From a bacterium (GTDB lineage: Bacteria; SAR324; XYD2-FULL-50-16): a stretch of 64,000 nt of DNA. Positions 1 through 64,000 of this stretch are shown here, piece after piece. Location of the stretch: the NCBI GenBank assembly GCA_024275165.1, contig JAJRZQ010000012.1, positions 209,077 to 273,076 on the forward strand. The letters are read 5' to 3'. The translations under genes and the position numbers were made by a program. Position 1 is the stretch's first letter. Every line of letters starts with the position of its first letter. The notes under the pieces were generated by a model, which had not been told where the DNA came from, ran no database searches, and saw only the letters and a list, made by a program, of their open reading frames with translations.

Positions 1-582
1 TTGCAAAAAGAAGGGGTCGATCAAGCTCAGCAAGAGGCGGCAAGAATCATTGAAGAGGCCCAAAAGGAAGCGCAAGAGATTAAGCGGCAAGCGATTGGCG
101 AAACCAAAGAATGGGCCGCTGAGGCCAAAGCGGAACTGCATCGCCATCAAGAGGCATTAGAGCAACGGCTGCGGCTTGCTGCCAGAGACTTGGTTTTGCT
201 CACCAAAGAAAACCTAGAACAGGCCTTTGCCCAGTTTTTAAAACAATCCATTCAAAAAAATTTTACGCAAGAGGTGATGCAAAAGGCTCTGCTTGCGTTG
301 GCCAAGAGCTTTAACCAAGGCGATAAGTTGACCTTGGTTTGGCCCGAGGCAATGAAGGAGCAATTGGCGAATCAGTTGACCCAGGCCTTTGCCCAGGCCC
401 TAGGGCAGGAGGTAGAGCAAGCGAGGGATCAAGGCCTGGAACAGGGTTTTTGGCTCTATTTGGACGAAGAGAAGAAATATTATGATTTTTCCGTGCGACA
501 TCTGGGAGAAATCTTTTTCAATCGGCTCAGCGGCCCCATTAAAGAAGCCTTGGTGGGGTTTAATCTCCCCAGCGAATCATGA
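1..582 (+). CDS. atpE: V-type ATPase subunit E (peripheral stalk), 5' end at window edge
   Basis: Probable E subunit of a bacterial V/A-type ATPase, part of the peripheral stalk that holds the catalytic head against the membrane motor. The first 60 or so residues are Ala/Glu/Gln/Lys-rich and would form the long N-terminal helix typical of E and related stator subunits. The second half carries a globular C-terminal domain (VRHLGEIFFNRLSG near the end). The frame is open from base 1 and begins with TTG, so the true start may lie just upstream; at 193 residues it is close to the usual family length. Its stop overlaps the next start by 4 bases (ATGA). The call rests on composition and on position at the head of an unmistakable V-ATPase operon, more than on a sharp motif. 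Confidence 0.85.
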   Translation: MQKEGVDQAQQEAARIIEEAQKEAQEIKRQAIGETKEWAAEAKAELHRHQEALEQRLRLAARDLVLLTKENLEQAFAQFLKQSIQKNFTQEVMQKALLALAKSFNQGDKLTLVWPEAMKEQLANQLTQAFAQALGQEVEQARDQGLEQGFWLYLDEEKKYYDFSVRHLGEIFFNRLSGPIKEALVGFNLPSES

Positions 583-1112
583 GCCTCGTCTACCTTTTAA
601 CCACCCAACCCCCCTTGCTTTGGGGCAACCCCGCCCCGCTGAAGTGGGATGAGTTTTGCGAGCAGATCAAGGCTCTGCTGCCGGGCCAAGCCTCTGCCTG
701 CTTGGCCTTTGCTCAGCCCCCCTACCCCCCCTTGGGCGAGGCGACCCAGCGCTGGCGGGAATATGCCCAATCCTTGGCCCATGAGTTGGCAAAAGCCCGT
801 AGCAAACGGCTTCGTCGCAACGATCAAAGCCTTTCTTTAGAATACTTCCCCCAATGCCCCAGCAAGGATTTAGAAGAGATATTACAAGCCCCAAACCCTT
901 TAGAGGCGCAAAAAAGTCATTCTTCCCTGCTTTGGGAAGAGGCGGAACGGCAAGAGGCCCCCTTGGGTTATTGCCTGGAGCGGCTCGCTTTTTACGCCTT
1001 GAAGCTGAGTTTGTTGTTGCGCTTAGATGCTTATCATGAGCCCCAAGCCAGAGAAAAACTGGATTTTTGGTTGCAGGAAAAGATCACCCAACAGCTTAGG
1101 GGCCATCCATGA
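579..1112 (+). CDS. DUF2764 family protein of the V-ATPase operon
   Basis: A 177-residue soluble protein between the E and A subunit genes, overlapped by 4 bases at both ends (ATGA), so its translation is coupled to both. The position and size match the DUF2764 family found at this place in V-ATPase operons of Chlamydiae and spirochaetes. In those operons no ordinary subunit C is present, and DUF2764 is thought to replace it. The sequence has a Pro-rich N-terminal half and a helical C-terminal half (residues about 115-175, rich in Leu, Ala and Glu). No catalytic motif, signal peptide or membrane segment is visible. The family assignment comes from order and general similarity; the C-like role is inference. 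Confidence 0.7.
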   Translation: MSLVYLLTTQPPLLWGNPAPLKWDEFCEQIKALLPGQASACLAFAQPPYPPLGEATQRWREYAQSLAHELAKARSKRLRRNDQSLSLEYFPQCPSKDLEEILQAPNPLEAQKSHSSLLWEEAERQEAPLGYCLERLAFYALKLSLLLRLDAYHEPQAREKLDFWLQEKITQQLRGHP

Positions 1113-2851
1113 ATCAAACCCAGGGCCGGGTGACAGGCATCAACGCCAATTTGGTGAAGGTGGAGTTTGCGGGGGCAGTGCGGCAAAACGAAATCGCCTA
1201 TCTTCATCAGGGTAAAAACCGCTTAAAGAGTGAGGTGATCCGCATTCAGGGAAACCAAGCCGAAATGCAGGTTTTTGAAGACACTCGAGGGCTTCAGGTG
1301 GGGGACAGGGCGAGTTTTACAGGAGAGCTTTTAAGTGTCGAGCTGGGGCCGGGGCTTTTGGGCCAGATTTTTGACGGGTTGCAAAACCCCTTGGAGGTCT
1401 TAGCGGCAAAAAAGGGGCTTTTTACCCCCAAGGGCTTTGAGGTGCCTAAACTCGACCAAAAAAAACGCTGGGATTATACCCCGGTCGCTGAGATGGGGCA
1501 AAGGTTGAAAGGAGGTCAGGCCTTAGGGGCGGTGCCCGAAATGGCCTTTGTTCATCAGATTTTTGTCCCCTATTCTTGGCAGGGGGCTTGGGAATTGGTT
1601 TGGGTGGCCCGGGCCGGGGCCTATAGCTTAAAAGAACCGATTGCCCGCTTAAAAAACAGCCAAGGGCAAGAGCGGGAAGCTTTTTTAAGTTTTTCCTGGC
1701 CGGTCAAACGCCCGATTCAGGCCTTTAAGCAAAGGCTGCGGCCCACAGAGCCCATGATTACGCAAATTCGCTTGATTGATTGCTTTTTCCCTGTCGCCAA
1801 GGGGGGAACCTATTGCATCCCCGGGCCGTTTGGGGCGGGGAAGACGGTTTTGCAGCAATTAACCAGCCGTTACGCCGGAGTGGATGTGGTGCTGATCGCT
1901 GCTTGCGGCGAGCGGGCCAATGAGGTGGTGGAAACGATTAAAGAGTTCCCCTTGCTCAAAGACCCGAAACGAGGCACGAGCTTGATGGAACGAACCATCA
2001 TCATCTGCAATACCTCCAGCATGCCGGTGGCGGCCCGAGAATCGAGCGTCTATACGGCGGTCACCTTGGCGGAGCATTATCGGCAAATGGGGTTGGATGT
2101 CCTGCTTTTGGCCGATTCCACCAGCCGCTGGGCCCAAGCCTTGCGAGAGCGGAGCGGCCGTTTGGAGGAGATCCCCGGGGAAGAAGCCTTCCCCGCTTAC
2201 CTTGAATCGGTGATCGCCGCTTTTTACGAGCGCGCCGGGCGGGTGGAGTTGGAAAACGACCAAACCGGCTCGGTCACCATTGGGGGCACGGTCAGCCCCG
2301 CGGGGGGGAACTTTGAAGAGCCGGTCACCAAAGCGACCTTAAAGGTCGTGGGGGCCTTTCATGCCTTAAGTCGAGAGCGCTCGGACGCGCGCAAGTTCCC
2401 GGCGATTCACCCTTTAGAAAGTTGGACCCGTTATCAGGGGATTTTACCTGGTTCTGAACGAGAAGAAATTCTTTCACTCCTGCGTCGCGCTCAAGTGGTA
2501 GAAGAGATGATGAAGGTCGTAGGGGAAGAGGGGACCAGCTTGGAAGACTTTATTCTTTATTTGAAAGGGGAGTTTTTTGAACAGGTCTTTTTACAGCAAA
2601 ACGCCTTTGACTTAGTCGATGCCGCGACCAGCCAAGAACGGCAGATTTACGGTATCCAGTTGGCGCAAGAGGTCTTGCAGGCAAAGTTTGCCTTTCAGAC
2701 AAAAGACCCGGCCCGCAGCCTCTTTCATCGCTTGAGGCAAGCCTTTGTGGACTACAATTCCACCCCCTGGGAGAAAGAAAAGATTGAGCCTTTGGTAGAA
2801 CGCATCGGCGGATTGATTGATGAGGGGGTAGGGAATGAAGGCGAAATTTAA
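1109..2851 (+). CDS. atpA: V-type ATPase catalytic subunit A
   Basis: Catalytic A subunit of the V1 head. The P-loop GPFGAGKT occupies residues 239-246, and [17 protein letters not shown] follows as expected. Further family blocks are [19 protein letters not shown] (phosphate and adenine contacts) and [20 protein letters not shown]. The 580-residue length is normal and includes the non-homologous region between the N-terminal barrel and the nucleotide domain that distinguishes A from the F-type beta subunit. It starts inside the preceding stop (ATGA) and overlaps atpB by 17 bases. Hydrolysis or synthesis direction cannot be told from sequence. Confidence 0.97.
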
Positions 2852-4145
2852 TCGCATTCAAAAGATTTTAGGCAATGTGGTCATGGTTCGCGCCGAGGGC
2901 GTGAGTTATGGCGAATTGGCCTTGATCCGCTCGAAAGAGGGGGAAAGCCTCTCTGAGGTGATTCGGATTGAAAAGGAGGAGGTTTCCTTGCAGGTCTTTG
3001 CCGGTAGCGCCGGGATTGGCACCCACGATGAGGTGGAATTTTTAGGCAGCGGGATGAAGGTTCCCTTTTCCGCTCATTTGGTTGGGCGGATTTTCGACGG
3101 GAAAGGAACCCCGCGCGATGGCGGCCCCGCCTTGACGGATCAGTTGATCGAGGTGGGCGGCCCCTGCCTAAACCCGGTGACTCGCTTGCTGCCCTCAAAG
3201 ATGATTCATACCCATATCCCCATGATCGACCTGTTCAACAGCTTGGTGGAGGCGCAAAAAATCTCGATTTTTTCCTCTTCCGGGGAACCGCATAACGAGG
3301 TCATGGCCCGGATCGCCTTGCAGGCGGAAGTGGATTTAATCGTCTTAGGCGGGATGGGGTTGAGGTATGACGATTATCTCTTTTTCAAAGAACAATTAGA
3401 AGAAAGCGGTGCCTTGAGCCGCTCGATTTTGTTTATTCACACGGCGCAAAACCCGGTCGTCGAGGCCTTAAAGGTGCCCGACCTATGCCTTGCGGTGGCG
3501 GAAAACTTTGCCTTGCAGGGCAAACGGGTGTTGTGCCTGCTCACCGATATGACAAACTTTTGCGATGCCTTGAAAGAGGTGTCGATCATCATGGAGCAAA
3601 TCCCGGCGAATCGAGGTTATCCCGGGGATTTATACAGCCAACTGGCCAAACGCTATGAAAAAGCCGCCGCCTTTGACGGCGCGGGCTCTGTGACCCTGTT
3701 GAGCGTAACCACCATGCCCGGGGGGGATGTAACCCATCCCGTGCCCGACAACACCGGCTATATCACCGAAGGGCAATATTACCTCAACAAGGGCCGGATT
3801 GAGCCCTTCGGCAGCTTGAGCCGACTCAAGCAGTTGGTGAACAAACACACGAGACAAGACCACCGAGCCATTATGGATGTGATGATCCAGCTTTACGCTA
3901 AATCTCAGGAAACAATGGAAAAAAGATCCATGGGCTTTCGGATGTCGGAATGGGATCAACGGCTCTTAGCCTATGGAGAGGCCTTTGAAGCGGAATTGAT
4001 GAGCCTGAAACTCGACCTCACCTTGGAAAAAGCCTTGGATCATAGCTGGGCCTTGCTCGCTCGTTTTTTCAATCAGGAAGAAACGGGGTTGCAAAGCGAG
4101 TTGGTCCAGCGGTTTTGGCCAATGCCAGCAGCAAAACAGGGGTAG
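2835..4145 (+). CDS. atpB: V-type ATPase subunit B
   Basis: Non-catalytic B subunit that alternates with A in the V1 hexamer. It has the N-terminal barrel and a nucleotide-binding fold without a functional P-loop: the equivalent stretch reads [14 protein letters not shown] around residue 145. Family blocks include [33 protein letters not shown] and [20 protein letters not shown]. The 436-residue length is usual. The start lies 17 bases inside atpA, preceded by a purine-rich stretch within that gene, and the next gene begins 1 base after the stop. Confidence 0.97.
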
Positions 4146-4146
4146 G

Positions 4147-4764
4147 ATGAGCCGCTTGCAATTGACGCAAAAGGAGCTGAAACGGCAAAAGGATCAATTA
4201 AAATCCTTTCGTCGCTATTTGCCCACCTTAAACCAAAAAAAGAAGCTTTTACAAAAGGAGTTGCGGCTTTTAATCCAGGAAGAGTCCGCCCTAGCGCGGC
4301 AAATCGAAGCGCGGGCCCGCCAGGCCAAGGCTTGGCTTGGCGTCTTTGCCGAGGCGCGGCCTTCTTTTGAGTTGCTGGAAGTCAACCAATTGGTTTTAGA
4401 GCAAGATTCTTTAGCGGGGATTGAGCTTCCCCGTTTGGTGAGTGTAGAGATGAGCGTAGGAGAATACGACCTGTACCAGACCCCGGTTTGGGTGGATGGG
4501 GCCTTGGTTTGGCTGCAAGAAGAGTTAAAGTTGCGTTTTCGGTTTCAAATCGCCTTAAAACGCAAAGAACGGGCGCAAGAAGAGTTTTTACAAACAACGC
4601 AACGGATCAACTTGTTTGAAAAAGTCAAGATTCCCCAGGCCCAAGCCGCGATTCGTAAAATCAACGCCTATTTGGACGACCAACAAACCATCGCCATTGG
4701 CTGGGCCTTAGGGGCCAAAAAGAAGCTCGCCCTGGCCGAGGGGAGCAAGGGAGAGGGGCGATGA
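4147..4764 (+). CDS. atpD: V-type ATPase subunit D (central rotor shaft)
   Basis: Subunit D forms the central rotating shaft inside the A3B3 head. The 205 residues fit the family. The N-terminal and C-terminal parts are long charged helices expected to form an antiparallel coiled coil (LTQKELKRQKDQLKSFRRYL at the start, and a Lys/Arg/Gln-rich segment around residues 140-180). It sits between B and I as in spirochaetal and chlamydial operons. The stop overlaps the atpI start by 4 bases. No separate subunit F gene is present in the visible operon. Confidence 0.92.
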   Translation: MSRLQLTQKELKRQKDQLKSFRRYLPTLNQKKKLLQKELRLLIQEESALARQIEARARQAKAWLGVFAEARPSFELLEVNQLVLEQDSLAGIELPRLVSVEMSVGEYDLYQTPVWVDGALVWLQEELKLRFRFQIALKRKERAQEEFLQTTQRINLFEKVKIPQAQAAIRKINAYLDDQQTIAIGWALGAKKKLALAEGSKGEGR

Positions 4765-6563
4765 TCGAGCCAATGTTGCAGGTGACCCTGTTGTTTACCC
4801 AACAACGCCAAGAGGCTATTTTGCTCGCTTTGCAACAAGACGGCCTGATCCACTTTGACTTAGCCGCGCCTACGGCGGCCGCTTTAGAGCCCCCGGTGCA
4901 GTACCGGAAAAAAATCGAAGCCCTGCTGAAATTGTATCCCCCCGGTCATTTTAGCCAGATTCGTAGAGAGGTCAGCTTGGAGCTGGATTTAACCGTGGTC
5001 GATGAGTTGACCCGCGTGCATCGTTCCATCCAGGAGACGCAAAAGGAAATCACCTTGATTTGTTCTGAGATCCCGATAGCCGCCCCCTATGGAGATTTTA
5101 ACGAAGCCTTGTTGGAAGAGTTGCGAAAGCAGGGGCTTTATTTGCTTCACTACCGGGTTGATCAAGGGGAACTCCGCAGCTTAAAGGGCTTGGATTGGTT
5201 TTCTATCTTTACCAAAGAGGGGAAGGAGTATCTGGTGGTGGTCTCGAAAGACCCCAACCTAGAGCTGCCCTTTAAAAAATTGAGCTTGCCGGAAAAAAGC
5301 GTAACCGCGCTCAAAGGAGAACTCAAAGCCCTAAGGGAGCAAAAAGAGTCGCTTTTAAGGCAGGAGGAAATCTTATTAGAAGATCCTACCCCAATTCAGC
5401 ACCTGCATTGGGAGGTTTCCAACCTCATTGAGTTTGAGCGGGCAAAAAAGACGACTCAACAAGAAGAGCAGGTGAACTGGCTGGTGGGCTATTGCCCTAA
5501 GGATCGCTTGTTTATTTTAGAAGCAATGGCGCAGTCTCATGGCTTTGCGTTGCTCGCTCGGGACGCGGACCAAAGCGCGGCGACCCCGGTGCGGATCAAA
5601 CAAAATCGTTGGACTCGGCTTTTTGCCCCCGTGATGGCCTTTATTGGGGTTGTTCCCGGTTATGATGAGCGAGATGCCGGCCCCGCCTTTTTAATCTTTT
5701 TTACCCTCTTTTTTGCCCTCTTGGTGGGGGATGGAGGGTATGGATTGGTGATGCTCGCGCTCACTTGCGCGCTGAAGCTTAAAAAAAAGGACTGGCCTCC
5801 TGAGGTGTTCCATCTTTTTTTTCTGTTGTCTGGGGCGAGTCTGGTTTGGGGAGCCCTAACCGGTTTGTGGTTTGGTTATGAGCCCCTGGGGAGTCAAGGT
5901 TTTTTGCGCGCGCTGGTGATCCCGGAGCTTTACGCCTACGCCAAAGAATCCGACGCTTTGATGATCCGTTTGGTTTTTATCTTAGGCTTAACGCAATTGC
6001 TGTTGGCCCACTTTTGGGAATTCAGCCGTAAGCCGAGGTTGGCGCAGAGGCTCACCGAGGTGGGTTGGGGCTTGTTTTTAATCGGGGCCTTCTTTTTGGC
6101 GAAATATTTTCTTTTGCAAGACCCCATGCCCCCCTTGGCAAAATCTTTGTTTGTTGTGGGGCTGGGTTTGGTCTTGTTGTTTGGGGAGCAGCGACCGCAG
6201 CGAAGTTGGTTAAAGGGGCTTGCTTGGGGGGTGGCGCAATTTCCCATGAACCTTTTGGGGGCCATTGGTTTTTTTTCCGATCTCGTGAGTTACATCCGCT
6301 TGTTTGCCTTGGGGCTGGCGACCAAACAAATGGCGCAAGCGGCCAACGACCTTGCCTTAAGCGGCGGCCATGAAGGGTTTTTTGGGGTTTTGGGGGCCGT
6401 CGTGATCTTGCTTTTGGGGCACAGCATCAACCTGACCTTAGCGGGCGTCGCGGTGATGGTGCATGGGATTCGTTTGAATTTTTTAGAGTTTGCCAAGCAC
6501 TTAAATATGCAATGGACGGGGAAACCCTTTGTTCCCTTTCAACGCGCTCCTCGGAGCTTTTAA
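4761..6563 (+). CDS. atpI: V-type ATPase membrane subunit I (a-type stator)
   Basis: Subunit I is the membrane stator that supplies the ion half-channels next to the K ring. The first 290 or so residues are soluble with coiled-coil-like helices (for example residues 95-110 and 190-215). The rest contains about seven or eight hydrophobic segments, beginning near FAPVMAFIGVVPGY. The functionally essential arginine is visible as Arg513 in SDLVSYIRLFALGLA, which in this family faces the acidic residue of K. At 600 residues it is at the short end of normal. The stop is followed after 11 bases by atpK. Confidence 0.95.
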   Translation: MIEPMLQVTLLFTQQRQEAILLALQQDGLIHFDLAAPTAAALEPPVQYRKKIEALLKLYPPGHFSQIRREVSLELDLTVVDELTRVHRSIQETQKEITLICSEIPIAAPYGDFNEALLEELRKQGLYLLHYRVDQGELRSLKGLDWFSIFTKEGKEYLVVVSKDPNLELPFKKLSLPEKSVTALKGELKALREQKESLLRQEEILLEDPTPIQHLHWEVSNLIEFERAKKTTQQEEQVNWLVGYCPKDRLFILEAMAQSHGFALLARDADQSAATPVRIKQNRWTRLFAPVMAFIGVVPGYDERDAGPAFLIFFTLFFALLVGDGGYGLVMLALTCALKLKKKDWPPEVFHLFFLLSGASLVWGALTGLWFGYEPLGSQGFLRALVIPELYAYAKESDALMIRLVFILGLTQLLLAHFWEFSRKPRLAQRLTEVGWGLFLIGAFFLAKYFLLQDPMPPLAKSLFVVGLGLVLLFGEQRPQRSWLKGLAWGVAQFPMNLLGAIGFFSDLVSYIRLFALGLATKQMAQAANDLALSGGHEGFFGVLGAVVILLLGHSINLTLAGVAVMVHGIRLNFLEFAKHLNMQWTGKPFVPFQRAPRSF

Positions 6564-6574
6564 TAGGAGAGATT

Positions 6575-7018
6575 ATGCAATGGTTTGATTCTTTTGGCGC
6601 CGCCGGTTATATCTTTGCTCTCACCTTTGCCGCCATGGGCAGCGCCTTGGGCACGGGGATCACGGGCCAGGCGGCTATTGGCGCTTGGCGCAAGGCCTTT
6701 TTAAAAGGGCAGGCGGCGCCTTTTATTCTCATTGCCTTTGCCTCGGCACCCCTTTCCCAAACCATTTACGGGATGATTTTGATGAACAGCCTGAAGGCGG
6801 CGGGGTTGGAGGTTCCTCCCATGGTGAAAGCGATGAGCGGTCTTTTTGGGGGGATGGCGATTGGGGCTTCGGCTTGGCTTCAGGGCAAGGCGGGGGCAGC
6901 GGCCTGCGAGGCTTTAGTGGATACCGACAAAGGCTTAGGTAATTATATCATGATCTTGGGCATTATTGAAACCGTTGCCCTATTCGTGATGGTTTTTTTA
7001 ATGACCGCCCTAGGCTAA
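6575..7018 (+). CDS. atpK: V-type ATPase proteolipid subunit K (rotor ring)
   Basis: Rotor-ring proteolipid made of two fused hairpins (four hydrophobic helices, 147 residues). I start it at the ATG at 6575, preceded by AGGAGA at 6565-6570; the frame is open further upstream but overlaps atpI without a site. The carboxylate is Glu132 in the last helix (GIIETVALF). The first hairpin carries PLSQTIYG (Ser61, Gln62, Tyr65), and Gln103 lies in WLQGK. These positions align with the Thr64, Gln65, Tyr68, Gln110 and Glu139 Na+ ligands known for Enterococcus hirae NtpK, so Na+ coupling is likely. Only hairpin two has a carboxylate. The stop overlaps the convergent barrel gene by 4 bases. Confidence 0.95.
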   Translation: MQWFDSFGAAGYIFALTFAAMGSALGTGITGQAAIGAWRKAFLKGQAAPFILIAFASAPLSQTIYGMILMNSLKAAGLEVPPMVKAMSGLFGGMAIGASAWLQGKAGAAACEALVDTDKGLGNYIMILGIIETVALFVMVFLMTALG

Positions 7019-8058
7019 AAATAAGCTTGCAGCCCAAGCTGTACCTGCGCTTGGTTGACTCGTTTTTGCAAGGGTTCTTGCAGCCATTGGGCGCGGCCAA
7101 TCCAGTGTAGGGGGCCTTTCCCCAGGCTTTGTTTGATTGCCAGACTGAAGCTTTGCAGCAGTTCAACCTGATTCACCGAGTTGAGAGCCCAATCATTGAG
7201 TGTTTTTTGGTAGAGGTCTTTGCGGTTGGCTACTTTGAATTGATGTCGGAAGGTCAACTCCGCATCGCCGTAGAGCCAGGCAAACTGATTTTCAATCTCA
7301 AAGCGATAACTGGTCTGAGTCCCTCTTTTTTCTCGTTGGATAAAATAGGTTAAATTTCTCCAAAAGGGTAGGAACCCGGGGATTTCGGGCCGTCTGTTTT
7401 CGTACTTGTACCCCGAGAGGAGCGCAAAGGGGGTCTCGACCCCTTGGGTGAGGATGGAGCGATTGTTGAAATAGAGGGAGTGATAGCGATAAGCATTGGA
7501 AATCCAACCGATTTCGACTTGGTGGTTGGTATATTGCACCCAATCGAGATTGCGCCCTGTTTGTAATTCGCTTCGCCTTTCCAGCCTGCGGGAGAACTCG
7601 ATAAAACTTCCCTTTTCCTCAAACCGTAAGCTGCCGCCGAAGGTATTGGGGAGGGTTTTTTCTTGGGTTTTCGCCTGGTAAGAGCCCCGTTCTTTACCGG
7701 CAATCCATTGGGTGCTGTTGATTTGCAGGTCCATTTTTCCCGTTTTGATTTGGAAAAAGGACTTGTTTAAGGAAAAGGTTTGACGGTGTAAGAGGTCGGC
7801 AGTGGAATCATAAATTTGTTCCTGGAACTCTTCTGTTTCAAACTCCCAGGTGAAGCGACCTAGGGGGATGGAAACATTCCGGCGGGTGCGTTGCGCCTCT
7901 TCTTTGATCTCGAGTTGCAAGGGGCTGAGCGCGTCTTTTTGGCTGTATTGGCTTTGGCTCTCTGCCTCCCCTTGCAGGGTGAGTTGGAAGGCGGAGAGCG
8001 GCGTGGGGAAAAGGGCAAGCCAGATCAAGGTCAAGAGGAGGGGGGTAAATCGTTTCAT
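7015..8058 (-). CDS. Putative outer-membrane beta-barrel protein
   Basis: A 347-residue exported protein of unknown function. I choose the ATG at 8058 because it opens a clean signal peptide (MKRFTPLLLTLIWLALF, probable cleavage after PLSA) and because it overlaps the upstream stop as ATGA; the frame extends upstream without a better start. The mature part has many alternating polar/aromatic stretches, for example VEIGWISNAYRYHSLYF and RFEIENQFAWLYGDAELTF. It ends in QVQLGLQAYF, with the C-terminal Phe that outer-membrane barrels use for BAM recognition. These features suggest a barrel of roughly 14-16 strands. No named family is recognised. Its partner is the lipoprotein encoded immediately upstream. 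Confidence 0.65.
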   Translation of the reverse strand: MKRFTPLLLTLIWLALFPTPLSAFQLTLQGEAESQSQYSQKDALSPLQLEIKEEAQRTRRNVSIPLGRFTWEFETEEFQEQIYDSTADLLHRQTFSLNKSFFQIKTGKMDLQINSTQWIAGKERGSYQAKTQEKTLPNTFGGSLRFEEKGSFIEFSRRLERRSELQTGRNLDWVQYTNHQVEIGWISNAYRYHSLYFNNRSILTQGVETPFALLSGYKYENRRPEIPGFLPFWRNLTYFIQREKRGTQTSYRFEIENQFAWLYGDAELTFRHQFKVANRKDLYQKTLNDWALNSVNQVELLQSFSLAIKQSLGKGPLHWIGRAQWLQEPLQKRVNQAQVQLGLQAYF

Positions 8059-9857
8059 GGCCCTTCCCAAGCGAGTCGGAACCCCAGGGTCGCTTTTTCC
8101 TCCCCTCGCTGGACAAAACTGCGTTTCGAGCAGCGCAGGGCAGAGGAACCGTCGAACCAACTCCCGCCGCGTTTGACTTGAAACAAGCGGTCACCTTGCA
8201 GGGTGGGGTTTTGGGGCGGTAAGAGATCGTAGGCGCGCTCGTTCCAGCTATCGGCAACCAGTTCTTCAACATTGCCGCTCAAGTCATAAAATCCCAATAA
8301 GTTGGGGGCAAAGAGCTTGACAGGGACAGGGCCTTTCCATTTCCCTCCAAAATGATGAAAGCGCCGACCTTTTTTGATCATCGAATATTGGGCAATGCCC
8401 GTGGCTTGCGCGTTAAAGGCCATCCAGTCGGGTCGGGCAATATTTTTCCCATTGCCGAAGCGCACTTTTCTGCCCAGCTGCCTACAGGCATACTCCCACT
8501 CCGCTTCACTAGGCAGGCGCAAGGCCCATCCCGTTTTTGATTTTGCCTCTTGCACAAAGGCATTGATCTCTTGAGGGGTGAGATGATCAACCGGCTTTTG
8601 TAGATTTTTTGCGTTAAAGCCTAGATTTTGCTTTCGCAAAGTGAGCCATTGTTCTTGCGTGAGCTCGGTTTCAGCGAGCCAGTAATCCTTGAGGCAAACA
8701 GGGTGCGGTTTGGAGGGGAACCCTTGGGTCTCCCTAAAGAGGTCGCCCATTTGATAACAACCCTGGGGAACCTCGATAAAGGTGAGGCCTAGGTATTGTT
8801 CTGTTCTTCTAGGAAAAGTCATGCCCGCAAACTCAGCCGGTTCGAATTGGCTTCGCCGAAAGAGCCCCAAGCTGAGTTCGGCGTCATTAAAATAGGTTTG
8901 CCTTAAATTGGACTCCATAAAGGCAACCTCCCCTTTGATTTGGGAAAAATCAGCGCCTTTTAGGTTAACTTGCTTGAAACTACTTTGACTAAAGCGGCTA
9001 TGGCTAAAATTCGCTTGGGGCATTTGCAGGTTGGCAAACACCCCTTGCTCGATCATCGAGCCTTGAAAGTTTGGTTGAGCAAAACTGGCTTGGGTGAAAT
9101 CGACTTTGGTCAAATGTGAATCAATAAAGCTTGCCTGACGGAGGTCGGCCTGCTGAAAACTCGTATGCGCCAGCCTAGCTTGGTCGAATTTAGCTCCCGT
9201 AAGCTTAGATCCTTTAAAACTAACATTGGAGAGGTCGGCTTTGGTAAAATCGGCTTGACTTAAGTCTAAATATTCCAATTTGAGGCCCGAGAGGTTGGTT
9301 TGGATAAATTGGGCTCCCTTTAAATCGGCAAAGGAAAAATGAACCGCAATCAGTTGACTTTTTGAAAAATCAGCCCCCCTTAAATTCCCGTTTGAAAAAT
9401 TCGCCCCCTTGAGCTTAGCCCGTTTAAACTGAGCTTGGGATAGATCAAGCTTAGAGAAGTTTGCCCCTTCTAAGTTGGTGTCGTTAAAAATCGTTTTTCT
9501 GAGTTTCGCTTGATGCAACCAGGCGTAGCGCACATTGCTTTTTGTAAAGTCCGCCCCTTCGAGTTGAGCGTCGCGAAAGTCGGTTTGCAGCAAGTCGGCC
9601 TCGACAAATTTTGCCTTTCTTAAATCGGCTCGACGAAATTGGGTTTCTTGTAGGGAGGCATGGCTAAAATCTTGTTCTACCAGTTGCCAATCGGAAAAAT
9701 TGTATTCTTGGAGGTTGCCCTGGGGGACTCCCGAACTTCTTAAACCAAGCGCGATATGGGCTTGGCAAGCTGCCAACAAGATTAGAGGCAGTAATAAAGA
9801 GCTTCTTTTCCAGCGGTTTTGCCGTGAGGTTAAGATGGGGTACGAGAAAGGGACCAA
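8055..9857 (-). CDS. Lipoprotein with pentapeptide repeats and FGE/SUMF1-like domain
   Basis: A 600-residue lipoprotein. The N-terminus has basic residues and a hydrophobic stretch ending in LLAAC (Cys31), a lipobox. Residues about 48-345 are pentapeptide repeats of A(D/N)Lxx or (D/N)FSxx type (ADLRKAKF, ADLLQTDF, ANFSNGNLRGADF), expected to form a right-handed quadrilateral helix. Residues about 355-598 match the FGE-sulfatase (SUMF1) fold: RLPSEAEWEYACR, DLSGNVEELV and VKRGGSWFDG. Only one of the two active cysteines of true formylglycine-generating enzyme is present (ALRCSKRSF), so a binding or structural role is more likely than catalysis. The start is TTG, with GAGG six bases upstream. 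The stop overlaps the next start as ATGA. Confidence 0.85.
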   Translation of the reverse strand: MVPFSYPILTSRQNRWKRSSLLLPLILLAACQAHIALGLRSSGVPQGNLQEYNFSDWQLVEQDFSHASLQETQFRRADLRKAKFVEADLLQTDFRDAQLEGADFTKSNVRYAWLHQAKLRKTIFNDTNLEGANFSKLDLSQAQFKRAKLKGANFSNGNLRGADFSKSQLIAVHFSFADLKGAQFIQTNLSGLKLEYLDLSQADFTKADLSNVSFKGSKLTGAKFDQARLAHTSFQQADLRQASFIDSHLTKVDFTQASFAQPNFQGSMIEQGVFANLQMPQANFSHSRFSQSSFKQVNLKGADFSQIKGEVAFMESNLRQTYFNDAELSLGLFRRSQFEPAEFAGMTFPRRTEQYLGLTFIEVPQGCYQMGDLFRETQGFPSKPHPVCLKDYWLAETELTQEQWLTLRKQNLGFNAKNLQKPVDHLTPQEINAFVQEAKSKTGWALRLPSEAEWEYACRQLGRKVRFGNGKNIARPDWMAFNAQATGIAQYSMIKKGRRFHHFGGKWKGPVPVKLFAPNLLGFYDLSGNVEELVADSWNERAYDLLPPQNPTLQGDRLFQVKRGGSWFDGSSALRCSKRSFVQRGEEKATLGFRLAWEGP

Positions 9858-10217
9858 GGGAACCTCATACGATAAAAGGGCTCTCTGGATGAGCAGAGAT
9901 TTTTCAAAGACCGTTTGTCGAAGCGGGCGCGGGCGCTAGTATGCTTTTTGGACAAAGAATACCGCGTCATCGCGCAAAGACGGATGCGTATCGCGCAAAG
10001 AATATACAATTGATGTGCCATAAAAAGCATGAAGATGATTTAACCGAAGCTTTTTGCCCAGAGGGGTTGCAAAGGGAAATCAAACCGGGCAGGGGGATGA
10101 AATGGGTTCAATTTCTTGTCAAGTTTTGCGCTAAAGAGTATTAGGGAGAATCAAGGAACGATCAAACTCGCATCCGAATCATCTTATTTTTGAACAACCC
10201 TTTAATAAAAGGTTCCC
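9858..10217. other. Divergent intergenic region with ordered repeats
   Basis: This 360-base gap separates the divergently read lipoprotein gene and the 10218 gene, so it should hold both promoters. I see two exact 12-base direct repeats and an outer 9-base inverted repeat, listed separately. Short open frames here on either strand lack a ribosome binding site and recognisable protein character. No strong sigma-70 promoter stands out. Confidence 0.5.
9969..10001. repeat. Two 12-base direct repeats, 21-base period
   Basis: ATCGCGCAAAGA occurs at 9969-9980 and again, exactly, at 9990-10001. The start-to-start distance is 21 bases, two helical turns, the geometry used by many dimeric response regulators. 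The pair is enclosed by an inverted repeat, ATGCTTTTT at 9941-9949 and AAAAAGCAT at 10022-10030. It lies upstream of both flanking genes. An operator role is inference. Confidence 0.5.
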
Positions 10218-11093
10218 ATGTCAACTGGTACTGAGAAGAAAAAAGCTCGTTTTCCCATTGTTATTGCCTTTGTTTTGCTGCTCGGCGCGGTAAGCTTGCT
10301 GAAAAACGCTGTTTTAGAACCCTTTCCCAAATTAGAACAACGAATTATTTCAGATTCTGCGGATCAAGAATACGATAAGGTGTTGGAAGAGGTGCATAAG
10401 GTGCGCGAACATTATCCGGAGCGCTATTGGGAAACTCAATTGGGTTATTTTCACGCAAAAGCCTTGGCCGCAAAAGACAAGCCCCAAGAAAGCTTAAATC
10501 AAATTGAGGAATATATAAAAAAAACGACCCATGAACTCTATAGCGAAACCCTCAGGTTGCAAGCCGATGATTTGCTCACCTTGGGACGAACTCAAGACGC
10601 CTTGGTGATCTTGGTGAAGTTGTACCAGGCCGCGCCTTTGAGAAATCTCAATTTTTTAGATGAAATGGCTCAACTGGACGCAAACTTTGATCCGAAAGCC
10701 TACTTAGACCCAAAAACAGAGCAACTCGCTTACGATGTCGTTGCGGCCTATCAACAAAATCACGGAAAGCACAAAAACTGGGATGGCTGGGTTCAGTTGC
10801 CCCAAAAAAGCCCCGTACACCTAAGCCAAAGCCTTTATTTTCAAGTCAAGCAGGTTCAAGTGGTCCCGCAAGGCCAGGAGAGTAAAGTAACCGGGGTTAT
10901 TGAAAGCAAAATCAAATTGAAGAATTTAGGGGTTCGGGTGCAGGGCCGCAATGCGAAGAATTTGTTTTTGGATGAACAAGATTGCATGATTGGCGTGGTC
11001 CAAAAAAATCAAGGGAAACCCTTTACCTGCATGCTTCAAGACCCAGGCCCCATCAAGCGGGTACAGTTTTCCGAAGTCAAATACGAGCACTAA
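10218..11093 (+). CDS. Membrane-anchored TPR-like protein of unknown function
   Basis: A 291-residue protein with a single N-terminal hydrophobic segment (residues about 14-33) after a basic start, which should anchor it in the inner membrane with the rest outside. Residues about 55-150 are helical with spacing reminiscent of tetratricopeptide repeats (AKDKPQESLNQIEEY, LGRTQDALVILVKLYQAAP). The last 90 residues look beta-rich and contain two cysteines (DCMIGVV, FTCML) that could form a disulfide. The ATG is preceded by AAAGG at a good distance. I do not recognise the family. It converges with the response regulator gene 15 bases downstream. Confidence 0.75.
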   Translation: MSTGTEKKKARFPIVIAFVLLLGAVSLLKNAVLEPFPKLEQRIISDSADQEYDKVLEEVHKVREHYPERYWETQLGYFHAKALAAKDKPQESLNQIEEYIKKTTHELYSETLRLQADDLLTLGRTQDALVILVKLYQAAPLRNLNFLDEMAQLDANFDPKAYLDPKTEQLAYDVVAAYQQNHGKHKNWDGWVQLPQKSPVHLSQSLYFQVKQVQVVPQGQESKVTGVIESKIKLKNLGVRVQGRNAKNLFLDEQDCMIGVVQKNQGKPFTCMLQDPGPIKRVQFSEVKYEH

Positions 11094-11108
11094 TACCCTA
11101 TAGAGGCT

Positions 11109-11573
11109 TTAAAAAATTTTCAGGGTGCGCTTGATTTCTAGGGTGCGCTCTAAAAAGACCATGCGCAGCCACGCCTTGAGTTGCAAGGTAAAGGCGAAAT
11201 AATTCATTTCATCTTTAGCGATAAAACCCATGGCCCCCTTTCTAAAAGCCTCTTTTTTTTCATCCACACTGGAAGAAAGAAAGCAGAAAAAGCTGAAGGG
11301 GTGTTTTTTTAGGTACTGTTTTCTAAACAGGGCCAAGAGGCCAAATCCATCCATGACGGGCATATTGATATCGGCTAAGATAATATCGGGCTGGGTTTTA
11401 TCCATCAGCAAAGCGGCTTCTTTTCCATTGGCCGCTTCCAAAACTTGACAATTCAGATGCTTGTTGGCTTTGGCCTTTGCAAAATATTTAACCATCAACT
11501 TGCGGGTTGGTTCATTGTCTTCAACGATCAGGACTTTTTGGGTCCACTTCGTGGGGGAGGTTGATTTGGCCAT
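11109..11573 (-). CDS. Single-domain response regulator (REC)
   Basis: A 154-residue CheY-type receiver with no attached output domain. It has the acidic pair in VLIVEDNE (residues 14-21), the phosphoacceptor Asp68 in IILADINMPVMDGFG, the Ser of CFLSSS and the Lys of FIAKDE. A helical tail of about 30 residues (FTLQLKAWLRMVFLERTLE) follows. It probably acts by protein-protein contact, passing a phosphosignal to a partner. No histidine kinase is encoded nearby. It reads away from the cNMP-binding-like gene at 11705, with a 131-base gap between the starts. Confidence 0.9.
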   Translation of the reverse strand: MAKSTSPTKWTQKVLIVEDNEPTRKLMVKYFAKAKANKHLNCQVLEAANGKEAALLMDKTQPDIILADINMPVMDGFGLLALFRKQYLKKHPFSFFCFLSSSVDEKKEAFRKGAMGFIAKDEMNYFAFTLQLKAWLRMVFLERTLEIKRTLKIF

Positions 11574-11704
11574 GGGTTGCTCATTTTATTGGTTCTATCC
11601 GGTTTTTACCATATTGCTTTGAATCAATAAAGCAAATAGGGTAGAATACCCAGAATGGAAAGAGAGTCGTTGCAGGTAAATCCTATAAGGATACAGGGGT
11701 CAGC

Positions 11705-14548
11705 ATGAGTTGGGATGTCAATCGATATTATCAGGTTCCTCAGGGGGGAGAAGAAGCGAAAAAGCTCGTCGAGAGTCTTTTGCAAAGTTACCCCTTGACG
11801 AAAGTCGCCTTTGAAATATTAGGCTCATCCCTGATTGATCAATCCTCTTTCGCCTACATTGGGGAGGGGAAAGACATCATTACCCAAGGGGAAAAGGGTA
11901 AAGACCTCTACTTGGTCTGCTTGAACCCCGTGCAGGTTTTAGTGGATGGGGGGGTGGTCGTTACGATGGATTCGCCTGTTTTATTGGGGGATAAGGCCTT
12001 GATCTGGCCTGATTCTACCCGTGCGGCAACGATCCGGGTTCCTGCTAAAATGCGGGCCTTGGTGATTAAAATTCCCATGGGGTTGTTTTTGAGAGATTTT
12101 ACCTATGCCGAAATTTCCGATACCAGTTTTAAGCGGGAAAAAGATATTTATTTAGGTCTCTTTCAAGAGATTCAAGCTCGACTTTTCAGCTATGTGCCGG
12201 AGCAAAAAAATCTCTTTGAAAGTATCAACAGCACGATTTTAGGGCTGAACCGAAAATTTATCGCCCAACTTTTAGAAAAGGGAGAAGAGCTTTTTTGGCC
12301 GGAAGACGCCTGGGTGAGCCTGCAAAATTTTTTGCAGAGTAAATTTGAGTTTTACCCGCCGAAGGGGGAAAAACTAACCGTCGCTAATTTTAAACCCCTG
12401 TTGCAGGCGCACTTTAATACCCGCTATCGGCTTGGTTCTCTACCGGGGAATGAAGCGGAGAAGGTGGCTAAAAGACAAATGTTGTGGAATAGCTGGATTG
12501 CCCAAGCGGCAACCCACTTAGTGGGCAGTCTGCCGCAAAAAAATCTCAGTTTTTCCTTAAAGGATATTCAACTTTTTAATCCCCTCAATTACCAGGCTTC
12601 CATGAAAACTCTCATGGAACGGGTCGAGAACTTTTTTCCCCCTAGAGCCAAAGCGGTTCAAAAAGGGGATATCAGTGATTATTTGAAGTCCGGTGAGCAA
12701 AGCGGAGAGGTTGACCTCCATGCCTATCAGGCATATTTATGCAAGCATTACTACTTGAAATATCCCCAACGGGTGATCGCCATGCTGGCTCAATCCTGCG
12801 CCAGGATCGCCGCGGAGTGCGAAAACGGATTCAACAAGGCCCTCGCTAAGATACGCCAGTACGATGAAAGCACCCAGCATTATAAATCCACGGTACAAGA
12901 GGCAACAACCAAGGAACTCGAGCCCAAGGTGGTACAAGCCCACTTGAATCAACTTTTGCGCGGATTCAACAAGTTGGCGCAAAATCGGGTCGGCGTGGGG
13001 GAGGTGCCTTTGGGAGAAACTCATTATGTTCCCGCCTTAAGCGGGAAATTGCCCGAAGTGGCTGCCACGGGCTCAACCAAGCATGTGCAGGAATCTATTT
13101 CGGTCGCCTATCGAGAATTGTTGGAACATTTGGGCTTAGTCCAGGAGCCCTTGGGACTGGGGCCCCTCATTGAAAGAGTTCAACTTATGAGCGGTTTGCC
13201 CGGGAACCGCGTCCCCGCCTCAGAGTTGACAAAAAATTATTTTATCCCCCTTGGCAAGGGGATTCAGTTGAAATGCAATGATGTGTTTATTGAAAACGCC
13301 CAGCCCGGTGGTTTTTATGGGGGGGAGGGCTGGTTGCCGGTTGAGGAGGGAGCGGATCAACCCTATTTAAATCTACCGGAACGCAAAAAAGACGGTTTGG
13401 TGGATCAAGGGCATCTTTTTTTGGTGATTCCCAATTTGGATTTGAGCAAAACCCACATCAACGAAGAAAAGTTTGACACAGAGACCTTGCCTTGGTGGGT
13501 TTGGCTGAAAGATCGCATGATTCGTGAACTGCTGACCCTTACCAAAAACCGAGACCAACTTTTAGAGCGCTGCTTAAGCTTAGAAGAAGCCTTGAGCTTA
13601 GATGAAAAGGTAGCGGGGCTGGAAGAAAACGAAAACCCCTTGGGCGAAAACGAAGCGGAGCAGATTAAGGCATTGCTCACGCAACTTGCCGACTTTACTT
13701 GGGAAGAGCCGGGACTGAGTTCCAAAGAAGTGACCCGCCGCCTTTATGAGCATCTCGTTATCCAGGCGAAAACAGAAAACCCGGAGCATTCCGACGACCA
13801 GATTCAAAACCATTGTTATACTCGCTTTCGCTTTTTCTTAAGTGAAATGGTGCGGCTCTTAAATCAACCAGATAAGAGCGAAGAAGAAAAGGTCGATCAG
13901 GTGGACTATAGCCCTGTGGCGACGGTTCTCCATCATCGCTTGGCGCGGCTTTTGGAAGAAGAGGAGATCGAGCAGGCAAAACAATGGGTGCAAACCGATG
14001 GATCAAGTTTGGAGATTGATTTAAAAGAGATTCTTGCCACACAAAAGACCCTGGAAAAAAAGAAGAAGATTTTTCGGTTGATCCAAGGGAATCTAGAGCA
14101 AGAAGTTCTGAAATTGCGCAGGCAACGGCGCCGCTTGGAAGAGCGGTTTGTGATCGTCGCCTCTGGGCAGCAGGGGGAAAAAGCCAAAGAACTGCAAAAG
14201 AAATTTATCCAAGAGCAGGTGGAAAAATTAGATAAATTGTTGTCGAAAGGGCTGCAAAGCGAGTTGAGTTCAGGTGAGGAAAGGCAAGATATTGAGGCAG
14301 CGTCCGCTGACACCCCGGAATCGGTCGCGACCGAGGGAGAAGAAGAGTTGGAATTGAGCCTAGACGATTTAGGTAAAGGGGGGTTGGATGACGATGACTT
14401 AGAAGGTGATTTAGGGGAAGGAGGATTGGACGAGGATGACTTAGAAGGTGATTTAGGGGAAGGAGGATTGGACGAGGATGACTTAGAAGGTGATTTAGGG
14501 GAAGGAGGATTGGACGACGCGGCCCTGGAAGAGGGCTTAGCCGAATAG
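11705..14548 (+). CDS. Large protein with N-terminal cyclic-nucleotide-binding-like domain and acidic C-terminal repeats
   Basis: A 947-residue soluble protein. Residues about 45-145 form a cNMP-binding-like fold: IGEGKDIITQGEKGKDLYLV, then LLGDKALIWPDSTRAATIRV, where G95-D-K-A-L99 and Arg106 match the phosphate-binding cassette. The usual Glu is Asp here. No helix-turn-helix or kinase domain follows. The middle 600 residues are unrecognised. Residues about 770-850 are charged and coiled-coil-like (KTLEKKKKIFRLIQG, LRRQRRRLEERF). The tail is very acidic and contains four 14-residue DLGEGGLDEDDLEG repeats. AGGGG precedes the ATG. The adjacent receiver and TPR-like proteins suggest signalling, but the role is unknown. 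Confidence 0.8.
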   Translation: MSWDVNRYYQVPQGGEEAKKLVESLLQSYPLTKVAFEILGSSLIDQSSFAYIGEGKDIITQGEKGKDLYLVCLNPVQVLVDGGVVVTMDSPVLLGDKALIWPDSTRAATIRVPAKMRALVIKIPMGLFLRDFTYAEISDTSFKREKDIYLGLFQEIQARLFSYVPEQKNLFESINSTILGLNRKFIAQLLEKGEELFWPEDAWVSLQNFLQSKFEFYPPKGEKLTVANFKPLLQAHFNTRYRLGSLPGNEAEKVAKRQMLWNSWIAQAATHLVGSLPQKNLSFSLKDIQLFNPLNYQASMKTLMERVENFFPPRAKAVQKGDISDYLKSGEQSGEVDLHAYQAYLCKHYYLKYPQRVIAMLAQSCARIAAECENGFNKALAKIRQYDESTQHYKSTVQEATTKELEPKVVQAHLNQLLRGFNKLAQNRVGVGEVPLGETHYVPALSGKLPEVAATGSTKHVQESISVAYRELLEHLGLVQEPLGLGPLIERVQLMSGLPGNRVPASELTKNYFIPLGKGIQLKCNDVFIENAQPGGFYGGEGWLPVEEGADQPYLNLPERKKDGLVDQGHLFLVIPNLDLSKTHINEEKFDTETLPWWVWLKDRMIRELLTLTKNRDQLLERCLSLEEALSLDEKVAGLEENENPLGENEAEQIKALLTQLADFTWEEPGLSSKEVTRRLYEHLVIQAKTENPEHSDDQIQNHCYTRFRFFLSEMVRLLNQPDKSEEEKVDQVDYSPVATVLHHRLARLLEEEEIEQAKQWVQTDGSSLEIDLKEILATQKTLEKKKKIFRLIQGNLEQEVLKLRRQRRRLEERFVIVASGQQGEKAKELQKKFIQEQVEKLDKLLSKGLQSELSSGEERQDIEAASADTPESVATEGEEELELSLDDLGKGGLDDDDLEGDLGEGGLDEDDLEGDLGEGGLDEDDLEGDLGEGGLDDAALEEGLAE
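14366..14533 (+). repeat. 42-base tandem repeat, four units, inside the 947-aa gene
   Basis: Units lie at 14366-14407, 14408-14449, 14450-14491 and 14492-14533. Units two and three are identical over 42 bases, unit one differs at a few positions and unit four degenerates in its second half. The reading frame is kept, each unit coding for 14 residues around GEGGLDEDDLEG. Near-identity at the DNA level points to recent slippage or recombination, so copy number may vary between strains. Confidence 0.95.
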
Positions 14549-14574
14549 GGGGTTTAGGCGTTCAACCCCTCGCC

Positions 14575-16761
14575 TCAAGACTTGAGCAAACGCACCGGGG
14601 TATATTTATAACTCGGTTGTTTGGATTGGGGGTCAAAATCAGGCAAGAGGATCCAGTTCACCTCTGGATAATGCATGGGCATGAAGACTTGCCCCAGGGC
14701 CACCTGAGGGCTGATCAGGCATTGCGCCCGCGCCTTGCCTTGTTTGCTTTCGACCCAGATGCTTTGACCGCTGACAAATCCTAAATTTTCCGCGTCGAGC
14801 GGGTTGACCTCCACATAGAGTTGGCGGGGAGACATTTTTTTTAAAATCGGGGCTCTCTCCGTGCGGGTGCCGGTATGCCACTGTACGGAGCTGCCTCGAC
14901 CAGTCAATAAAATCAGTGGAAAAGAGAAGCTAGCTCGACCCGCGGGGGGGAGGGGCTCTCCAAAGCAAAAATGAGCCTTGCCTTGGGGGTGAAAAAATTC
15001 GCCCTCGGCAAAGAGGCGTTTTTTTTCAACTCCCTCTGCTCGCGGTTGAGGCCATTGCACCCCGCCTTTTTGTTTTAACTCCTCGTAACCGGCAATACCG
15101 GAAAAATCACAGGGCTGGCCTTGCGAAAGCTCTTGCAGTAAAGCAAAAGTTTGTTTTGGGCTCCCAAAACGGGCGACCAAGTCGTGGAGTCCCCATGCCT
15201 GACCCAGCAGCCTAAAGATTTCAAAATCGGTTTTGGCTCCCGCTGGTTTGGGGTGGGCCGGGGCTACATGGGCGAAGCGGCGTTCTGAATTGATCAAGGT
15301 GCCCTCCTTTTCTCCCCAAGCCGCGGCAGGCAAAAAAAGATCGGCCATTTTCGCGGTTGCCGTATCCGGGTAGAGGTCTTGTACGACCAAAAAGTCCAGC
15401 TTTTCTCGTAAACGCTTCCAGCGAGCCGGATCAATCCAGGAATGGGCCGGGTTGGTGGCAATGACCCAAAGCCCTTTGATCTTCCCCGCTTCAACCTCCT
15501 CCAGGATGCCTTGGTAGTCCAAGGAGTTTTCTTGGGGAATCGAGCTTTCTTCGATTTTTAAAATCCTCGCCACCTTGCCGCGATGAGCGGAGTTGGCAAA
15601 CTCATGCCCCCCTAAAAGGTTGGTGGTGTTGGAAAAGAGCCTTGAGCCCATGGCATTGCATTGGCCCGTGATGCTGTTGGCCCCCGTGCCGGGGCGGCCT
15701 AGATTGCCGGTCATCAAAGCGAGGTTGATGAGAGCTTGGGCGACCAATACCCCTTGGTGGCTTTGGTTGACCCCCATGGTCCACCAAAAGGAGACGCGTT
15801 TTCCCTCTTGGATGCTCTCACCGAGTTCTAAGAGCAGGCTCTCATTTAAACCGGTTGCTGCCGCTACTTGGCTGAGGGGGAAGGCTTCGACAAAAGCGGC
15901 AAACTCGTTAAACCCCTGGGTATGGGCTTCAATATAGTCTTTATCAATGGCCCCCTGCCCAATCAGCCAATGGGCGAGCCCGTAAAATAGAATGAGGTCG
16001 GATTTAGGGCGCAAGGGGTAATGCGCGGTCGCTGCCTGAGCGGTTTGAGTCTTTCGCGGGTCGATTACGATGATTTTCGGGTTTTGTTGGTTGGCTAAAA
16101 CCCGCTTCCATAATATGGGATGATTGATACAGGGGTTGGCCCCGACAAAAACCAAGACATCGGATTCTTCTAAATCCTCATAACTAAAGGGAGGGGCATC
16201 GAACCCGAAGGATTGCTTATAGGCCGTTGCCGCGGTGGCCATACATTGGCGGGTGTTGCCGTCCCCGTGGAGCATGCCCATACCGAATTTGGCGAGACTG
16301 CCCAAAAAGGCCATCTCCTCGGTGACGATTTGTCCGGTACTCAAAAAGGCGTTGGCGCTGGAGCTGGCGGTCTTTTGAATCTTTTGAAATCCCTGTACGA
16401 ACAGTTCTGCCGCCCTTTCCCAAGAAATCGGTTGCAAGGAGCCGTCTGCTCGCTTCATCTGGGGTTGGCTTACCCGATCTGGCGAGTCTAAAGGGACTAA
16501 GCCTTGCCAACCCTTGGGGCACGCCTTCCCCTGGTTGACATTGAAGGCTTTATCCGGGGTTAGGTTGACGGTCTTCCCCTCTTTTTGATGGGCGATCAGG
16601 TTGCAGCCCGTGGAGCAAAATCCGCAAACCAGTTTGACCAAGGCCGTGGGTTGGAGTTTTTCTGGCAAGTTCCCCAAACCTTGATCCGACTTGGTTTGCC
16701 GCAAACTCTGGGTGAGGGGCCCCTGTTGATGAAAGAGCAGTTGTTTGAGTTTTATTTTCAT
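14575..16761 (-). CDS. nasA: Assimilatory-type nitrate reductase catalytic subunit (Mo-bisPGD)
   Basis: A 728-residue molybdopterin oxidoreductase expected to reduce nitrate to nitrite. An N-terminal [4Fe-4S] site is formed by Cys46, Cys49, Cys53 and Cys81 (CGFCSTGC, then GKACPKG). The Mo ligand is the Cys of GNTRQCMATAATAY, the NasA/NapA pattern. The C-terminal dinucleotide-binding domain includes LLTGRGSSVQWHTGTRT and MHYPEVN. There is no twin-arginine signal, so it stays in the cytoplasm. The long NasA C-terminal [2Fe-2S] domain is absent. It overlaps the DmsB-DmsC fusion gene as ATGA, so that subunit is the likely electron donor. Divergent nirBD and narK support the nitrate call. Confidence 0.88.
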   Translation of the reverse strand: MKIKLKQLLFHQQGPLTQSLRQTKSDQGLGNLPEKLQPTALVKLVCGFCSTGCNLIAHQKEGKTVNLTPDKAFNVNQGKACPKGWQGLVPLDSPDRVSQPQMKRADGSLQPISWERAAELFVQGFQKIQKTASSSANAFLSTGQIVTEEMAFLGSLAKFGMGMLHGDGNTRQCMATAATAYKQSFGFDAPPFSYEDLEESDVLVFVGANPCINHPILWKRVLANQQNPKIIVIDPRKTQTAQAATAHYPLRPKSDLILFYGLAHWLIGQGAIDKDYIEAHTQGFNEFAAFVEAFPLSQVAAATGLNESLLLELGESIQEGKRVSFWWTMGVNQSHQGVLVAQALINLALMTGNLGRPGTGANSITGQCNAMGSRLFSNTTNLLGGHEFANSAHRGKVARILKIEESSIPQENSLDYQGILEEVEAGKIKGLWVIATNPAHSWIDPARWKRLREKLDFLVVQDLYPDTATAKMADLFLPAAAWGEKEGTLINSERRFAHVAPAHPKPAGAKTDFEIFRLLGQAWGLHDLVARFGSPKQTFALLQELSQGQPCDFSGIAGYEELKQKGGVQWPQPRAEGVEKKRLFAEGEFFHPQGKAHFCFGEPLPPAGRASFSFPLILLTGRGSSVQWHTGTRTERAPILKKMSPRQLYVEVNPLDAENLGFVSGQSIWVESKQGKARAQCLISPQVALGQVFMPMHYPEVNWILLPDFDPQSKQPSYKYTPVRLLKS

Positions 16762-18176
16762 CCGGCTAATCCGATAGGCATTTTGGGGCCCAATCCGGCT
16801 TTAAAAAAGAGCAACCGCTCGCTCAAAGCGGCTCCCCAAGCGCTCAGGGCAATGAATAAAAAGAAGTAGCTATTCCATAGGGGGGAATAAAGGGCCCAAG
16901 GCAAGAGGCACCCCCACAGCACCCTTTGTTTCCATAAAGCGGCTAAAGGCCCCTGCATGAGTTGAACGCTCTTTTGGGCCAATCCGCTTTTGGCTTGCAT
17001 GAAACTCGCCAACTCGATGCCGAGCAAGCCGCCGCCAGAAAGCGAGATCAGGCCCAAAACCAAAGTGAATTCATTGGCCTGTGCCCATAGTAGAGCTAAG
17101 ACCGAGCCTAAACTGAAGGCGGTGAGATAAAACCCCAGCAGGGTACGGGCCCTGTTCCAGTGGGGCCGAGGGGTTTGCAGGTAGAGGTTGGCGGAACACC
17201 AAACCCCGGCCGCCCCGGCGCAGAGGGTCGCCCCCTTGACTGCCTCGGTGATTGCCTCTAGGGGAAACAACCAACGCAAAAGGATGGTGGCCAGGGCTAA
17301 ATGGGCGTATAAACCAAAGCTTAAGACTTCTCGACTGATCCACGAGGTTCTCCAGCCTAAAATAGCCCGAAAGGCAAAGGTTGGGCGACCGAGATGCAAT
17401 AAACTGGCATTGAGACCGACAAAGCCGAAAGCGAGGCTGAGAAGCTCGAACTTTTGCGCTTCCCGCAAAAAGAAGGAGACCCCCCACAAGCCGACGGAAG
17501 CCTGGGTGAGCAGCAGCATTACGACTAAGGGCCAGTGGGTTGCCTCCGGCTCGCGGGTTTTATCGAGGGAGGAAAAGGTTTTCAGGGTCTTTGATTTCTC
17601 TCGGTATTTTGTCGCGGGCTCGGTAAAGGTGATTTCGGCCTCGGGGCTGAACCCAGGGGTTCCCTTCGAGTGGTCTTGGATCTCGCTTTTTGTACGAATC
17701 ACCACCTTTAGAGCCTCATTGGGGCAGGCTTGCACGCAGGCGGGTTCTTCATTCACCGCTAAGCGCTGTTGACAGAGGTCGCACTTGCGGACGATCCTCA
17801 AGGCGGGTATCCATTTCGGCGCGTCATAGGGGCAGCGCAAAAGGCAATATTGGCAGCCGATGCATTGGTCGTCGAGATGTTTTACGATACCGGTGAGGGT
17901 GTCTTTTTCATAGGCCAAGGTGGGGCACCCGCTCATGCAGGCGGGGTCGAGGCAATGGTGGCATGAAGTGGTAATGGTTTGGTTGAAACTCGTTGCTTCC
18001 CCTTGTACCTGGGCTATCCCAATCGAGCGCCAGCTTTCTTCGGGTTCCAAACCGTTTAGGCTGTGGCAGGCGGTCACGCAGCCTTTGCAGCCCGTGCAAA
18101 GTTTTAGATCAACCTCGAAGGCGTATTGTTCCCCTTTTTGGGGCAGCCGCTGGGGGATTAAAGAGAGAGCGTTCAT
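16758..18176 (-). CDS. DmsB-DmsC fusion: iron-sulfur and membrane-anchor subunit
   Basis: A 472-residue fusion. Residues about 20-165 are a DmsB/NrfC-type ferredoxin with four Cys groups (CTGCKGCVTACH, CHHCLDPACMSGC, CIGCQYCLLRCPYD, and CDLCQQR with CVQACPN), enough for four [4Fe-4S] clusters. After a linker, residues about 215-470 hold about eight hydrophobic segments of DmsC type, which bind quinol. In classical DMSO reductase these are two proteins. Without an export signal the ferredoxin should face the cytoplasm and hand quinol electrons to NasA, whose start overlaps its stop. A link to nitrate rather than DMSO or polysulfide is inferred from the neighbours. Confidence 0.88.
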   Translation of the reverse strand: MNALSLIPQRLPQKGEQYAFEVDLKLCTGCKGCVTACHSLNGLEPEESWRSIGIAQVQGEATSFNQTITTSCHHCLDPACMSGCPTLAYEKDTLTGIVKHLDDQCIGCQYCLLRCPYDAPKWIPALRIVRKCDLCQQRLAVNEEPACVQACPNEALKVVIRTKSEIQDHSKGTPGFSPEAEITFTEPATKYREKSKTLKTFSSLDKTREPEATHWPLVVMLLLTQASVGLWGVSFFLREAQKFELLSLAFGFVGLNASLLHLGRPTFAFRAILGWRTSWISREVLSFGLYAHLALATILLRWLFPLEAITEAVKGATLCAGAAGVWCSANLYLQTPRPHWNRARTLLGFYLTAFSLGSVLALLWAQANEFTLVLGLISLSGGGLLGIELASFMQAKSGLAQKSVQLMQGPLAALWKQRVLWGCLLPWALYSPLWNSYFFLFIALSAWGAALSERLLFFKAGLGPKMPIGLAG

Positions 18177-18473
18177 GCTTTAAGTTGAGTTGTGGTTATA
18201 TGGCTTTGGGCTTGAGGCCCCGAACAGATCCAAACGAACCCCTGCAAATTTTCGTCTCCTCACGATTACTCCTGGGGTGGCCTCCCTTTGGGGGAGGAAT
18301 CTTTTAATTTGCAATTTGGATACCCTTTGAATTATCTTTTATTATCAATTAGTTGATGATCCAAACTGGATGACAGAATTGACAATTCTCATCTATTTGG
18401 CATTCTTACCACTAATGACAAGAATTAATTCAATAGCTTGCATATATATGTATCAAATAATAGATATTTTTAT

Positions 18474-18502
18474 TTGACATTTAGGGGGAAATGAGATTTA
18501 AT
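18474..18502 (+). promoter_or_regulatory. Candidate sigma-70 promoter for nirB
   Basis: TTGACA at 18474-18479 and TTTAAT at 18497-18502 are separated by 17 bases. Transcription would begin near 18509, giving a leader of about 80 bases that contains the second CACGATTACTCCTG copy and the hairpin over the ribosome binding site. The dyad TCAAATAA/TTATTTGA (18453-18477) overlaps the -35 box, so a bound protein would block or recruit polymerase. Confidence 0.6.
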
Positions 18503-18537
18503 GAGCCCATCTCCTCCGAATTATCCGCACGATTACT

Positions 18538-18584
18538 CCTGATTTCGTCACCAATCCGGCCTTTGGTCCGGTGTACAAATCAGG
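18538..18584 (+). promoter_or_regulatory. Leader hairpin covering the nirB ribosome binding site
   Basis: CCTGATTT at 18538-18545 pairs perfectly with AAATCAGG at 18577-18584. The 3' arm contains the start of the nirB Shine-Dalgarno (AGGA at 18582-18585), six bases before the ATG at 18591. The loop has a possible inner CCGG/CCGG pairing. The 5' arm overlaps the second CACGATTACTCCTG repeat. Folding would hide the ribosome binding site, so translational control is plausible. Confidence 0.55.
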
Positions 18585-18590
18585 AACTCC

Positions 18591-21086
18591 ATGGTTCGTC
18601 TTAGTAAATTGATCGTTATCGGCAACGGTATGGTAGGGGCTAAGTTCTTAGACCTCCTCTGCCAAAGCCCGGCCCGCGAGCTTTATGAAATTCAGGTCTT
18701 TGGCGCTGAGCCCCAACCCGCTTATGACCGGGTTGCCCTCTCGCGCCTCTTTGCCGACGCGACTCCGCAAGATTTAGAACTCTACCCCACCGCTTGGTAT
18801 AAAGAGCAGGGCATTGAACTCCATCTAAACTGCCCTATTGAGCGGTTGGATCTCATTCACAAAACCGTCCAGAGCAAAGAGGGTATCCTTCACCCCTATG
18901 ACAAGTTGGTCATTGCCAGCGGCTCGAAGGCGTTTATCCCTCCGGTGGAGGGGTTGAGCGGGGAAGGGGTCTTTACCTATCGCGATTTGGCGGATGTGGA
19001 TTCCATTCAGACTTACGGGAAAAAACAAAAAAACGCTCTGGTGATCGGGGGAGGGCTTTTGGGGCTGGAAGCGGCAAAAGCCTTAAACGACTTCGGCCTC
19101 ACTGTGACCATCTTGGAAGCGGCACCTCGCCTGATGCCCATGCAACTCGATAATGAGGGCGCCCAAGAATTGCAATCTCAAATCGAAGACCTGGGGCTGA
19201 AGGTGATGACCCAAGCCTTGAGCGAACGAGTCGAGCGGGAAGGGGCGGGTTTGCGGCTCCATTTAAGGGGAGGCAAGGTCTTGCCTACCGATATGATTGT
19301 CGTTTCGGCGGGAATCCGCCCCCAGGACGAGCTGGCACGGCAAGCCGGCTTGGCTCTCGGGGAGCGGGGAGGAATCAAGATCGACCACAACATGCAAACC
19401 AGTGAGCCCAATGTGTTTGCTTTGGGTGAGGTGGCCTCCTTCGCGGGCCAGACCTTCGGGCTCGTGGCGCCGGGTTATCAGATGGCCCGTGCCGCCGTGG
19501 CGGTTTTCAATCAGGAAAAATCACCCTTTGAGTTGCCTAATATATCCACTAAGCTGAAATTGTTGGGTGTCGAGGTAGCCAGTTTTGGGGACGCCTTGGA
19601 AGAGACCCCCGGTTGCGATGCCTTACGGCTTTCCAACCCCGCGGCGGGGATGTATAAAAAGCTGGTTTTTCATCCGGAGGAAAACCGCCTTTTAGGCGGG
19701 GTCTTGGTGGGGGATGTCTCCGAATTTGGAAAGCTCTCCCAACTGGTGCAGCGCGAGGCCGCGCTTCCCCCTAAACCCGAGGAGCTGCTTTTTCCGACAA
19801 AAAGCGACTCCAGCCCGACCAGTTTGGCTTTGCTGCCTTCAAGAACGGTGATTTGCAACTGCGAGAATCTAACCAAGGGCAAGATCATTGAAACCATTCG
19901 TGCCCAAGGGATCACCAATCTGGCCGATTTAAAGAAGGCCACCCGGGGGGGAACCGGTTGCGGAGGTTGCTCGCAACTTCTGACCGACTTGCTCAATTTA
20001 GAGTTGGAAGGCCAAGGAGTAGTGGTCAATAAGTCCCTCTGCGAACACTTTGCTTATACCCGAACTGAATTGTACGCAGAGATCAAAAAAGGGGGATACC
20101 ACCTTTTTAGCGAGGTTTTGTCTCATTTGGGCAGCGGCAAAGGCTGTGAAGTCTGCAAGCCGGTGGTGGCGAATCTTTTGGCCACTTTGTGGAATGATTC
20201 GGTGATGTCGAATAAGGAGATTCAAGATACCAATGACGCCTTTTTGGCTAATATTCAGGTGAATGGCAGTTACTCGGTGATCCCCAGGATGCCCGGGGGA
20301 GAAACCACGGCAGAGGGCTTAATCGCCATTGGCGAGGTGGCCAAAGAATTTAATTTGTATGTCAAACTCACCGGTGGCGAACGGATTGCCCTTTTTGGCG
20401 CCTCTTTGGAAGATCTCCCAAAAATTTGGGGTCGGCTCATTGCGGCGGGTTTTGAATCCGGTCATGCCTATGGGAAGTCTCTCCGTACCGTTAAATCTTG
20501 TGTGGGCTCGACTTGGTGTCATTTAGGGGTGGGGGACTCACTGGATATGGCGGTGACTCTAGAAAACCGCTACAAAAGCTTGCGTGGTCCCCACAAGATG
20601 AAGGGGGCCGCTTCGGGCTGCATGCGGGAATGCGCTGAGGCGAATTGCAAGGATTTTGGTCTGATCGCGACGGAAAAGGGTTGGAACCTCTTTGTCGGCG
20701 GGAACGGCGGAATCAAGCCCCAGCACGGCCAGCTTTTGGCCGCCGACATCACCAAGGAAGAGGCGATTCGCTATATTGACCGTTACCTAATCTATTATTT
20801 CCGCACCGCCGATAAGCTCACCCGCACCTCGACTTGGTTGAGCCTGTTGGAAGGGGGGATTGAACGCCTCAAAGAAATCATCGTTCAAGACTCTTTAGGC
20901 ATTGCCGCGGAACTCGAAGCGGAGATGGAACGCCTCGTGGCCAATCAGCATTGCGAATGGAAACGGCTCTTAGCGGATCCGCCAAAGCTGAGCCTCTTCC
21001 GCCCCTTCTTAAACAGCGACGACAGCGATGAGAGCATCCGCTTTCAAGAAAAACGCAGCCAAGTCGTTCCCCTTTTAACCCCCTAA
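18591..21086 (+). CDS. nirB: NAD(P)H nitrite reductase, large subunit
   Basis: An 831-residue sirohaem nitrite reductase, giving ammonium in the cytoplasm. Domain order: FAD/NAD pyridine-nucleotide reductase (residues 1-310, with VIGNGMVGAKFL and VIGGGLLGLEAAKAL); a BFD-like [2Fe-2S] region with VICNCENLTKGK and GTGCGGC; then ferredoxin-like and 4Fe-4S/sirohaem domains with CVGSTWC and CMRECAEANC. Length is normal and all expected metal cysteines appear present. The ATG at 18591 follows AGGAACTCC. nirD follows directly, and the divergent nasA supplies nitrite. Confidence 0.97.
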   Translation: MVRLSKLIVIGNGMVGAKFLDLLCQSPARELYEIQVFGAEPQPAYDRVALSRLFADATPQDLELYPTAWYKEQGIELHLNCPIERLDLIHKTVQSKEGILHPYDKLVIASGSKAFIPPVEGLSGEGVFTYRDLADVDSIQTYGKKQKNALVIGGGLLGLEAAKALNDFGLTVTILEAAPRLMPMQLDNEGAQELQSQIEDLGLKVMTQALSERVEREGAGLRLHLRGGKVLPTDMIVVSAGIRPQDELARQAGLALGERGGIKIDHNMQTSEPNVFALGEVASFAGQTFGLVAPGYQMARAAVAVFNQEKSPFELPNISTKLKLLGVEVASFGDALEETPGCDALRLSNPAAGMYKKLVFHPEENRLLGGVLVGDVSEFGKLSQLVQREAALPPKPEELLFPTKSDSSPTSLALLPSRTVICNCENLTKGKIIETIRAQGITNLADLKKATRGGTGCGGCSQLLTDLLNLELEGQGVVVNKSLCEHFAYTRTELYAEIKKGGYHLFSEVLSHLGSGKGCEVCKPVVANLLATLWNDSVMSNKEIQDTNDAFLANIQVNGSYSVIPRMPGGETTAEGLIAIGEVAKEFNLYVKLTGGERIALFGASLEDLPKIWGRLIAAGFESGHAYGKSLRTVKSCVGSTWCHLGVGDSLDMAVTLENRYKSLRGPHKMKGAASGCMRECAEANCKDFGLIATEKGWNLFVGGNGGIKPQHGQLLAADITKEEAIRYIDRYLIYYFRTADKLTRTSTWLSLLEGGIERLKEIIVQDSLGIAAELEAEMERLVANQHCEWKRLLADPPKLSLFRPFLNSDDSDESIRFQEKRSQVVPLLTP

Positions 21087-21097
21087 TGGAGACTTTG

Positions 21098-21421
21098 ATG
21101 AAATGGTATCCCACGATTGCGATTGAGCGGCTGGAGGTTGGTTTTGGCGGCTGCGTCAAACTGGAAGGGCAGCAGATCGCGGTTTTCCGCTATGGCCCAG
21201 AGGAGTTTTACGCTCTTTCGAACTGCTGCCCCCATAAAAAGCAGATGGTGATCGCGAGAGGTCTAATCGGCGACCTCGCAGGAAAACCAAAGGTTGCCTG
21301 CGCTTTGCACAAAAATCAATTTTCCTTAGAAACAGGAAAGTGCCTGAACACCGACTTAAGCAGTCTAAAAACCTATCAAGTTAAATTGGAAGAGGGGCAA
21401 GTCTGCATTGGCTTGCCCTAA
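21098..21421 (+). CDS. nirD: NAD(P)H nitrite reductase, small subunit (Rieske-like)
   Basis: A 107-residue Rieske-fold partner of NirB. I prefer the ATG at 21098, which has GGAG at 21088-21091 in front of it, over one overlapping the nirB stop at 21086. It has CPH and CALH, so the Cys-His pairs of a true Rieske [2Fe-2S] centre appear to be retained; Escherichia coli NirD lacks them. The remaining pattern (ARGLIGDLAGKPKVAC, LETGKCL) is typical of NirD. Whether a cluster is bound is inference. Confidence 0.93.
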   Translation: MKWYPTIAIERLEVGFGGCVKLEGQQIAVFRYGPEEFYALSNCCPHKKQMVIARGLIGDLAGKPKVACALHKNQFSLETGKCLNTDLSSLKTYQVKLEEGQVCIGLP

Positions 21422-21482
21422 GCTTATTTTAGTCTTTTTTTTTCCGCTTTTAAGGAATCGAGAGTAAAGCTCCCTTCCTGAA

Positions 21483-21513
21483 CCCCATCAAGCCGCGATG
21501 CGGCTTGATGGGG
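21483..21513 (+). terminator. Strong hairpin between nirD and narK
   Basis: A perfect 14-base-pair stem, CCCCATCAAGCCGC (21483-21496) with GCGGCTTGATGGGG (21500-21513), around a three-base loop. It is followed only by TGGATTTTCC, a poor T-run, so it may protect or process the message, or attenuate, rather than fully terminate. A dyad TGAGCC-AA-GGCTCA lies at 21572-21585, just before narK. Confidence 0.5.
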
Positions 21514-21606
21514 TGGATTTTCCCTGACCCCATTTTGAAACCTTTGAATTTTTTAATGGTCGATTAATTTTTGAGCCAAGGCTCAGCTTTATGAGGAATT
21601 ATTTTC

Positions 21607-23100
21607 ATGTCTACCCTTATTGGTGAGAGCGAAAAGCTCAATTTATTTTCCTTTACCGGCAAGATCAAGACCCTGCATTTGAGTTGGTTTGCCTTCTTTT
21701 TGACCTTTGTGGTTTGGTTTAATTTTGCCCCTCTGTTGGCTTCGATTCAAGAGACTTTAGGTTTAACGGGGCAGCAGGTTAAGCTCTTGATGATCCTCAA
21801 TGTCGCCTTGACGATTCCCGCGCGTATCTTAATCGGTATGTTGGTGGATAAATTCGGCCCTCGGATAACCTATTCCTTGCTTTTGGCGATTTCCGGGGTG
21901 CTGTGCATGCTCTTTGCCTATGCGGATAGCTTTGAAAAAATGGCCCTGTACCGCTTTTTATTGGGCTTTGTCGGGGCGGGATTCGTGATTGGAATTCGCT
22001 TGGTCGCCGAATGGTTCCCGGCTAAACAAGTGGGTTTGGCCGAGGGGATTTATGGCGGATGGGGGAATTTCGGTTCCGCCGCGGCGGCAATGACCCTGCC
22101 TGCTTTAGCATTGATCTTTGGTGGTGAAGAGGGGTGGAGGCACGCCATCGCCTTGACTGGGGTGATTTCGCTGATTTATTCTTTTGTGTTTTACGCAATC
22201 GTCAGCAACAACCCTAAGGGGACGACCTATTTCAAACCGAAGCAGCTCGGTGCCATGGAGGTGACCAGCAAGGGCGACTTTTTTCTTTACTGCTTGATGA
22301 GCGCCCCTTTATATTTAACCTTAGGGCTGCTGGTTTGGAAGATGTCACCGGTCAATCTTCAATTTTTTACGAACATCGAATCGCTGATTCTTTATGTTGC
22401 CCTCGCCGTGATCTATCTCTATCAAATCTTACAGATTTATCGGGTGAACCGAGGGCTGTTTGGGCCGAACGCTAAGCTTATTCCAGAAGTTCAACGCTAT
22501 CAGTTTCGTCAGGTGGCGATTTTGGATTTAGCCTATCTGGGTACCTTTGGCTCGGAATTGGCGGTGATCTCGATGTTGCCCCTGTTTTTTAAAGATACCT
22601 TTGGGCTTTCGCAGTCCACCGCCGGCCTGCTCGCCTCTGGTTACGCTTTTATGAATCTCTTTGCCCGCCCCGGGGGGGGATTGATCTCCGATAAGTTTGG
22701 CCGGAAAAAAACCGTGTTGATTTTAATGTTGGGGCTCGCGGTGGGGTATGGCGTCATGGGGATGATCGATGGCTCTTGGCCCGTTGCTTTGGCGGTGGTG
22801 ATCATTATGGCCTGTTCTTTTTTTGTGCAGGCTGGCGAAGGCGCGGTCTTTGGAATTATCCCCCTGATCAAGCGTCGCCTGACCGGGCAGATTGCCGGGA
22901 TGGCCGGGGCCTATGGGAATGTAGGGGCGGTGCTTTTTTTAACCATCCTTTCTTTTGTAGAACCCACGGTTTTCTTTTACACTATTTCTGTGGCAGCCTT
23001 TATCACCGTGATTTTGGTCTTTTTTTTCTTAGAGGAGCCTAAAGGCTTTATCTATGAAGAACAACCCGATGGCAGCATCGAAAAGATCGCGGTGCATTAG
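21607..23100 (+). CDS. narK: Nitrate/nitrite transporter (MFS, NarK family)
   Basis: A 497-residue major facilitator protein with about 12 membrane segments. Family-typical glycine-rich signature segments are GIYGGWGNFGSAAAA in the first half and GMAGAYGNVGAVLF in the second. RLVAEWFP carries one of the substrate-contacting arginines, and DKFGPRITY and DKFGRKKTV are the MFS loop motifs. GAGGA precedes the ATG. It lies downstream of nirBD and should supply nitrate to NasA. The kinase/phosphatase gene begins 23 bases later, so the two are probably cotranscribed. Confidence 0.93.
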   Translation: MSTLIGESEKLNLFSFTGKIKTLHLSWFAFFLTFVVWFNFAPLLASIQETLGLTGQQVKLLMILNVALTIPARILIGMLVDKFGPRITYSLLLAISGVLCMLFAYADSFEKMALYRFLLGFVGAGFVIGIRLVAEWFPAKQVGLAEGIYGGWGNFGSAAAAMTLPALALIFGGEEGWRHAIALTGVISLIYSFVFYAIVSNNPKGTTYFKPKQLGAMEVTSKGDFFLYCLMSAPLYLTLGLLVWKMSPVNLQFFTNIESLILYVALAVIYLYQILQIYRVNRGLFGPNAKLIPEVQRYQFRQVAILDLAYLGTFGSELAVISMLPLFFKDTFGLSQSTAGLLASGYAFMNLFARPGGGLISDKFGRKKTVLILMLGLAVGYGVMGMIDGSWPVALAVVIIMACSFFVQAGEGAVFGIIPLIKRRLTGQIAGMAGAYGNVGAVLFLTILSFVEPTVFFYTISVAAFITVILVFFFLEEPKGFIYEEQPDGSIEKIAVH

Positions 23101-23123
23101 ATGACAAACAAAGAAAATTATTG

Positions 23124-24836
23124 ATGCGGCAAAATATAATCGTCAAGGCGGGGCAATGTTCCCACGCCGGGATCAAACCCTCCAATCAGGATTGCTGCGG
23201 GATTCGCATTCCTGAGGGTTCGGTTCTAGAATACAAAGGCATTGTCGCCGTGGTGGCCGATGGAGTGGGGAGTTCCGCCGCCGGGCGCGAAGCGAGCGAG
23301 CATTGCGTGAAAAGCTTTATCAGTGATTATTATAGTTCACCGGATTCCTGGGCGGCGCGCCGTTCCGGGGAAACAGTCACCAAGGCGCTCAATTCCTGGC
23401 TTTATAATCAAGGGCAAAAGCTTTATGAAGAAGAATTATCTTTGGCTTCGACCTTGAGCGCTCTAGTATTAAAATCCACGACCGCCTATTTGTTTCATGT
23501 GGGGGATACTCGGATTCAATTGATTCGCCAAGGGGTTTTAAAACCTCTGACCCGAGATCATCATATTATCGCAGGTCCGAAAAAGCGGTATTTGGCCCGG
23601 GCCATGGGGGCCGATAGCCAAGTCAATGTAGATTATTATCAGTTGGACTTACAGCCGCTGGATATCTTTATTCTCACCACCGACGGGGTGCATGAATCCT
23701 TAAGCCCCTTAGAACTCAAGGAATTGGCTTTGGATGAGGGGAACAACCTCGAAGAACGGGCACGCCGCATTGTCGCCCAAGCGGTGGAACGGGGGTCGCA
23801 GGACAATACCACCTGCCAGATTTTGCAGATTGAAAGTTTACCCAATGAGCAGGATGAGGCGTTTTATGAAAAACTCACCGCCTTGCCCTTCCCCCCCCCG
23901 CTCAAGGCCGGCGACCGCTTTGAAGGGTATGAGATTATTAAGGAGCTTCATGCCAGTTCCAAGGTTCAGGTTTATTTGGCTCAAGACTTAGAACAAAAAA
24001 AAAAGGTGGTGATCAAAACCCCTTCCATCAACTATGAGGACGACTTGGCCTATATTCAGCGTTTTACCCATGAGGAATGGGTGGGCAAGGCCCTATCCAG
24101 CCCTCGAGTGTTGAAGGTGCTGGCACCCTCAAAGCGTAAAAATTTTCTCTATTATGTAACGGATTATGTTGAAGGGGAAACGCTGGCCCAGTGGATTTTA
24201 GACCACCCCCTCCCCCCCCTGCAAAGGGTGCGCGAGTTTACTGCCCAGATTATTGAGGGGTTGCGCGCCTTTCAACGCAGAGAGATGGTTCACCAAGATT
24301 TAAAGCCTGAAAATATTTTGCTCGATGCCCAAGGGCAGATCAAGCTGATTGATTTTGGTTGCGTCTTTGTGGCGGGGTTGCAAGAACTCTATTCTCCGGT
24401 GGAAGACAGCCGTATTCAAGGTACGGAGGATTACATCGCCCCGGAGGTGCAAGAGGGCTTTGCCCCCACCTATCAAGCTGATTTGTATGCTTTAGGGGTG
24501 ACGGTTTATGAAATGTTGACGGGGAAAATGCCCTATCCCCCCAAAGGCGACCTGCGTTTACCGGGAAAGCGGGAATACCGCCCAGCCCGTTTGAGCAACC
24601 CTTTGGTGCCCATTTGGATGGATGAGACGATTAAAAAAGCGGTTTGCCCTCAACCTCAATATCGCTATGAGAGTTTTTCTGAGTTTTTTTTCGACCTGAA
24701 TAATCCCAACCCCGCTTTTTTTAAGCATCAGGCTCCCTTGATGGAGCGAGACCCCCTAACCTTTTGGAAGGGCTTTGCCCTTTTGCTTTTTTTGCTCAAT
24801 GTGCTCTGGATTTTTCTTTTGGCCCAGGGGAAATAG
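23124..24836 (+). CDS. PP2C-type phosphatase fused to Ser/Thr protein kinase
   Basis: A bifunctional protein of about 570 residues. Residues 1-235 are a PP2C phosphatase: NQDCCG, VVADGVGSS, LFHVGDTRIQLIR, LTTDGVHE and SQDNTTCQ carry the metal-binding aspartates. Residues about 268-525 are a kinase: VVIKTPS with the ATP lysine, VHQDLKPENILLD (HQD in place of HRD), IDFG and GTEDYIAPEV. A hydrophobic segment near the C-terminus (FALLLFLLNVLWIFLLA) would anchor it with both domains in the cytoplasm. I use the ATG at 23124; a TTG lies just before it. Fusions of this kind recur beside nitrate assimilation genes. The target is unknown. Confidence 0.92.
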   Translation: MRQNIIVKAGQCSHAGIKPSNQDCCGIRIPEGSVLEYKGIVAVVADGVGSSAAGREASEHCVKSFISDYYSSPDSWAARRSGETVTKALNSWLYNQGQKLYEEELSLASTLSALVLKSTTAYLFHVGDTRIQLIRQGVLKPLTRDHHIIAGPKKRYLARAMGADSQVNVDYYQLDLQPLDIFILTTDGVHESLSPLELKELALDEGNNLEERARRIVAQAVERGSQDNTTCQILQIESLPNEQDEAFYEKLTALPFPPPLKAGDRFEGYEIIKELHASSKVQVYLAQDLEQKKKVVIKTPSINYEDDLAYIQRFTHEEWVGKALSSPRVLKVLAPSKRKNFLYYVTDYVEGETLAQWILDHPLPPLQRVREFTAQIIEGLRAFQRREMVHQDLKPENILLDAQGQIKLIDFGCVFVAGLQELYSPVEDSRIQGTEDYIAPEVQEGFAPTYQADLYALGVTVYEMLTGKMPYPPKGDLRLPGKREYRPARLSNPLVPIWMDETIKKAVCPQPQYRYESFSEFFFDLNNPNPAFFKHQAPLMERDPLTFWKGFALLLFLLNVLWIFLLAQGK

Positions 24837-24990
24837 CCCGGTTTTACGAGCGGTTTTTTTTGGGGGGGGCTGACAATGCCCCCTTGCGCGCGATACAAGT
24901 AGGTATAAAGCTTGGTGCCGCCGGCGAGCCAAATCGCAGGCAGCGCCGTACAGCGGGCCACAGGGGGGAAAACCCAAACAAAGGGCTTAT
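24837..24990. other. Convergent gap with homopolymer runs
   Basis: Eight T then eight G residues lie at 24854-24869, followed by a possible GGGGGC/GCCCCC hairpin around TGACAAT. It separates two convergent genes and could end transcription, but no canonical terminator is seen. The paired runs are likely sites of sequencing or replication slippage. Confidence 0.4.
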
Positions 24991-26949
24991 TTAGGGCAGA
25001 AAACCAGAAGGATTTTTCATCATAACCATATCGGTGAGGCCTAAGTTGGTGCCCTCAAAAGCTCCGGTCGAATCGCCGCCGAGCCAGACATTGCCGTTTG
25101 CGTCCACCCAGATTCCCCATCCCTTGTCGTCACCCGCGGTTCCAGGTTGCTTGGTCCATAACAGGGTGCCGGATCCATCGAATTTGGCGATAAACATATC
25201 TATTCCGCCATGATCCACATTGCCCGCAAAGGCGCCGGTAACATATCCCGTCAAGTAGATGCCATCCTTGGCGTCCACATACATTCCATTGGCCGTATCC
25301 GCGTTTGCGGTTCCCAGTTGCTTTGTCCAAAGTAAGGTTCCCGTGGTATCCAGCTTGAGCAGAAATATATCGCTACTCCCTAAATAGGTTTGATTGTTCA
25401 GACTTGCCCCCGTGACTCCGGTTACATAGATATTGCCCTTCTTGTCCAGATCGATTCCGTAGCCGACATCAGGTTGGGCGGTTCCGATTTGCTTGGTCCA
25501 GAGCCGGTTTCCATTGGAATCATATTTTAATACAATGATATCGCTGGAACCCTGGTTGCTGTTGGAGTGCAAATTCCCATAGGAAAACCCGGTGAGGTAT
25601 ACATTGGAATTGCTGTCGATTGCCACATCGTATATCGCGTCGCTTGCCGTGGTTCCCGTTTGGGTAACCCAAAGCCGAGTCCCGGAACTATCGTATTTAG
25701 CGAGATACAGATCCCAACCTCCAAGGTAGCTGTTTGCGGGAAACGCGCCGTAGCTGTAGCCGACTACAAAGGAGTTGCCCGCCGAATCAACGGCCAAGGC
25801 AACCCCCCGATCATCCTTATTGGTTCCTGACTGCTTTCGCCATTGCAGCGTTCCCGCAGCGTCGTATTTGGCCAAAAAATAGTCGTTGCTGCCTAAAAGT
25901 CCACCAGTACCAAAAGACCCTGCCGTGGTGCCAAAGACATAAAGATTGCCGGCAGCGTCGATTTGAATATCCCCCACTCCATCGCCCGCGGTAGTGCCTT
26001 CCTGTTTGGTCCATTGTAAAGTGCCCGCCGCGTTGTATTTGGAAATAATCACATCTTGCCCCCCCAGCGCGGTCTGCCCGTCGATAGAGCCCGAAGCGGA
26101 ACCGGCAAAATAGATGTTGCCCGCCGAGTCGCCGCTCAGCTCTCTGGTATAATCGGTGCCGGAACTGGAGTTCTGCTTGGTCCAGGAGCTGGTCAACAAG
26201 ATCGAGTCGGTCGTCGCTTCCGAAAGGTTGCCCGCGTCGTCCTGGTACCAGGCATAGAGGGGTTTGCTCCCTTCTGTAGCGCTCAAGGTAAAAACAGTCG
26301 AACCCGAATAGCTCGTGGTCGAGGTTACCTTAACCCATCCGGAGTCGGTGGAACTGGGGGCTTGCGAGGATTCGGAGATAAAATAGGCACTCACCCCGCT
26401 GTTGTCGGTCGCGCTTAGGCTCAAGGTGACGCTTGTTGAGGTGGTGGAAGTCCCGTTGGAGTTGATCGAGAGGCTGGGGTTGGTCGGCCCCGTCACATCG
26501 TTGCTTGCCGTTGTCGCAAGCGAATCGATCAAAACCTGATAATCTTGTGTGCTTTTATCCTCCGCAGAAACCCGGTAAGTGACCGAGGAGGAAAAATCAT
26601 TGACCGTCGTGCCGCTGTTCTGGGTGATCCCACTGACCGCAACGCTCGCGCCGGTAGTGGTGAAGTCCGCTACCAGAGCGCTTTTATCGGTTCCCTGGGG
26701 AACGGTGGCGGTAATTTGATTTTTTGTGATGGTTCCGACCACATCGGTGGAGAGGGCTGGATTGGCAGCGGCAGTGAAACGGAAATCGGTGATGGCCTTG
26801 TCGCTGGATTTGGCGGGGGGGCCTGTGTCGGTCGTGGTGATCTCAATGCCGGCAGGTTTTTTGTCGATTTTGCCGCAGGACGACAGAGCCCCGAGGAAGG
26901 CAAGAAAAAAAGCGATTTCCACCCCAATCATTGATCCTTTGAAACCCAT
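24991..26949 (-). CDS. Lipoprotein with seven SBBP beta-propeller repeats
   Basis: A 652-residue secreted lipoprotein. The N-terminus ends its hydrophobic stretch in LSSC (Cys25), a lipobox. Residues about 50-150 look like a cadherin/DUF5018-like sandwich (SSSVTYRVSAEDKSTQDYQV). A second Ser/Thr-rich sandwich follows to about residue 245. Seven repeats of about 57 residues then run to the end, each opening with W(T/R/V)xQ.GT and containing GN(I/L/V)Y.(T/V/A)G and DI.(I/L).K(Y/L)D..G, the SBBP pattern; seven would close one propeller. GGGAGA lies six bases before the ATG. Function is unknown; adhesion or surface binding is a guess. Confidence 0.88.
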   Translation of the reverse strand: MGFKGSMIGVEIAFFLAFLGALSSCGKIDKKPAGIEITTTDTGPPAKSSDKAITDFRFTAAANPALSTDVVGTITKNQITATVPQGTDKSALVADFTTTGASVAVSGITQNSGTTVNDFSSSVTYRVSAEDKSTQDYQVLIDSLATTASNDVTGPTNPSLSINSNGTSTTSTSVTLSLSATDNSGVSAYFISESSQAPSSTDSGWVKVTSTTSYSGSTVFTLSATEGSKPLYAWYQDDAGNLSEATTDSILLTSSWTKQNSSSGTDYTRELSGDSAGNIYFAGSASGSIDGQTALGGQDVIISKYNAAGTLQWTKQEGTTAGDGVGDIQIDAAGNLYVFGTTAGSFGTGGLLGSNDYFLAKYDAAGTLQWRKQSGTNKDDRGVALAVDSAGNSFVVGYSYGAFPANSYLGGWDLYLAKYDSSGTRLWVTQTGTTASDAIYDVAIDSNSNVYLTGFSYGNLHSNSNQGSSDIIVLKYDSNGNRLWTKQIGTAQPDVGYGIDLDKKGNIYVTGVTGASLNNQTYLGSSDIFLLKLDTTGTLLWTKQLGTANADTANGMYVDAKDGIYLTGYVTGAFAGNVDHGGIDMFIAKFDGSGTLLWTKQPGTAGDDKGWGIWVDANGNVWLGGDSTGAFEGTNLGLTDMVMMKNPSGFLP

Positions 26950-27122
26950 TGGAATCTCCCTGTTTGTTGTTGCTGAAAACGATTTTGTTTGAAAAAGGGT
27001 AGTTACAGACTATGATATCGGCAGGTGAAAACCAGAAAAATCAGGGGTAAAAATAGGGTAAAAATCGACAAAACCCTTGCTGCTGGAGGATGAAGCAAGA
27101 GAGTCACAAGCAATGGTTATGA

Positions 27123-27551
27123 ATCGGAGCGCAATATTTTGGTGGGGACAGCGGGCTGTCGGTAAGCTTTTCCAGACCCGATTTCGGCCTGGGAGGGAGG
27201 AAGTCGGGAGCTTTAAGTTTAAGTCTTGGGACTTGGCTCGCTGCCGCAGGTGAGGGCCTTGAATCTGATCTTTTGAAGGTTCCCCATCATGGTACGGCAG
27301 GGGTCGCGCCTTTAGGTTTTTTTGAGAGAGTGAAACCGAAAGCAGCCTTGATCCCCTCACCTTGGGCGCTTTGGTGTGCAAAAAGGAGTGATTTGGCAAG
27401 AAATTGGGTGAAGAAAAATAAAATTTCCTTTTATGTCAATGGTTCTTTGGGTAATGTGATCATTGACTTTCAAAACCAAAATTATACCATTACTCCTCAG
27501 TATGAGCACCTCAGATTTGTAGGTAATAAATTGGATTGGTGGACCCATTGA
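27123..27551 (+). pseudogene. Fragment of a ComEC-type metallo-beta-lactamase domain
   Basis: The frame is open from a TGA at 27120 to a stop at 27549-27551. It contains SDLLKVPHHGTAGV, then FFERVKPKAALIPSP, the C-terminal part of ComEC or competence-type MBL-fold hydrolases (usual form LKVPHHGS, then a KP.vaiis stretch). YFGGDSGLS lies upstream in the same frame where such proteins have a TGD motif. There is no start codon with a ribosome binding site, and the N-terminal metal-binding HxHxDH is missing upstream in all frames I read. I read this as a decayed remnant about 140 codons long. A small expressed protein from an internal TTG at 27273 is the alternative. Confidence 0.5.
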
Positions 27552-27706
27552 TTTATTCACAGGGCCACAGGGGGCTGTTATCGCTAAAGTTCCAAGGTAG
27601 GAAAAAAAACAGAAAAGAAAGTTCAGGCAAGCGATCTAGAAGCCCGGCGCTAAAGGCTTTTGAATATTGGCTTGGAGCCCGGTTTGGCGGCGAAGCGCCT
27701 TAAGGG
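27552..27706. other. Short gap before tRNA-Ala
   Basis: Non-coding stretch containing the 3' flank of the minus-strand tRNA. I see no T-run terminator for it. A small GGCG-CTT-CGCC hairpin lies just past the tRNA 3' end. Confidence 0.4.
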
Positions 27707-27782
27707 TGGTGGAGCCTAGCGGGGTCGAACCGCTGACCTCAACACTGCCAGTGTTGCGCTCTACCAGCTGAGCTAAGGCCCC
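27707..27782 (-). tRNA. tRNA-Ala (anticodon GGC)
   Basis: A complete 76-base cloverleaf on the minus strand. The acceptor GGGGCCT pairs with AGGCTCC (one G-U). The D-arm is GCTCAGCTGGTAGAGC, the anticodon loop CTGGCAG inside a CAACA/TGTTG stem gives GGC, the T-arm has GGTTCGACC, and the encoded CCA ends at 27707. The GGC anticodon reads GCC and GCU Ala codons. Confidence 0.98.
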
Positions 27783-28004
27783 ACATAAAGCCCAATAGAT
27801 AACGGTTGACTCTTTTTTTGTCAACCGGAAAACAATCTTTTGAGAAAGCGCTGAAAAACTCAAAGTTTTCTTTACGGAGCGGGTTAACGCCGCCAAATCA
27901 ATGAATGAAGTAAATTGTTGGTTTGCTGATCCGGATTCGTTTCCGGCTCACCAAAGATGAAAAAAGCTCAGGAATGGGGTTTTTAAGAAAAACACCGGGT
28001 AAAG
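27783..28004. other. Gap upstream of tRNA-Ala
   Basis: Apart from the tRNA promoter I see nothing supported here. A short plus-strand frame overlaps the glycosyltransferase gene and has no coding character. Confidence 0.4.
27796..27824 (-). promoter_or_regulatory. Promoter of tRNA-Ala
   Basis: On the minus strand TTGACA (27824-27819) and TATCTA (27801-27796) are 17 bases apart, and the -10 lies 14 bases before the tRNA. The -35 box is inside a perfect 8-base dyad, CGGTTGAC (27803-27810) and GTCAACCG (27820-27827). Confidence 0.7.
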
Positions 28005-28706
28005 CTAGGCATCGGCCTTATTTTTCCCCTCTTCACCGGCGGGCCCGTAGAGGCGGCGCGAACCGCTTAAGTCTTGCTGGAGAAGGTAGCGCAGTACAAT
28101 CCATTGATTTCGCCAAAAAGAAGGCCAAAACCCAATTCGTTGGTATCTACGGGAGCTAGTGCATAGGGGTAGCTTAGAATGGATTAAGGCCCCTTGTTGG
28201 CGAATCCGACGAACAAACTCAAAATCTTCCATGATTTCCATGGAGGCAAAGCCCCCTAGTTGATTAAAAAACTCCCGAGAGATAAACAATCCCTGATCCC
28301 CATAGGACAACCCCAAGTAGCGACTCCGCAAGTTGGCTCCTTTTTGGGTGAGCCAAGCGGCAAAGCCCTGTGTATCTAAAGCAAAGGCAAAGGCGCCGGC
28401 GCGCCTCGGTTGGTTTAGGATTTGTTCAATCTCTTCTTTCCATCCTTGGGGCAGGCTGGAGTCCGCATGGAGAAAGAATAACAGTTCGCCTTGGGCCTGG
28501 GCGGCTCCAAAATTAAGCTGATTCGCTCTTGGGCGAGGGGCGCGAAAGAGCCGGATTCCCGGTAAGCTTTGCAATATCCTAAAATCCTCCTCGCTACCCT
28601 CGCCCTCTACCACGATGCACTCGATATCGGGCTGTGCCGCCAACTCCTTGAGCAGGGGGAGGGGGCGGGAACCTTCATGCAACAGGGGAAGAATGACCGA
28701 GATCAT
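28005..28706 (-). CDS. Family 2 glycosyltransferase, TIGR04283 type
   Basis: A 233-residue GT-A-fold transferase. It starts with MISVILPLLHEG, carries CIVVEGEGSEED, and has the metal/nucleotide DxD-like FLHADSSLP with GD..LF and MEDFEFVRRIR in the second half. That layout and length match the rSAM/selenodomain-associated transferase 2 family (TIGR04283). The start overlaps the upstream DUF2064 gene as ATGA; the two families are commonly neighbours. Donor and acceptor are not known. The last 25 residues are polar, without a membrane anchor. Confidence 0.85.
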   Translation of the reverse strand: MISVILPLLHEGSRPLPLLKELAAQPDIECIVVEGEGSEEDFRILQSLPGIRLFRAPRPRANQLNFGAAQAQGELLFFLHADSSLPQGWKEEIEQILNQPRRAGAFAFALDTQGFAAWLTQKGANLRSRYLGLSYGDQGLFISREFFNQLGGFASMEIMEDFEFVRRIRQQGALIHSKLPLCTSSRRYQRIGFWPSFWRNQWIVLRYLLQQDLSGSRRLYGPAGEEGKNKADA

Positions 28707-29317
28707 GATAAAACCAGTTGGGGGTAAAACCTTAAATCCGGGGGTTCGTCGATGTCTCTCAAGGTGGGGAGGAGTACCGGATGAAGGTCAAGATCCTTAG
28801 CCCGCTCTAAGGTGAGTTGGCAGACCTTTGGAGTACTCCAGGGAATATCGTGAAAAAGAGAGGGCACGGGGCGGGCGAGGCCGATGAGATAATACCCGCC
28901 ATCAACGCAAGGGCCAAGGGTGAAGGGGGATTGATCCAAGGCCTGAAAGGCTTGGGATAAAATTTCAGCAGAGAGGTCTGGGATGTCGGTTCCCACCAAC
29001 ACCACTTTGTTGGCCCCCGCGGTAAAAGCTCGTTGGAATTGACTCGACATTCTTTGTCCTAAATCGCCCGCGCTTTGGGGCGTAAAGCAAAAACCCTCGC
29101 CTGCCCATAAGGCAAGCAGGCCCGGTTGTTGGCCCCCATAGGCGATTTCTAAAGCGATTGCCTCTTGCTGAGCGAGTTGCGAGGCCGCCGTAAAAACCCT
29201 CTGGGCCAAGAGTTGGTAGATTTTTAAGGCTCCTTCCGGCCCCAAGGCGGGGATCAAACGGGTTTTAACCTGACCGGCAAGGGGTTCTTTCGCAAAAATA
29301 ATGAGTTGGTGGGGCAT
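28703..29317 (-). CDS. DUF2064 / TIGR04282 nucleotidyl- or glycosyl-transferase-like protein
   Basis: A 204-residue protein of the CofC/GT-A-like fold (rSAM/selenodomain-associated transferase 1). The N-terminus IIFAKEPLAGQVKTRLIPALG is the family signature. VVLVGTDIPDLSAE contains the acidic residues that bind metal and nucleotide, and GPCVDGGYYLIGL is also characteristic. It is coupled to the TIGR04283 gene by a 4-base overlap and lies 7 bases after the chorismate-mutase-like gene. The reaction is not established for the family. Confidence 0.88.
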   Translation of the reverse strand: MPHQLIIFAKEPLAGQVKTRLIPALGPEGALKIYQLLAQRVFTAASQLAQQEAIALEIAYGGQQPGLLALWAGEGFCFTPQSAGDLGQRMSSQFQRAFTAGANKVVLVGTDIPDLSAEILSQAFQALDQSPFTLGPCVDGGYYLIGLARPVPSLFHDIPWSTPKVCQLTLERAKDLDLHPVLLPTLRDIDEPPDLRFYPQLVLS

Positions 29318-29324
29318 CCTTTGC

Positions 29325-29891
29325 CTAGCCTTGTCGGAGGGATTCCATTTTTAAAGCCTCGGTGTGAACCGCTTCAAAGAGGCTTAAGACAAAGGACCAG
29401 GGGAGGCCCCATTGATCGGCGTCTTGGCGTTTTTTGCGCATCAGCGCTTCCCACCGCGCCGGGTCTAGGGGGGGCAACCCCTGCCGGGCTTTGAGTTGGC
29501 CGATTTCGCTGACCACGGCAAAACGCTGGGCCAAGATTAAGATTAATGCCTGCTCCAGCCGCTTTAAGGGCGTGCGAAAGGCTTGCTCGGAGAGGCCTTC
29601 TAAGTCGAGAGTCAGCAGGGTTGGGTCTGGTTGCGGCCGGGTATCGTATAAAAGACGAAACAGGACCTGAACAAAGTCGAGGGTCAGGCCTTGCATTTCA
29701 GCGAAATTCGCGAGTCCCTTGATCTCTTCGATACGCTGGACGCTGGGGGTTAGAGGGCGGTTTTTGGCCGTTTTCCAAGCGAGAGCTTGTTTTAGGATCC
29801 GCAAGCGCTCGCTCAAGAGGGGTAAAAGAGCGGCATCGAGTCGATCAATGGAGGCCCGGTGGTTTTCTAAAAGTTTGCTTCCTTCATCCAT
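29325..29891 (-). CDS. Tandem chorismate-mutase-like (AroQ) protein
   Basis: About 188 residues holding two consecutive AroQ-type helical domains. Domain one (about 5-90) has HRASIDRLDAALLPLLSERL, WKTAK and QRIEEI, giving equivalents of the Arg, Arg, Lys and Arg residues of the chorismate mutase site, but Ile where the catalytic Glu52 would be. Domain two (about 100-186) repeats the pattern: FRTPLKRLEQALILILAQRF, LKARQGLPPLDPARWEAL, LFEAVHTEAL. I use the ATG at 29891, overlapping the upstream stop by 8 bases; a TTG at 29924 is possible. Activity of either half is uncertain. No other aromatic pathway gene is adjacent. Confidence 0.7.
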   Translation of the reverse strand: MDEGSKLLENHRASIDRLDAALLPLLSERLRILKQALAWKTAKNRPLTPSVQRIEEIKGLANFAEMQGLTLDFVQVLFRLLYDTRPQPDPTLLTLDLEGLSEQAFRTPLKRLEQALILILAQRFAVVSEIGQLKARQGLPPLDPARWEALMRKKRQDADQWGLPWSFVLSLFEAVHTEALKMESLRQG

Positions 29892-30291
29892 GCAGGTTCC
29901 ACTCGATTTTAGGGCAGTGATCAAAAATCAGGGGAATTCCCGCTTGTTCAATTGCTTGATTGAATTCTTCGTTCACGACACCCAATTGGCACCAAAGCAA
30001 TTTGGGTTGGAGTCGCAAGATTTCGGGGAGGAGGTCCGGCAGGCGGGTGGGATTTAAAAAGAGGTCGATCCAATCGACTTCTCCTGGAGCGAGTTCCGCT
30101 AAAGAAGCCTTGGCCCGGATTCCTAAAATCTCCCCCCCCGTGGGGTTGATGGGGGTGATTTGAAAGCCTTGTCCTTGTAAAAAGCGCCCGATTTGAAAGC
30201 TGGGGCGATCTTGGTTGGCGCTCAAGCCAACAATAGCGACTTTTTTATGGGTCTGAATAAAAGACAAGGCTTCTTTGCCTGAGAGCGTCAT
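29884..30291 (-). CDS. CoA-binding domain protein (YccU-like)
   Basis: A 135-residue Rossmann-fold protein of the CoA_binding_2 family. It has KKVAIVGLSANQDRPSFQIGRFL (split glycine motif), TPINPTGGEILG, WIDLFLNP and LLWCQLGVVNEE, all typical, then a final FDHCPKIEW. I start it at the ATG at 30291, which has GAGG in front; another ATG lies 12 bases upstream. It probably binds CoA or another nucleotide but no reaction is known. It ends within the chorismate-mutase-like gene. Confidence 0.88.
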   Translation of the reverse strand: MTLSGKEALSFIQTHKKVAIVGLSANQDRPSFQIGRFLQGQGFQITPINPTGGEILGIRAKASLAELAPGEVDWIDLFLNPTRLPDLLPEILRLQPKLLWCQLGVVNEEFNQAIEQAGIPLIFDHCPKIEWNLHG

Positions 30292-30313
30292 ACAATACCT
30301 CATGCGAGTTGAA

Positions 30314-30339
30314 AGAGCCTTTGAGTCGGTTAAGGCTCT
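30314..30339 (-). terminator. Hairpin between ptsI and the CoA-binding gene
   Basis: AGAGCCTT (30314-30321) and AAGGCTCT (30332-30339) form a perfect 8-base stem with a 10-base loop. In the minus direction it is followed by TTTC, so it is at best a weak terminator or attenuator downstream of ptsI. Confidence 0.45.
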
Positions 30340-30388
30340 GGATTAGGCAACGATTTCTGGAAGGACGGCAACGCCTTGACGGCCTTTG

Positions 30389-32119
30389 TCACTGTTCTGT
30401 ATCAGTATAGCGATTTCTGAGCTGTAAGGCAAATGACTCTGCCTCGTCTAAGGAGTGTTTATTGATGAATTGAAAGGCGATTTTTTTACAATCAATGGAG
30501 TTCACCTTGCTCAGAATCTTTTTGGTTTTTAAGATCATATTGGGACTCATGGAGAAGGTGATTTCACCGACTCCCAATAAAAACATTTGCATAATCGGGT
30601 CTGAAGCCAGTTCCCCGCAGATGGATAAGGGCTTGTTGCGGCGATTGGCTTGGGTAACGATCTGCATGAGCATCTTCAGCACGGCGGGATGGTAGGGACT
30701 AAAGAGATCGGTGACATGCTCGTTGAGACGGTCCACCGCCAGAGCATACTGAATCAAGTCATTGGTGCCAATGGAAAGAAAATCACAGACATCCAACAAT
30801 TCATCAATCAAAAATACCATGGCCGGGGTTTCGACCATGCAACCTAAGGGGATATCCACCTGAGTCAGACCTAAGGCCCTTTTTTCTTCTTCGATCAACT
30901 CTTTGGTGCGGGTGATTTCTTCGATTCTCGTCACCATGGGCAACATGATGCGAATGCGTCCTTGCTGAGCCACCTGAATCAAGGCACGGAGTTGCACCCG
31001 AAAGAACTTTTCTTCTTGCAGGCAGATGCGGATTGCTCTTAAGCCCAAAGCGGGGTTCGATTCTTTTTCCAGGTCCTTAAAGAGGCCATAGCTTTTATCC
31101 GCGCCGATATCCCAGGTGCGAATCGTGACGGGACTACAGTCGGTTTCTTGTAAAATCTTAGAAAAAAGGCGCATTTGCTCTTCTTCATCGGGCAGGCGGT
31201 CTTTTAAAAAAAAGAGAAACTCGGTACGCACTAAGCCGATGGAGGGAATCTTTAATTTTTGGATCAAGGAGAGTTCTTCCAAAAAATCCAAATTCGCCGC
31301 CAAGTCAACTAAAGGATCATCAGCGAGACGGCAATCCACATTGATCAGTTTATCCAACTCGTTTTGGTAAAAACTAAACCGCTCTTGCTTGTTTAGTTTT
31401 TCTTCGATCATCTCTTCGGAAGGTTGATCAATGACTTCTCCGGCATTGCCGTCTAAAATGAGGATGTTATCATCTAAGATGCGCTGGGTTGCCGCCTGCA
31501 CCCCCACCACCGCGGGGATATTCATCGCCCGCGCGAGAATGGAGGAATGGCTGGTAGTGCCTCCCAATTCGGTGACAATGCCTAAGATATTTTCTTTATT
31601 TAAATGAAAGGCGTCCGCGGGGCTCAAGTCATGGCAAACTAAGATGACCGGATCTTTCAAGCGGGAAAGGTCTAAAAACTTGTTTTGCTGTAGGTTTTTC
31701 ATCAAGCGTTCGCCCAATTGACGAATGTCGTCGAAGCGAGCGCGGATATAAGGGTCGGGCAGGGCCTTAAATTTTTGTTCCAGGTTGGCAATCACCCGAA
31801 TCAAGGCCCATTCGGCATTGATCTTGTTGTGGGTGATTTTGCCTTGAATCGCGGGGATAAACTGCTTGTCTTTTAAAAAGAGCCGATAGCCGGCAAAGAT
31901 TCCCTGAAACTCCTCGGAGAGGTCATGGGATTGGGTTTCCAGCTCTTTTAATTGAGCCTCGGTGAGTTGTAACGCCTGATCGAGCCGCTCTAACTCTTGA
32001 GGGATGTCTTGGTCATCCGAAAGCTCAATGCGGGGGTAATTGACAAAGGCGGAATGGATTTTTAAGGCCTTGCCAATGGATACCCCTTCAGATACTCCAA
32101 GACCATGGTAGGTTTGCAT
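30389..32119 (-). CDS. ptsI: PTS enzyme I (phosphoenolpyruvate-protein phosphotransferase)
   Basis: A 576-residue enzyme I, which transfers phosphate from PEP to HPr. The phosphorylated histidine is His191 in GGTTSHSSILARAMNIPAVV. The C-terminal barrel has GLVRTEFLFF, RTWDIGADK, ALGLRAIR, MLPMVTR and SICGELASDP with the catalytic Cys. Length is standard with no GAF or fused HPr domain. No HPr or enzyme II gene is near; it lies 35 bases downstream of ilvD, so it may have a regulatory role here. Starts at ATG. Confidence 0.96.
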   Translation of the reverse strand: MQTYHGLGVSEGVSIGKALKIHSAFVNYPRIELSDDQDIPQELERLDQALQLTEAQLKELETQSHDLSEEFQGIFAGYRLFLKDKQFIPAIQGKITHNKINAEWALIRVIANLEQKFKALPDPYIRARFDDIRQLGERLMKNLQQNKFLDLSRLKDPVILVCHDLSPADAFHLNKENILGIVTELGGTTSHSSILARAMNIPAVVGVQAATQRILDDNILILDGNAGEVIDQPSEEMIEEKLNKQERFSFYQNELDKLINVDCRLADDPLVDLAANLDFLEELSLIQKLKIPSIGLVRTEFLFFLKDRLPDEEEQMRLFSKILQETDCSPVTIRTWDIGADKSYGLFKDLEKESNPALGLRAIRICLQEEKFFRVQLRALIQVAQQGRIRIMLPMVTRIEEITRTKELIEEEKRALGLTQVDIPLGCMVETPAMVFLIDELLDVCDFLSIGTNDLIQYALAVDRLNEHVTDLFSPYHPAVLKMLMQIVTQANRRNKPLSICGELASDPIMQMFLLGVGEITFSMSPNMILKTKKILSKVNSIDCKKIAFQFINKHSLDEAESFALQLRNRYTDTEQ

Positions 32120-32154
32120 GCTGTAAGCTTCCTGAAATTAAGCCCCGGGTTGGC

Positions 32155-33993
32155 CTATTTTTTTCGCAACTGGGTCAAATCCCGCACCGCGCCCTTAGCC
32201 GCGGAGGTTACCATCAAGGAGTAGGCCTGTAGGGCCACGGAAAGAGGTCGATCTCGTTCGGGTCGAAAGGCCTTTTCTCCCTTGCTTTGCATGATTTCCC
32301 GACGCTTTTTCAGGGTCTCGGGAGCAACGACAAGATGAATCGAGCGTAGAGGAATATCGATAGTCACTAGATCCCCCTCTTCGACCAAACCGATTTCCCC
32401 CCCCTCGGCCGCTTCGGGCGAAACATGACCAATGGAGAGGCCGCTGGTTCCGCCGGAAAAACGCCCGTCTGTGATTAAGGCGCAATCCGAACCCAATCCC
32501 TTGGATTTTAAAAAGCTGGTGGGATAGAGCATTTCTTGCATCCCCGGCCCGCCCTTCGGCCCTTCGTAGATAATAAAAACGACATCTCCCTTGACAATTT
32601 GATCGGCTAAAATGGCTTGACAGGCATCGTCTTGGGAGTGAAATACCCTCGCGCGACCGGTAAACTTCCAATTGCTTGGATCCACGCCCGCGGTCTTGAC
32701 CACGCAGCCCTCTTGGGCGATATTGCCGTAGAGTACGCAAAGCCCACCCTCTTGCGCATAGGCGTGAGCCCTGTCGCGGATGCAGCCTTGTTCGCGGTCG
32801 AGGTCTTGACTCTCCCACTTGGCGTTTTGGCTAAAGGCCTTGATGTTGAAAAAGCCACCTGGCCCCGCGGAAAAAAGGTCGAGGGCCTTTTGGTTGTCGC
32901 TGCGCTTTAGGTTAAAGGCGGCAATCTGCTCGGCTAAAGTCAGGCCCGATACGGTGGGGGAAGAGCCGTCAAGCTTTCCTGCCTTGAAGAGTTCGCCTAA
33001 AATCGCCATGATGCCGCCTGCGCGGTGTACATCTTCGATATGGTAGGAACTCGAAGGGGCCACCTTGCAAAGAGTGGGCACCTGCCGACTCAGTTCGTCC
33101 ATATCTTTCATGCTGTAGTTGATCTTGGCTTCATGGGCAATGGCTAAGAGGTGCAATACGGTGTTGGTCGAGCCGCCCATGGCAATATCTAAAGCCATGG
33201 CGTTTTCAAAGGCCTTGCGATTGGCGATGTTGCGGGGCAGAACTTGATCTGAAGCGGAAAAATAATACTGCTTTGCCATCTCTACAATGCGCTTTGCCGC
33301 TTCTTCAAAGAGTAGCCAGCGCCGTTGGTGGGTGGCCACCAGAGTTCCATTGCCCGGTAGAGCGAGGCCTAAGGCCTCAGCGAGACAATTCATCGAGTTG
33401 GCCGTAAAGAGGCCCGAGCAGCTACCACAGGTAGGGCAGGCATTGCGCTCGATTTCGTTCAATTGACTTTCGGAGACACTTCGATCCCCCCCGGCGATCA
33501 TGGGATCAATCAAATCCAGTTTGACTCCTTGGCTCAATCCGGCTTCCATCGGCCCCCCGGAGACAAAAATGGTCGGGATGTTGAGGCGCATGGCGGCCAT
33601 CATCATGCCGGGGGTGATTTTATCGCAGTTGGAGATACAAATCATGGCATCGGCGCAATGAGCGTTGACCATGTATTCCACCGAATCGGCAATCAAGTCG
33701 CGACTCGGTAGGCTGTACAGCATTCCGGCATGCCCCATGGCAATGCCGTCGTCAATGGCAATGGTGTTGAACTCCACCCCAAAACCGCCGGCTTGGTCGA
33801 TGACCTCTTTGACCTGCTGCCCTACATCTTTTAAGTGGACATGCCCCGGCACAAACTGGGTAAAGCTGTTGACGATCGCGATGATGGGCTTGCCGAAATC
33901 TTGGTCTTTCATTCCCGTAGCGCGCCATAAAGAGCGGGCCCCGGCCATGGTTCGCCCTTCGGTGGAAGTGGCGCTTCTGAGTTTTCCCTTCAT
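32155..33993 (-). CDS. ilvD: Dihydroxy-acid dehydratase
   Basis: A 612-residue IlvD/Edd-family dehydratase for the next-to-last step of valine and isoleucine synthesis. Iron-sulfur cysteines are visible in [11 protein letters not shown] and [40 protein letters not shown] marks the C-terminal domain. Length and motifs fit IlvD rather than Edd ([20 protein letters not shown] at the start). It overlaps the upstream 582-residue gene as ATGA. ptsI follows at 35 bases. Confidence 0.96.
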
Positions 33994-35738
33994 TTTTCCT
34001 GAATCATGGTAAAGAATTTATCAAAGGCTTCCAAGACTTCGGGAGACTGGAAGCTGTATTCGAACACCGACTCCCCCCGTATAACGCGCTGGTCAACGGG
34101 CTCCCCCATGGGAGCGAGTTTTTTGTTGCAACCGTAGATAAAATAAGGCGTAAACTGGTAGTTGGACTGGGTTCCGCTTTTTTGGTAGCCCATGCCCAAC
34201 TGCTTGGCCTTGACTTCTGCCCCAAGAAAGCAAAAGTGCCAGGTCTCATCGGGGCCGGTTTTTTCCTTGATGAGATAGGGCAAAATCCATTCGTGCTTGG
34301 GGGTTCTGCGTTGGATCAAGGTTGACTCGCTCACGCTGCTGAAGATGCGAGTGAGCTCTTTGGCAAAATTTTTATAGCCTTCCAGCCCCATTTTACTGCG
34401 CAGCAGGGTCAAGGTTTTGGGGAAGTCCCCTACGGTTTTTGTTAAGTAGGGAAAATCAATTTCGTTTTTCTTTAGTTTGATGACTTCGTAGGTGGTTTCA
34501 AACTCTTCGGGTTCTGGCTCGGGCACATTGACCAGTTCCGGCTTTTCGCTTGCCTGGGGCTGCCGAGCCGATGCTTTGGGCATTGGCTTGGCTTTGCCGC
34601 CCGTGACCATTTCCTTGAGTTTGGCGATACTTGCCTTGGCAGCGGTGGTTGCCACGGCGAAGTGTTGCACGAACTCGGAGAATCCACCGAAGTTTTCGCT
34701 CAGGGCTTCGATTTCTGTTTTAAGGTCGTCTGCTACTTCAGCGTTGACCTGAGCGGTGAGGTCGTTAAATACATTGGAGGGGAGTTGTTGAAGGATTTCA
34801 ATCTCTTGTTCCGGCGCAATGGAGACCCATTCAAATACGGTTTTCCCCTCAAAGGAGTATTTTTTATAGATTTCGGTTTTAGCAGGATTCCCCGCTAAGG
34901 TATCTTGCATCCAGTGGATCAGAAACTCTTGTTTTAAAATCTCAAAATCCAAAAAATTGTAATGAAAGCTTTTGACCTCTCCGGCGATTTTTGCCTTCAT
35001 CCCTGAATAAAAGTAAATAAAAAAGAAGTGATTGCGATAATTGAACTTTTTTAACACATGGGGGAAGATGTAACTGATCTCTTGTTCCTTGCGTTTTAAA
35101 ATCGCTTCAGGAGAGATATGCTGGGGAGTGATCCCGCGATAAAGCTCTTTTTGGTATTTGGGCTGGATGCACATCTGGAACATGAGCCGAAACACGGTTT
35201 TTAGGTTTTGTAAAATCTCAATCTGCTTTTTGGAGGGAAAGTGCGAAGGGAAGGCCCCCCCAGAGGTGATGCGATTATACAAAACATCAATCGACTCAAT
35301 GGTTTTGTTGAGCTTATAGAGATCCCAAAGAATACGGATTTCTTTTTCTTGGTCGTTTAGACCGCGAAAGACCAAGAATTTTTTATCGTCGGACTCTTTT
35401 ACCTGAAAAAAATGCAGCAAAAGAACCTTGATCCCCCCCTTTTGGTAAAAGGGAGGAAGAAATTGCAGGTACTTCTTTTTTAAAATAGGATCAGAAACCT
35501 GATCGCGAATCCATTCGATTCGGTGGCGAAGGAACTGCACCAAGAATTTACGCATTGCCATCGCTTCTCGAACATCTTCAGAGTCATAATCGAATTTGGA
35601 TTCGAAATATTGCTCTTGCAAGAGCTTTAAGTTGTCTTGCCAAAATTGCACCTTTTGCAGCATATCAATAATCAACTGCTCAGGGCTTTTTGGTTGCTCT
35701 ATGATGATCAAGTCGACGACTTTTTTTAAGTCGGACAT
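33990..35738 (-). CDS. Unknown 582-residue protein coupled to ilvD
   Basis: No family recognised. The protein is soluble, rich in Lys, Phe, Tyr and Glu, with no signal peptide or clear membrane segment. Residues about 1-330 are helical and aromatic ([11 protein letters not shown]-like stretches, [17 protein letters not shown]). Residues about 345-395 form a helix with small residues, then a Pro/Glu/Lys linker ([19 protein letters not shown]) at 395-425 separates a C-terminal domain of about 155 residues. Aromatic residues and lysines are abundant throughout. Its stop overlaps ilvD by 4 bases. The ATG begins a gene whose upstream 290-base gap is shared with the divergent channel gene. Confidence 0.8.
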
Positions 35739-36028
35739 GGTAATTTACTGAAAAGTTCCTATTTTATTATTCTTTTGGTCCTAAAAGCGTGTTTTGGTGC
35801 TGAACTTGAATTCCTGAGGAAAACCGTCAGGGCCTTTTGCTTTTTTTGGCGACTTGCCTGGGATGAAGCAAAAAAAACATTTGGCTCATCAAGGCACCAA
35901 GGTGAAAAAACAAGGGGTATTTTGCTTGGGTTTAAATTCTCGTTTTTTCTTTGGGTCGATCTTCGACTCCCAACTGGAATGACTGATGCTAAGCTTTTTG
36001 TCTGGATTCAGCAACCCTTTTTAACATA
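35739..36028. other. Divergent gap before the potassium channel
   Basis: A 290-base AT-rich gap between divergent genes. A short plus-strand frame (35775-36029) has no ribosome binding site or recognised content and I leave it out. Small dyads such as GTCGA-TCT-TCGAC are seen; no promoter is convincing. Confidence 0.4.
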
Positions 36029-37051
36029 GTGACGGTGAGCGCAAAAGGAAATGAAAAACGGATTGCCCTGGTTTTGGGAAGGGCATTGCTGCCGCTGCTG
36101 AGCATCGTTTTGCTCGGGAGTTTAGGGTATCATTTTATTGAGGGTTGGCCTTGGTTTGACAGCCTGTATATGACCATCATTACCTTGACGACGGTAGGTT
36201 ATCAAGAAACCCACCCTTTGAGCCAAATCGGCAAAGGATTTACCTTGATTTTGCTCTTGGTGGGAATCGGTAATTTTGCCTATGTGGTTCGAACCCTTTC
36301 ATTGGATTTCTTAAACCCGCTGCTTTCAGGATATTTTAAGGATTTACGCATGGAGCAGACATTAGAAAAACTTAAAAACCATTATATAATTTGCGGTTAT
36401 GGCCGCATCGGTAGGGATGTGGTCGCTCAGTTGCTGGCGGCGGATAAATCCGTGGTGGTCATTGATGGGCTCGAACCGGAAAAACTAGGTGGGGTAGATT
36501 CTGGTTTGTTGTTTGTTCAAGGGGATGCCAGTCATGAAGAGGTTTTATATAAAGCGGGTATAGAGCGGGCGAAGGGATTGGTCAGCGCGGTGCGCTCCGA
36601 GGCGGAAAATGTTTTTATCACCATGACGGCTCGGGGAATCAACGCGAAACTTTTTATTATCGCTCGTTACGAAGAAGAACCAACGAAAAAAAAGCTGATC
36701 CGCGCCGGCGCCAACCGAGTAATCAATCCTTATAGCATTGGCAGCAGCAAGATCAGTCAGATTATTTTACAGCCCACGGTGAGTAAAATTATTGATTTTG
36801 CCTCCTCTCATGAAGGCTTAAATTTAAATTTTGAAGAATTCGACATCCACCCCACCCATCCCTTTGTCGGGCAAACTCCACAAACCTGCGGGGTGAGAGA
36901 ACAATTTAATGTCATTATCATCGCGGTGGAAAAAGCAGGGGGAAGAATCATCTCCAATCCCGGCGCCCAATATGTCTTTGAAGCGGGAGACAAGGTGGTG
37001 ATGATTGCCGATCAACAAGAAATGGTTAAACTGTTAAAAAGCTATGCTTGA
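36029..37051 (+). CDS. Potassium channel with RCK (TrkA-N/TrkA-C) domains
   Basis: A 340-residue two-transmembrane K+ channel subunit with a cytoplasmic gating domain. The first hydrophobic helix spans about residues 15-35, the pore loop holds TLTTVGYQE (filter Thr55 to Gln59), and the second helix spans about 66-90. An RCK N-terminal Rossmann domain begins with YIICGYGRIGRDVV, followed by VVVIDG; a TrkA-C domain occupies about 255-340. Four such subunits would form a ligand-gated channel. The start is GTG at 36029 without a clear Shine-Dalgarno, so another start is possible. The filter has Gln where most channels have Gly. Its stop overlaps the WD40 gene by 8 bases. Confidence 0.9.
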   Translation: MTVSAKGNEKRIALVLGRALLPLLSIVLLGSLGYHFIEGWPWFDSLYMTIITLTTVGYQETHPLSQIGKGFTLILLLVGIGNFAYVVRTLSLDFLNPLLSGYFKDLRMEQTLEKLKNHYIICGYGRIGRDVVAQLLAADKSVVVIDGLEPEKLGGVDSGLLFVQGDASHEEVLYKAGIERAKGLVSAVRSEAENVFITMTARGINAKLFIIARYEEEPTKKKLIRAGANRVINPYSIGSSKISQIILQPTVSKIIDFASSHEGLNLNFEEFDIHPTHPFVGQTPQTCGVREQFNVIIIAVEKAGGRIISNPGAQYVFEAGDKVVMIADQQEMVKLLKSYA

Positions 37052-39947
37052 GCGATTCGTATGCTTACGACCCCTTTTGCTGGGAATGATTTGGCTTTTA
37101 TTCCTACCGAACCTTAGCCTCGCTAAGGAGGAATATGTAGTCAACCGCACCTATAACGCGCCGAAAGGCACTCTTTATGGGGGCAGTATGTCTCGCGATG
37201 GAAAGTATATCTTTGCCATTGATAAAGATTACAACCTGAGGATTTGGAGGTATACTACAGGAAGAATCATCAAATCCATCAAGGGCGGCCGTCATCGGCC
37301 CATTGCCGGGGTTTTTCATCCCACGCGCCCGATTCTTTTCACGGTGGGTAAAGATGGAAATGTCTATATCTGGGATATTGCCAAGGGCGCTAAAATACAG
37401 GTTTTACAGACCCATATTCAAGAGTTGCACGCGATTGCCATTAGCCCCAATGGGAAAAAGTTGGCCGTAGGGGGGAAGGGACGCAATATTATCATCTGGA
37501 GTCTGGACCGTTATAAAATATATAAAAAAATTATTGAACCGAGCCGGAATGTCTTATCCTTAGATTATCATCCAGATGGGAAAACGATTGCCTGGTCGAA
37601 CGGCAATCAAGAGGTCAAAGTCTGGAACACCGCCAGCGATACTCTGGTCGCCCGTTATAAGAAACACAAAACAAAAATCACTCACCTGAAATTTCACCCT
37701 TCGGGAAAGCTCATTGCCAGCGCTGATTTTTCGGGTCAGGTGGTTTTATATAACCTGGAAAAACGAGCGGTTCAGCGAGTTTTTAAGGAAAATAAAAAGG
37801 CTGTTTCCGCCGTTGATTTTGATGTCACCGGAAAAGAGATGATGACCTGTTCGCTGGACGGCACCATTAAGCTGCGCAGGCTCAGGAGCAATAAACAAAT
37901 CCAAAAGTTTAAATTGGTGGGGAAACCGGTTCACTTTTGCGAGTTTTCCGCTGACTCCAAGCAGGTGGTGGCTATTTTCGATACCAGTTACCTCAGGAGT
38001 TGGAATTTGGAGGATTCGAGTCATATCGGTTCCTTTAAGGGGCATAAAAAGGCAATTGTTGATTTGGATATCTCCCCCAATGGGGCCTTACTCGTTTCCG
38101 TGGGGCAGGACAATCAAATTATTCTTTGGAATGTAGCAAAAAAGTCCATGATCCGCTCTTTCAATGCCGAGGGACACAACCCGCAAGCCATTCGTTTTTC
38201 TCCAGATAACTTAAGGTTTGCCACTGCCGGGGGGGATGCCACCATCAAAATCTGGAATAAGGCGAACGGTAAGGTTCTCAATACCTTGAAGGGGCATTCG
38301 GGGAAGGTCAATGCCTTGGCGTTCCACCCTTTTGAGAATACGCTTTTGAGTGCCGGGGCAGATAAAAAAGTGATCCAATGGGATTTGTCGACGGGCAGCA
38401 GAATGTTTGAACGGACCGAGCATCAAGGGCAAATTTTTCAAATTAAAATCAGCGAAGATGGGGAAAAATATCTCACCGCCAGTCAAGACCGAACCGCGAA
38501 GTTATGGCGTTACTACGATCACCAACTGCTTTACGAATTCAAGGGGCACAAGAGAGGAGTTCGGGCCATTGCCTTTGCTCCCGGTAAGGAGAGGGTCGCT
38601 ACCGGTTCGGACGATAAAAGCATTCGGATTTGGGATACCAGCACGGGCAAAATGAGCCATATGCTTTTAGGGCATGATTTTATCATTAGCGGTTTGCGAT
38701 TTGCGACCGATGGGAAAACCTTGGTTAGTTCGAGCCGAGATAAAACCATTCGGATGTGGGATGCCCAGAGGGGCGCGTTTATCCGTACCTTATCGGGTCA
38801 GGATGATCAAATCGTCGCTATTTCAGTGACTTCAAATGGAAAATTTTTAGCTTCTGGAACCTTGAACGGGGAAATCAATTTGCTCAAATTACCCAAAGAA
38901 CTCTTTCGCGCCACGGCTTCCTCGGCAGAGCAAAAGCGCAAGGCCTTACCGCTGGGGGAGGATTTGCCTAGCGATGCGACCGCTTTTTTTGAGCCCCTCC
39001 CAAACCCTAAGCCAAGCGTGGAAAAAAAGAAATCCTCCGCGGTGAAGGAAAAGGATATTATTGAAGAAGAAGTGATAGAGCGCAAAGACAATGTGTTTGA
39101 GCCCCTCGTCGTGCAAGAAAATCAAGAACTCAAAGCGGCCAGGGTTAGCTTAAACAATGCCTTAAAAAATACTGCGAACTGTGTTAATTCGGTTCAAATC
39201 GCCAACCTCGCATTTGAAATTTTAAAAAAAACCCCCGATGATTTAACGGCTTACTATGCTCTTTTGCGTTATTATTTGGCGCAAAAGGATATGCAAGCTT
39301 TATTTATGGTGGCGCAAATCGGCCAAAGGGGGAAATTCTACAAGGAAGTTTATGATTATAAATCCGAACAACGGGTGCGTGATATTTTTAAGGATTGGAA
39401 TAATAATATTTTAGAAGTGGAAGATACAAAAAATCAAATTCAATTTGAGCTGGTTGATTGCAACCAGATGGTCACGGATGTAGAAGTTCCTAAAGCTTTA
39501 CCGGTTCTCAGTTTGCCCCTTGAGGTTGGGGCGCGGGTTTTAAATGGTGAGATTCGATTGGATTTAAGCCTCTTCGCAGGTTTGGAAAAACAGCCCGAAG
39601 TGTTTATCAATCGGTTTTTTGCTTTTGTTCAAGGGAGCATGCGCAAGCTAAAGCGGGTCAACCTCCAAACCCTTGAGCCCTACCAACCCCCTCCCGTAGG
39701 GGAAGCGATTTTTGGTTATTTAGTGCTTGATTTGGTTCAGTTTCAGTCGATGGGGCAACCAGAGGGGAGAGTGTTTTTTCAATTAAAAAAAGGCCAGGAG
39801 GGCTGGCGTACCTATGGTACGACACTGAAAAAGAAGCGAGAATTGATGCTGCTCAAGGGGAATTATTATCTCAAAGTAGGGGGGGAGGTGGTCAGTGCCT
39901 TTGAAATCAATAAAAATAAGCAGGTCATTACCCAGGCCGTTCCCTAA
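37044..39947 (+). CDS. Exported WD40-repeat protein
   Basis: A 967-residue protein with a signal peptide (MLERFVCLRPLLLGMIWLLF, probable cleavage after LSLA). Residues about 30-625 are WD40 repeats, roughly 13-14 blades and so two propellers, with typical units such as GHSGKVNALAFHP and SDDKSIRIWDTSTGK. A charged Pro/Lys/Glu linker lies at about 645-690. The remaining 280 residues are unrecognised; they begin with helical, TPR-like sequence (AFEILKKTPDDLTAYYALLRYYLAQKD in sections) and end beta-rich. Export of such a protein suggests a periplasmic or surface scaffold. Eight bases overlap the channel gene upstream, so they are probably cotranscribed. Confidence 0.88.
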   Translation: MLERFVCLRPLLLGMIWLLFLPNLSLAKEEYVVNRTYNAPKGTLYGGSMSRDGKYIFAIDKDYNLRIWRYTTGRIIKSIKGGRHRPIAGVFHPTRPILFTVGKDGNVYIWDIAKGAKIQVLQTHIQELHAIAISPNGKKLAVGGKGRNIIIWSLDRYKIYKKIIEPSRNVLSLDYHPDGKTIAWSNGNQEVKVWNTASDTLVARYKKHKTKITHLKFHPSGKLIASADFSGQVVLYNLEKRAVQRVFKENKKAVSAVDFDVTGKEMMTCSLDGTIKLRRLRSNKQIQKFKLVGKPVHFCEFSADSKQVVAIFDTSYLRSWNLEDSSHIGSFKGHKKAIVDLDISPNGALLVSVGQDNQIILWNVAKKSMIRSFNAEGHNPQAIRFSPDNLRFATAGGDATIKIWNKANGKVLNTLKGHSGKVNALAFHPFENTLLSAGADKKVIQWDLSTGSRMFERTEHQGQIFQIKISEDGEKYLTASQDRTAKLWRYYDHQLLYEFKGHKRGVRAIAFAPGKERVATGSDDKSIRIWDTSTGKMSHMLLGHDFIISGLRFATDGKTLVSSSRDKTIRMWDAQRGAFIRTLSGQDDQIVAISVTSNGKFLASGTLNGEINLLKLPKELFRATASSAEQKRKALPLGEDLPSDATAFFEPLPNPKPSVEKKKSSAVKEKDIIEEEVIERKDNVFEPLVVQENQELKAARVSLNNALKNTANCVNSVQIANLAFEILKKTPDDLTAYYALLRYYLAQKDMQALFMVAQIGQRGKFYKEVYDYKSEQRVRDIFKDWNNNILEVEDTKNQIQFELVDCNQMVTDVEVPKALPVLSLPLEVGARVLNGEIRLDLSLFAGLEKQPEVFINRFFAFVQGSMRKLKRVNLQTLEPYQPPPVGEAIFGYLVLDLVQFQSMGQPEGRVFFQLKKGQEGWRTYGTTLKKKRELMLLKGNYYLKVGGEVVSAFEINKNKQVITQAVP

Positions 39948-40002
39948 TAAACAGTACCTGTATCGCTAAGTTGCGGACATGATAATTTTTATTATTTGAT
40001 TT

Positions 40003-41802
40003 TTAAGTCTCTTGAGGCCGCAAATTGGAGCCGATTAAGCGGGAATCCTTGCTTTTGTGGTATTGCAAAAATGCCGCGGCCTCTTCTGTGCCCAGGTACT
40101 TAGCCAAGTTACGGCGCTCCGTATGCAAAAGATCAACCAGTACCAGGCCATCCACACAATCTCCAAATTTTGGGTCTCGGTTGAACCCGAGAAAACGCCC
40201 CCCTAACTTGATATATTGCTTCATCAAAATAGGGATGCTTTTTTCTCCCTGTTCCAACTCTTTGATGGAGTCGGCAAGTTGCTCTAAGGAAAACGCGGCG
40301 GTGTCCAAGTTCAGCCCCGTTTTTTTAAGATCCTTTAACTTTAGGGGGAGTCTGGGTTTGACTAACTCCTGTAGCTTTTTCAATTCCTTGTTTCGGTTAA
40401 AGTAGTCAATCATCATCTCTCGAGAAAGGGATTGATAAGAGGTGCTGATACTGACGGGGCCGAAAAGGGCCCGAATCTCTTTATTTTGTGAGATATACAC
40501 GGCAATGCCCTTCCATAACAACATTAGGGGGGTGAAGCTGCGTTGGGATTCGCCGCGAATAAAAGAACGACCGAGTTCCAGGGCTTCGCCGATTTCAGTA
40601 AAAAAAGCGGTCTTGAATTTAAAGAGGGTGTGACTATAAAAACCCTTTTTGCGAAATTTCGCAATAATGTTGGAAGCCTCACCAAGGCGATAGGCCCCGA
40701 TGAGTTGATTTTCTTTTTTATCCCATAAAAAAAGATGCAGGTAGTATTCATCAAATATATCCAAATCAACGCAGGTGCCTGTTCCTTCACCAACGGCGCG
40801 AAATGTCAATTCTCTGAGGCGTCCGATTTCCAAGAGTAGGTTGGGAATCTCGCTGGCTTCGGCGATATGGACCTCCAAATCCCCTGAACCGGTAAGCTTT
40901 TGCGATTTTTTTAAACCTTGAACCTCTCGGATCAATAAGTTTGGGTCAATGGGTTCAATAACCGGAGCGGGATGGAAAGATCGCTGAGCAGCAGGTTTAG
41001 GATCCTCCAGGTTGCGATGGGCCAGAAGCAGGGTGCGGTGGCGTAAATAAGCAATTAGTTTGTTATCGTCGGGGTACTGGGAAAAGCGAGAAGCTTTAAT
41101 GGGGGAGCCGATTTTTATATTTACGGTAATATATTGTTTGTTGATCATTTCTTTGGGCATCAGGGCCAGCCGAACAAAGGGATGGAGTTTGCCTAAAATT
41201 TGAAATGCCATACTATTTCGGCCCGCAAAATACACCGGTACTACGGTTGCCCCGGTTTTACGGGCCATGCGGGCTAAATTTTTCTCCCACGCCGCTTCTT
41301 GCAATTGGTGATGCAAAAAATTCCACTGGGCGACTTCTCCCGAGGGGAAACAGCCCAGTGAGCCCCCCTGCTTCAGCCAAGTCAAGGCCTCCCGCATGGT
41401 TTTTAGATTATTGCGGACTGAATTTTTTTTCCCAAAGGGATCCACAAAAAAACAAACCTCCGCTGCCTCGGGAATTTTTTCCAACATCAAATTAGCCAGC
41501 AACTTGATATCGGGCCGAACTTCATGCATCATGGCCGCTAAGATCATGCCGTCAATGGCGCCGAAGGGGTGATTGGCGACAAACATCACCGCTCCCTGTT
41601 GGGGGACGCGGTTTAAATCTTCCGGGTCTACATTCCAGCAGACCTTTAACTCTTCCAATACGGAGTTGAAAAACAATCCCTTTGGTTCGGGCATGTTTTG
41701 ATATCGTTTTTCAAGCTCGGTTAATCCGGTCAGTCGTTCGACCCAGTTTGAAAATAGCCCTTCTTGAGTGAATACCTTGTTTTTTTTGCATTTTGTGTTC
41801 AT
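40003..41802 (-). CDS. Bifunctional acyltransferase, OlsF-like (PlsC-like plus GNAT-like)
   Basis: A 599-residue two-domain acyltransferase. Residues about 60-280 are PlsC/OlsA-like with NHPFGAIDGM (acyltransferase His and Asp), FPSGEVAQW and PVYFAGRNSM. Residues about 300-560 are OlsB-like N-acyltransferase/hemolysin with RELTFRAVGEGTG, LFLWDKKENQLIGAYRLG and ELGRSFI. This order is that of OlsF, which makes ornithine lipids with its C-terminal half doing N-acylation and its N-terminal half O-acylation. Ornithine lipid synthesis is therefore likely but the amino acid is not proven. ATG start at 41802. selA lies upstream by 156 bases. Confidence 0.75.
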   Translation of the reverse strand: MNTKCKKNKVFTQEGLFSNWVERLTGLTELEKRYQNMPEPKGLFFNSVLEELKVCWNVDPEDLNRVPQQGAVMFVANHPFGAIDGMILAAMMHEVRPDIKLLANLMLEKIPEAAEVCFFVDPFGKKNSVRNNLKTMREALTWLKQGGSLGCFPSGEVAQWNFLHHQLQEAAWEKNLARMARKTGATVVPVYFAGRNSMAFQILGKLHPFVRLALMPKEMINKQYITVNIKIGSPIKASRFSQYPDDNKLIAYLRHRTLLLAHRNLEDPKPAAQRSFHPAPVIEPIDPNLLIREVQGLKKSQKLTGSGDLEVHIAEASEIPNLLLEIGRLRELTFRAVGEGTGTCVDLDIFDEYYLHLFLWDKKENQLIGAYRLGEASNIIAKFRKKGFYSHTLFKFKTAFFTEIGEALELGRSFIRGESQRSFTPLMLLWKGIAVYISQNKEIRALFGPVSISTSYQSLSREMMIDYFNRNKELKKLQELVKPRLPLKLKDLKKTGLNLDTAAFSLEQLADSIKELEQGEKSIPILMKQYIKLGGRFLGFNRDPKFGDCVDGLVLVDLLHTERRNLAKYLGTEEAAAFLQYHKSKDSRLIGSNLRPQET

Positions 41803-41958
41803 TCATGGATCTCGGATGGGGGAAAGAAGGAGGTTTTCCCCCTTCTCAGAGCATCGTTTCTTTAAAGGAAAGATAAAGCGAGATTGTTTGAATTCGATTA
41901 GATTTGTGTTAGGTTTTGGTTAGGAGTCTCTAAAACCCAACAATTTTAAGGGAGAAAA
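41803..41958. other. Gap between selA and the acyltransferase gene
   Basis: A GGGGGAAA/TTTCCCCC hairpin with a nine-base loop lies near 41818-41842, just before the acyltransferase start. It lacks a T-run on either strand. Nothing else is recognised. Confidence 0.4.
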
Positions 41959-43311
41959 TCAAAGAGAGGGGAGGGCCTTTAAAATTCGCTTCAGGCTAGG
42001 GATTTCCTCCAGGCTGAGGGCGCGGAGGTCGAGTAAAACACGGTCTTTGCGAATCAGCCCAATCACGGGGGGGGTACAAGACCTCAACCAAGTACCGAGT
42101 CGCTGAGCGGACCAGGGATGGGTAATTTCAATGGCCCAACTATCCAGCTCGACCAAGGGGAGGCTGCCCCCCCCTGGCTTGGCCCGGTGTTGGACCAGTT
42201 GAAAGGGGCCTTGGGGCAAATCGGATAAGAGGTCTTCTCCCCTTTTTTTGATGCTTTCAGCCTCTTCAAGGAGCATGCGAAGGGTGGGGAGTTGATTTGC
42301 CTCCCCCCTGGAGTAGGCGAGCAGGGTTTGCTCTAAGAGGAATAGGGTCAGTTTGTCGCAACGAAAGGCCCGGTAGAGGGGAAAGGATTTAAGCTTTGCG
42401 ATTAAGGCGCGCTTCCCTAAAATCACCCCTGCTTGAGGCCCCCCTAGGAGTTTATCTCCGCTAAAGGTCAGCAGGTCGCTGCCCTGGCGCAAGGCCTCTT
42501 CAATACTGGGTTCCTTAAAACCCGCCTGCTCCTTGACCGATTGGAACAAACCGCTACCGAGGTCTTCGATTAAAAGCAGGTTGTTTTCCTTGCACAGGGG
42601 GGCTAAACGCGAGGTGGGTACCGCGGCGGTAAAGCCTTGGATGGCAAAGTTTGAGGTATGAACCTTTAAAATCAAAGCGGTTTGTTGGGTGAGGGCTTTT
42701 TTGTAGTCTTCCGGTTTGGTTTTGTTGGTTGCCCCGACTTCCACCATGACGGCCCCTGTTGCCGCTAAGATATCGGGGATGCGAAAGCTCCCCCCGATTT
42801 CTACCAGTTCCCCCCGGCTGACCAGGCATTCCTTCCCCTGCCCAAAGGCCATTAAGACCAAGAAAACAGCGGCAGCGTTGTTGTTGACCACCAAAGCCGC
42901 CTCTGCCCCCGTGAGGTTCATCCACAGTTCTTCGATGCGTTGGGTGCGGCTTCCCCGGGTGCCGCTTTGCAAATCGTACTCTAGGTTGCTGTATCCACAA
43001 GCGAGGTCTTGGAGTTTGGAAAAGAGTTCGGCAGAGAGGGGAGAGCGCCCCAGATTGGTATGCAGTACCACGCCGGTGGCGTTTAAAACCTTTTGCAGGG
43101 GCCGGGAAGACTCGAGTAGGGAGAGGAGTTTTTCTAAAATCAACTCTTGAGTCCAAGCGGGGTCGGAGGCGATGGCGGATTCTTTGAGTTGTTGGAGTTC
43201 TTGATTGACTTGGGAGCGAACCTCTTTCCCCCAGGGTAGGCCTTTGTGTTTTAAGGCTTGATCAATGGCGGTGATGGAGGGGAATTTTTTTAAGTTCTTG
43301 TTTACTCCCAT
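41959..43311 (-). CDS. selA: L-seryl-tRNA(Sec) selenium transferase
   Basis: A 450-residue PLP enzyme that converts Ser-tRNA(Sec) to Sec-tRNA(Sec). The PLP lysine is Lys287 in FSGDKLLGGPQAGVILGKR. VNNNAAAVFLVLMAFG, ISRGELVEIGGSFR-like and IEDLGSGLF are typical of SelA, as is the N-terminal domain (about 1-70). Length is normal. It overlaps lnt by 10 bases. selB, selD and selC are not in the window, but a functional copy implies selenoproteins elsewhere in the genome. Confidence 0.93.
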   Translation of the reverse strand: MGVNKNLKKFPSITAIDQALKHKGLPWGKEVRSQVNQELQQLKESAIASDPAWTQELILEKLLSLLESSRPLQKVLNATGVVLHTNLGRSPLSAELFSKLQDLACGYSNLEYDLQSGTRGSRTQRIEELWMNLTGAEAALVVNNNAAAVFLVLMAFGQGKECLVSRGELVEIGGSFRIPDILAATGAVMVEVGATNKTKPEDYKKALTQQTALILKVHTSNFAIQGFTAAVPTSRLAPLCKENNLLLIEDLGSGLFQSVKEQAGFKEPSIEEALRQGSDLLTFSGDKLLGGPQAGVILGKRALIAKLKSFPLYRAFRCDKLTLFLLEQTLLAYSRGEANQLPTLRMLLEEAESIKKRGEDLLSDLPQGPFQLVQHRAKPGGGSLPLVELDSWAIEITHPWSAQRLGTWLRSCTPPVIGLIRKDRVLLDLRALSLEEIPSLKRILKALPSL

Positions 43312-44864
43312 TCGTCCTCATCTGGGGGGCTTACCCCGAGTAACTGGTCTTTAAGGGCGACCAGCAAATAGATGAGAAATAAAAAGCGGAGCGTCCCTAT
43401 AAACAGATAGGGGTTTTCCGCGAAGAAACTCCCCCCGCTTTGTGGGTTAAAGGGGAGTTGGCCAACGCGGCTATCGGCTTGAAACGCCTTGGTGCGCAAA
43501 TAAAGCTTGCCGTTGGGCCCGGCAATCCCGCTGGAACCGTTGTTGATGGCGTGGATTAAGGGCACGCGGTTAGCTATGGCCAGCAGGATAGAACTCTGCA
43601 AATGCTGCTCTGGTTGGTTGCTCTGCCCGTACCAGCCGTCTTGGCTTTGGATGATCAAGACCTTGCCTTTGGCGTCTTTGCCAATGGCTTGGGCAATCTC
43701 TAGGGGGAACTGGCTCTCATAACATAATTTGGGAACCAGACGCAACGCCCCTGCCTGAAAAACCTGATTCCGCTTCCCTGCCGTGAGTCCACTGAGAAAA
43801 TCGCCTAAAATCCGCTTCAAAAACTTAGATTCGCCGATCCAAGGGGTATATTCCCCAAAGGGGACTAAAGTCATTTTATGATAGATTTCAGGGGATTTTT
43901 TATGGGGGGTAAACAGCAGAGCCGAGTTGTAATAATGAACCTCGCCTAAAATATTTTCTCGATAGGTATCGTGCGTCAATAAGGCTTTGCCCTGTTTATC
44001 GACAAAACGATGAAAGGCTGCGGCCACTTCAGGCCAATAGCTATATCCGAAAAAGCTCCCCTCTGGCCAGATGACCAATTCAGCCCCCTGTTGATAGAGT
44101 TGTTTGCTGAGCTTGAACTCCAGGGGAGAGATCCGGCTAAAGCCCGGTTCGGGTTGAGGCAGTTGGAGGGACGCGGGGCGATTGGTTTGCACAATCCCGA
44201 TGGGAACGGTAGGCCAAGACTCGACTTTTGCGTCCCAGGTCTGTTGCTGCCAAAGGCCATAAGTGATCCAAAGCCCGATCGTCAATAAACCGAGTTGCGC
44301 GCTTTTGCTTTGGATAAAGTTTCGAGGTGATTTGCCCGCCAAAAAGATCCAATAATTGCTCAAGGCGAGGATGAAATCTAAACCGTACGAGCCGGTGAAG
44401 TCGATGGGTTGAACCAAAAAGCGCAGAGGGAGCATGGCATCGGCTAGGCTCCAGGGAAAAATCATGGGATACCAAGAAAACAACGCCGCGGTAATCAGAG
44501 GAAAAAGAAACAGGGTCGGGATACGCTGAAAGCGGCGCATCCAGTTCAACAGCATAAATTGCAGCCCAAACAGGGGGGCGAGCAACAAGCCATGCCCCAT
44601 AGAAACCAGATGATACCAGGGGGAGGGGAGCCCTAAAACGAAATTGGCCCAATTGCCCACCCAATGAAAACCAATGGAGGTGGCGAGCCACCCGCTAAAA
44701 GCAGCCCAAAAAAAGCTGCCCCATAAGGAACGCTTTTCCGTGACCCACAAGAGGGGAACAAAGGCAAAAAAGAGGGTGAAGGAGAGATTCCACGCAGGGA
44801 AGGCCAGGAAGAAAAGCCCTGCGGAAACCATCGCGGCCAGGGCAGGTAAGAGGTAGCGATTCAA
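43302..44864 (-). CDS. lnt: Apolipoprotein N-acyltransferase
   Basis: A 520-residue inner-membrane enzyme that adds the third acyl chain to lipoproteins. The N-terminal half has about six to seven membrane segments. The C-terminal half is a nitrilase-fold domain in the periplasm with the triad in WPEGSFFGYS (Glu), HKMTLVPFGEYTPW (Lys) and LCYESQFPL (Cys). ALLTHDTYRE and NNGSSGIAG are typical. The apparent start is TTG at 44864; a later start would shorten the first helix. It lies between selA and the HD-GYP gene, with a 3-base gap to the latter. Its presence confirms mature lipoproteins in an outer membrane. Confidence 0.95.
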   Translation of the reverse strand: MNRYLLPALAAMVSAGLFFLAFPAWNLSFTLFFAFVPLLWVTEKRSLWGSFFWAAFSGWLATSIGFHWVGNWANFVLGLPSPWYHLVSMGHGLLLAPLFGLQFMLLNWMRRFQRIPTLFLFPLITAALFSWYPMIFPWSLADAMLPLRFLVQPIDFTGSYGLDFILALSNYWIFLAGKSPRNFIQSKSAQLGLLTIGLWITYGLWQQQTWDAKVESWPTVPIGIVQTNRPASLQLPQPEPGFSRISPLEFKLSKQLYQQGAELVIWPEGSFFGYSYWPEVAAAFHRFVDKQGKALLTHDTYRENILGEVHYYNSALLFTPHKKSPEIYHKMTLVPFGEYTPWIGESKFLKRILGDFLSGLTAGKRNQVFQAGALRLVPKLCYESQFPLEIAQAIGKDAKGKVLIIQSQDGWYGQSNQPEQHLQSSILLAIANRVPLIHAINNGSSGIAGPNGKLYLRTKAFQADSRVGQLPFNPQSGGSFFAENPYLFIGTLRFLFLIYLLVALKDQLLGVSPPDEDEWE

Positions 44865-44867
44865 GGG

Positions 44868-45902
44868 CTAGTCTCGATAGGAACTGTAAATTTCTTGTAT
44901 TTCCGGTAAGGCCGCCATAAAGGCCCGCACAACCGTGGGGTCAAATTGGGAATTGGAACCCTCTTGGATATATTGTACCGCCTCGTCCCAGTCCCAGCTG
45001 TTTTTATAGGGTCGTTTGGAAATGAGCGCGTCAAAAACATCGGCCACGGAAGTAATCCGAGCTTCTAAGGGGATTTTAGTTTCCCTCAACCTGTCGGGGT
45101 ATCCTGTACCGTCCCATCTTTCATGGTGGTAGACCGCGATATTTTGCCCGATTTGGATCAAGTCGTAGCGGCTGTCTGTTAATATTTCGCCCCCAATTTT
45201 GACATGGCCCCGCATTTCTGCGAATTCCTCATCGCTTAAGGGGCCGGGTTTGAGTAAAATCGAATCCGCGACCCCGACCTTGCCGATATCATGCATCAAG
45301 CTGGCTGTTTTTAAGAGTTCGCATTCTGGGGGGCGGAGGCCATATTTTCTGGCGATGACCTCCACATAACCAGAGATCCGATTGATGTGGTTTGCCGTTT
45401 CGGAATCACGGTATTCCGAGGCGCGAACCAAGCGATGGATCAGCTCTTTTTGCAGTTCTTGCAAAGCTTGGGTACGCTGTTCTACCTTTTGGTCCAAAAC
45501 AATATTGGTGTTGGCCAATTGTTTTTGGGCCTTGGCCAGGTTGTAGTGGGTGGTGACTCGAGCTTTGACAATTACCGGGTTGACGGGCTTGGCGATGAAA
45601 TCAACGGCGCCCAACTCAAACCCCCGAAGCTCATCCATTTCATCGTGCATCGCGGTGACGAAAATAAGGGGGATGCGCTTATAAAAGGCGTTTTCCTGTA
45701 ATTTTTGAGCGAGTTGATAGCCGTCCATCTCCGGCATCATGATGTCGAGAAGAATCAGATCGGGGGGGGCGGTTTCGATGCGTTTTAGCGCTTCTTCTCC
45801 TGACTTGGCAAAGGACAACTCCCATTTGTCTCGAAGGATTTCCCCTAAGAGTTTTAAATTAACCGCTTCATCGTCAATGATCAGGATTCGTCCTTTAGCC
45901 AT
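44868..45902 (-). CDS. Response regulator with HD-GYP domain (c-di-GMP phosphodiesterase)
   Basis: A 344-residue RpfG-type regulator. The receiver has IDDE near the start and phosphoacceptor Asp53 in LILLDIMMPEMDGY, with the Lys of FIAKPV. A coiled-coil linker (about residues 128-155) leads to an HD-GYP domain: ETANHINRISGY, ASLMHDIGKVG, HHERWDGTGYP and the Asp of SVADVFDAL, all metal-binding elements conserved. It probably hydrolyses c-di-GMP when phosphorylated. No cognate kinase is near. ATG at 45902; it ends 3 bases before the lnt start. Confidence 0.95.
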   Translation of the reverse strand: MAKGRILIIDDEAVNLKLLGEILRDKWELSFAKSGEEALKRIETAPPDLILLDIMMPEMDGYQLAQKLQENAFYKRIPLIFVTAMHDEMDELRGFELGAVDFIAKPVNPVIVKARVTTHYNLAKAQKQLANTNIVLDQKVEQRTQALQELQKELIHRLVRASEYRDSETANHINRISGYVEVIARKYGLRPPECELLKTASLMHDIGKVGVADSILLKPGPLSDEEFAEMRGHVKIGGEILTDSRYDLIQIGQNIAVYHHERWDGTGYPDRLRETKIPLEARITSVADVFDALISKRPYKNSWDWDEAVQYIQEGSNSQFDPTVVRAFMAALPEIQEIYSSYRD

Positions 45903-45965
45903 CTTTACTGTGGGTAGGTTTTTCGTGATCTATAACAAAATTGGGCGTAAAGCGCAAAGAGAATG

Positions 45966-45990
45966 AAAAAAAAGCCGCGCGAAGCGGCTT
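45966..45990 (-). terminator. Rho-independent terminator after peroxiredoxin
   Basis: In the minus direction a seven-base stem AAGCCGC/GCGGCTT with a five-base loop (45972-45990) is followed by eight T. It sits about 30 bases after the peroxiredoxin stop. Confidence 0.88.
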
Positions 45991-46021
45991 CATTTAGGAG
46001 ACGAGAAACAAAAAAAAACGC

Positions 46022-46618
46022 TTAGAGTTTTTCCGCGTTTTCAGCAAGGTATTGTGCTACTCCGTTGCTGTCGGGCTTCATGGCTTTTTCGCCTTTTTGC
46101 CAGCCTGCGGGGCAAACCTCACCGTGCTGCTCGGTAAATTGCAGGGCGTCAATCATGCGCAGCATTTCATCAATGTTTCGGCCTAGGGGGAGGTCGTTGA
46201 CTACCTGATGGCGAACCACACCCTCTTTATCAATCAAGAAACTACCGCGCAAGGCAACGGAGTCGTCGACCAATACATCATAGTCGCGGCTGATGTTTTT
46301 GGTGATGTCGGCGATGAGAGGATATTGCACCTTGCCGATTCCTCCATTTTTGATATCCGTATTTTTCCAGGCCAAGTGGCTGAAATGGCTATCAATAGAA
46401 ACCCCGAGTACCTCTACATCGCGGCTTTTGAAGTCCGCTAAGCGGTGATCAAAGGCAATGATTTCCGAGGGGCAGACAAAGGTGAAGTCAAGGGGATAAA
46501 AGTACAAAACAACATACTTGCCTTTATAGGAAGAAAGGCTGATTTCTTTAAAGCTATTGTCGGGCATGACGGCTTGGGCTTTAAAATCCGGTGCCTGCTT
46601 GGTAACCAATACACTCAT
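46022..46618 (-). CDS. 2-Cys peroxiredoxin (AhpC/Prx1 type)
   Basis: A 198-residue thiol peroxidase that reduces H2O2 and alkyl hydroperoxides in the cytoplasm. The peroxidatic Cys49 lies in [13 protein letters not shown] and the resolving Cys169 in HGEVCPAGW, the typical 2-Cys pattern with an extended C-terminus. I start it at the ATG at 46618 because AGGAG lies six bases before it; the frame extends upstream with no sense of homology. It is transcribed alone, with a terminator at 45966-45990. A possible electron donor is the thioredoxin at 52945. Confidence 0.95.
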
Positions 46619-46867
46619 GGAGTCTCCTAAGAAGTTGAGTTGTAAAATAGGGTCGCGCCTGATCGAATCCACTGGGGGAGGGCGCTGAATTTTGTTTAGA
46701 ATAATGGCTTGAACCCTCTTGATCAACTGAAAAGAGTAAATTTAAATAAAAAAATATATAAACTAACAAAAGCTTTGAAAAAAAAGCGTTTACTCAACGG
46801 GTGCTGTCAGAGTAGGTAAGGGATAATCCCTAGGGAAGCCAAACAACTGATCGCGTAATTGCGCTTT
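46619..46867. other. Divergent gap upstream of peroxiredoxin
   Basis: A 249-base gap expected to hold the peroxiredoxin promoter and that of the 46868 gene. I see AT-rich sequence and a small GGGAT-A-ATCCC dyad, but no promoter pair I would defend and no gene. Confidence 0.4.
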
Positions 46868-47683
46868 ATGAAAGAAAAGTTCAAATTTGAGAATATTGAA
46901 GGAGCCTTAAAGGGACAAGCTTTCAATCACGCTTTGCCCATGACCCGCAATTGGGATGATACCCTAGATACCATCCATTACCTTCTGCTGAAAAAATGGT
47001 ATTATGTCGCTATTGCCACCAATACAAAGCGAGGGGGCAAGTTGTTGAAAAATGGTTTGGGGCTGGAGCGCAAGAGGAAATCTCTCCCCGAAGAGATGCA
47101 AACGATTTTGAAACTGAAGATCTCCAGTTTTGAGGGCTTAAAGAAAAAAATTCGGCAAAAACAGCTTAAATCAGGGGAAGATCGGGATGTTTGGCACTTT
47201 TCGAGCCAATGGAAAGAGTTCCCCGAAGGGACAAAAGTCATTGAGCTGACCCAGGCAAATCTTTCGGGGATGGTGAAGTCGAAGGGAGCGACCAAAATTT
47301 GTTATATTGTATTGGATGGCAAGGCGACAACGGTGGATGTCAATACCTGTATGTTCATTGTGCATAAGGTTTTTTCCGATAAGGCCTATGCGGCTAAAGT
47401 ACTGAAAGAGGTAGAGAAGCTAAAAAAACAGGGCGGGCCAGCCGGGATGGAGCCCCAATTGAAAAAAGCGGTTGACATCCGTGGGGCGCGGCAACCGGGT
47501 ACGGTGATGATGGAACTGCGAGATCACCCCAAAGAGGTGGAAAATGTTACGGACGCGGAATGGTATTTATTGCAGGGGTATTTTGAAAAGCTTAAAGAAT
47601 CCAGTCAACTCACAGATATGCATATCAAGGTCGAGCAACTCTTAAAACTGCATTTTGGCGAAAAGGCCTTACGGGGCGGCTGA
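46868..47683 (+). CDS. Unknown 271-residue protein
   Basis: No family recognised. A soluble, Lys-rich protein with no signal peptide, membrane segment or zinc motif. Residues about 1-75 are a mixed domain beginning KFKFENIEGALKGQ and including WDDTLDTIHYLLLKKWYYVAIAT. Residues about 85-120 are highly basic (GLKKKIRQKQLKSG). A core near 140-180 is beta-rich (KICYIVLDGKATTVDVNTCMF in part), followed by helical, charged sequence to the end. I use the ATG at 46868; a TTG nine bases upstream is an alternative, and no clear ribosome binding site supports either. The gene stands alone between larger transcription units. Confidence 0.65.
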   Translation: MKEKFKFENIEGALKGQAFNHALPMTRNWDDTLDTIHYLLLKKWYYVAIATNTKRGGKLLKNGLGLERKRKSLPEEMQTILKLKISSFEGLKKKIRQKQLKSGEDRDVWHFSSQWKEFPEGTKVIELTQANLSGMVKSKGATKICYIVLDGKATTVDVNTCMFIVHKVFSDKAYAAKVLKEVEKLKKQGGPAGMEPQLKKAVDIRGARQPGTVMMELRDHPKEVENVTDAEWYLLQGYFEKLKESSQLTDMHIKVEQLLKLHFGEKALRGG

Positions 47684-48054
47684 CCCTCTTTTCTTGACGA
47701 TTCGCTGCTCGCTTCTCATAATATTAATCCGGCGTGTGTATAGCTTCCAATTTAAAAAATCACTGGGGTCTGGGGCTTTCAGCCCCAGCCCGCGGAGCAT
47801 ATTTAGATCGCGGGGGCGCTGATGCCCAGCGAGCGCTCGCGCGAGCCGCCCCGCGGCTGTGGGCTTTGCCTAGGTCAGGCTAGCTTGCATAGGAATCATA
47901 TAGGTGTCGGACGGCGCCCTCGCAGACCTTTTTATGCAGTGACCTATTTAAAAAAAAGGCCGCTTTGTGCCCCTAAAGCCGAATATCCATCCCTTAATTT
48001 TGCTTTTTGCCTCTTCTTTGTCAGGTCTGCTCCCCCACATTCAAACCCCTTTTG
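47684..48054. other. GC-rich structured intergenic region
   Basis: A 371-base gap without a supported gene; a short plus-strand frame here has an Arg/Pro-rich, non-protein-like translation. It contains a perfect CTGGGGCT-TTC-AGCCCCAG hairpin (47770-47788), and a larger fold pairing CGCGGGGGCG (47809-47818) with CGCCCCGCG (47847-47855). Inside lie the 12-base palindrome GCGAGCGCTCGC (47829-47840) and an AGCCGC-CCC-GCGGCT hairpin (47844-47858). No tRNA, tmRNA or SRP RNA pattern matches. It may be a structured RNA or an intergenic repeat. Confidence 0.45.
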
Positions 48055-49557
48055 ATGAACCCCCTTTGGAAACGAGATGAGATGGGAAGTGTTTCAATAA
48101 AAATTCCCCCTTTACCCACACTGCTTTTAGGGCTGCATTTTTGTGTTTGGCTTGGAGTGAGCCTCGGGTTGGACATCCACCCCGACATGGCCGATCATTG
48201 GCTTTGGTCCAAGTATCTCAGTTGGGGCTATTATGAGCATCCCCCCTTGGTGGCCCTCACCATGTGGCCGGTGAACCTTTTTGGGGCACCGCCGATTTTG
48301 GCCTTAAAGGTGGGCTCGGTTTTGTTTTCGGTCTTCATCCTCTACCTGGCTTACCAGTTGGCGAGGTTGGTTTTTGCGGAAAAAACCGCTTGGTTTTATC
48401 TGCTCATCTTAGAGTCAACGGTTTATTTTTCTTTCGGAAGCGTTTTTTGGCATATTGATCAACCCTATATGGCCTGTTGGTTGCTCGGTTTGATGGTGTT
48501 GGTCGCTTGGAGCCGCAGCCAAGACCATCGCCTGATTTTACTCTTTGGGTTTTTGGCGGGATTAGGGGCTTTGAGTAAATATATCATGGTATTGCTTCCT
48601 GTGAGTATGGTGGTTTGGTTGGTGTTATCCAAGCCGGCTCGTGTCTTGTTGAAACGACCCGAAACCTACCTAGGCGGCTTGATCGCCTTGGGTATTCTCA
48701 GCCCAAACCTTTACTGGAACGCTCAGCATGAGTGGATTACCTTTAGTTATAACTTTCAAAAAGGGCTCTCTGGCGCGAATCCGTCGCGGCATTTCATCGC
48801 CTTTCAAAGCTCGCAAATCTTATTGTTTTCTTTGCCCTTAGCGGCAAGTTTTTGGTTTTTATGGGGCAGGGGGCGACTCAAAGCGTTGCAAGGCTGGAGA
48901 AACCAAGAGCCCGCCTTGTTGTTGCTCAAGCTGACGGGGGTGGTTCCCTTTTTGTTTTTCAGCTACGCCGCGACCCAGGGGCGTGGGGCCGACCCGCATT
49001 GGATCAACATCAGCTATTACAGCTTTTTTCTTTTCTTGGCGCATCATTGGAGCCAAAGCTTTTCCAAACAGCGCGCCCAAGGGGTGTTTTCCTTTGCCTT
49101 GGCTTGGAATGGGCTTTTAGTCGGCCTGCTCTTGTGGCAGGTACTCTTGAACCCGCTACAACTCAAGCCCAAGCAAAACCTGCCCTTTGCCAAGGTCACC
49201 CACTGGCGCGAAACAGCAACGCAAATTGAAGCCCGCTTGCGGGAATACCACCTTCCCCCGCCGCGCTATGTGATCAGCAGAGAGTATCATCTCAGTTCCA
49301 GTTTGGCTCTTTATTTGAGTTTTCAACCTTGGACCCACAGCTTGGAAAAACCGATTCGCAACCTTTGGAGTCCCCGGGATCAGGTTATACGAGCTGGTGG
49401 GTTGTTGGTCTGCCCCGATTATGAATGCGAAAGCGTGGTCCGGGCCGCCGTTGCCGAGCTGGGCCGCCAACCAAAGCCCTTGGGCATGGTGGAAACCCGA
49501 GGGAAAGGCTTTGTTTTGCGCCGTTTGGAACTCTATTTTTTTAAGGCGGCTTTGTGA
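48055..49557 (+). CDS. Membrane glycosyltransferase, GT39/PMT superfamily
   Basis: About 500 residues with roughly 10-12 hydrophobic segments, a GT-C-fold transferase that uses a polyprenyl-phosphate sugar. The first extracytoplasmic loop has the acidic HPDMADHW and the SWGYYEHPPLVAL stretch, matching the DE/PPL pattern of the ArnT/PMT-like family (PF13231). FLAGLGALSKYIMVLL is also typical. The C-terminal 130 residues form a soluble domain with two cysteines (CPDYECES). The start is uncertain: ATG at 48055 or 48082. Its stop overlaps the next gene as GTGA. The sugar and acceptor are not known. Confidence 0.85.
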   Translation: MNPLWKRDEMGSVSIKIPPLPTLLLGLHFCVWLGVSLGLDIHPDMADHWLWSKYLSWGYYEHPPLVALTMWPVNLFGAPPILALKVGSVLFSVFILYLAYQLARLVFAEKTAWFYLLILESTVYFSFGSVFWHIDQPYMACWLLGLMVLVAWSRSQDHRLILLFGFLAGLGALSKYIMVLLPVSMVVWLVLSKPARVLLKRPETYLGGLIALGILSPNLYWNAQHEWITFSYNFQKGLSGANPSRHFIAFQSSQILLFSLPLAASFWFLWGRGRLKALQGWRNQEPALLLLKLTGVVPFLFFSYAATQGRGADPHWINISYYSFFLFLAHHWSQSFSKQRAQGVFSFALAWNGLLVGLLLWQVLLNPLQLKPKQNLPFAKVTHWRETATQIEARLREYHLPPPRYVISREYHLSSSLALYLSFQPWTHSLEKPIRNLWSPRDQVIRAGGLLVCPDYECESVVRAAVAELGRQPKPLGMVETRGKGFVLRRLELYFFKAAL

Positions 49558-50726
49558 TTTTGTTTCGATACTTTATCAAAGAGTTGATCTACCCCTTTTT
49601 GCTTACCCTGGGGATCATCGCTGCGATTTTGGTGATGGATCAGGTTTATAAGTTCATGCCTTTTATGCAGCTTACGGGGCTCAAGTTCGGTTACCTTGCC
49701 GAAGCGCTGCTTTACGGCTTGCCCCCCAACTTAATGATTGCCACCCCGGTGAGCATCATGGTGGGGGTCTATTTTGGGGTGCATCGCTTGAGCATGGATC
49801 ATGAAATTGTGATCATGCGCGCCGCGGGGGTATCGTTGGCTTTTTTATTTCGCCCTGTCTTGGTGGTTGCCGGGGGGCTGGCTATTTGGTCGGGGCTCAA
49901 TTGTTTTTTTTTGGCCCCCTGGGGGGTGACGAATCTCGAGGCCTTGCAGTTTCAAATTCTCAAAACGGAAACCAATATTAAGCTGAACCCCGGTAAGATT
50001 AATAATTTCTTTGGCCAAAAGATGATTTTCATCCATCACAAGCAAAAGGATTGGTTGGAAGGCATCGTCATCGCTCCTTGGAAGAAGGTTGATTCGGCTT
50101 CCCTAATCGAAGCGAAAAAAGGAAAGATCGCCTTTAACGAAGACTCGAGAAAAATCACCTTTTTGCTCTATGAGGGGAAGATTCATCGTAAGGAAAAGGG
50201 GCGAATTCGGGTGATGGAGTTTAGCCAACTCGACTATGCCTTGTCCCCGCCAAAACGAGACGCGGCCAACTTGCCAAAACGCTTTCGAGAATTAGAAAGC
50301 AAAGGGGGGAAAAAGGATATGGAGATGTTTCCCTTAGAGCTGATGGAGCAGATGAACTCCGCGCCAACAGCCTCCTCCCGCAGGGAATATAGCGATGAAT
50401 TCCACAGTCGCATTGTCACGGTGTTGAGCTGTTTTGCCTTTGCTCTTTTTGCCTTGCCCTTGGGGATTTTTGACCCCAGAAACCCCAAATCAGCTAAATT
50501 TGTCTCCATGTTGCTCTTTATGGTGCTTTATTTTAGTCTTTTTTCACAGGCTCGAAGCTTATATGTGCAGGGCTCGATCGGGGTGTGGGCTTTGTATTTT
50601 CCCCTTTTTATCGCTTTGGGGGTGGGGGTGGCCAATTTCTTTAAAATCAACTACGATTTGGCGTCTTTAACCGAGCTATGGCGCCTGAAACATCTGCAAA
50701 AAAAGAAAAAGCATGAGATACATTAG
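49554..50726 (+). CDS. lptF: LptF/LptG-type lipopolysaccharide export permease
   Basis: A 390-residue YjgP/YjgQ-family protein. It has hydrophobic helices at about 10-35, 50-85, 100-120 and three more after residue 300, with a soluble beta-jellyroll-like periplasmic domain in between (about 135-270), as in LptF and LptG. GVHRLSMDHEIVIMRAAGVS is the family's characteristic cytoplasmic coupling segment. With only one such gene here, LptF versus LptG cannot be decided. The start is GTG overlapping the previous stop, and it overlaps thrC by 14 bases. It should work with LptB and LptC encoded elsewhere. Confidence 0.87.
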   Translation: MILFRYFIKELIYPFLLTLGIIAAILVMDQVYKFMPFMQLTGLKFGYLAEALLYGLPPNLMIATPVSIMVGVYFGVHRLSMDHEIVIMRAAGVSLAFLFRPVLVVAGGLAIWSGLNCFFLAPWGVTNLEALQFQILKTETNIKLNPGKINNFFGQKMIFIHHKQKDWLEGIVIAPWKKVDSASLIEAKKGKIAFNEDSRKITFLLYEGKIHRKEKGRIRVMEFSQLDYALSPPKRDAANLPKRFRELESKGGKKDMEMFPLELMEQMNSAPTASSRREYSDEFHSRIVTVLSCFAFALFALPLGIFDPRNPKSAKFVSMLLFMVLYFSLFSQARSLYVQGSIGVWALYFPLFIALGVGVANFFKINYDLASLTELWRLKHLQKKKKHEIH

Positions 50727-52104
50727 TACGAGAGGCAAGGCTCACCCCGTTGATTTTTCCGGCGCTGTTTTGCAGGGCTTGGCCCGCGACGGGGGGTTGT
50801 TTCTTCCTGAGGTGATTCCGAACCTGACTCCTCGGCTGCGCGAGTTGTCGACGCTGAGTTATCGAGACTTGGCCTTGGAAGTTTTTTATCCCTTTGCAGC
50901 AGGTGAAATATCCAAAGCGGAATGGAAGGCCTTGATTGATCAAAGCTACCGCGGTTTTAGAGCCCCGGAAGTTACCCCCTTGGCGCAAAAAGCGGGACAA
51001 TACATCTTGGAGTTGTTCCACGGCCCTACCTTTGCCTTTAAGGATGTCGCCTTACAGGTTTTGGGAAACCTGTTTGAGTTGTTGTTGGAGCGCAAAGGCC
51101 AAAGCTTGAATATCTTAGGCGCCACTAGTGGAGACACCGGTTCAGCGGCAATCTACGGGGTAAGGGGGAAAAAGGGGATCGAGATTTTTATGCTGCACCC
51201 ACAAGGCAGAGTCAGCGCGGTGCAAGAGCGGCAGATGACCACCGTTAGGGATAAAAATGTACACAATATTGCCGTTGAGGGCACTTTTGACGACTGCCAA
51301 GCCATTGTTAAAGCTTGCTTTAATGATTTGGAATTTAGGGATACCTATCACCTGGGCGCCGTGAACTCCATCAATTGGGCCAGGGTGCTGGCGCAAATCG
51401 TTTATTATTTTTACGCTGCCTTTCGCTTTTGGGAAATCGAACCGGGCAGCCCCCTGGTTTTTAGTGTGCCCACGGGTAATTTTGGGGATGTTTTTGCCGG
51501 TTACATGGCAAAGCGCATGGGGCTACCCATCGAAAAATTAGTGGTGGCGACCAATGAAAACGATATCTTAAGCCGTTGCGTGCAAAAGGGGGATTACAGC
51601 CCCCAAACCCTGCACCCGAGCTATAGCCCCAGTATGGATATTCAACTGGCCAGCAACTTTGAGCGCTATTTGTTTGAATTGGAAGGGCGAGACGGGGAAA
51701 AAACAGGGGCAAAAATGAAGGAACTGGAAACAACGGGAAAACTCCGGTTCGCGGGAAAAGAATTGTCTCAAATTCAAAGGGATTTTGCCGCCTTTCAGGT
51801 GGACGACCTCCGAACCTTGGATTGCATTCGCAATGCCTTTCAGCAGGGCTATTTGCTGGACCCTCATTCCGCGGTAGGGGTAGAGGCCGCAAAAAGCCTG
51901 GGCTATACCAAGGCGATTTGTCTGGCCACCGCCCATCCGGCTAAGTTTGACGAAGCCGTAAAAAAGGCGATTGGGCAGGCCCCAAAGCCGCCTTTAGAAA
52001 TCTCGGAGTTGCTGGGCTTGCCGACTCGTTGTGTGGAGGCAAAGGCGAGGGTGGAGGATATCCAACAGATCATCCGCTCGACTCTAGGCGAAAAGCAAGC
52101 TTGA
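50713..52104 (+). CDS. thrC: Threonine synthase
   Basis: A 463-residue PLP enzyme that converts O-phosphohomoserine to threonine. The PLP lysine lies in GPTFAFKDVALQVLGN. ILGATSGDTGSAAIYG, FMLHPQGRVSAVQERQM and VPTGNFGDVFAGYMAKRMG are class-specific blocks, as is the N-terminal MRYISTRGKAHPVDFSGAV. Length fits the longer proteobacterial/yeast-like class. It begins within the lptF-like gene, so is part of that operon. Confidence 0.96.
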   Translation: MRYISTRGKAHPVDFSGAVLQGLARDGGLFLPEVIPNLTPRLRELSTLSYRDLALEVFYPFAAGEISKAEWKALIDQSYRGFRAPEVTPLAQKAGQYILELFHGPTFAFKDVALQVLGNLFELLLERKGQSLNILGATSGDTGSAAIYGVRGKKGIEIFMLHPQGRVSAVQERQMTTVRDKNVHNIAVEGTFDDCQAIVKACFNDLEFRDTYHLGAVNSINWARVLAQIVYYFYAAFRFWEIEPGSPLVFSVPTGNFGDVFAGYMAKRMGLPIEKLVVATNENDILSRCVQKGDYSPQTLHPSYSPSMDIQLASNFERYLFELEGRDGEKTGAKMKELETTGKLRFAGKELSQIQRDFAAFQVDDLRTLDCIRNAFQQGYLLDPHSAVGVEAAKSLGYTKAICLATAHPAKFDEAVKKAIGQAPKPPLEISELLGLPTRCVEAKARVEDIQQIIRSTLGEKQA

Positions 52105-52125
52105 TTAGCCGGGGCTGGTTTGGTT

Positions 52126-52938
52126 TTAAGTTGGGTTGAGGAATCCCTTGCCTTGAAAAGGGTCGGGATCAAGCTGAATCGCCTCTAAAATCAAGCCCTG
52201 GGGCGGGGCCTTTAACACTCTGGGTAAAGGAGTCCCTGCCAAGGCCTTTTTGACGCTGTCGGGGGGGAGTTTCCCCTCCCCGATGAGCACCAAGGCGCCC
52301 ACCATTAAACGGATTTGGTGGCGCAAAAAACCACTCCCCCCAAAGATAAAGTCGTAGCGTTGCCCCTCCAGGATGGGAGTGCTTTGTAATTCGGCGCGGA
52401 AGATCCTTTTAATCGTGGAGGGTTGCTGGCAGTCTTTCGAGCGAAAGGGGGTAAAGTCATGCTCTCCCAAAAAGTCCCGCAAGGCCTGCTGGAGCCAATC
52501 GGGCTGAAGTTCATGGCGTTTCCACCAGAAAAATTCTCGATGGATCGCGGGCGGGTAGGGACTTTGTTGCACCTGATAGCGGTAGAACTTTCCCTTGGCG
52601 GCTTTGCGAGGGTGAAAGTCAAAGGGAACCTCCACCGCGCGGAGGAGGGTGACCGCCTTGGGAGTCAGCGCGTTGAGGCTGGGGAGGATGCGAGAAAGAG
52701 GAAAATCAAAGGGCGCGAGAAAGGTAAAGAGTTGACCGCGGGCGTGTACACCCGCGTCGGTTCGGCTGGGAGCCGTAATCACCGTTTTTTTGCGGAGTAG
52801 AATACCCAAAGCCTTTTCGAGGTCGCCTTGAATACTCGGCCCGCAATCTTGGAACTGCCAACCGAGGTAGGCGGTTCCTTGATATTCCACTTGGCAGAGG
52901 ATGCGTTTGCTTTGCTTTGGGTTTGCCTCTAACTCCAA
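52126..52938 (-). CDS. truA: tRNA pseudouridine(38-40) synthase
   Basis: A 270-residue TruA that modifies U38-U40 in tRNA anticodon arms. The catalytic Asp lies in SRTDAGVHARGQLFTF, and GKFYRYQV plus FLRHQIRLMVGALVLIGEGKL are further family blocks. Length is usual. The start appears to be TTG at 52938, six bases after the trxA stop, so the two are probably cotranscribed. Confidence 0.96.
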   Translation of the reverse strand: MELEANPKQSKRILCQVEYQGTAYLGWQFQDCGPSIQGDLEKALGILLRKKTVITAPSRTDAGVHARGQLFTFLAPFDFPLSRILPSLNALTPKAVTLLRAVEVPFDFHPRKAAKGKFYRYQVQQSPYPPAIHREFFWWKRHELQPDWLQQALRDFLGEHDFTPFRSKDCQQPSTIKRIFRAELQSTPILEGQRYDFIFGGSGFLRHQIRLMVGALVLIGEGKLPPDSVKKALAGTPLPRVLKAPPQGLILEAIQLDPDPFQGKGFLNPT

Positions 52939-52944
52939 CGCAAT

Positions 52945-53271
52945 TTAGGCAGCGGCCTCGACAAGTTTTTTGATCTTACCGGCATCGGCGCCAATGACGG
53001 TGTCTTTTTGAGTTCCATTTTGGAACAGGATCAAGGTGGGGATGCTGCGCACGCCGTACTGAGAGGCAAATTTGGTGTTTTCGTCCACATTGAGCTTGGC
53101 AATGGTGACCTTACCGGCAAATTCGTCGGCCAATTGATCTAAGAAAGGGGCAATGGCTTTGCAGGGGCCGCACCAATCCGCCCAAAAGTCAACGAGAACA
53201 GGGTTGTCTGATTTTAAGACTTTCTCCTCGAAGTCTGCGTCCGAAAGCATAACAAGATTGGGGCTCGCCAT
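52945..53271 (-). CDS. trxA: Thioredoxin
   Basis: A 108-residue thioredoxin with the active site WCGPC (Cys34, Cys37), the preceding VDFWADWCG and cis-proline region SIPTLILF. It reduces disulfides of enzymes such as ribonucleotide reductase and peroxiredoxins. AAGGAT precedes the ATG. No thioredoxin reductase is in the window. Confidence 0.97.
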   Translation of the reverse strand: MASPNLVMLSDADFEEKVLKSDNPVLVDFWADWCGPCKAIAPFLDQLADEFAGKVTIAKLNVDENTKFASQYGVRSIPTLILFQNGTQKDTVIGADAGKIKKLVEAAA

Positions 53272-53439
53272 AAGATCCTTTGATGATGAGGGTTAAAGGG
53301 GATCAACAATTTGTTTGTCCCTTATACTACTCCATCCTTTTTTAAAAGAAAAGGGGATAGGGCTAAAACCCTGCCCCTTGCCAGAGGGGGCGAATCAGGC
53401 TAAAAAACAACATTATTTTAATCTTGAAAGGCAAAAGCA
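53272..53439. other. Divergent gap between trxA and mtnP
   Basis: A hairpin with AAGGGG (53351-53356) and CCCCTT (53374-53379), plus an inner AGGG/CCCT pairing, lies in what would be the mtnP leader. It has no T-run and matches no riboswitch I recognise. The rest is AT-rich. Confidence 0.4.
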
Positions 53440-54294
53440 ATGAAATTCGGAGTCCTAGGCGGTAGTGGTATTTATGAAATGGAAGGATTGGAGGGAATCA
53501 AGAGTCAATATATCCATACTCCCTTTGGCGATCCTTCGGACGCGGTGATCACGGGCCACTTTGGGGAACGAGAAATCGTCTTTATTCCCCGCCACGGCAA
53601 GGGGCATCGCTTGCTACCCACGGAAATCAATTATCGCGCGAACATCTGGGCCCTCAAAAGCCTGGGGGTAACTCATTTGATTTCGGTCAGTGCCGTGGGA
53701 AGTTTAAAAGAAGAGATCGAACCGGGGCATATTGTGATTCCCGATCAATTTATTGACCGCACGAAAGACCGCCCCTCTACCTTTTTTGGGGAAGGCGTGG
53801 TCGCTCATCCTCAGTTTGGCAACCCCGTCTGCGCTGAGATGAGTCAGGCGATTTATCAGGCGGCACAGGCTTTAGATATTAAGGCGCACTTGGGCGGGGC
53901 TTATGTTTGCATGGAAGGCCCGATTTTTTCCACTCGCGCCGAATCCTTTATGTATCGGAGTTTCGGGGCTAGCGTGATCGGAATGACCAACCTGCAAGAA
54001 GCCAAATTGGCCCGGGAAGCGGAAATGTGTTTCGGCACCATCGCCCTTTCGACAGATTACGACTGCTGGCATGAAGAAGAGGTCACCGTGGAAGCGGTGA
54101 TTGCGGTAATGAAGAAAAATGTGGCCAACTCCAAGGCGATCCTAAAAGAGGTCGTGATGAACTATCAACCCTCCAACCCACCTTGTCCCGATCAGTCTTC
54201 CCTTGCCTTTGCCATCATGACCGACCCTCGGGTGATCCCCATTAAGACCAAACAACGCCTGGATTTGATTATCGGCAAGTACATTCAGAGCTAA
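53440..54294 (+). CDS. mtnP: S-methyl-5'-thioadenosine phosphorylase
   Basis: A 284-residue purine-nucleoside-phosphorylase-family enzyme that splits methylthioadenosine into adenine and 5-methylthioribose-1-phosphate. FGVLGGSGIYEMEGLEGI, IPRHGKGHRLLPTEINYRAN and YVCMEGPIFSTRAES match the class-II MTAP family; MTNLQEAKLAREAEMCF and STDYDCWHEEEVTVE supply the adenine-recognition region with Asp. GAAAGG precedes the ATG. The ABC fusion gene begins 1 base after the stop. Confidence 0.95.
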   Translation: MKFGVLGGSGIYEMEGLEGIKSQYIHTPFGDPSDAVITGHFGEREIVFIPRHGKGHRLLPTEINYRANIWALKSLGVTHLISVSAVGSLKEEIEPGHIVIPDQFIDRTKDRPSTFFGEGVVAHPQFGNPVCAEMSQAIYQAAQALDIKAHLGGAYVCMEGPIFSTRAESFMYRSFGASVIGMTNLQEAKLAREAEMCFGTIALSTDYDCWHEEEVTVEAVIAVMKKNVANSKAILKEVVMNYQPSNPPCPDQSSLAFAIMTDPRVIPIKTKQRLDLIIGKYIQS

Positions 54295-54295
54295 G

Positions 54296-56500
54296 GTGAA
54301 GCCATTCCTTGGGTTGTGTGGGTTTTTTTTTCTCCTTTTATGGGGGGGGCCGGCGCAGGCGGGCGAAGTGATTCGTTTTTGGCAGTTTTGGCCTGAAGAT
54401 TGGCTCCAAGAACCCCTAGCCCAGTTTGAGGCGGAGACGGGGCATAAGGTTGTCTTAGAGCGGCTCACCTGGGGGGATGGTTTTAACAAAATCGTAACCG
54501 CCTTAGCGGCTGCGGAAGCCCCAGACATAATCGAACTGGGCAGCACCTGGGTTGCCGGGTTTTCGGGGCAAGGGGGGATACAACCCTTGGAGGTAGAGGA
54601 CCTGAAACCAAAGCTTAACCTTTGGCGCCCCACGAGTTTTCAGGGGCGCACCTACGCGGTTCCCTGGACGCTCTCGACCGGGGCGCTGTTCATTAACCAA
54701 GACCTTTTAGAACAAACCGGCCTGCCCCCTCCCACCGACTGGAAGCAGTTGAAAGAGGTTAGTGAAGCGATGCAGGGCCTTGGCCCGGGAATCAAGGGCT
54801 TTGGGTTGAAAACCGGTTCCTACACCACCTGGCAGAAGTTTCTTCCCTTTGTTTGGTCGAATGGAGCCAATCTATTGGAGCAAGGGCAACCCAAACCCAC
54901 TGACCCCGCCTTTTTGCAAGCCTTGGAATTTTATGCCTCCTTAGTCCCCTCCAGTCTACTGGATGACAACCTCATGGTGCGCAAGGCCTTTGCTCAGGGG
55001 AAATTGGGCATGATGCTCGATGAGCCGGGGCAAATCGCCCAATTCTTAAAAGAAAGACCGGAATTGAGAATTCTGGTCATGCCTCAACCGAAAAGCCCCT
55101 ATACGGGCAAATCAATCGCCTTTGCGGGGGGGCAAATGCTGGCGGTCACCAAGGACGCGAAAAACAAAGAGGCGGCCCAGGCGCTCATTCGTTTTTTGGT
55201 GCGTCCTGAGGTGGTTCAACAGATCACGCAGCGGATTACGACCCTGTTTCCGGCTTATAAAGGGGCCGCTTTAGACCCCTTTTATCAACAAAAGCACCCG
55301 GAGCTTTTGGTTTTCCTGACCGCCTTGGAAACGGCGACCAGCCCCGAGGCGCACCCCTTTTGGATCGCGATTCAAGAAGCCTTTTCTTTACAGTTGGAGC
55401 GAGTGCTCTATGGTTTGGCGACCCCGAAAGAGGCCATGGACTTGGCCCTGCGGGATATGCTTTTTGGTTTGAATTCCAACAAACCTGCAAGCGCCTCCGC
55501 CATCGACCCCTTGACCCTGCCCTGGGGCTGGATTTTAGGTACTCCCTTAGGGCTTTGGGTTTTAATCACCGGCTTGAGGATGCGGCGAGACTGGGCGCGT
55601 TCTCCCCTACGGCGGGGTTATCTGCTGCGCCAATGGCGTTACCAATGGAATACCTTTTTATTCCTCGCCCCTTGGCTCTTTGTATTTTTGACCTTTAGCC
55701 TTTATCCCATTGCCTATAGTTTTTTCATGAGCCTCACCTGGTACCCCGCCGCGAGCAATGAGGTGCCGCTTTGGGTAGGGTGGAGCAACTACATGGAATT
55801 GCTTTGGGATCCGCATTTTCTCCAGGCCATGAAAAACAGCTTGATCTTTGTTGCCGGTACCGTTCCGGTGATCTTGATGCTCGCGTTGTTTTTAGCGGTT
55901 GTCTTAAACGGAAACCTTGCCTTGCGAAACTTCTACCGCGCCAGTTATTTTATGCCTGTGGTGGCCTCGGTGATGGTGATCGCCACCTTGTTTTTCGAGT
56001 TGTACGCCCCCCAAGGCTTACTCAACGGGTTTTTAGGGATGATCGGTCTCGGCCCCGTACCCTGGTTGAAAGACCCAGCCTGGGCCTTGAGCAGTGTGAT
56101 GTTGATGAATATTTGGGCGAGTTTTGGTTTTTACGCCTTAATGCTTTTAGCGGGGTTGCAGGCTATTCCGGAAGAATATTACGAGGCCAGTTCCTTAGAG
56201 GGGGCGGGAAAGCTCCGGCAATTTTTTACCATTACCCTTCCCCTATTGAAACCCACCTTGATTGTCGCCGCGGTGATGGATGTAATTTTGGCTTTTCAGG
56301 TTTTTGGAGAGATTCTTTTACTCACCAGGGGAGGGCCGATGCGCACCTCGGAAACGGCGGTTTATTTTCTCTATGAAACGGCGTTTCACAAGCAACGAAT
56401 GGGGTATGGGTCCGCGGCGGCCTATTATGTTTTTTTGGTGCTTTTGCTCTTTTCCTTGGGCCAATTTTGGTTGGGCAGGGAAAAAAAGTCAAAGGAGTAA
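54296..56500 (+). CDS. ABC transporter substrate-binding protein fused to a permease
   Basis: A 734-residue fusion. After a signal sequence (FLGLCGFFFLLLWGGPAQA), residues about 25-390 are a family-1, MalE-like solute-binding protein (FWQFWPEDW, YAVPWTLSTGALFINQDLLEQTG, AFAGGQMLAV). A hydrophobic helix at about 405-425 leads to a MalF/UgpA-type permease (about 450-730) with six or so membrane segments and the EAA coupling loop EEYYEASSLEGAGKLRQFF. The substrate is probably a sugar. No MalG-type permease or ATPase gene is adjacent. The start is GTG, 1 base after mtnP. Its end overlaps the convergent regulator by 12 bases. Confidence 0.9.
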   Translation: MKPFLGLCGFFFLLLWGGPAQAGEVIRFWQFWPEDWLQEPLAQFEAETGHKVVLERLTWGDGFNKIVTALAAAEAPDIIELGSTWVAGFSGQGGIQPLEVEDLKPKLNLWRPTSFQGRTYAVPWTLSTGALFINQDLLEQTGLPPPTDWKQLKEVSEAMQGLGPGIKGFGLKTGSYTTWQKFLPFVWSNGANLLEQGQPKPTDPAFLQALEFYASLVPSSLLDDNLMVRKAFAQGKLGMMLDEPGQIAQFLKERPELRILVMPQPKSPYTGKSIAFAGGQMLAVTKDAKNKEAAQALIRFLVRPEVVQQITQRITTLFPAYKGAALDPFYQQKHPELLVFLTALETATSPEAHPFWIAIQEAFSLQLERVLYGLATPKEAMDLALRDMLFGLNSNKPASASAIDPLTLPWGWILGTPLGLWVLITGLRMRRDWARSPLRRGYLLRQWRYQWNTFLFLAPWLFVFLTFSLYPIAYSFFMSLTWYPAASNEVPLWVGWSNYMELLWDPHFLQAMKNSLIFVAGTVPVILMLALFLAVVLNGNLALRNFYRASYFMPVVASVMVIATLFFELYAPQGLLNGFLGMIGLGPVPWLKDPAWALSSVMLMNIWASFGFYALMLLAGLQAIPEEYYEASSLEGAGKLRQFFTITLPLLKPTLIVAAVMDVILAFQVFGEILLLTRGGPMRTSETAVYFLYETAFHKQRMGYGSAAAYYVFLVLLLFSLGQFWLGREKKSKE

Positions 56501-57154
56501 AACCCCGATCTTAGGGGCCACCTCAAAGGGAATATGGGTTTCCCCCTCTGGGGAAGAAAGCTGTAGGCTTTGGGTTATGATATTGATATTGCTCAATTGG
56601 TGGATCGCTTGCGGCTTGATCTGGTGCTCCCAAAAATAGCGCATCAATTCTTTGTTGTCCTCTAAGGATTCGTCAATTAAAATTACCTTAAAACGCTGGC
56701 CTGCTTGAACTTGATCGAGCGTGATCATCTTTTCGGGGAGGGCGCTGTCTTCCCCGGGGAAGGGGGTGCCGTGGGGGCAGAACTTCGGGCTGCCCAAAAA
56801 GAGGTAAAGCTTTTCTTCAATCAAGGGGGTGAGGCCGTGCTCTAAAATATGCGCGTGCTGGTGTACCTCTTGCCAGGGGATGCCCAAGTGATCGCATAAA
56901 AAAGTCTCGACCAAACGATGCCGCCTTGCCAACTGGTTGGCGAGGCGGCTCCCCTTGTCGCTTAAAAGGATATTTTTCTTTTCATCAAAAAGGATCAAGT
57001 CATCCCGCTGCATTCTAGATAGCGTAGAATGAACGGTAGAGGGGCTGGACCCGAGTTTATCGGAAAGATGCACCGCCTTGACCATTTTGCCGTGGGCAGC
57101 TAGGGCGTAGATCGCTTGAATATATTCTTCGACAACAATCGTGGGTTGGTTCAT
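56489..57154 (-). CDS. DtxR/MntR-family metal-dependent repressor
   Basis: A 221-residue regulator. Residues about 1-65 are a winged helix (VVEEYIQAIYALAAHGKMVK, LGSSPSTVHSTLSRMQRDDLI). Residues about 66-140 are the metal-binding dimerisation domain with ARRHRLVETFL, the His and Glu of HAHILEHGLTPLIEEKL, and CPHGTPFPG, the usual Cys ligand site. The last 75 residues are an SH3/FeoA-like domain. Mn2+ or Fe2+ are likely co-repressors. I start it at 57154, nine bases after AGGAGA; an ATG at 57163 lies too close to that site. No metal transporter is next to it. A dyad at 57204-57216 could be its operator. Confidence 0.9.
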   Translation of the reverse strand: MNQPTIVVEEYIQAIYALAAHGKMVKAVHLSDKLGSSPSTVHSTLSRMQRDDLILFDEKKNILLSDKGSRLANQLARRHRLVETFLCDHLGIPWQEVHQHAHILEHGLTPLIEEKLYLFLGSPKFCPHGTPFPGEDSALPEKMITLDQVQAGQRFKVILIDESLEDNKELMRYFWEHQIKPQAIHQLSNINIITQSLQLSSPEGETHIPFEVAPKIGVLLL

Positions 57155-57203
57155 GAATTTCATTCTCCTTAGTGTTTATTCTTCCTTAGCCAGGGCTTTT
57201 CGT

Positions 57204-57216
57204 CAAAAGACTTTTG
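57204..57216. promoter_or_regulatory. Dyad in the divergent promoter region of the DtxR-type gene
   Basis: CAAAAG-A-CTTTTG is a perfect 13-base dyad in the 110-base gap between the regulator and the zinc-ribbon gene. Its place suits autoregulation or control of the operon at 57265. This is inference only. Confidence 0.35.
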
Positions 57217-57264
57217 TGTGTCTTGAGCATTGCCAAGGTGCAATAGACTCGGTAACTTAATCCA

Positions 57265-57975
57265 ATGAACGAAATACGCCTTTTCCCGCTTTATTGCCCT
57301 CATTGCGGTCGCTTGACCCTGCGACACCCGCAAGGGTTGCTGGACCTCAAGCACGACCGTTTAGCCGAGCATCCCTGCAAACTGCACCAGAAAAAACCGA
57401 TTCAAGAAAGCCTGCCGCCTTTTGTGGAGAATGAAGGACCGATTTTTTTCCAGACGCGAACCCTGCCCGGACAGCGCAAATTGCGTGATCCCCAGTGGGG
57501 CCTGATCTTAGAGCAAGAAAACAGTGACGAGTGGCGGGTACTGGCTTTAGAAAACCAGATCATCGGGTTGAAGACTCTTTTTCAGGCAACGGAACTGCGA
57601 CCGGGAGACTTGGTTTCCTTAAAAAAAGCGCAACGGATTGGTCAACAAAGGTACCGTTTGGAAACCAAGGAGTTGCTTTTTCCTCCCTCGGATTTGCTGG
57701 ATCTCGCCTTGGGGCCGATTGAATTTTATCGCTTGAATCTCTCTTCCAGAGATCAAAATCATTTAGAAAACATCACCGGTCGCTTTCTTGACTTGTCTTT
57801 GCAAGAGGGGATTCATCCCTTTGCCCTAACCTTAGGGGCGATTGAAACCAAAGAGGGGGAGCGGGTTTTTCACCGCGCCTTAGACCTCGATCCCAGCGCG
57901 AAGTTATTGCAGACCTTTGAAGGGCTGCCCCTTCCCCCGAGCGTTCAGCTTTCCATCCAGCAGCTTTCTTTTTAA
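57265..57975 (+). CDS. Unknown zinc-ribbon-like protein, first gene of nifS-mnmA operon
   Basis: A 236-residue protein of unrecognised family. The N-terminus has YCPHCGRLTLRHPQGLLDL and then HPCKLH, Cys/His pairs that could hold a zinc ion (ligand candidates at residues 11, 14, 38 and 41). Residues about 75-150 are beta-rich with charged turns (GLILEQENSDEWRVLAL, LRPGDLVSLKK), possibly an OB-like barrel. The C-terminal 90 residues are mixed. No signal or membrane segment. The cysteine desulfurase begins 1 base after its stop, and mnmA follows, so a link to sulfur transfer or tRNA is possible but unproven. Confidence 0.7.
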   Translation: MNEIRLFPLYCPHCGRLTLRHPQGLLDLKHDRLAEHPCKLHQKKPIQESLPPFVENEGPIFFQTRTLPGQRKLRDPQWGLILEQENSDEWRVLALENQIIGLKTLFQATELRPGDLVSLKKAQRIGQQRYRLETKELLFPPSDLLDLALGPIEFYRLNLSSRDQNHLENITGRFLDLSLQEGIHPFALTLGAIETKEGERVFHRALDLDPSAKLLQTFEGLPLPPSVQLSIQQLSF

Positions 57976-57976
57976 G

Positions 57977-59101
57977 ATGTCCACTCGGGCTTATCTCGAT
58001 CATGCCGCTTCCGGCCTTTTAAGGGAGAAAGCTCAGGCCGCTTGGCTTGAGTTGAGCGGTGAAGCCTACGCCAACCCTTCTGCTTCCCATCAAGAAGGGC
58101 GCAAGGCAAAAGCGGCCTTGACCCGTTTGCGCAAGCAGGCTGGAGAACTCCTCGGTCGCAAGGCAAGGGAGCTGATTTTTACCAGTGGCGGTACGGAAGC
58201 GAATAACGCCGCTTTGCGGGGTTATGCCGGGGCCAGGCCGAGCGCGCGGATTTTTTTCAGTCCCCTGGAGCATCCCTCGGTGAGCGCGACTTTAGAGCGG
58301 ATTGCCCAAAGAGGGCCAAACCCGGTTGTTTCAATTGCGGTGAAACCCGATGGAGTCTTCGATCTTGCCGATTTGCGACAAAGGGAGTTTCACTCCGGTG
58401 ATTTGGTGGTACTGCAAGCGGTGAACAACGAAACCGGTATTCTTCAACCCCTCGAAGAAACGGCAAAATGGGTACACGCTCAAGGGGGCCGGCTCTTTTG
58501 TGACGCGGTGCAGGCAAGCTGTACCTTGGATTTAGCGGCGCTTTTATCGGTTTGCGATCTCTTTAGTCTTTCTTCCCATAAGTTTGGCGGCCCAAAAGGG
58601 GTCGGCCTTTTAGGGGTAAATGAGGGGGTGGATTTCATTCCCGATTTACTGGGGGGCCAACAAGAAGCAGGTAGGCGGGCGGGCACGGAAACCCTCCCCG
58701 GGGTGGCGGGAATGCTGGTTGCCTTAATCGAGGCGCAAGCGACTTGGCCTAAGCGGGCCCAAAAAGATCAAACCCTGTGGGAGCATTTTGCCAAGGGGCT
58801 CCAAGCTCAACCGGCCTGTTTACAGATTTTAGGGACTCAGTCAGCCCATTCGCCTCATATTTTTGCCGCTTTATTTGCGAGCCCAGCCGATGAACTCTTG
58901 ATGCAACTCGACTTAAAGGGCGTCAGCGCCTCCAGCGGGAGCGCCTGCCAAGTCGGCAACCCCGAGCCGAGTCCGGTTTTACTGGCCATGGGGATTCAGC
59001 CTGAACAAGCTCGGGGGCTGGTACGCTTTTCCTTTGGGCCGGAAACCGGTCTTGCCGAGGTCGATTTGGCCTTGCGGGCGATGGGAGAGATTTATGGCTA
59101 A
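57977..59101 (+). CDS. Cysteine desulfurase (NifS/IscS family)
   Basis: A 374-residue PLP enzyme that takes sulfur from cysteine. The PLP lysine is in SLSSHKFGGPKGVGLL and the persulfide Cys in SASSGSACQVGNPEPS; FTSGGTEANNAAL, NNETGILQP and AGRRAGTETLPGV are family blocks. I start it at the ATG at 57977, 1 base after the previous stop; the frame extends upstream into that gene. The stop overlaps mnmA by 8 bases, so it likely feeds 2-thiouridine synthesis. Whether it also serves iron-sulfur assembly is not clear; no IscU lies nearby. Confidence 0.93.
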   Translation: MSTRAYLDHAASGLLREKAQAAWLELSGEAYANPSASHQEGRKAKAALTRLRKQAGELLGRKARELIFTSGGTEANNAALRGYAGARPSARIFFSPLEHPSVSATLERIAQRGPNPVVSIAVKPDGVFDLADLRQREFHSGDLVVLQAVNNETGILQPLEETAKWVHAQGGRLFCDAVQASCTLDLAALLSVCDLFSLSSHKFGGPKGVGLLGVNEGVDFIPDLLGGQQEAGRRAGTETLPGVAGMLVALIEAQATWPKRAQKDQTLWEHFAKGLQAQPACLQILGTQSAHSPHIFAALFASPADELLMQLDLKGVSASSGSACQVGNPEPSPVLLAMGIQPEQARGLVRFSFGPETGLAEVDLALRAMGEIYG

Positions 59102-60170
59102 GGTGGTTGTGGCCATGAGCGGCGGAGTGGATTCCAGTCTAGCGGCCGCCTTGATGAAAGAAGCGGGTCATGAGGTGATTGGAATTATGCTCAAGCTCTG
59201 GGCGGAAGAAGGTTGCCGCAGCAATCGCTGCTGTACCCCCGAATCGGTCGAAGACGCGGAACTCATCGCGGATCAGCTTTCCATTCCCTTTTTTGTACTC
59301 GATTACAAACAAAACTTTAAACAACAGGTGGTGGACCCCTTTGCTCAGGGTTACGCAGAAGCCTTAACCCCCAACCCCTGTATTTTGTGCAATCAAAAGA
59401 TTCGCTTTGGCCGGCTTTTGGAAGAAGCGATGAAACTCGGCGCGGAAAAGCTGATCACGGGGCATTACGCGATTGTGAGGGAAGAGCGGGGGCGGTTTCG
59501 TCTTTTTCGTGGGGTGGATGCCGGCAAAGACCAAAGCTATGTTTTGTATCGGCTGAACCAAAACCAATTGAGCCATGTGGCTTTTCCCTTAGGGGAAATG
59601 ACCAAGGTCCAATGCCGTGAAATGGCTTCAGAGCGGGGCTTGAGCAGCGCTGATCGCCCCGATAGTCAAGATCTCTGCTTTGTGGGGGATGGAGACTATC
59701 GCGACTTTTTAAGGCGCCAAGGGGGGAGGAGTCTGCCCGGGAACATGGTTGACCCGCAGGGGAATATCGTGGGGCGGCATCAAGGCTTGGATCATTACAC
59801 GGTGGGGCAGCGCCGGGGATTGGGGCTCTCGCTGCCCGAACCCTATTATGTATTGGCTTTGGAAGGGGAACCAAACCGATTGATTGTAGGCCCGCAGCCC
59901 TATCGTGGGCAAAAGGAAATTTTCGTTCAGGGGATGCATTATATAGCGGATCCCTCCCCTCTTTCTCCCATTGAGGTTCAGGTAAAGATTCGCTATACTT
60001 CTTCTTCCAGGCCCGCGATTTTGATCCCTCTTCAGAATCAACGAGCCGCCGTGACCTTTACCCAATCCGTTTTCTACCCGGCACCGGGTCAGTCTTTGGT
60101 ATGCTACCAAGGTGACGAGGTGCTTGGCGGCGGATTCATTGAAAAACAAGTATGGACCCACTCGCAGTAA
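59094..60170 (+). CDS. mnmA: tRNA-specific 2-thiouridylase
   Basis: A 358-residue enzyme that thiolates U34 of tRNA Lys, Glu and Gln. The PP-loop is SGGVDSSLAAALMKE. The catalytic cysteines lie in TPNPCILCNQKIRFG and SQDLCFVGDGDYRDFL. LFRGVDAGKDQSYVL and YTVGQRRGLGL are family-specific. I start it at the ATG at 59094 because the PP-loop should be near the N-terminus; it overlaps the desulfurase by 8 bases. plsY overlaps its end by 19 bases. Confidence 0.97.
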   Translation: MAKVVVAMSGGVDSSLAAALMKEAGHEVIGIMLKLWAEEGCRSNRCCTPESVEDAELIADQLSIPFFVLDYKQNFKQQVVDPFAQGYAEALTPNPCILCNQKIRFGRLLEEAMKLGAEKLITGHYAIVREERGRFRLFRGVDAGKDQSYVLYRLNQNQLSHVAFPLGEMTKVQCREMASERGLSSADRPDSQDLCFVGDGDYRDFLRRQGGRSLPGNMVDPQGNIVGRHQGLDHYTVGQRRGLGLSLPEPYYVLALEGEPNRLIVGPQPYRGQKEIFVQGMHYIADPSPLSPIEVQVKIRYTSSSRPAILIPLQNQRAAVTFTQSVFYPAPGQSLVCYQGDEVLGGGFIEKQVWTHSQ

Positions 60171-60790
60171 TTCAGGGGCAAATCGCGGCCCAACCCATGT
60201 TTTGGCTTGTTTTGGTTTTTTCTTATCTTTTAGGAAGCATCCCCTTTGGCTTGGTGATCACGAGGGTTTTTCTGGGTTTTGATGTGCGCTCTCAGGGGAG
60301 CGGCAATATCGGCATGACCAATGTAATGCGGACAGCGGGCAAATGGCCGGGAATCGCCACCTTTTTGCTGGATTTTTTCAAGGGATTGGTTGCGGTCACG
60401 CTTCCTGTAATCTTGGGGTTCCCCCTGGTTTTGGTCTCGATTTGCGGGGTCGTGGTCGTGTTGGGGCATACCCGTTCTGTTTTTTTACGGTTTCAGGGGG
60501 GCAAGGGGGTGGCAACCAATTTCGGGGTCTGGGCCGGGCTGGATTGGCGTATTTTTGTCGGCTCCGCCGCGCTGTGGTTGGTGGTATTTTTATTTAAAAA
60601 AATCTCCAGCCTTTCGGCACTCGCTTCCCTGTTTGCCATGCCGCTTTTAGCCTACTTGTTTTGGCAGTACGCAACGCTGTTTTGGACCGCTACCTTGCTG
60701 TCACTCTACATTATCGCTTTACATCGCGCGAACATCCTTCGCCTCCTTAAGGGGGAAGAGGGAAAACTCAAGGCCAAGGAGGAGGGATGA
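60152..60790 (+). CDS. plsY: Acyl-phosphate:glycerol-3-phosphate acyltransferase
   Basis: A 212-residue membrane enzyme for the first step of phospholipid synthesis. It has about five membrane segments and the three PlsY motifs: YLLGSIPFGLVITR with GSGNIGMTNVMR, GHTRSVFLRFQGGKGVAT and the later His/Arg region LHRANILRLLKGEE. Length is typical. It overlaps mnmA by 19 bases and the hydrolase gene as ATGA. plsX is not in the window. Confidence 0.95.
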   Translation: MDPLAVIQGQIAAQPMFWLVLVFSYLLGSIPFGLVITRVFLGFDVRSQGSGNIGMTNVMRTAGKWPGIATFLLDFFKGLVAVTLPVILGFPLVLVSICGVVVVLGHTRSVFLRFQGGKGVATNFGVWAGLDWRIFVGSAALWLVVFLFKKISSLSALASLFAMPLLAYLFWQYATLFWTATLLSLYIIALHRANILRLLKGEEGKLKAKEEG

Positions 60791-61635
60791 ACGCCAGTTC
60801 GGTCACTTGGCTCAAAGACAAGCGCAATCGCCGTTTACCCATCCAAAGCTGGATTCCAAAAGAGCCTCGGTTCCAACTCACCCTGGTTCATGGATTGGCA
60901 GAACATCGTGGTTGTTATTTAAAGTGGTTTAGCCAACTCAACGCATTGGGGATAGCGGTGCATTCCTTGGACCTTCCCGGTCACGGTCTTGCCGAAGGGG
61001 TGCGGGGGCATATCTACTCTCTGCAGGATTATATTGATTGCTTAGAGCAACTTCGGACCGAAAATCCTCACTTTATTGAGTCTCTCCCCTCTTTTGTCTT
61101 TGGTCACAGTATGGGGGGGTTGATTGCCAGCCATTATATGCAGCAAAACCCGGGGAACTTTCTCGGAATGATCCTCTGTAGCCCCTTGTGCGGTTTTGAC
61201 TGCTTGCATGGGGCGGTCGCGCGGCTTGTCGCCAAGTACTTGATGCGCAAAGACCCCAGTATGCCGGTGCCGAAGCCCCCTGGGTTTGATGCCTTATCTC
61301 GCGATCCGGCAATGCGGCAGGTTTATTTGACCGATCCCTTGCGGGTCCTGGTGCTTTCTCCAGCGCATTATTTGCAGATGTTGGATTGGTCGGCGGAGAT
61401 TCAGAGGGTTGCCCCGGATATTCAAACCCCCAGCTTGGTTTTTATGGCCGATAAGGATAAAGTTGTTTCTCCTAGAGCGATTCAAACCTTTTACCAAAAA
61501 CTCGGTTCCCCTGATAAGAGTTTGGTGGTCTTCACTTATGCCTTTCATGAAATTATACAAGAACGGGAAAAAGAGGAACTCACCCCGATTTTACTTAATT
61601 GGGTTGAGCAACATAGTCCACCTCAAAAGCTCTGA
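60787..61635 (+). CDS. Alpha/beta hydrolase, monoacylglycerol/lysophospholipase-like
   Basis: A 282-residue hydrolase of the Hydrolase_4 (serine aminopeptidase S33) family. The oxyanion-hole HG is in LTLVHGLAEHRGCYLKW, the nucleophile Ser in FGHSMGGLIASHYM, the acid probably in VFMADKDKVVSPRA and the His in YAFHEIIQE. This layout matches PldB and monoglyceride lipases. No signal peptide. Translation is coupled to plsY, so it may recycle lysolipids. Confidence 0.88.
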   Translation: MNASSVTWLKDKRNRRLPIQSWIPKEPRFQLTLVHGLAEHRGCYLKWFSQLNALGIAVHSLDLPGHGLAEGVRGHIYSLQDYIDCLEQLRTENPHFIESLPSFVFGHSMGGLIASHYMQQNPGNFLGMILCSPLCGFDCLHGAVARLVAKYLMRKDPSMPVPKPPGFDALSRDPAMRQVYLTDPLRVLVLSPAHYLQMLDWSAEIQRVAPDIQTPSLVFMADKDKVVSPRAIQTFYQKLGSPDKSLVVFTYAFHEIIQEREKEELTPILLNWVEQHSPPQKL

Positions 61636-61673
61636 AAAGATTATTTTTGCTTCCCGCAAGCCCGCAAAGTGAC

Positions 61674-61699
61674 GCGCCACTTGAAAAGAGGCGCTTTTT
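61674..61699 (+). terminator. Probable terminator after the nifS-mnmA-plsY operon
   Basis: GCGCC (61674-61678) and GGCGC (61690-61694) form a five-base stem with an eleven-base loop, followed by five T. The stem is short, but its place 38 bases after the hydrolase stop fits. Confidence 0.55.
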
Positions 61700-61754
61700 G
61701 AGTTGAAGAGAGTTGATTTGAGTGATATTTGACCTAAATTCCAGGTTTCCCCCC

Positions 61755-64000
61755 ATGCAATCTAAATATTTCCTGCAATCTCGAGAGGAATGGCTTTCCA
61801 AGAGATTTGATGAGCTTCTTGCCTTTACGCCTAAAAGCGATAAAAACCAGCAGGTTTATACTCAAGCCTTTTTGTCTCGTCTTCCTTTAGAGCTCTTGGC
61901 GCGCCTTCCCTTAGCGGAATTGGCGAAACTGATTCAAGCTCGGTTTGATTTTTTTGCCTCCACTCGACAAAAGCAGGGATACCGAATACAAGATTCTCTT
62001 TATGAAGGTTCTGGGGTGATGAATGGGTTGATTTTAGATATTTGCCTGCCAGACCGGCCTTTTTTAATTGATAGTCTCTTTGAATATCTCTACCGGCAAG
62101 GGTTTCATCTTTATTTATTGGCGCACCCTATTTTAGAACTACAATTTTCTTCCCAGGGTGAATTGCGGAGCTTTGCTGGAGGGCAGCCCTACTGCTACAT
62201 TACGGTCATTTTAAATCACTTTCAAGAAGAGCAGCGACAAGATTTATTTGCGCACCTTCGTTTCTTGTTTGAAGCGGTTAATAAGGTGACAGACGACTTT
62301 AGCGCAATGGTTCAGGTAATTGAGAATCAAGCGAAACAAAATGCCGCTGAGGGGAATGAAAAAGCCCATGAACGAAGCTTGTTTTTTAAATGGCTCTTAG
62401 ATCATAACGCTATTTTATTGGGTAGCTGCGTGATGAATGTAAAAAAAATATCCAACCCTGCTTGGGAGGATGTTGAAGAAGCCTTAGGTTGGATTCAGGT
62501 AAAACAACAAAAAAAAGAGCCCCATTACCCCGCCCTATTGGCGAAGTATGCCCGTTTTTATCTGGCCAGTGGTTTGAGGCTCAATCTCTTTGAAATGCTG
62601 GAGACCTCGATCATTCACAAGTCGGATCAAATTCAATTGATTCTTGTTTTTGAGGGAAAAGAGCGGGTGCGTTTTTTTCAATTGCAATTTACTACGCAAA
62701 GCCAACGAACCGACGCGGTATCCATTCCCATTGCGAGGAATAAGGTCGCTCATGTCATCCAACAATTCACGGGACAGGGGTCAAATCATTTGCATAAAGA
62801 GCTGAAAGACTATTACAGTTTTCTCCCCAAAAACGAATTGTTTCGTCTTGATCGAGCCGAGTTGTTGCGGCTGGCAGAGCAATTGCAATTTTATCGAGAA
62901 TTTAAGCAGGTGCGCCTTTACGCTTATCATCTTCCAGAGCGGAAATATTTACGCCTTACCTTTTGTTTGAGCGCAAAGCATTTTAGCCCCAGCCTTTTTG
63001 CGACGATCCAAGAGACCTTGACCTCTTATTTCCATGAAGAAGGAGAGATCCAATACACCTTGCAGTTTGGCCGAAATGTATATTGTTATTTTGTGTACTG
63101 GTATGAAAACTCGATGATTTTAGACCGGTTGGACGAGGTTGAGCAAGAGGTTCAGCGTGAAACGGCCAATTGGGGGGAGGATTTTTTAGAACAACTCAGT
63201 TTTTTATCCTTAAATGAAGGGGCGCATTTTCATCATCGTTATGCCAATGCCTTTAATGGTCATTATCGCGCTATCTTTAGTCCTGATCAGGCGATTGCGG
63301 ATATTCGCTGTTTAGAGCGGCTTTTTACGCAAAAGGATCATCAATTGGACCTGCGCTTCAAGCAGGGTGCCCCGGAGCGTTGCACCCTATTGCTCTATTC
63401 GCTGAATAAGTATCCACTTGCCTATTTGATGCCCTATCTCATCAACCTCACCTTAACCGTAGAGGATGAAAACACCTTTGAAATTACTACAAAGCAAGGG
63501 ATGGCCTATCTTTATTCCTTTGAAGTGATAGAGGAAAGTTCAAGCCACAGCAAGGAAAAAGGCTTTGTTCAGCGGCTCGCTGAATTGATGCGTGCCCTTT
63601 TAAATGAGCAGGCGGAAAATGATCCGCTCAACGGATTGATTTATAAGGCGGGGTTTTCCTTAAAAGAAATCAATCTTATCATAACCTACCGCAATTATCT
63701 AATGCAACTAAAAAGCCCCTTTATCACGGCATCGGTAAATCGGGTTTTGCTGCAATATCCCGAGTTCGCAAAATGCCTCAAAGAGTATTTTTTGGCTCTA
63801 TTTGGCCAGAGCAGGCGATTAAATGAAGGAGAAGTCAACAGTTGGTTTGTTAAATTGACAGAAGCGACTTTCAAGATGAAAACCCACAGTGAAGATGGAA
63901 TTGCCCGCTATTTAGTCAATTTAGTCCAATCCACGCTGCGCACAAATTATATGACCCTGACACCGGGCTTGGGGATGGCCATTAAAATAGAAAGCGGTAA
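61755..64000 (+). CDS. NAD-specific glutamate dehydrogenase, large type, cut at window end
   Basis: The frame from the ATG at 61755 is open to the window end (748 codons, no stop). It reads as the N-terminal and middle parts of the large (about 1600-residue) NAD-GDH, which deaminates glutamate to 2-oxoglutarate. Recognisable stretches are CLPDRPFLIDSLFEYLYRQG near residue 95, AIADIRCLERLF around 515, and DPLNGLIYKAGFSLKEINL then ITYRNYLMQLKSPF near 625-650. These match regions before the catalytic domain, which lies past the window. At the shown end no domain is broken. The ATG lacks a strong ribosome binding site. It is likely its own unit, after the terminator at 61674. It may connect with nitrogen control, given the nitrate island. 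Confidence 0.85.
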   Translation, partial: MQSKYFLQSREEWLSKRFDELLAFTPKSDKNQQVYTQAFLSRLPLELLARLPLAELAKLIQARFDFFASTRQKQGYRIQDSLYEGSGVMNGLILDICLPDRPFLIDSLFEYLYRQGFHLYLLAHPILELQFSSQGELRSFAGGQPYCYITVILNHFQEEQRQDLFAHLRFLFEAVNKVTDDFSAMVQVIENQAKQNAAEGNEKAHERSLFFKWLLDHNAILLGSCVMNVKKISNPAWEDVEEALGWIQVKQQKKEPHYPALLAKYARFYLASGLRLNLFEMLETSIIHKSDQIQLILVFEGKERVRFFQLQFTTQSQRTDAVSIPIARNKVAHVIQQFTGQGSNHLHKELKDYYSFLPKNELFRLDRAELLRLAEQLQFYREFKQVRLYAYHLPERKYLRLTFCLSAKHFSPSLFATIQETLTSYFHEEGEIQYTLQFGRNVYCYFVYWYENSMILDRLDEVEQEVQRETANWGEDFLEQLSFLSLNEGAHFHHRYANAFNGHYRAIFSPDQAIADIRCLERLFTQKDHQLDLRFKQGAPERCTLLLYSLNKYPLAYLMPYLINLTLTVEDENTFEITTKQGMAYLYSFEVIEESSSHSKEKGFVQRLAELMRALLNEQAENDPLNGLIYKAGFSLKEINLIITYRNYLMQLKSPFITASVNRVLLQYPEFAKCLKEYFLALFGQSRRLNEGEVNSWFVKLTEATFKMKTHSEDGIARYLVNLVQSTLRTNYMTLTPGLGMAIKIESG

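Follow-up and report, generated by a model that had tools for sequence, protein, structure and literature searches.

A pentapeptide-repeat lipoprotein with an FGE-like domain encoded next to a predicted outer-membrane beta-barrel

The gene pair and its surroundings

The window, the whole stretch of 64,000 nucleotides of DNA that was analysed, carries two overlapping genes on its minus strand. The upstream gene encodes a predicted lipoprotein composed of a pentapeptide-repeat rod and a C-terminal domain related to the formylglycine-generating enzyme (FGE), and the downstream gene encodes a predicted outer-membrane beta-barrel (Table 1). An earlier note on this DNA had placed two genes here, joined by an ATGA overlap of stop and start codon, the second of which codes for a barrel ending in Phe; the open reading frames and the junction bear out this layout in full. 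At its other end, the stop of the barrel gene overlaps by 4 bp with the convergent gene for the K subunit of a V-type ATPase (6512-7018), which contains two ATP-synt_C stretches.

Table 1. Coordinates of the lipoprotein-barrel gene pair and its features in the window
Feature	Position	Strand	Remarks
Lipoprotein gene	8055..9857	minus	600-aa ORF with translation; TTG start likely; stop TGA
Outer-membrane beta-barrel gene (predicted)	7015..8058	minus	347 aa including signal peptide; 16 predicted strands; C-terminal Phe
ATGA stop/start overlap of the two genes	8055..8058	minus	Junction sequence GGGCCATGAAACGA
Predicted lipidated Cys31 of lipobox LLAAC	9765..9767	minus	+2 residue Gln; Cys aligned and invariant in orthologue alignment
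Predicted pentapeptide-repeat quadrilateral beta-helix	8823..9719	minus	Residues about 47-345, about 15 coils; from Pfam, AlphaFold and register count
FGE-like domain (PF03781)	8067..8780	minus	Residues 360-597; without either catalytic Cys; positions of four other Cys conserved
Conserved 10-residue turn between strands 10 and 11 (Y-x-N-x-x-P...W)	7360..7404	minus	Periplasmic side predicted; may serve for docking
Two copies of ATCGCGCAAAGA	9969-9980, 9990-10001		Exact 12-nt direct repeat, 21-bp spacing, between divergent genes

The earlier note had also read divergent repeats upstream of the lipoprotein gene as a sign of controlled expression. A repeat is indeed present, as a single 12-nt sequence that occurs twice, but it was found at no other locus examined and so lacks conservation. 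A sigma-70-like promoter could not be detected, and the argument for control of expression is weak. A search of Rfam gave nothing. Elsewhere in the window, a gene for a 967-aa protein with many WD40 repeats (37044-39947) overlaps a TrkA-type ion channel gene (36029-37051) at the end of the latter, and a single 734-aa reading frame (54296-56500) combines a solute-binding with an ABC permease domain, an uncommon fusion. Two large reading frames of 947 and 582 aa (11705-14548 and 33990-35738) are without any Pfam match.

Whole-genome searches recovered full-length orthologues of the lipoprotein (37-40% identity, with values of 39% for G004 and 37% for G002) in two further genomes, G002 and G004, both of which also encode orthologues of the barrel (16-22% identity). 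In the window genome and in these two, which represent three genera of one family, the lipoprotein and barrel genes adjoin in identical order, with an overlap of the same kind in G002 and a gap of 2 nt in G004. Across 383 genomes from 322 genera, a full-length lipoprotein and a close barrel are both encoded in exactly the same three. The genes that flank the pair in G002 and G004 are common to the two and encode hemerythrin, a 419-aa membrane protein, a TetR regulator and a chemoreceptor, unlike in the window where the pair faces the V-type ATPase operon; homologues of the hemerythrin and of the membrane protein (423 aa) are located on contig C42 of the window genome, without the pair. Since adjacency is kept while the flanks differ, the pair is a unit that has outlasted rearrangement. 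It probably forms a small outer-membrane machine of a kind not described before, which perhaps serves export, although with only three genera known, all of one family, some of the co-occurrence could be due to nothing more than co-inheritance. A search of plasmids returned nothing, and no description of a lipoprotein-barrel pair of this kind was found in the literature searched. The proposal of the earlier note that the barrel could have a dedicated partner is supported: neither outcome that would have refuted it occurred, as the genes adjoin in two further genera and the prediction of a barrel, described below, holds.

The lipoprotein

The N-terminus of the lipoprotein carries a lipobox in which the residue at position +2 is not Asp, which identifies it as a putative outer-membrane lipoprotein; Lnt is encoded within the window. 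Downstream of the lipobox the protein matches Pfam family Pentapeptide_4 above cut-off (E 1.6e-59, 198 bits). A register count shows hydrophobic residues at all pentapeptide centres, 54 of 54 in the window rod and 61 of 61 in each of the two orthologues, and AlphaFold predicts a quadrilateral helix with pLDDT mostly above 90. The Pfam score and the predicted helix together characterise the rod as a pentapeptide-repeat beta-helix, and the earlier note had recognised it correctly as part of a lipoprotein. Pentapeptide helices rise by 4.8 Å per coil, which would give the predicted rod a length of about 7 nm. No Cys is found in the window rod.

The C-terminal domain belongs to the FGE-sulfatase superfamily (PF03781, E 8.5e-30, 104.7 bits against a cut-off of 23.3). 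Active formylglycine-generating enzymes possess two catalytic, copper-binding cysteines, C336 and C341 in the human protein. In an alignment with human FGE, the position of C336 is taken by Asp and that of C341 is deleted, and the absence of these cysteines is the same in all three orthologues. The earlier description of an FGE-like domain with one catalytic Cys missing is therefore right about the kind of domain but not about the number, and since both residues are missing the domain is enzymatically dead and an active FGE is ruled out. Another four cysteines keep their positions across the three orthologues, two of them within the EWEYAC and RC motifs typical of the FGE-like superfamily. AlphaFold models the domain poorly from three sequences (pLDDT under 50), so that its identity rests on the Pfam match and on PDB sequence matches, of which the best are to PorK/GldK/GldJ-type lipoproteins, the closest solved relatives. 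When 85,000 genomes were scanned with the lipoprotein alignment, the best 80 loci listed contained FGE-domain relatives only, and none of these 80 encodes a pentapeptide rod or a related barrel. In the genome of a relative, a reverse transcriptase is encoded beside an FGE-domain protein with PEGA repeats (L035, 3940-8531), likely forming a diversity-generating retroelement.

The barrel and its remote relatives

The AlphaFold model of the barrel, built from the alignment of three sequences, consists of 16 long strands and is of moderate confidence (pLDDT 69). When it was compared with the PDB using Foldseek and a second aligner, only outer-membrane barrels appeared at the top, the best with a Z of 15.8, an rmsd of 4.3 and 288 residues aligned. 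BtuB, OprD-type porins, AlgE (Z 14.3) and others score close together, and because many unrelated outer-membrane barrels tie in Z, no family is assignable from the fold. The two-face hydrophobic contrast of the strands lies above that of shuffles (p 0.014, 0.019, 0.061), and the C-terminal residues of the three orthologues are Phe, Tyr and Phe. These features characterise the protein as an outer-membrane beta-barrel, as far as a model of moderate confidence can predict. Its interior is predicted to be near neutral to slightly acidic. At the turn between strands 10 and 11, residues Y219, N221, P224, P227 and W233 are invariant in the alignment of barrel orthologues, and the strand count suggests that this turn faces the periplasm.

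Neither Pfam nor NCBIfam contains a family that the window barrel matches, and the barrels of its orthologues are without a Pfam match. This rejects YaiO (PF19413/TIGR04390), which is matched neither by the window barrel in either database nor by the orthologues in Pfam, and likewise the SLAM (DUF560) translocon, to which none of the three barrels has a Pfam match. Membership of the AlgK/AlgE system was rejected as the lipoprotein is without TPR and the barrel matches no Pfam family. Searched against PDB sequences, the barrel profile matched no barrel even at E 5, which shows that it does not simply detect barrels in general.

The profile of window-type barrels has a weak match in a further genome, G006, whose barrel in turn, when used as a query, retrieves relatives in G001, G034, G014 and G041 and, weakly, the window-type barrel of G002. 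A profile built from these five remote barrels, which come from five genomes of the same class, aligns with the window-type profile at a probability of 95.7 (E 9.6e-9) over 274 collinear columns, compared to 1.6 or less for controls comprising reversed profiles, twelve block permutations, a YaiO barrel and a propeller protein. When compared singly, the window barrel fails to match the remote profile, and the link depends on its orthologues. The profile-profile comparison, which is new here, makes the window barrel a distant branch of a barrel family that no Pfam or NCBIfam model names. The turn between strands 10 and 11 is loosely kept in the remote barrels as P..W.

YaiO barrels are associated with a GT2 synthase in loci of the E. 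coli yaiO/yaiP type. All five remote barrels have as neighbours a GT2 glycosyltransferase, a membrane protein with HEAT repeats, or both, and often a response regulator as well; in G041 the contig ends with just the HEAT gene in view. Loci of the unnamed family are L139 (1710-5640), L140 (3670-7664), L138 (1993-5767), L034 (2775-8247) and L141 (169-2593). The same gene set occurs in G018 with a true YaiO barrel instead (TIGR04390, 113 bits vs 32), so that YaiO holds the slot that is filled elsewhere by the distant relatives of the window barrel. The unnamed family thus appears to fill the YaiO slot in glycan-synthase loci, and the remote loci look like ones for synthase-dependent glycan export. 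In G006 and G001 the barrel is preceded by a propeller-type lipoprotein, a homologue of which is also found in G018 (42-49% identity) and whose family in these three genomes has no Pfam match above cut-off. Locus L154 (668-5941) combines a propeller lipoprotein, a response regulator, a true YaiO barrel, a HEAT protein and GT2.

The window barrel differs from YaiO in that it does not match this family and has no GT2 partner. None of the three pair-bearing genomes was found to encode the GT2/HEAT synthase of the remote loci, so that no substrate is in sight, and the window barrel would therefore either have kept export with another substrate or have changed its job. A role in polysaccharide handling or transport, as the earlier note had envisaged, gains indirect support from the remote homology to barrels of GT2-synthase loci, but the genomes with the pair lack that synthase.

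A possible outer-membrane complex and its alternatives

The best explanation of the pair, which we put forward tentatively, is a two-part outer-membrane complex in which the lipoprotein is docked on an export-type barrel by way of its rod and FGE hub. An N-terminal lipid would anchor the lipoprotein to the outer membrane, its rod would be stiff, and the non-enzymatic FGE-like domain at the end of the rod would act as the docking hub. The 16-strand barrel would supply the membrane-spanning element, most probably a channel of the export type, with the lipoprotein seated on it as a rigid scaffold, probably through the conserved longer turn. The contact between lipoprotein and barrel, the side of the membrane, export and the substrate are what we infer. 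The three-genus adjacency in constant order and amid differing flanks, the joint occurrence, the resemblance of the predicted barrel to outer-membrane barrels, the remote homology to barrels of GT2 loci and the precedents given below all speak for such a complex, while the missing GT2/HEAT synthase, a predicted barrel interior unlike the electropositive pore of AlgE, the pLDDT of the barrel model, the failure of the window barrel by itself to match the remote profile and the limitation to three genera of one family speak against it.

In its logic such a complex would resemble AlgK-AlgE, with a PorK-like dead-FGE hub replacing the TPR scaffold. In alginate export by Pseudomonas, the barrel AlgE works with the repeat lipoprotein AlgK (PMC9734138), and the window pair likewise joins a repeat-built outer-membrane lipoprotein to a barrel that has AlgE among its fold matches. 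However, AlgK is built from TPRs rather than from pentapeptide and FGE-like parts, AlgE counts 18 strands, its pore is electropositive (PMC9734138), and window-type genomes are without a recognised synthase beside the pair. PorK provides a precedent for the hub, as a dead FGE fold within a lipoprotein that serves for docking in the type IX system (PMC12421860); like the window lipoprotein, the FGE-fold lipoproteins of this system (PorK, GldK, GldJ) lack both catalytic Cys. The window lipoprotein differs in its pentapeptide rod and in having a small barrel as its putative partner instead of a PorN ring. A more far-reaching version, which we consider unlikely, is an undescribed export or secretion apparatus in which the pentapeptide-rod/dead-FGE lipoprotein replaces a TPR scaffold and a barrel of a glycan-export family has been captured and re-used for another substrate.

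The main rival to the export complex, somewhat unlikely in our estimate, is a surface rod. Here the barrel would translocate or anchor the lipoprotein, and the rod and its C-type-lectin-like FGE domain would project outward to bind a ligand as an adhesin or capture protein, for which SLAM with its surface lipoproteins and the BtuB-BtuG pairs are precedents. The pairing of the two genes agrees with this, and FGE-like domains do build ligand-binding surface proteins, including T. denticola variable protein 1, which the window domain matches in the PDB sequence search (E 1.4e-9). BtuG resembles the window lipoprotein in being dedicated to a barrel, and the propeller lipoprotein ahead of the related barrels in G006 and G001 is superficially like BtuB-BtuG as well. 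However, the barrel matches no SLAM family, and whereas BtuB depends on TonB and contains a plug, the window barrel lacks such a domain and, with 347 aa and 16 strands, has no room for a plug of the TonB type. It is improbable that the two genes form an operon by history only, with an ordinary porin next to an unrelated envelope protein; the restriction to three genera of one family would suit this, but joint presence and absence in 383 genomes, the stop-start coupling and an adjacency that outlasts the change of flanks all argue against it.

A device for envelope integrity or stress, with the rod lying along the outer membrane and the barrel as sensor or anchor, appears distinctly improbable. 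Its model is YjbI of Caulobacter, an exported pentapeptide beta-helix that acts at the outer membrane, resides in the LPS layer and controls outer-membrane composition (PMC12864828). In YjbI the helix is flanked by two Cys pairs, which are absent from the window rod and on which ground a YjbI-type secreted protein was rejected; moreover, the part of the source consulted describes no lipidation, FGE domain or barrel partner for YjbI (PMC12864828). A type IX-like ring or gliding component related to GldK, GldJ or PorK is very unlikely. Among solved structures, PorK/GldK lipoproteins come closest to the FGE-like domain, and TIGR03525 (PorK/GldK) is matched at E 2.6e-21, but its 76.4 bits fall far below the NCBIfam cut-off of 350 for this equivalog, and a pentapeptide rod stands in place of the other PorK parts. 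A search for the SprA/Sov translocon gave no match in the genome, and none in the control genomes either. Finally, a DGR-like pair of a reverse transcriptase and an FGE gene on contig C101 of the relative G006 raises the idea that a diversity-generating retroelement uses the domain as its variable protein. This is scarcely credible, as the assembly of the window genome contains neither a reverse transcriptase nor, for the C-terminal DNA, any template-repeat copy.

The familiar role of pentapeptide-repeat proteins is the protection of gyrase in the cytosol. Only recently has one of them been shown to act at the outer membrane (PMC12864828). For the role of exported pentapeptide rods, the pair described here offers a compact and testable example, in which a rod is genetically locked to a barrel and bears a dead-enzyme domain that would serve for docking. 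The pair also ties the window barrel to an unnamed family that apparently substitutes for YaiO in glycan-synthase loci.
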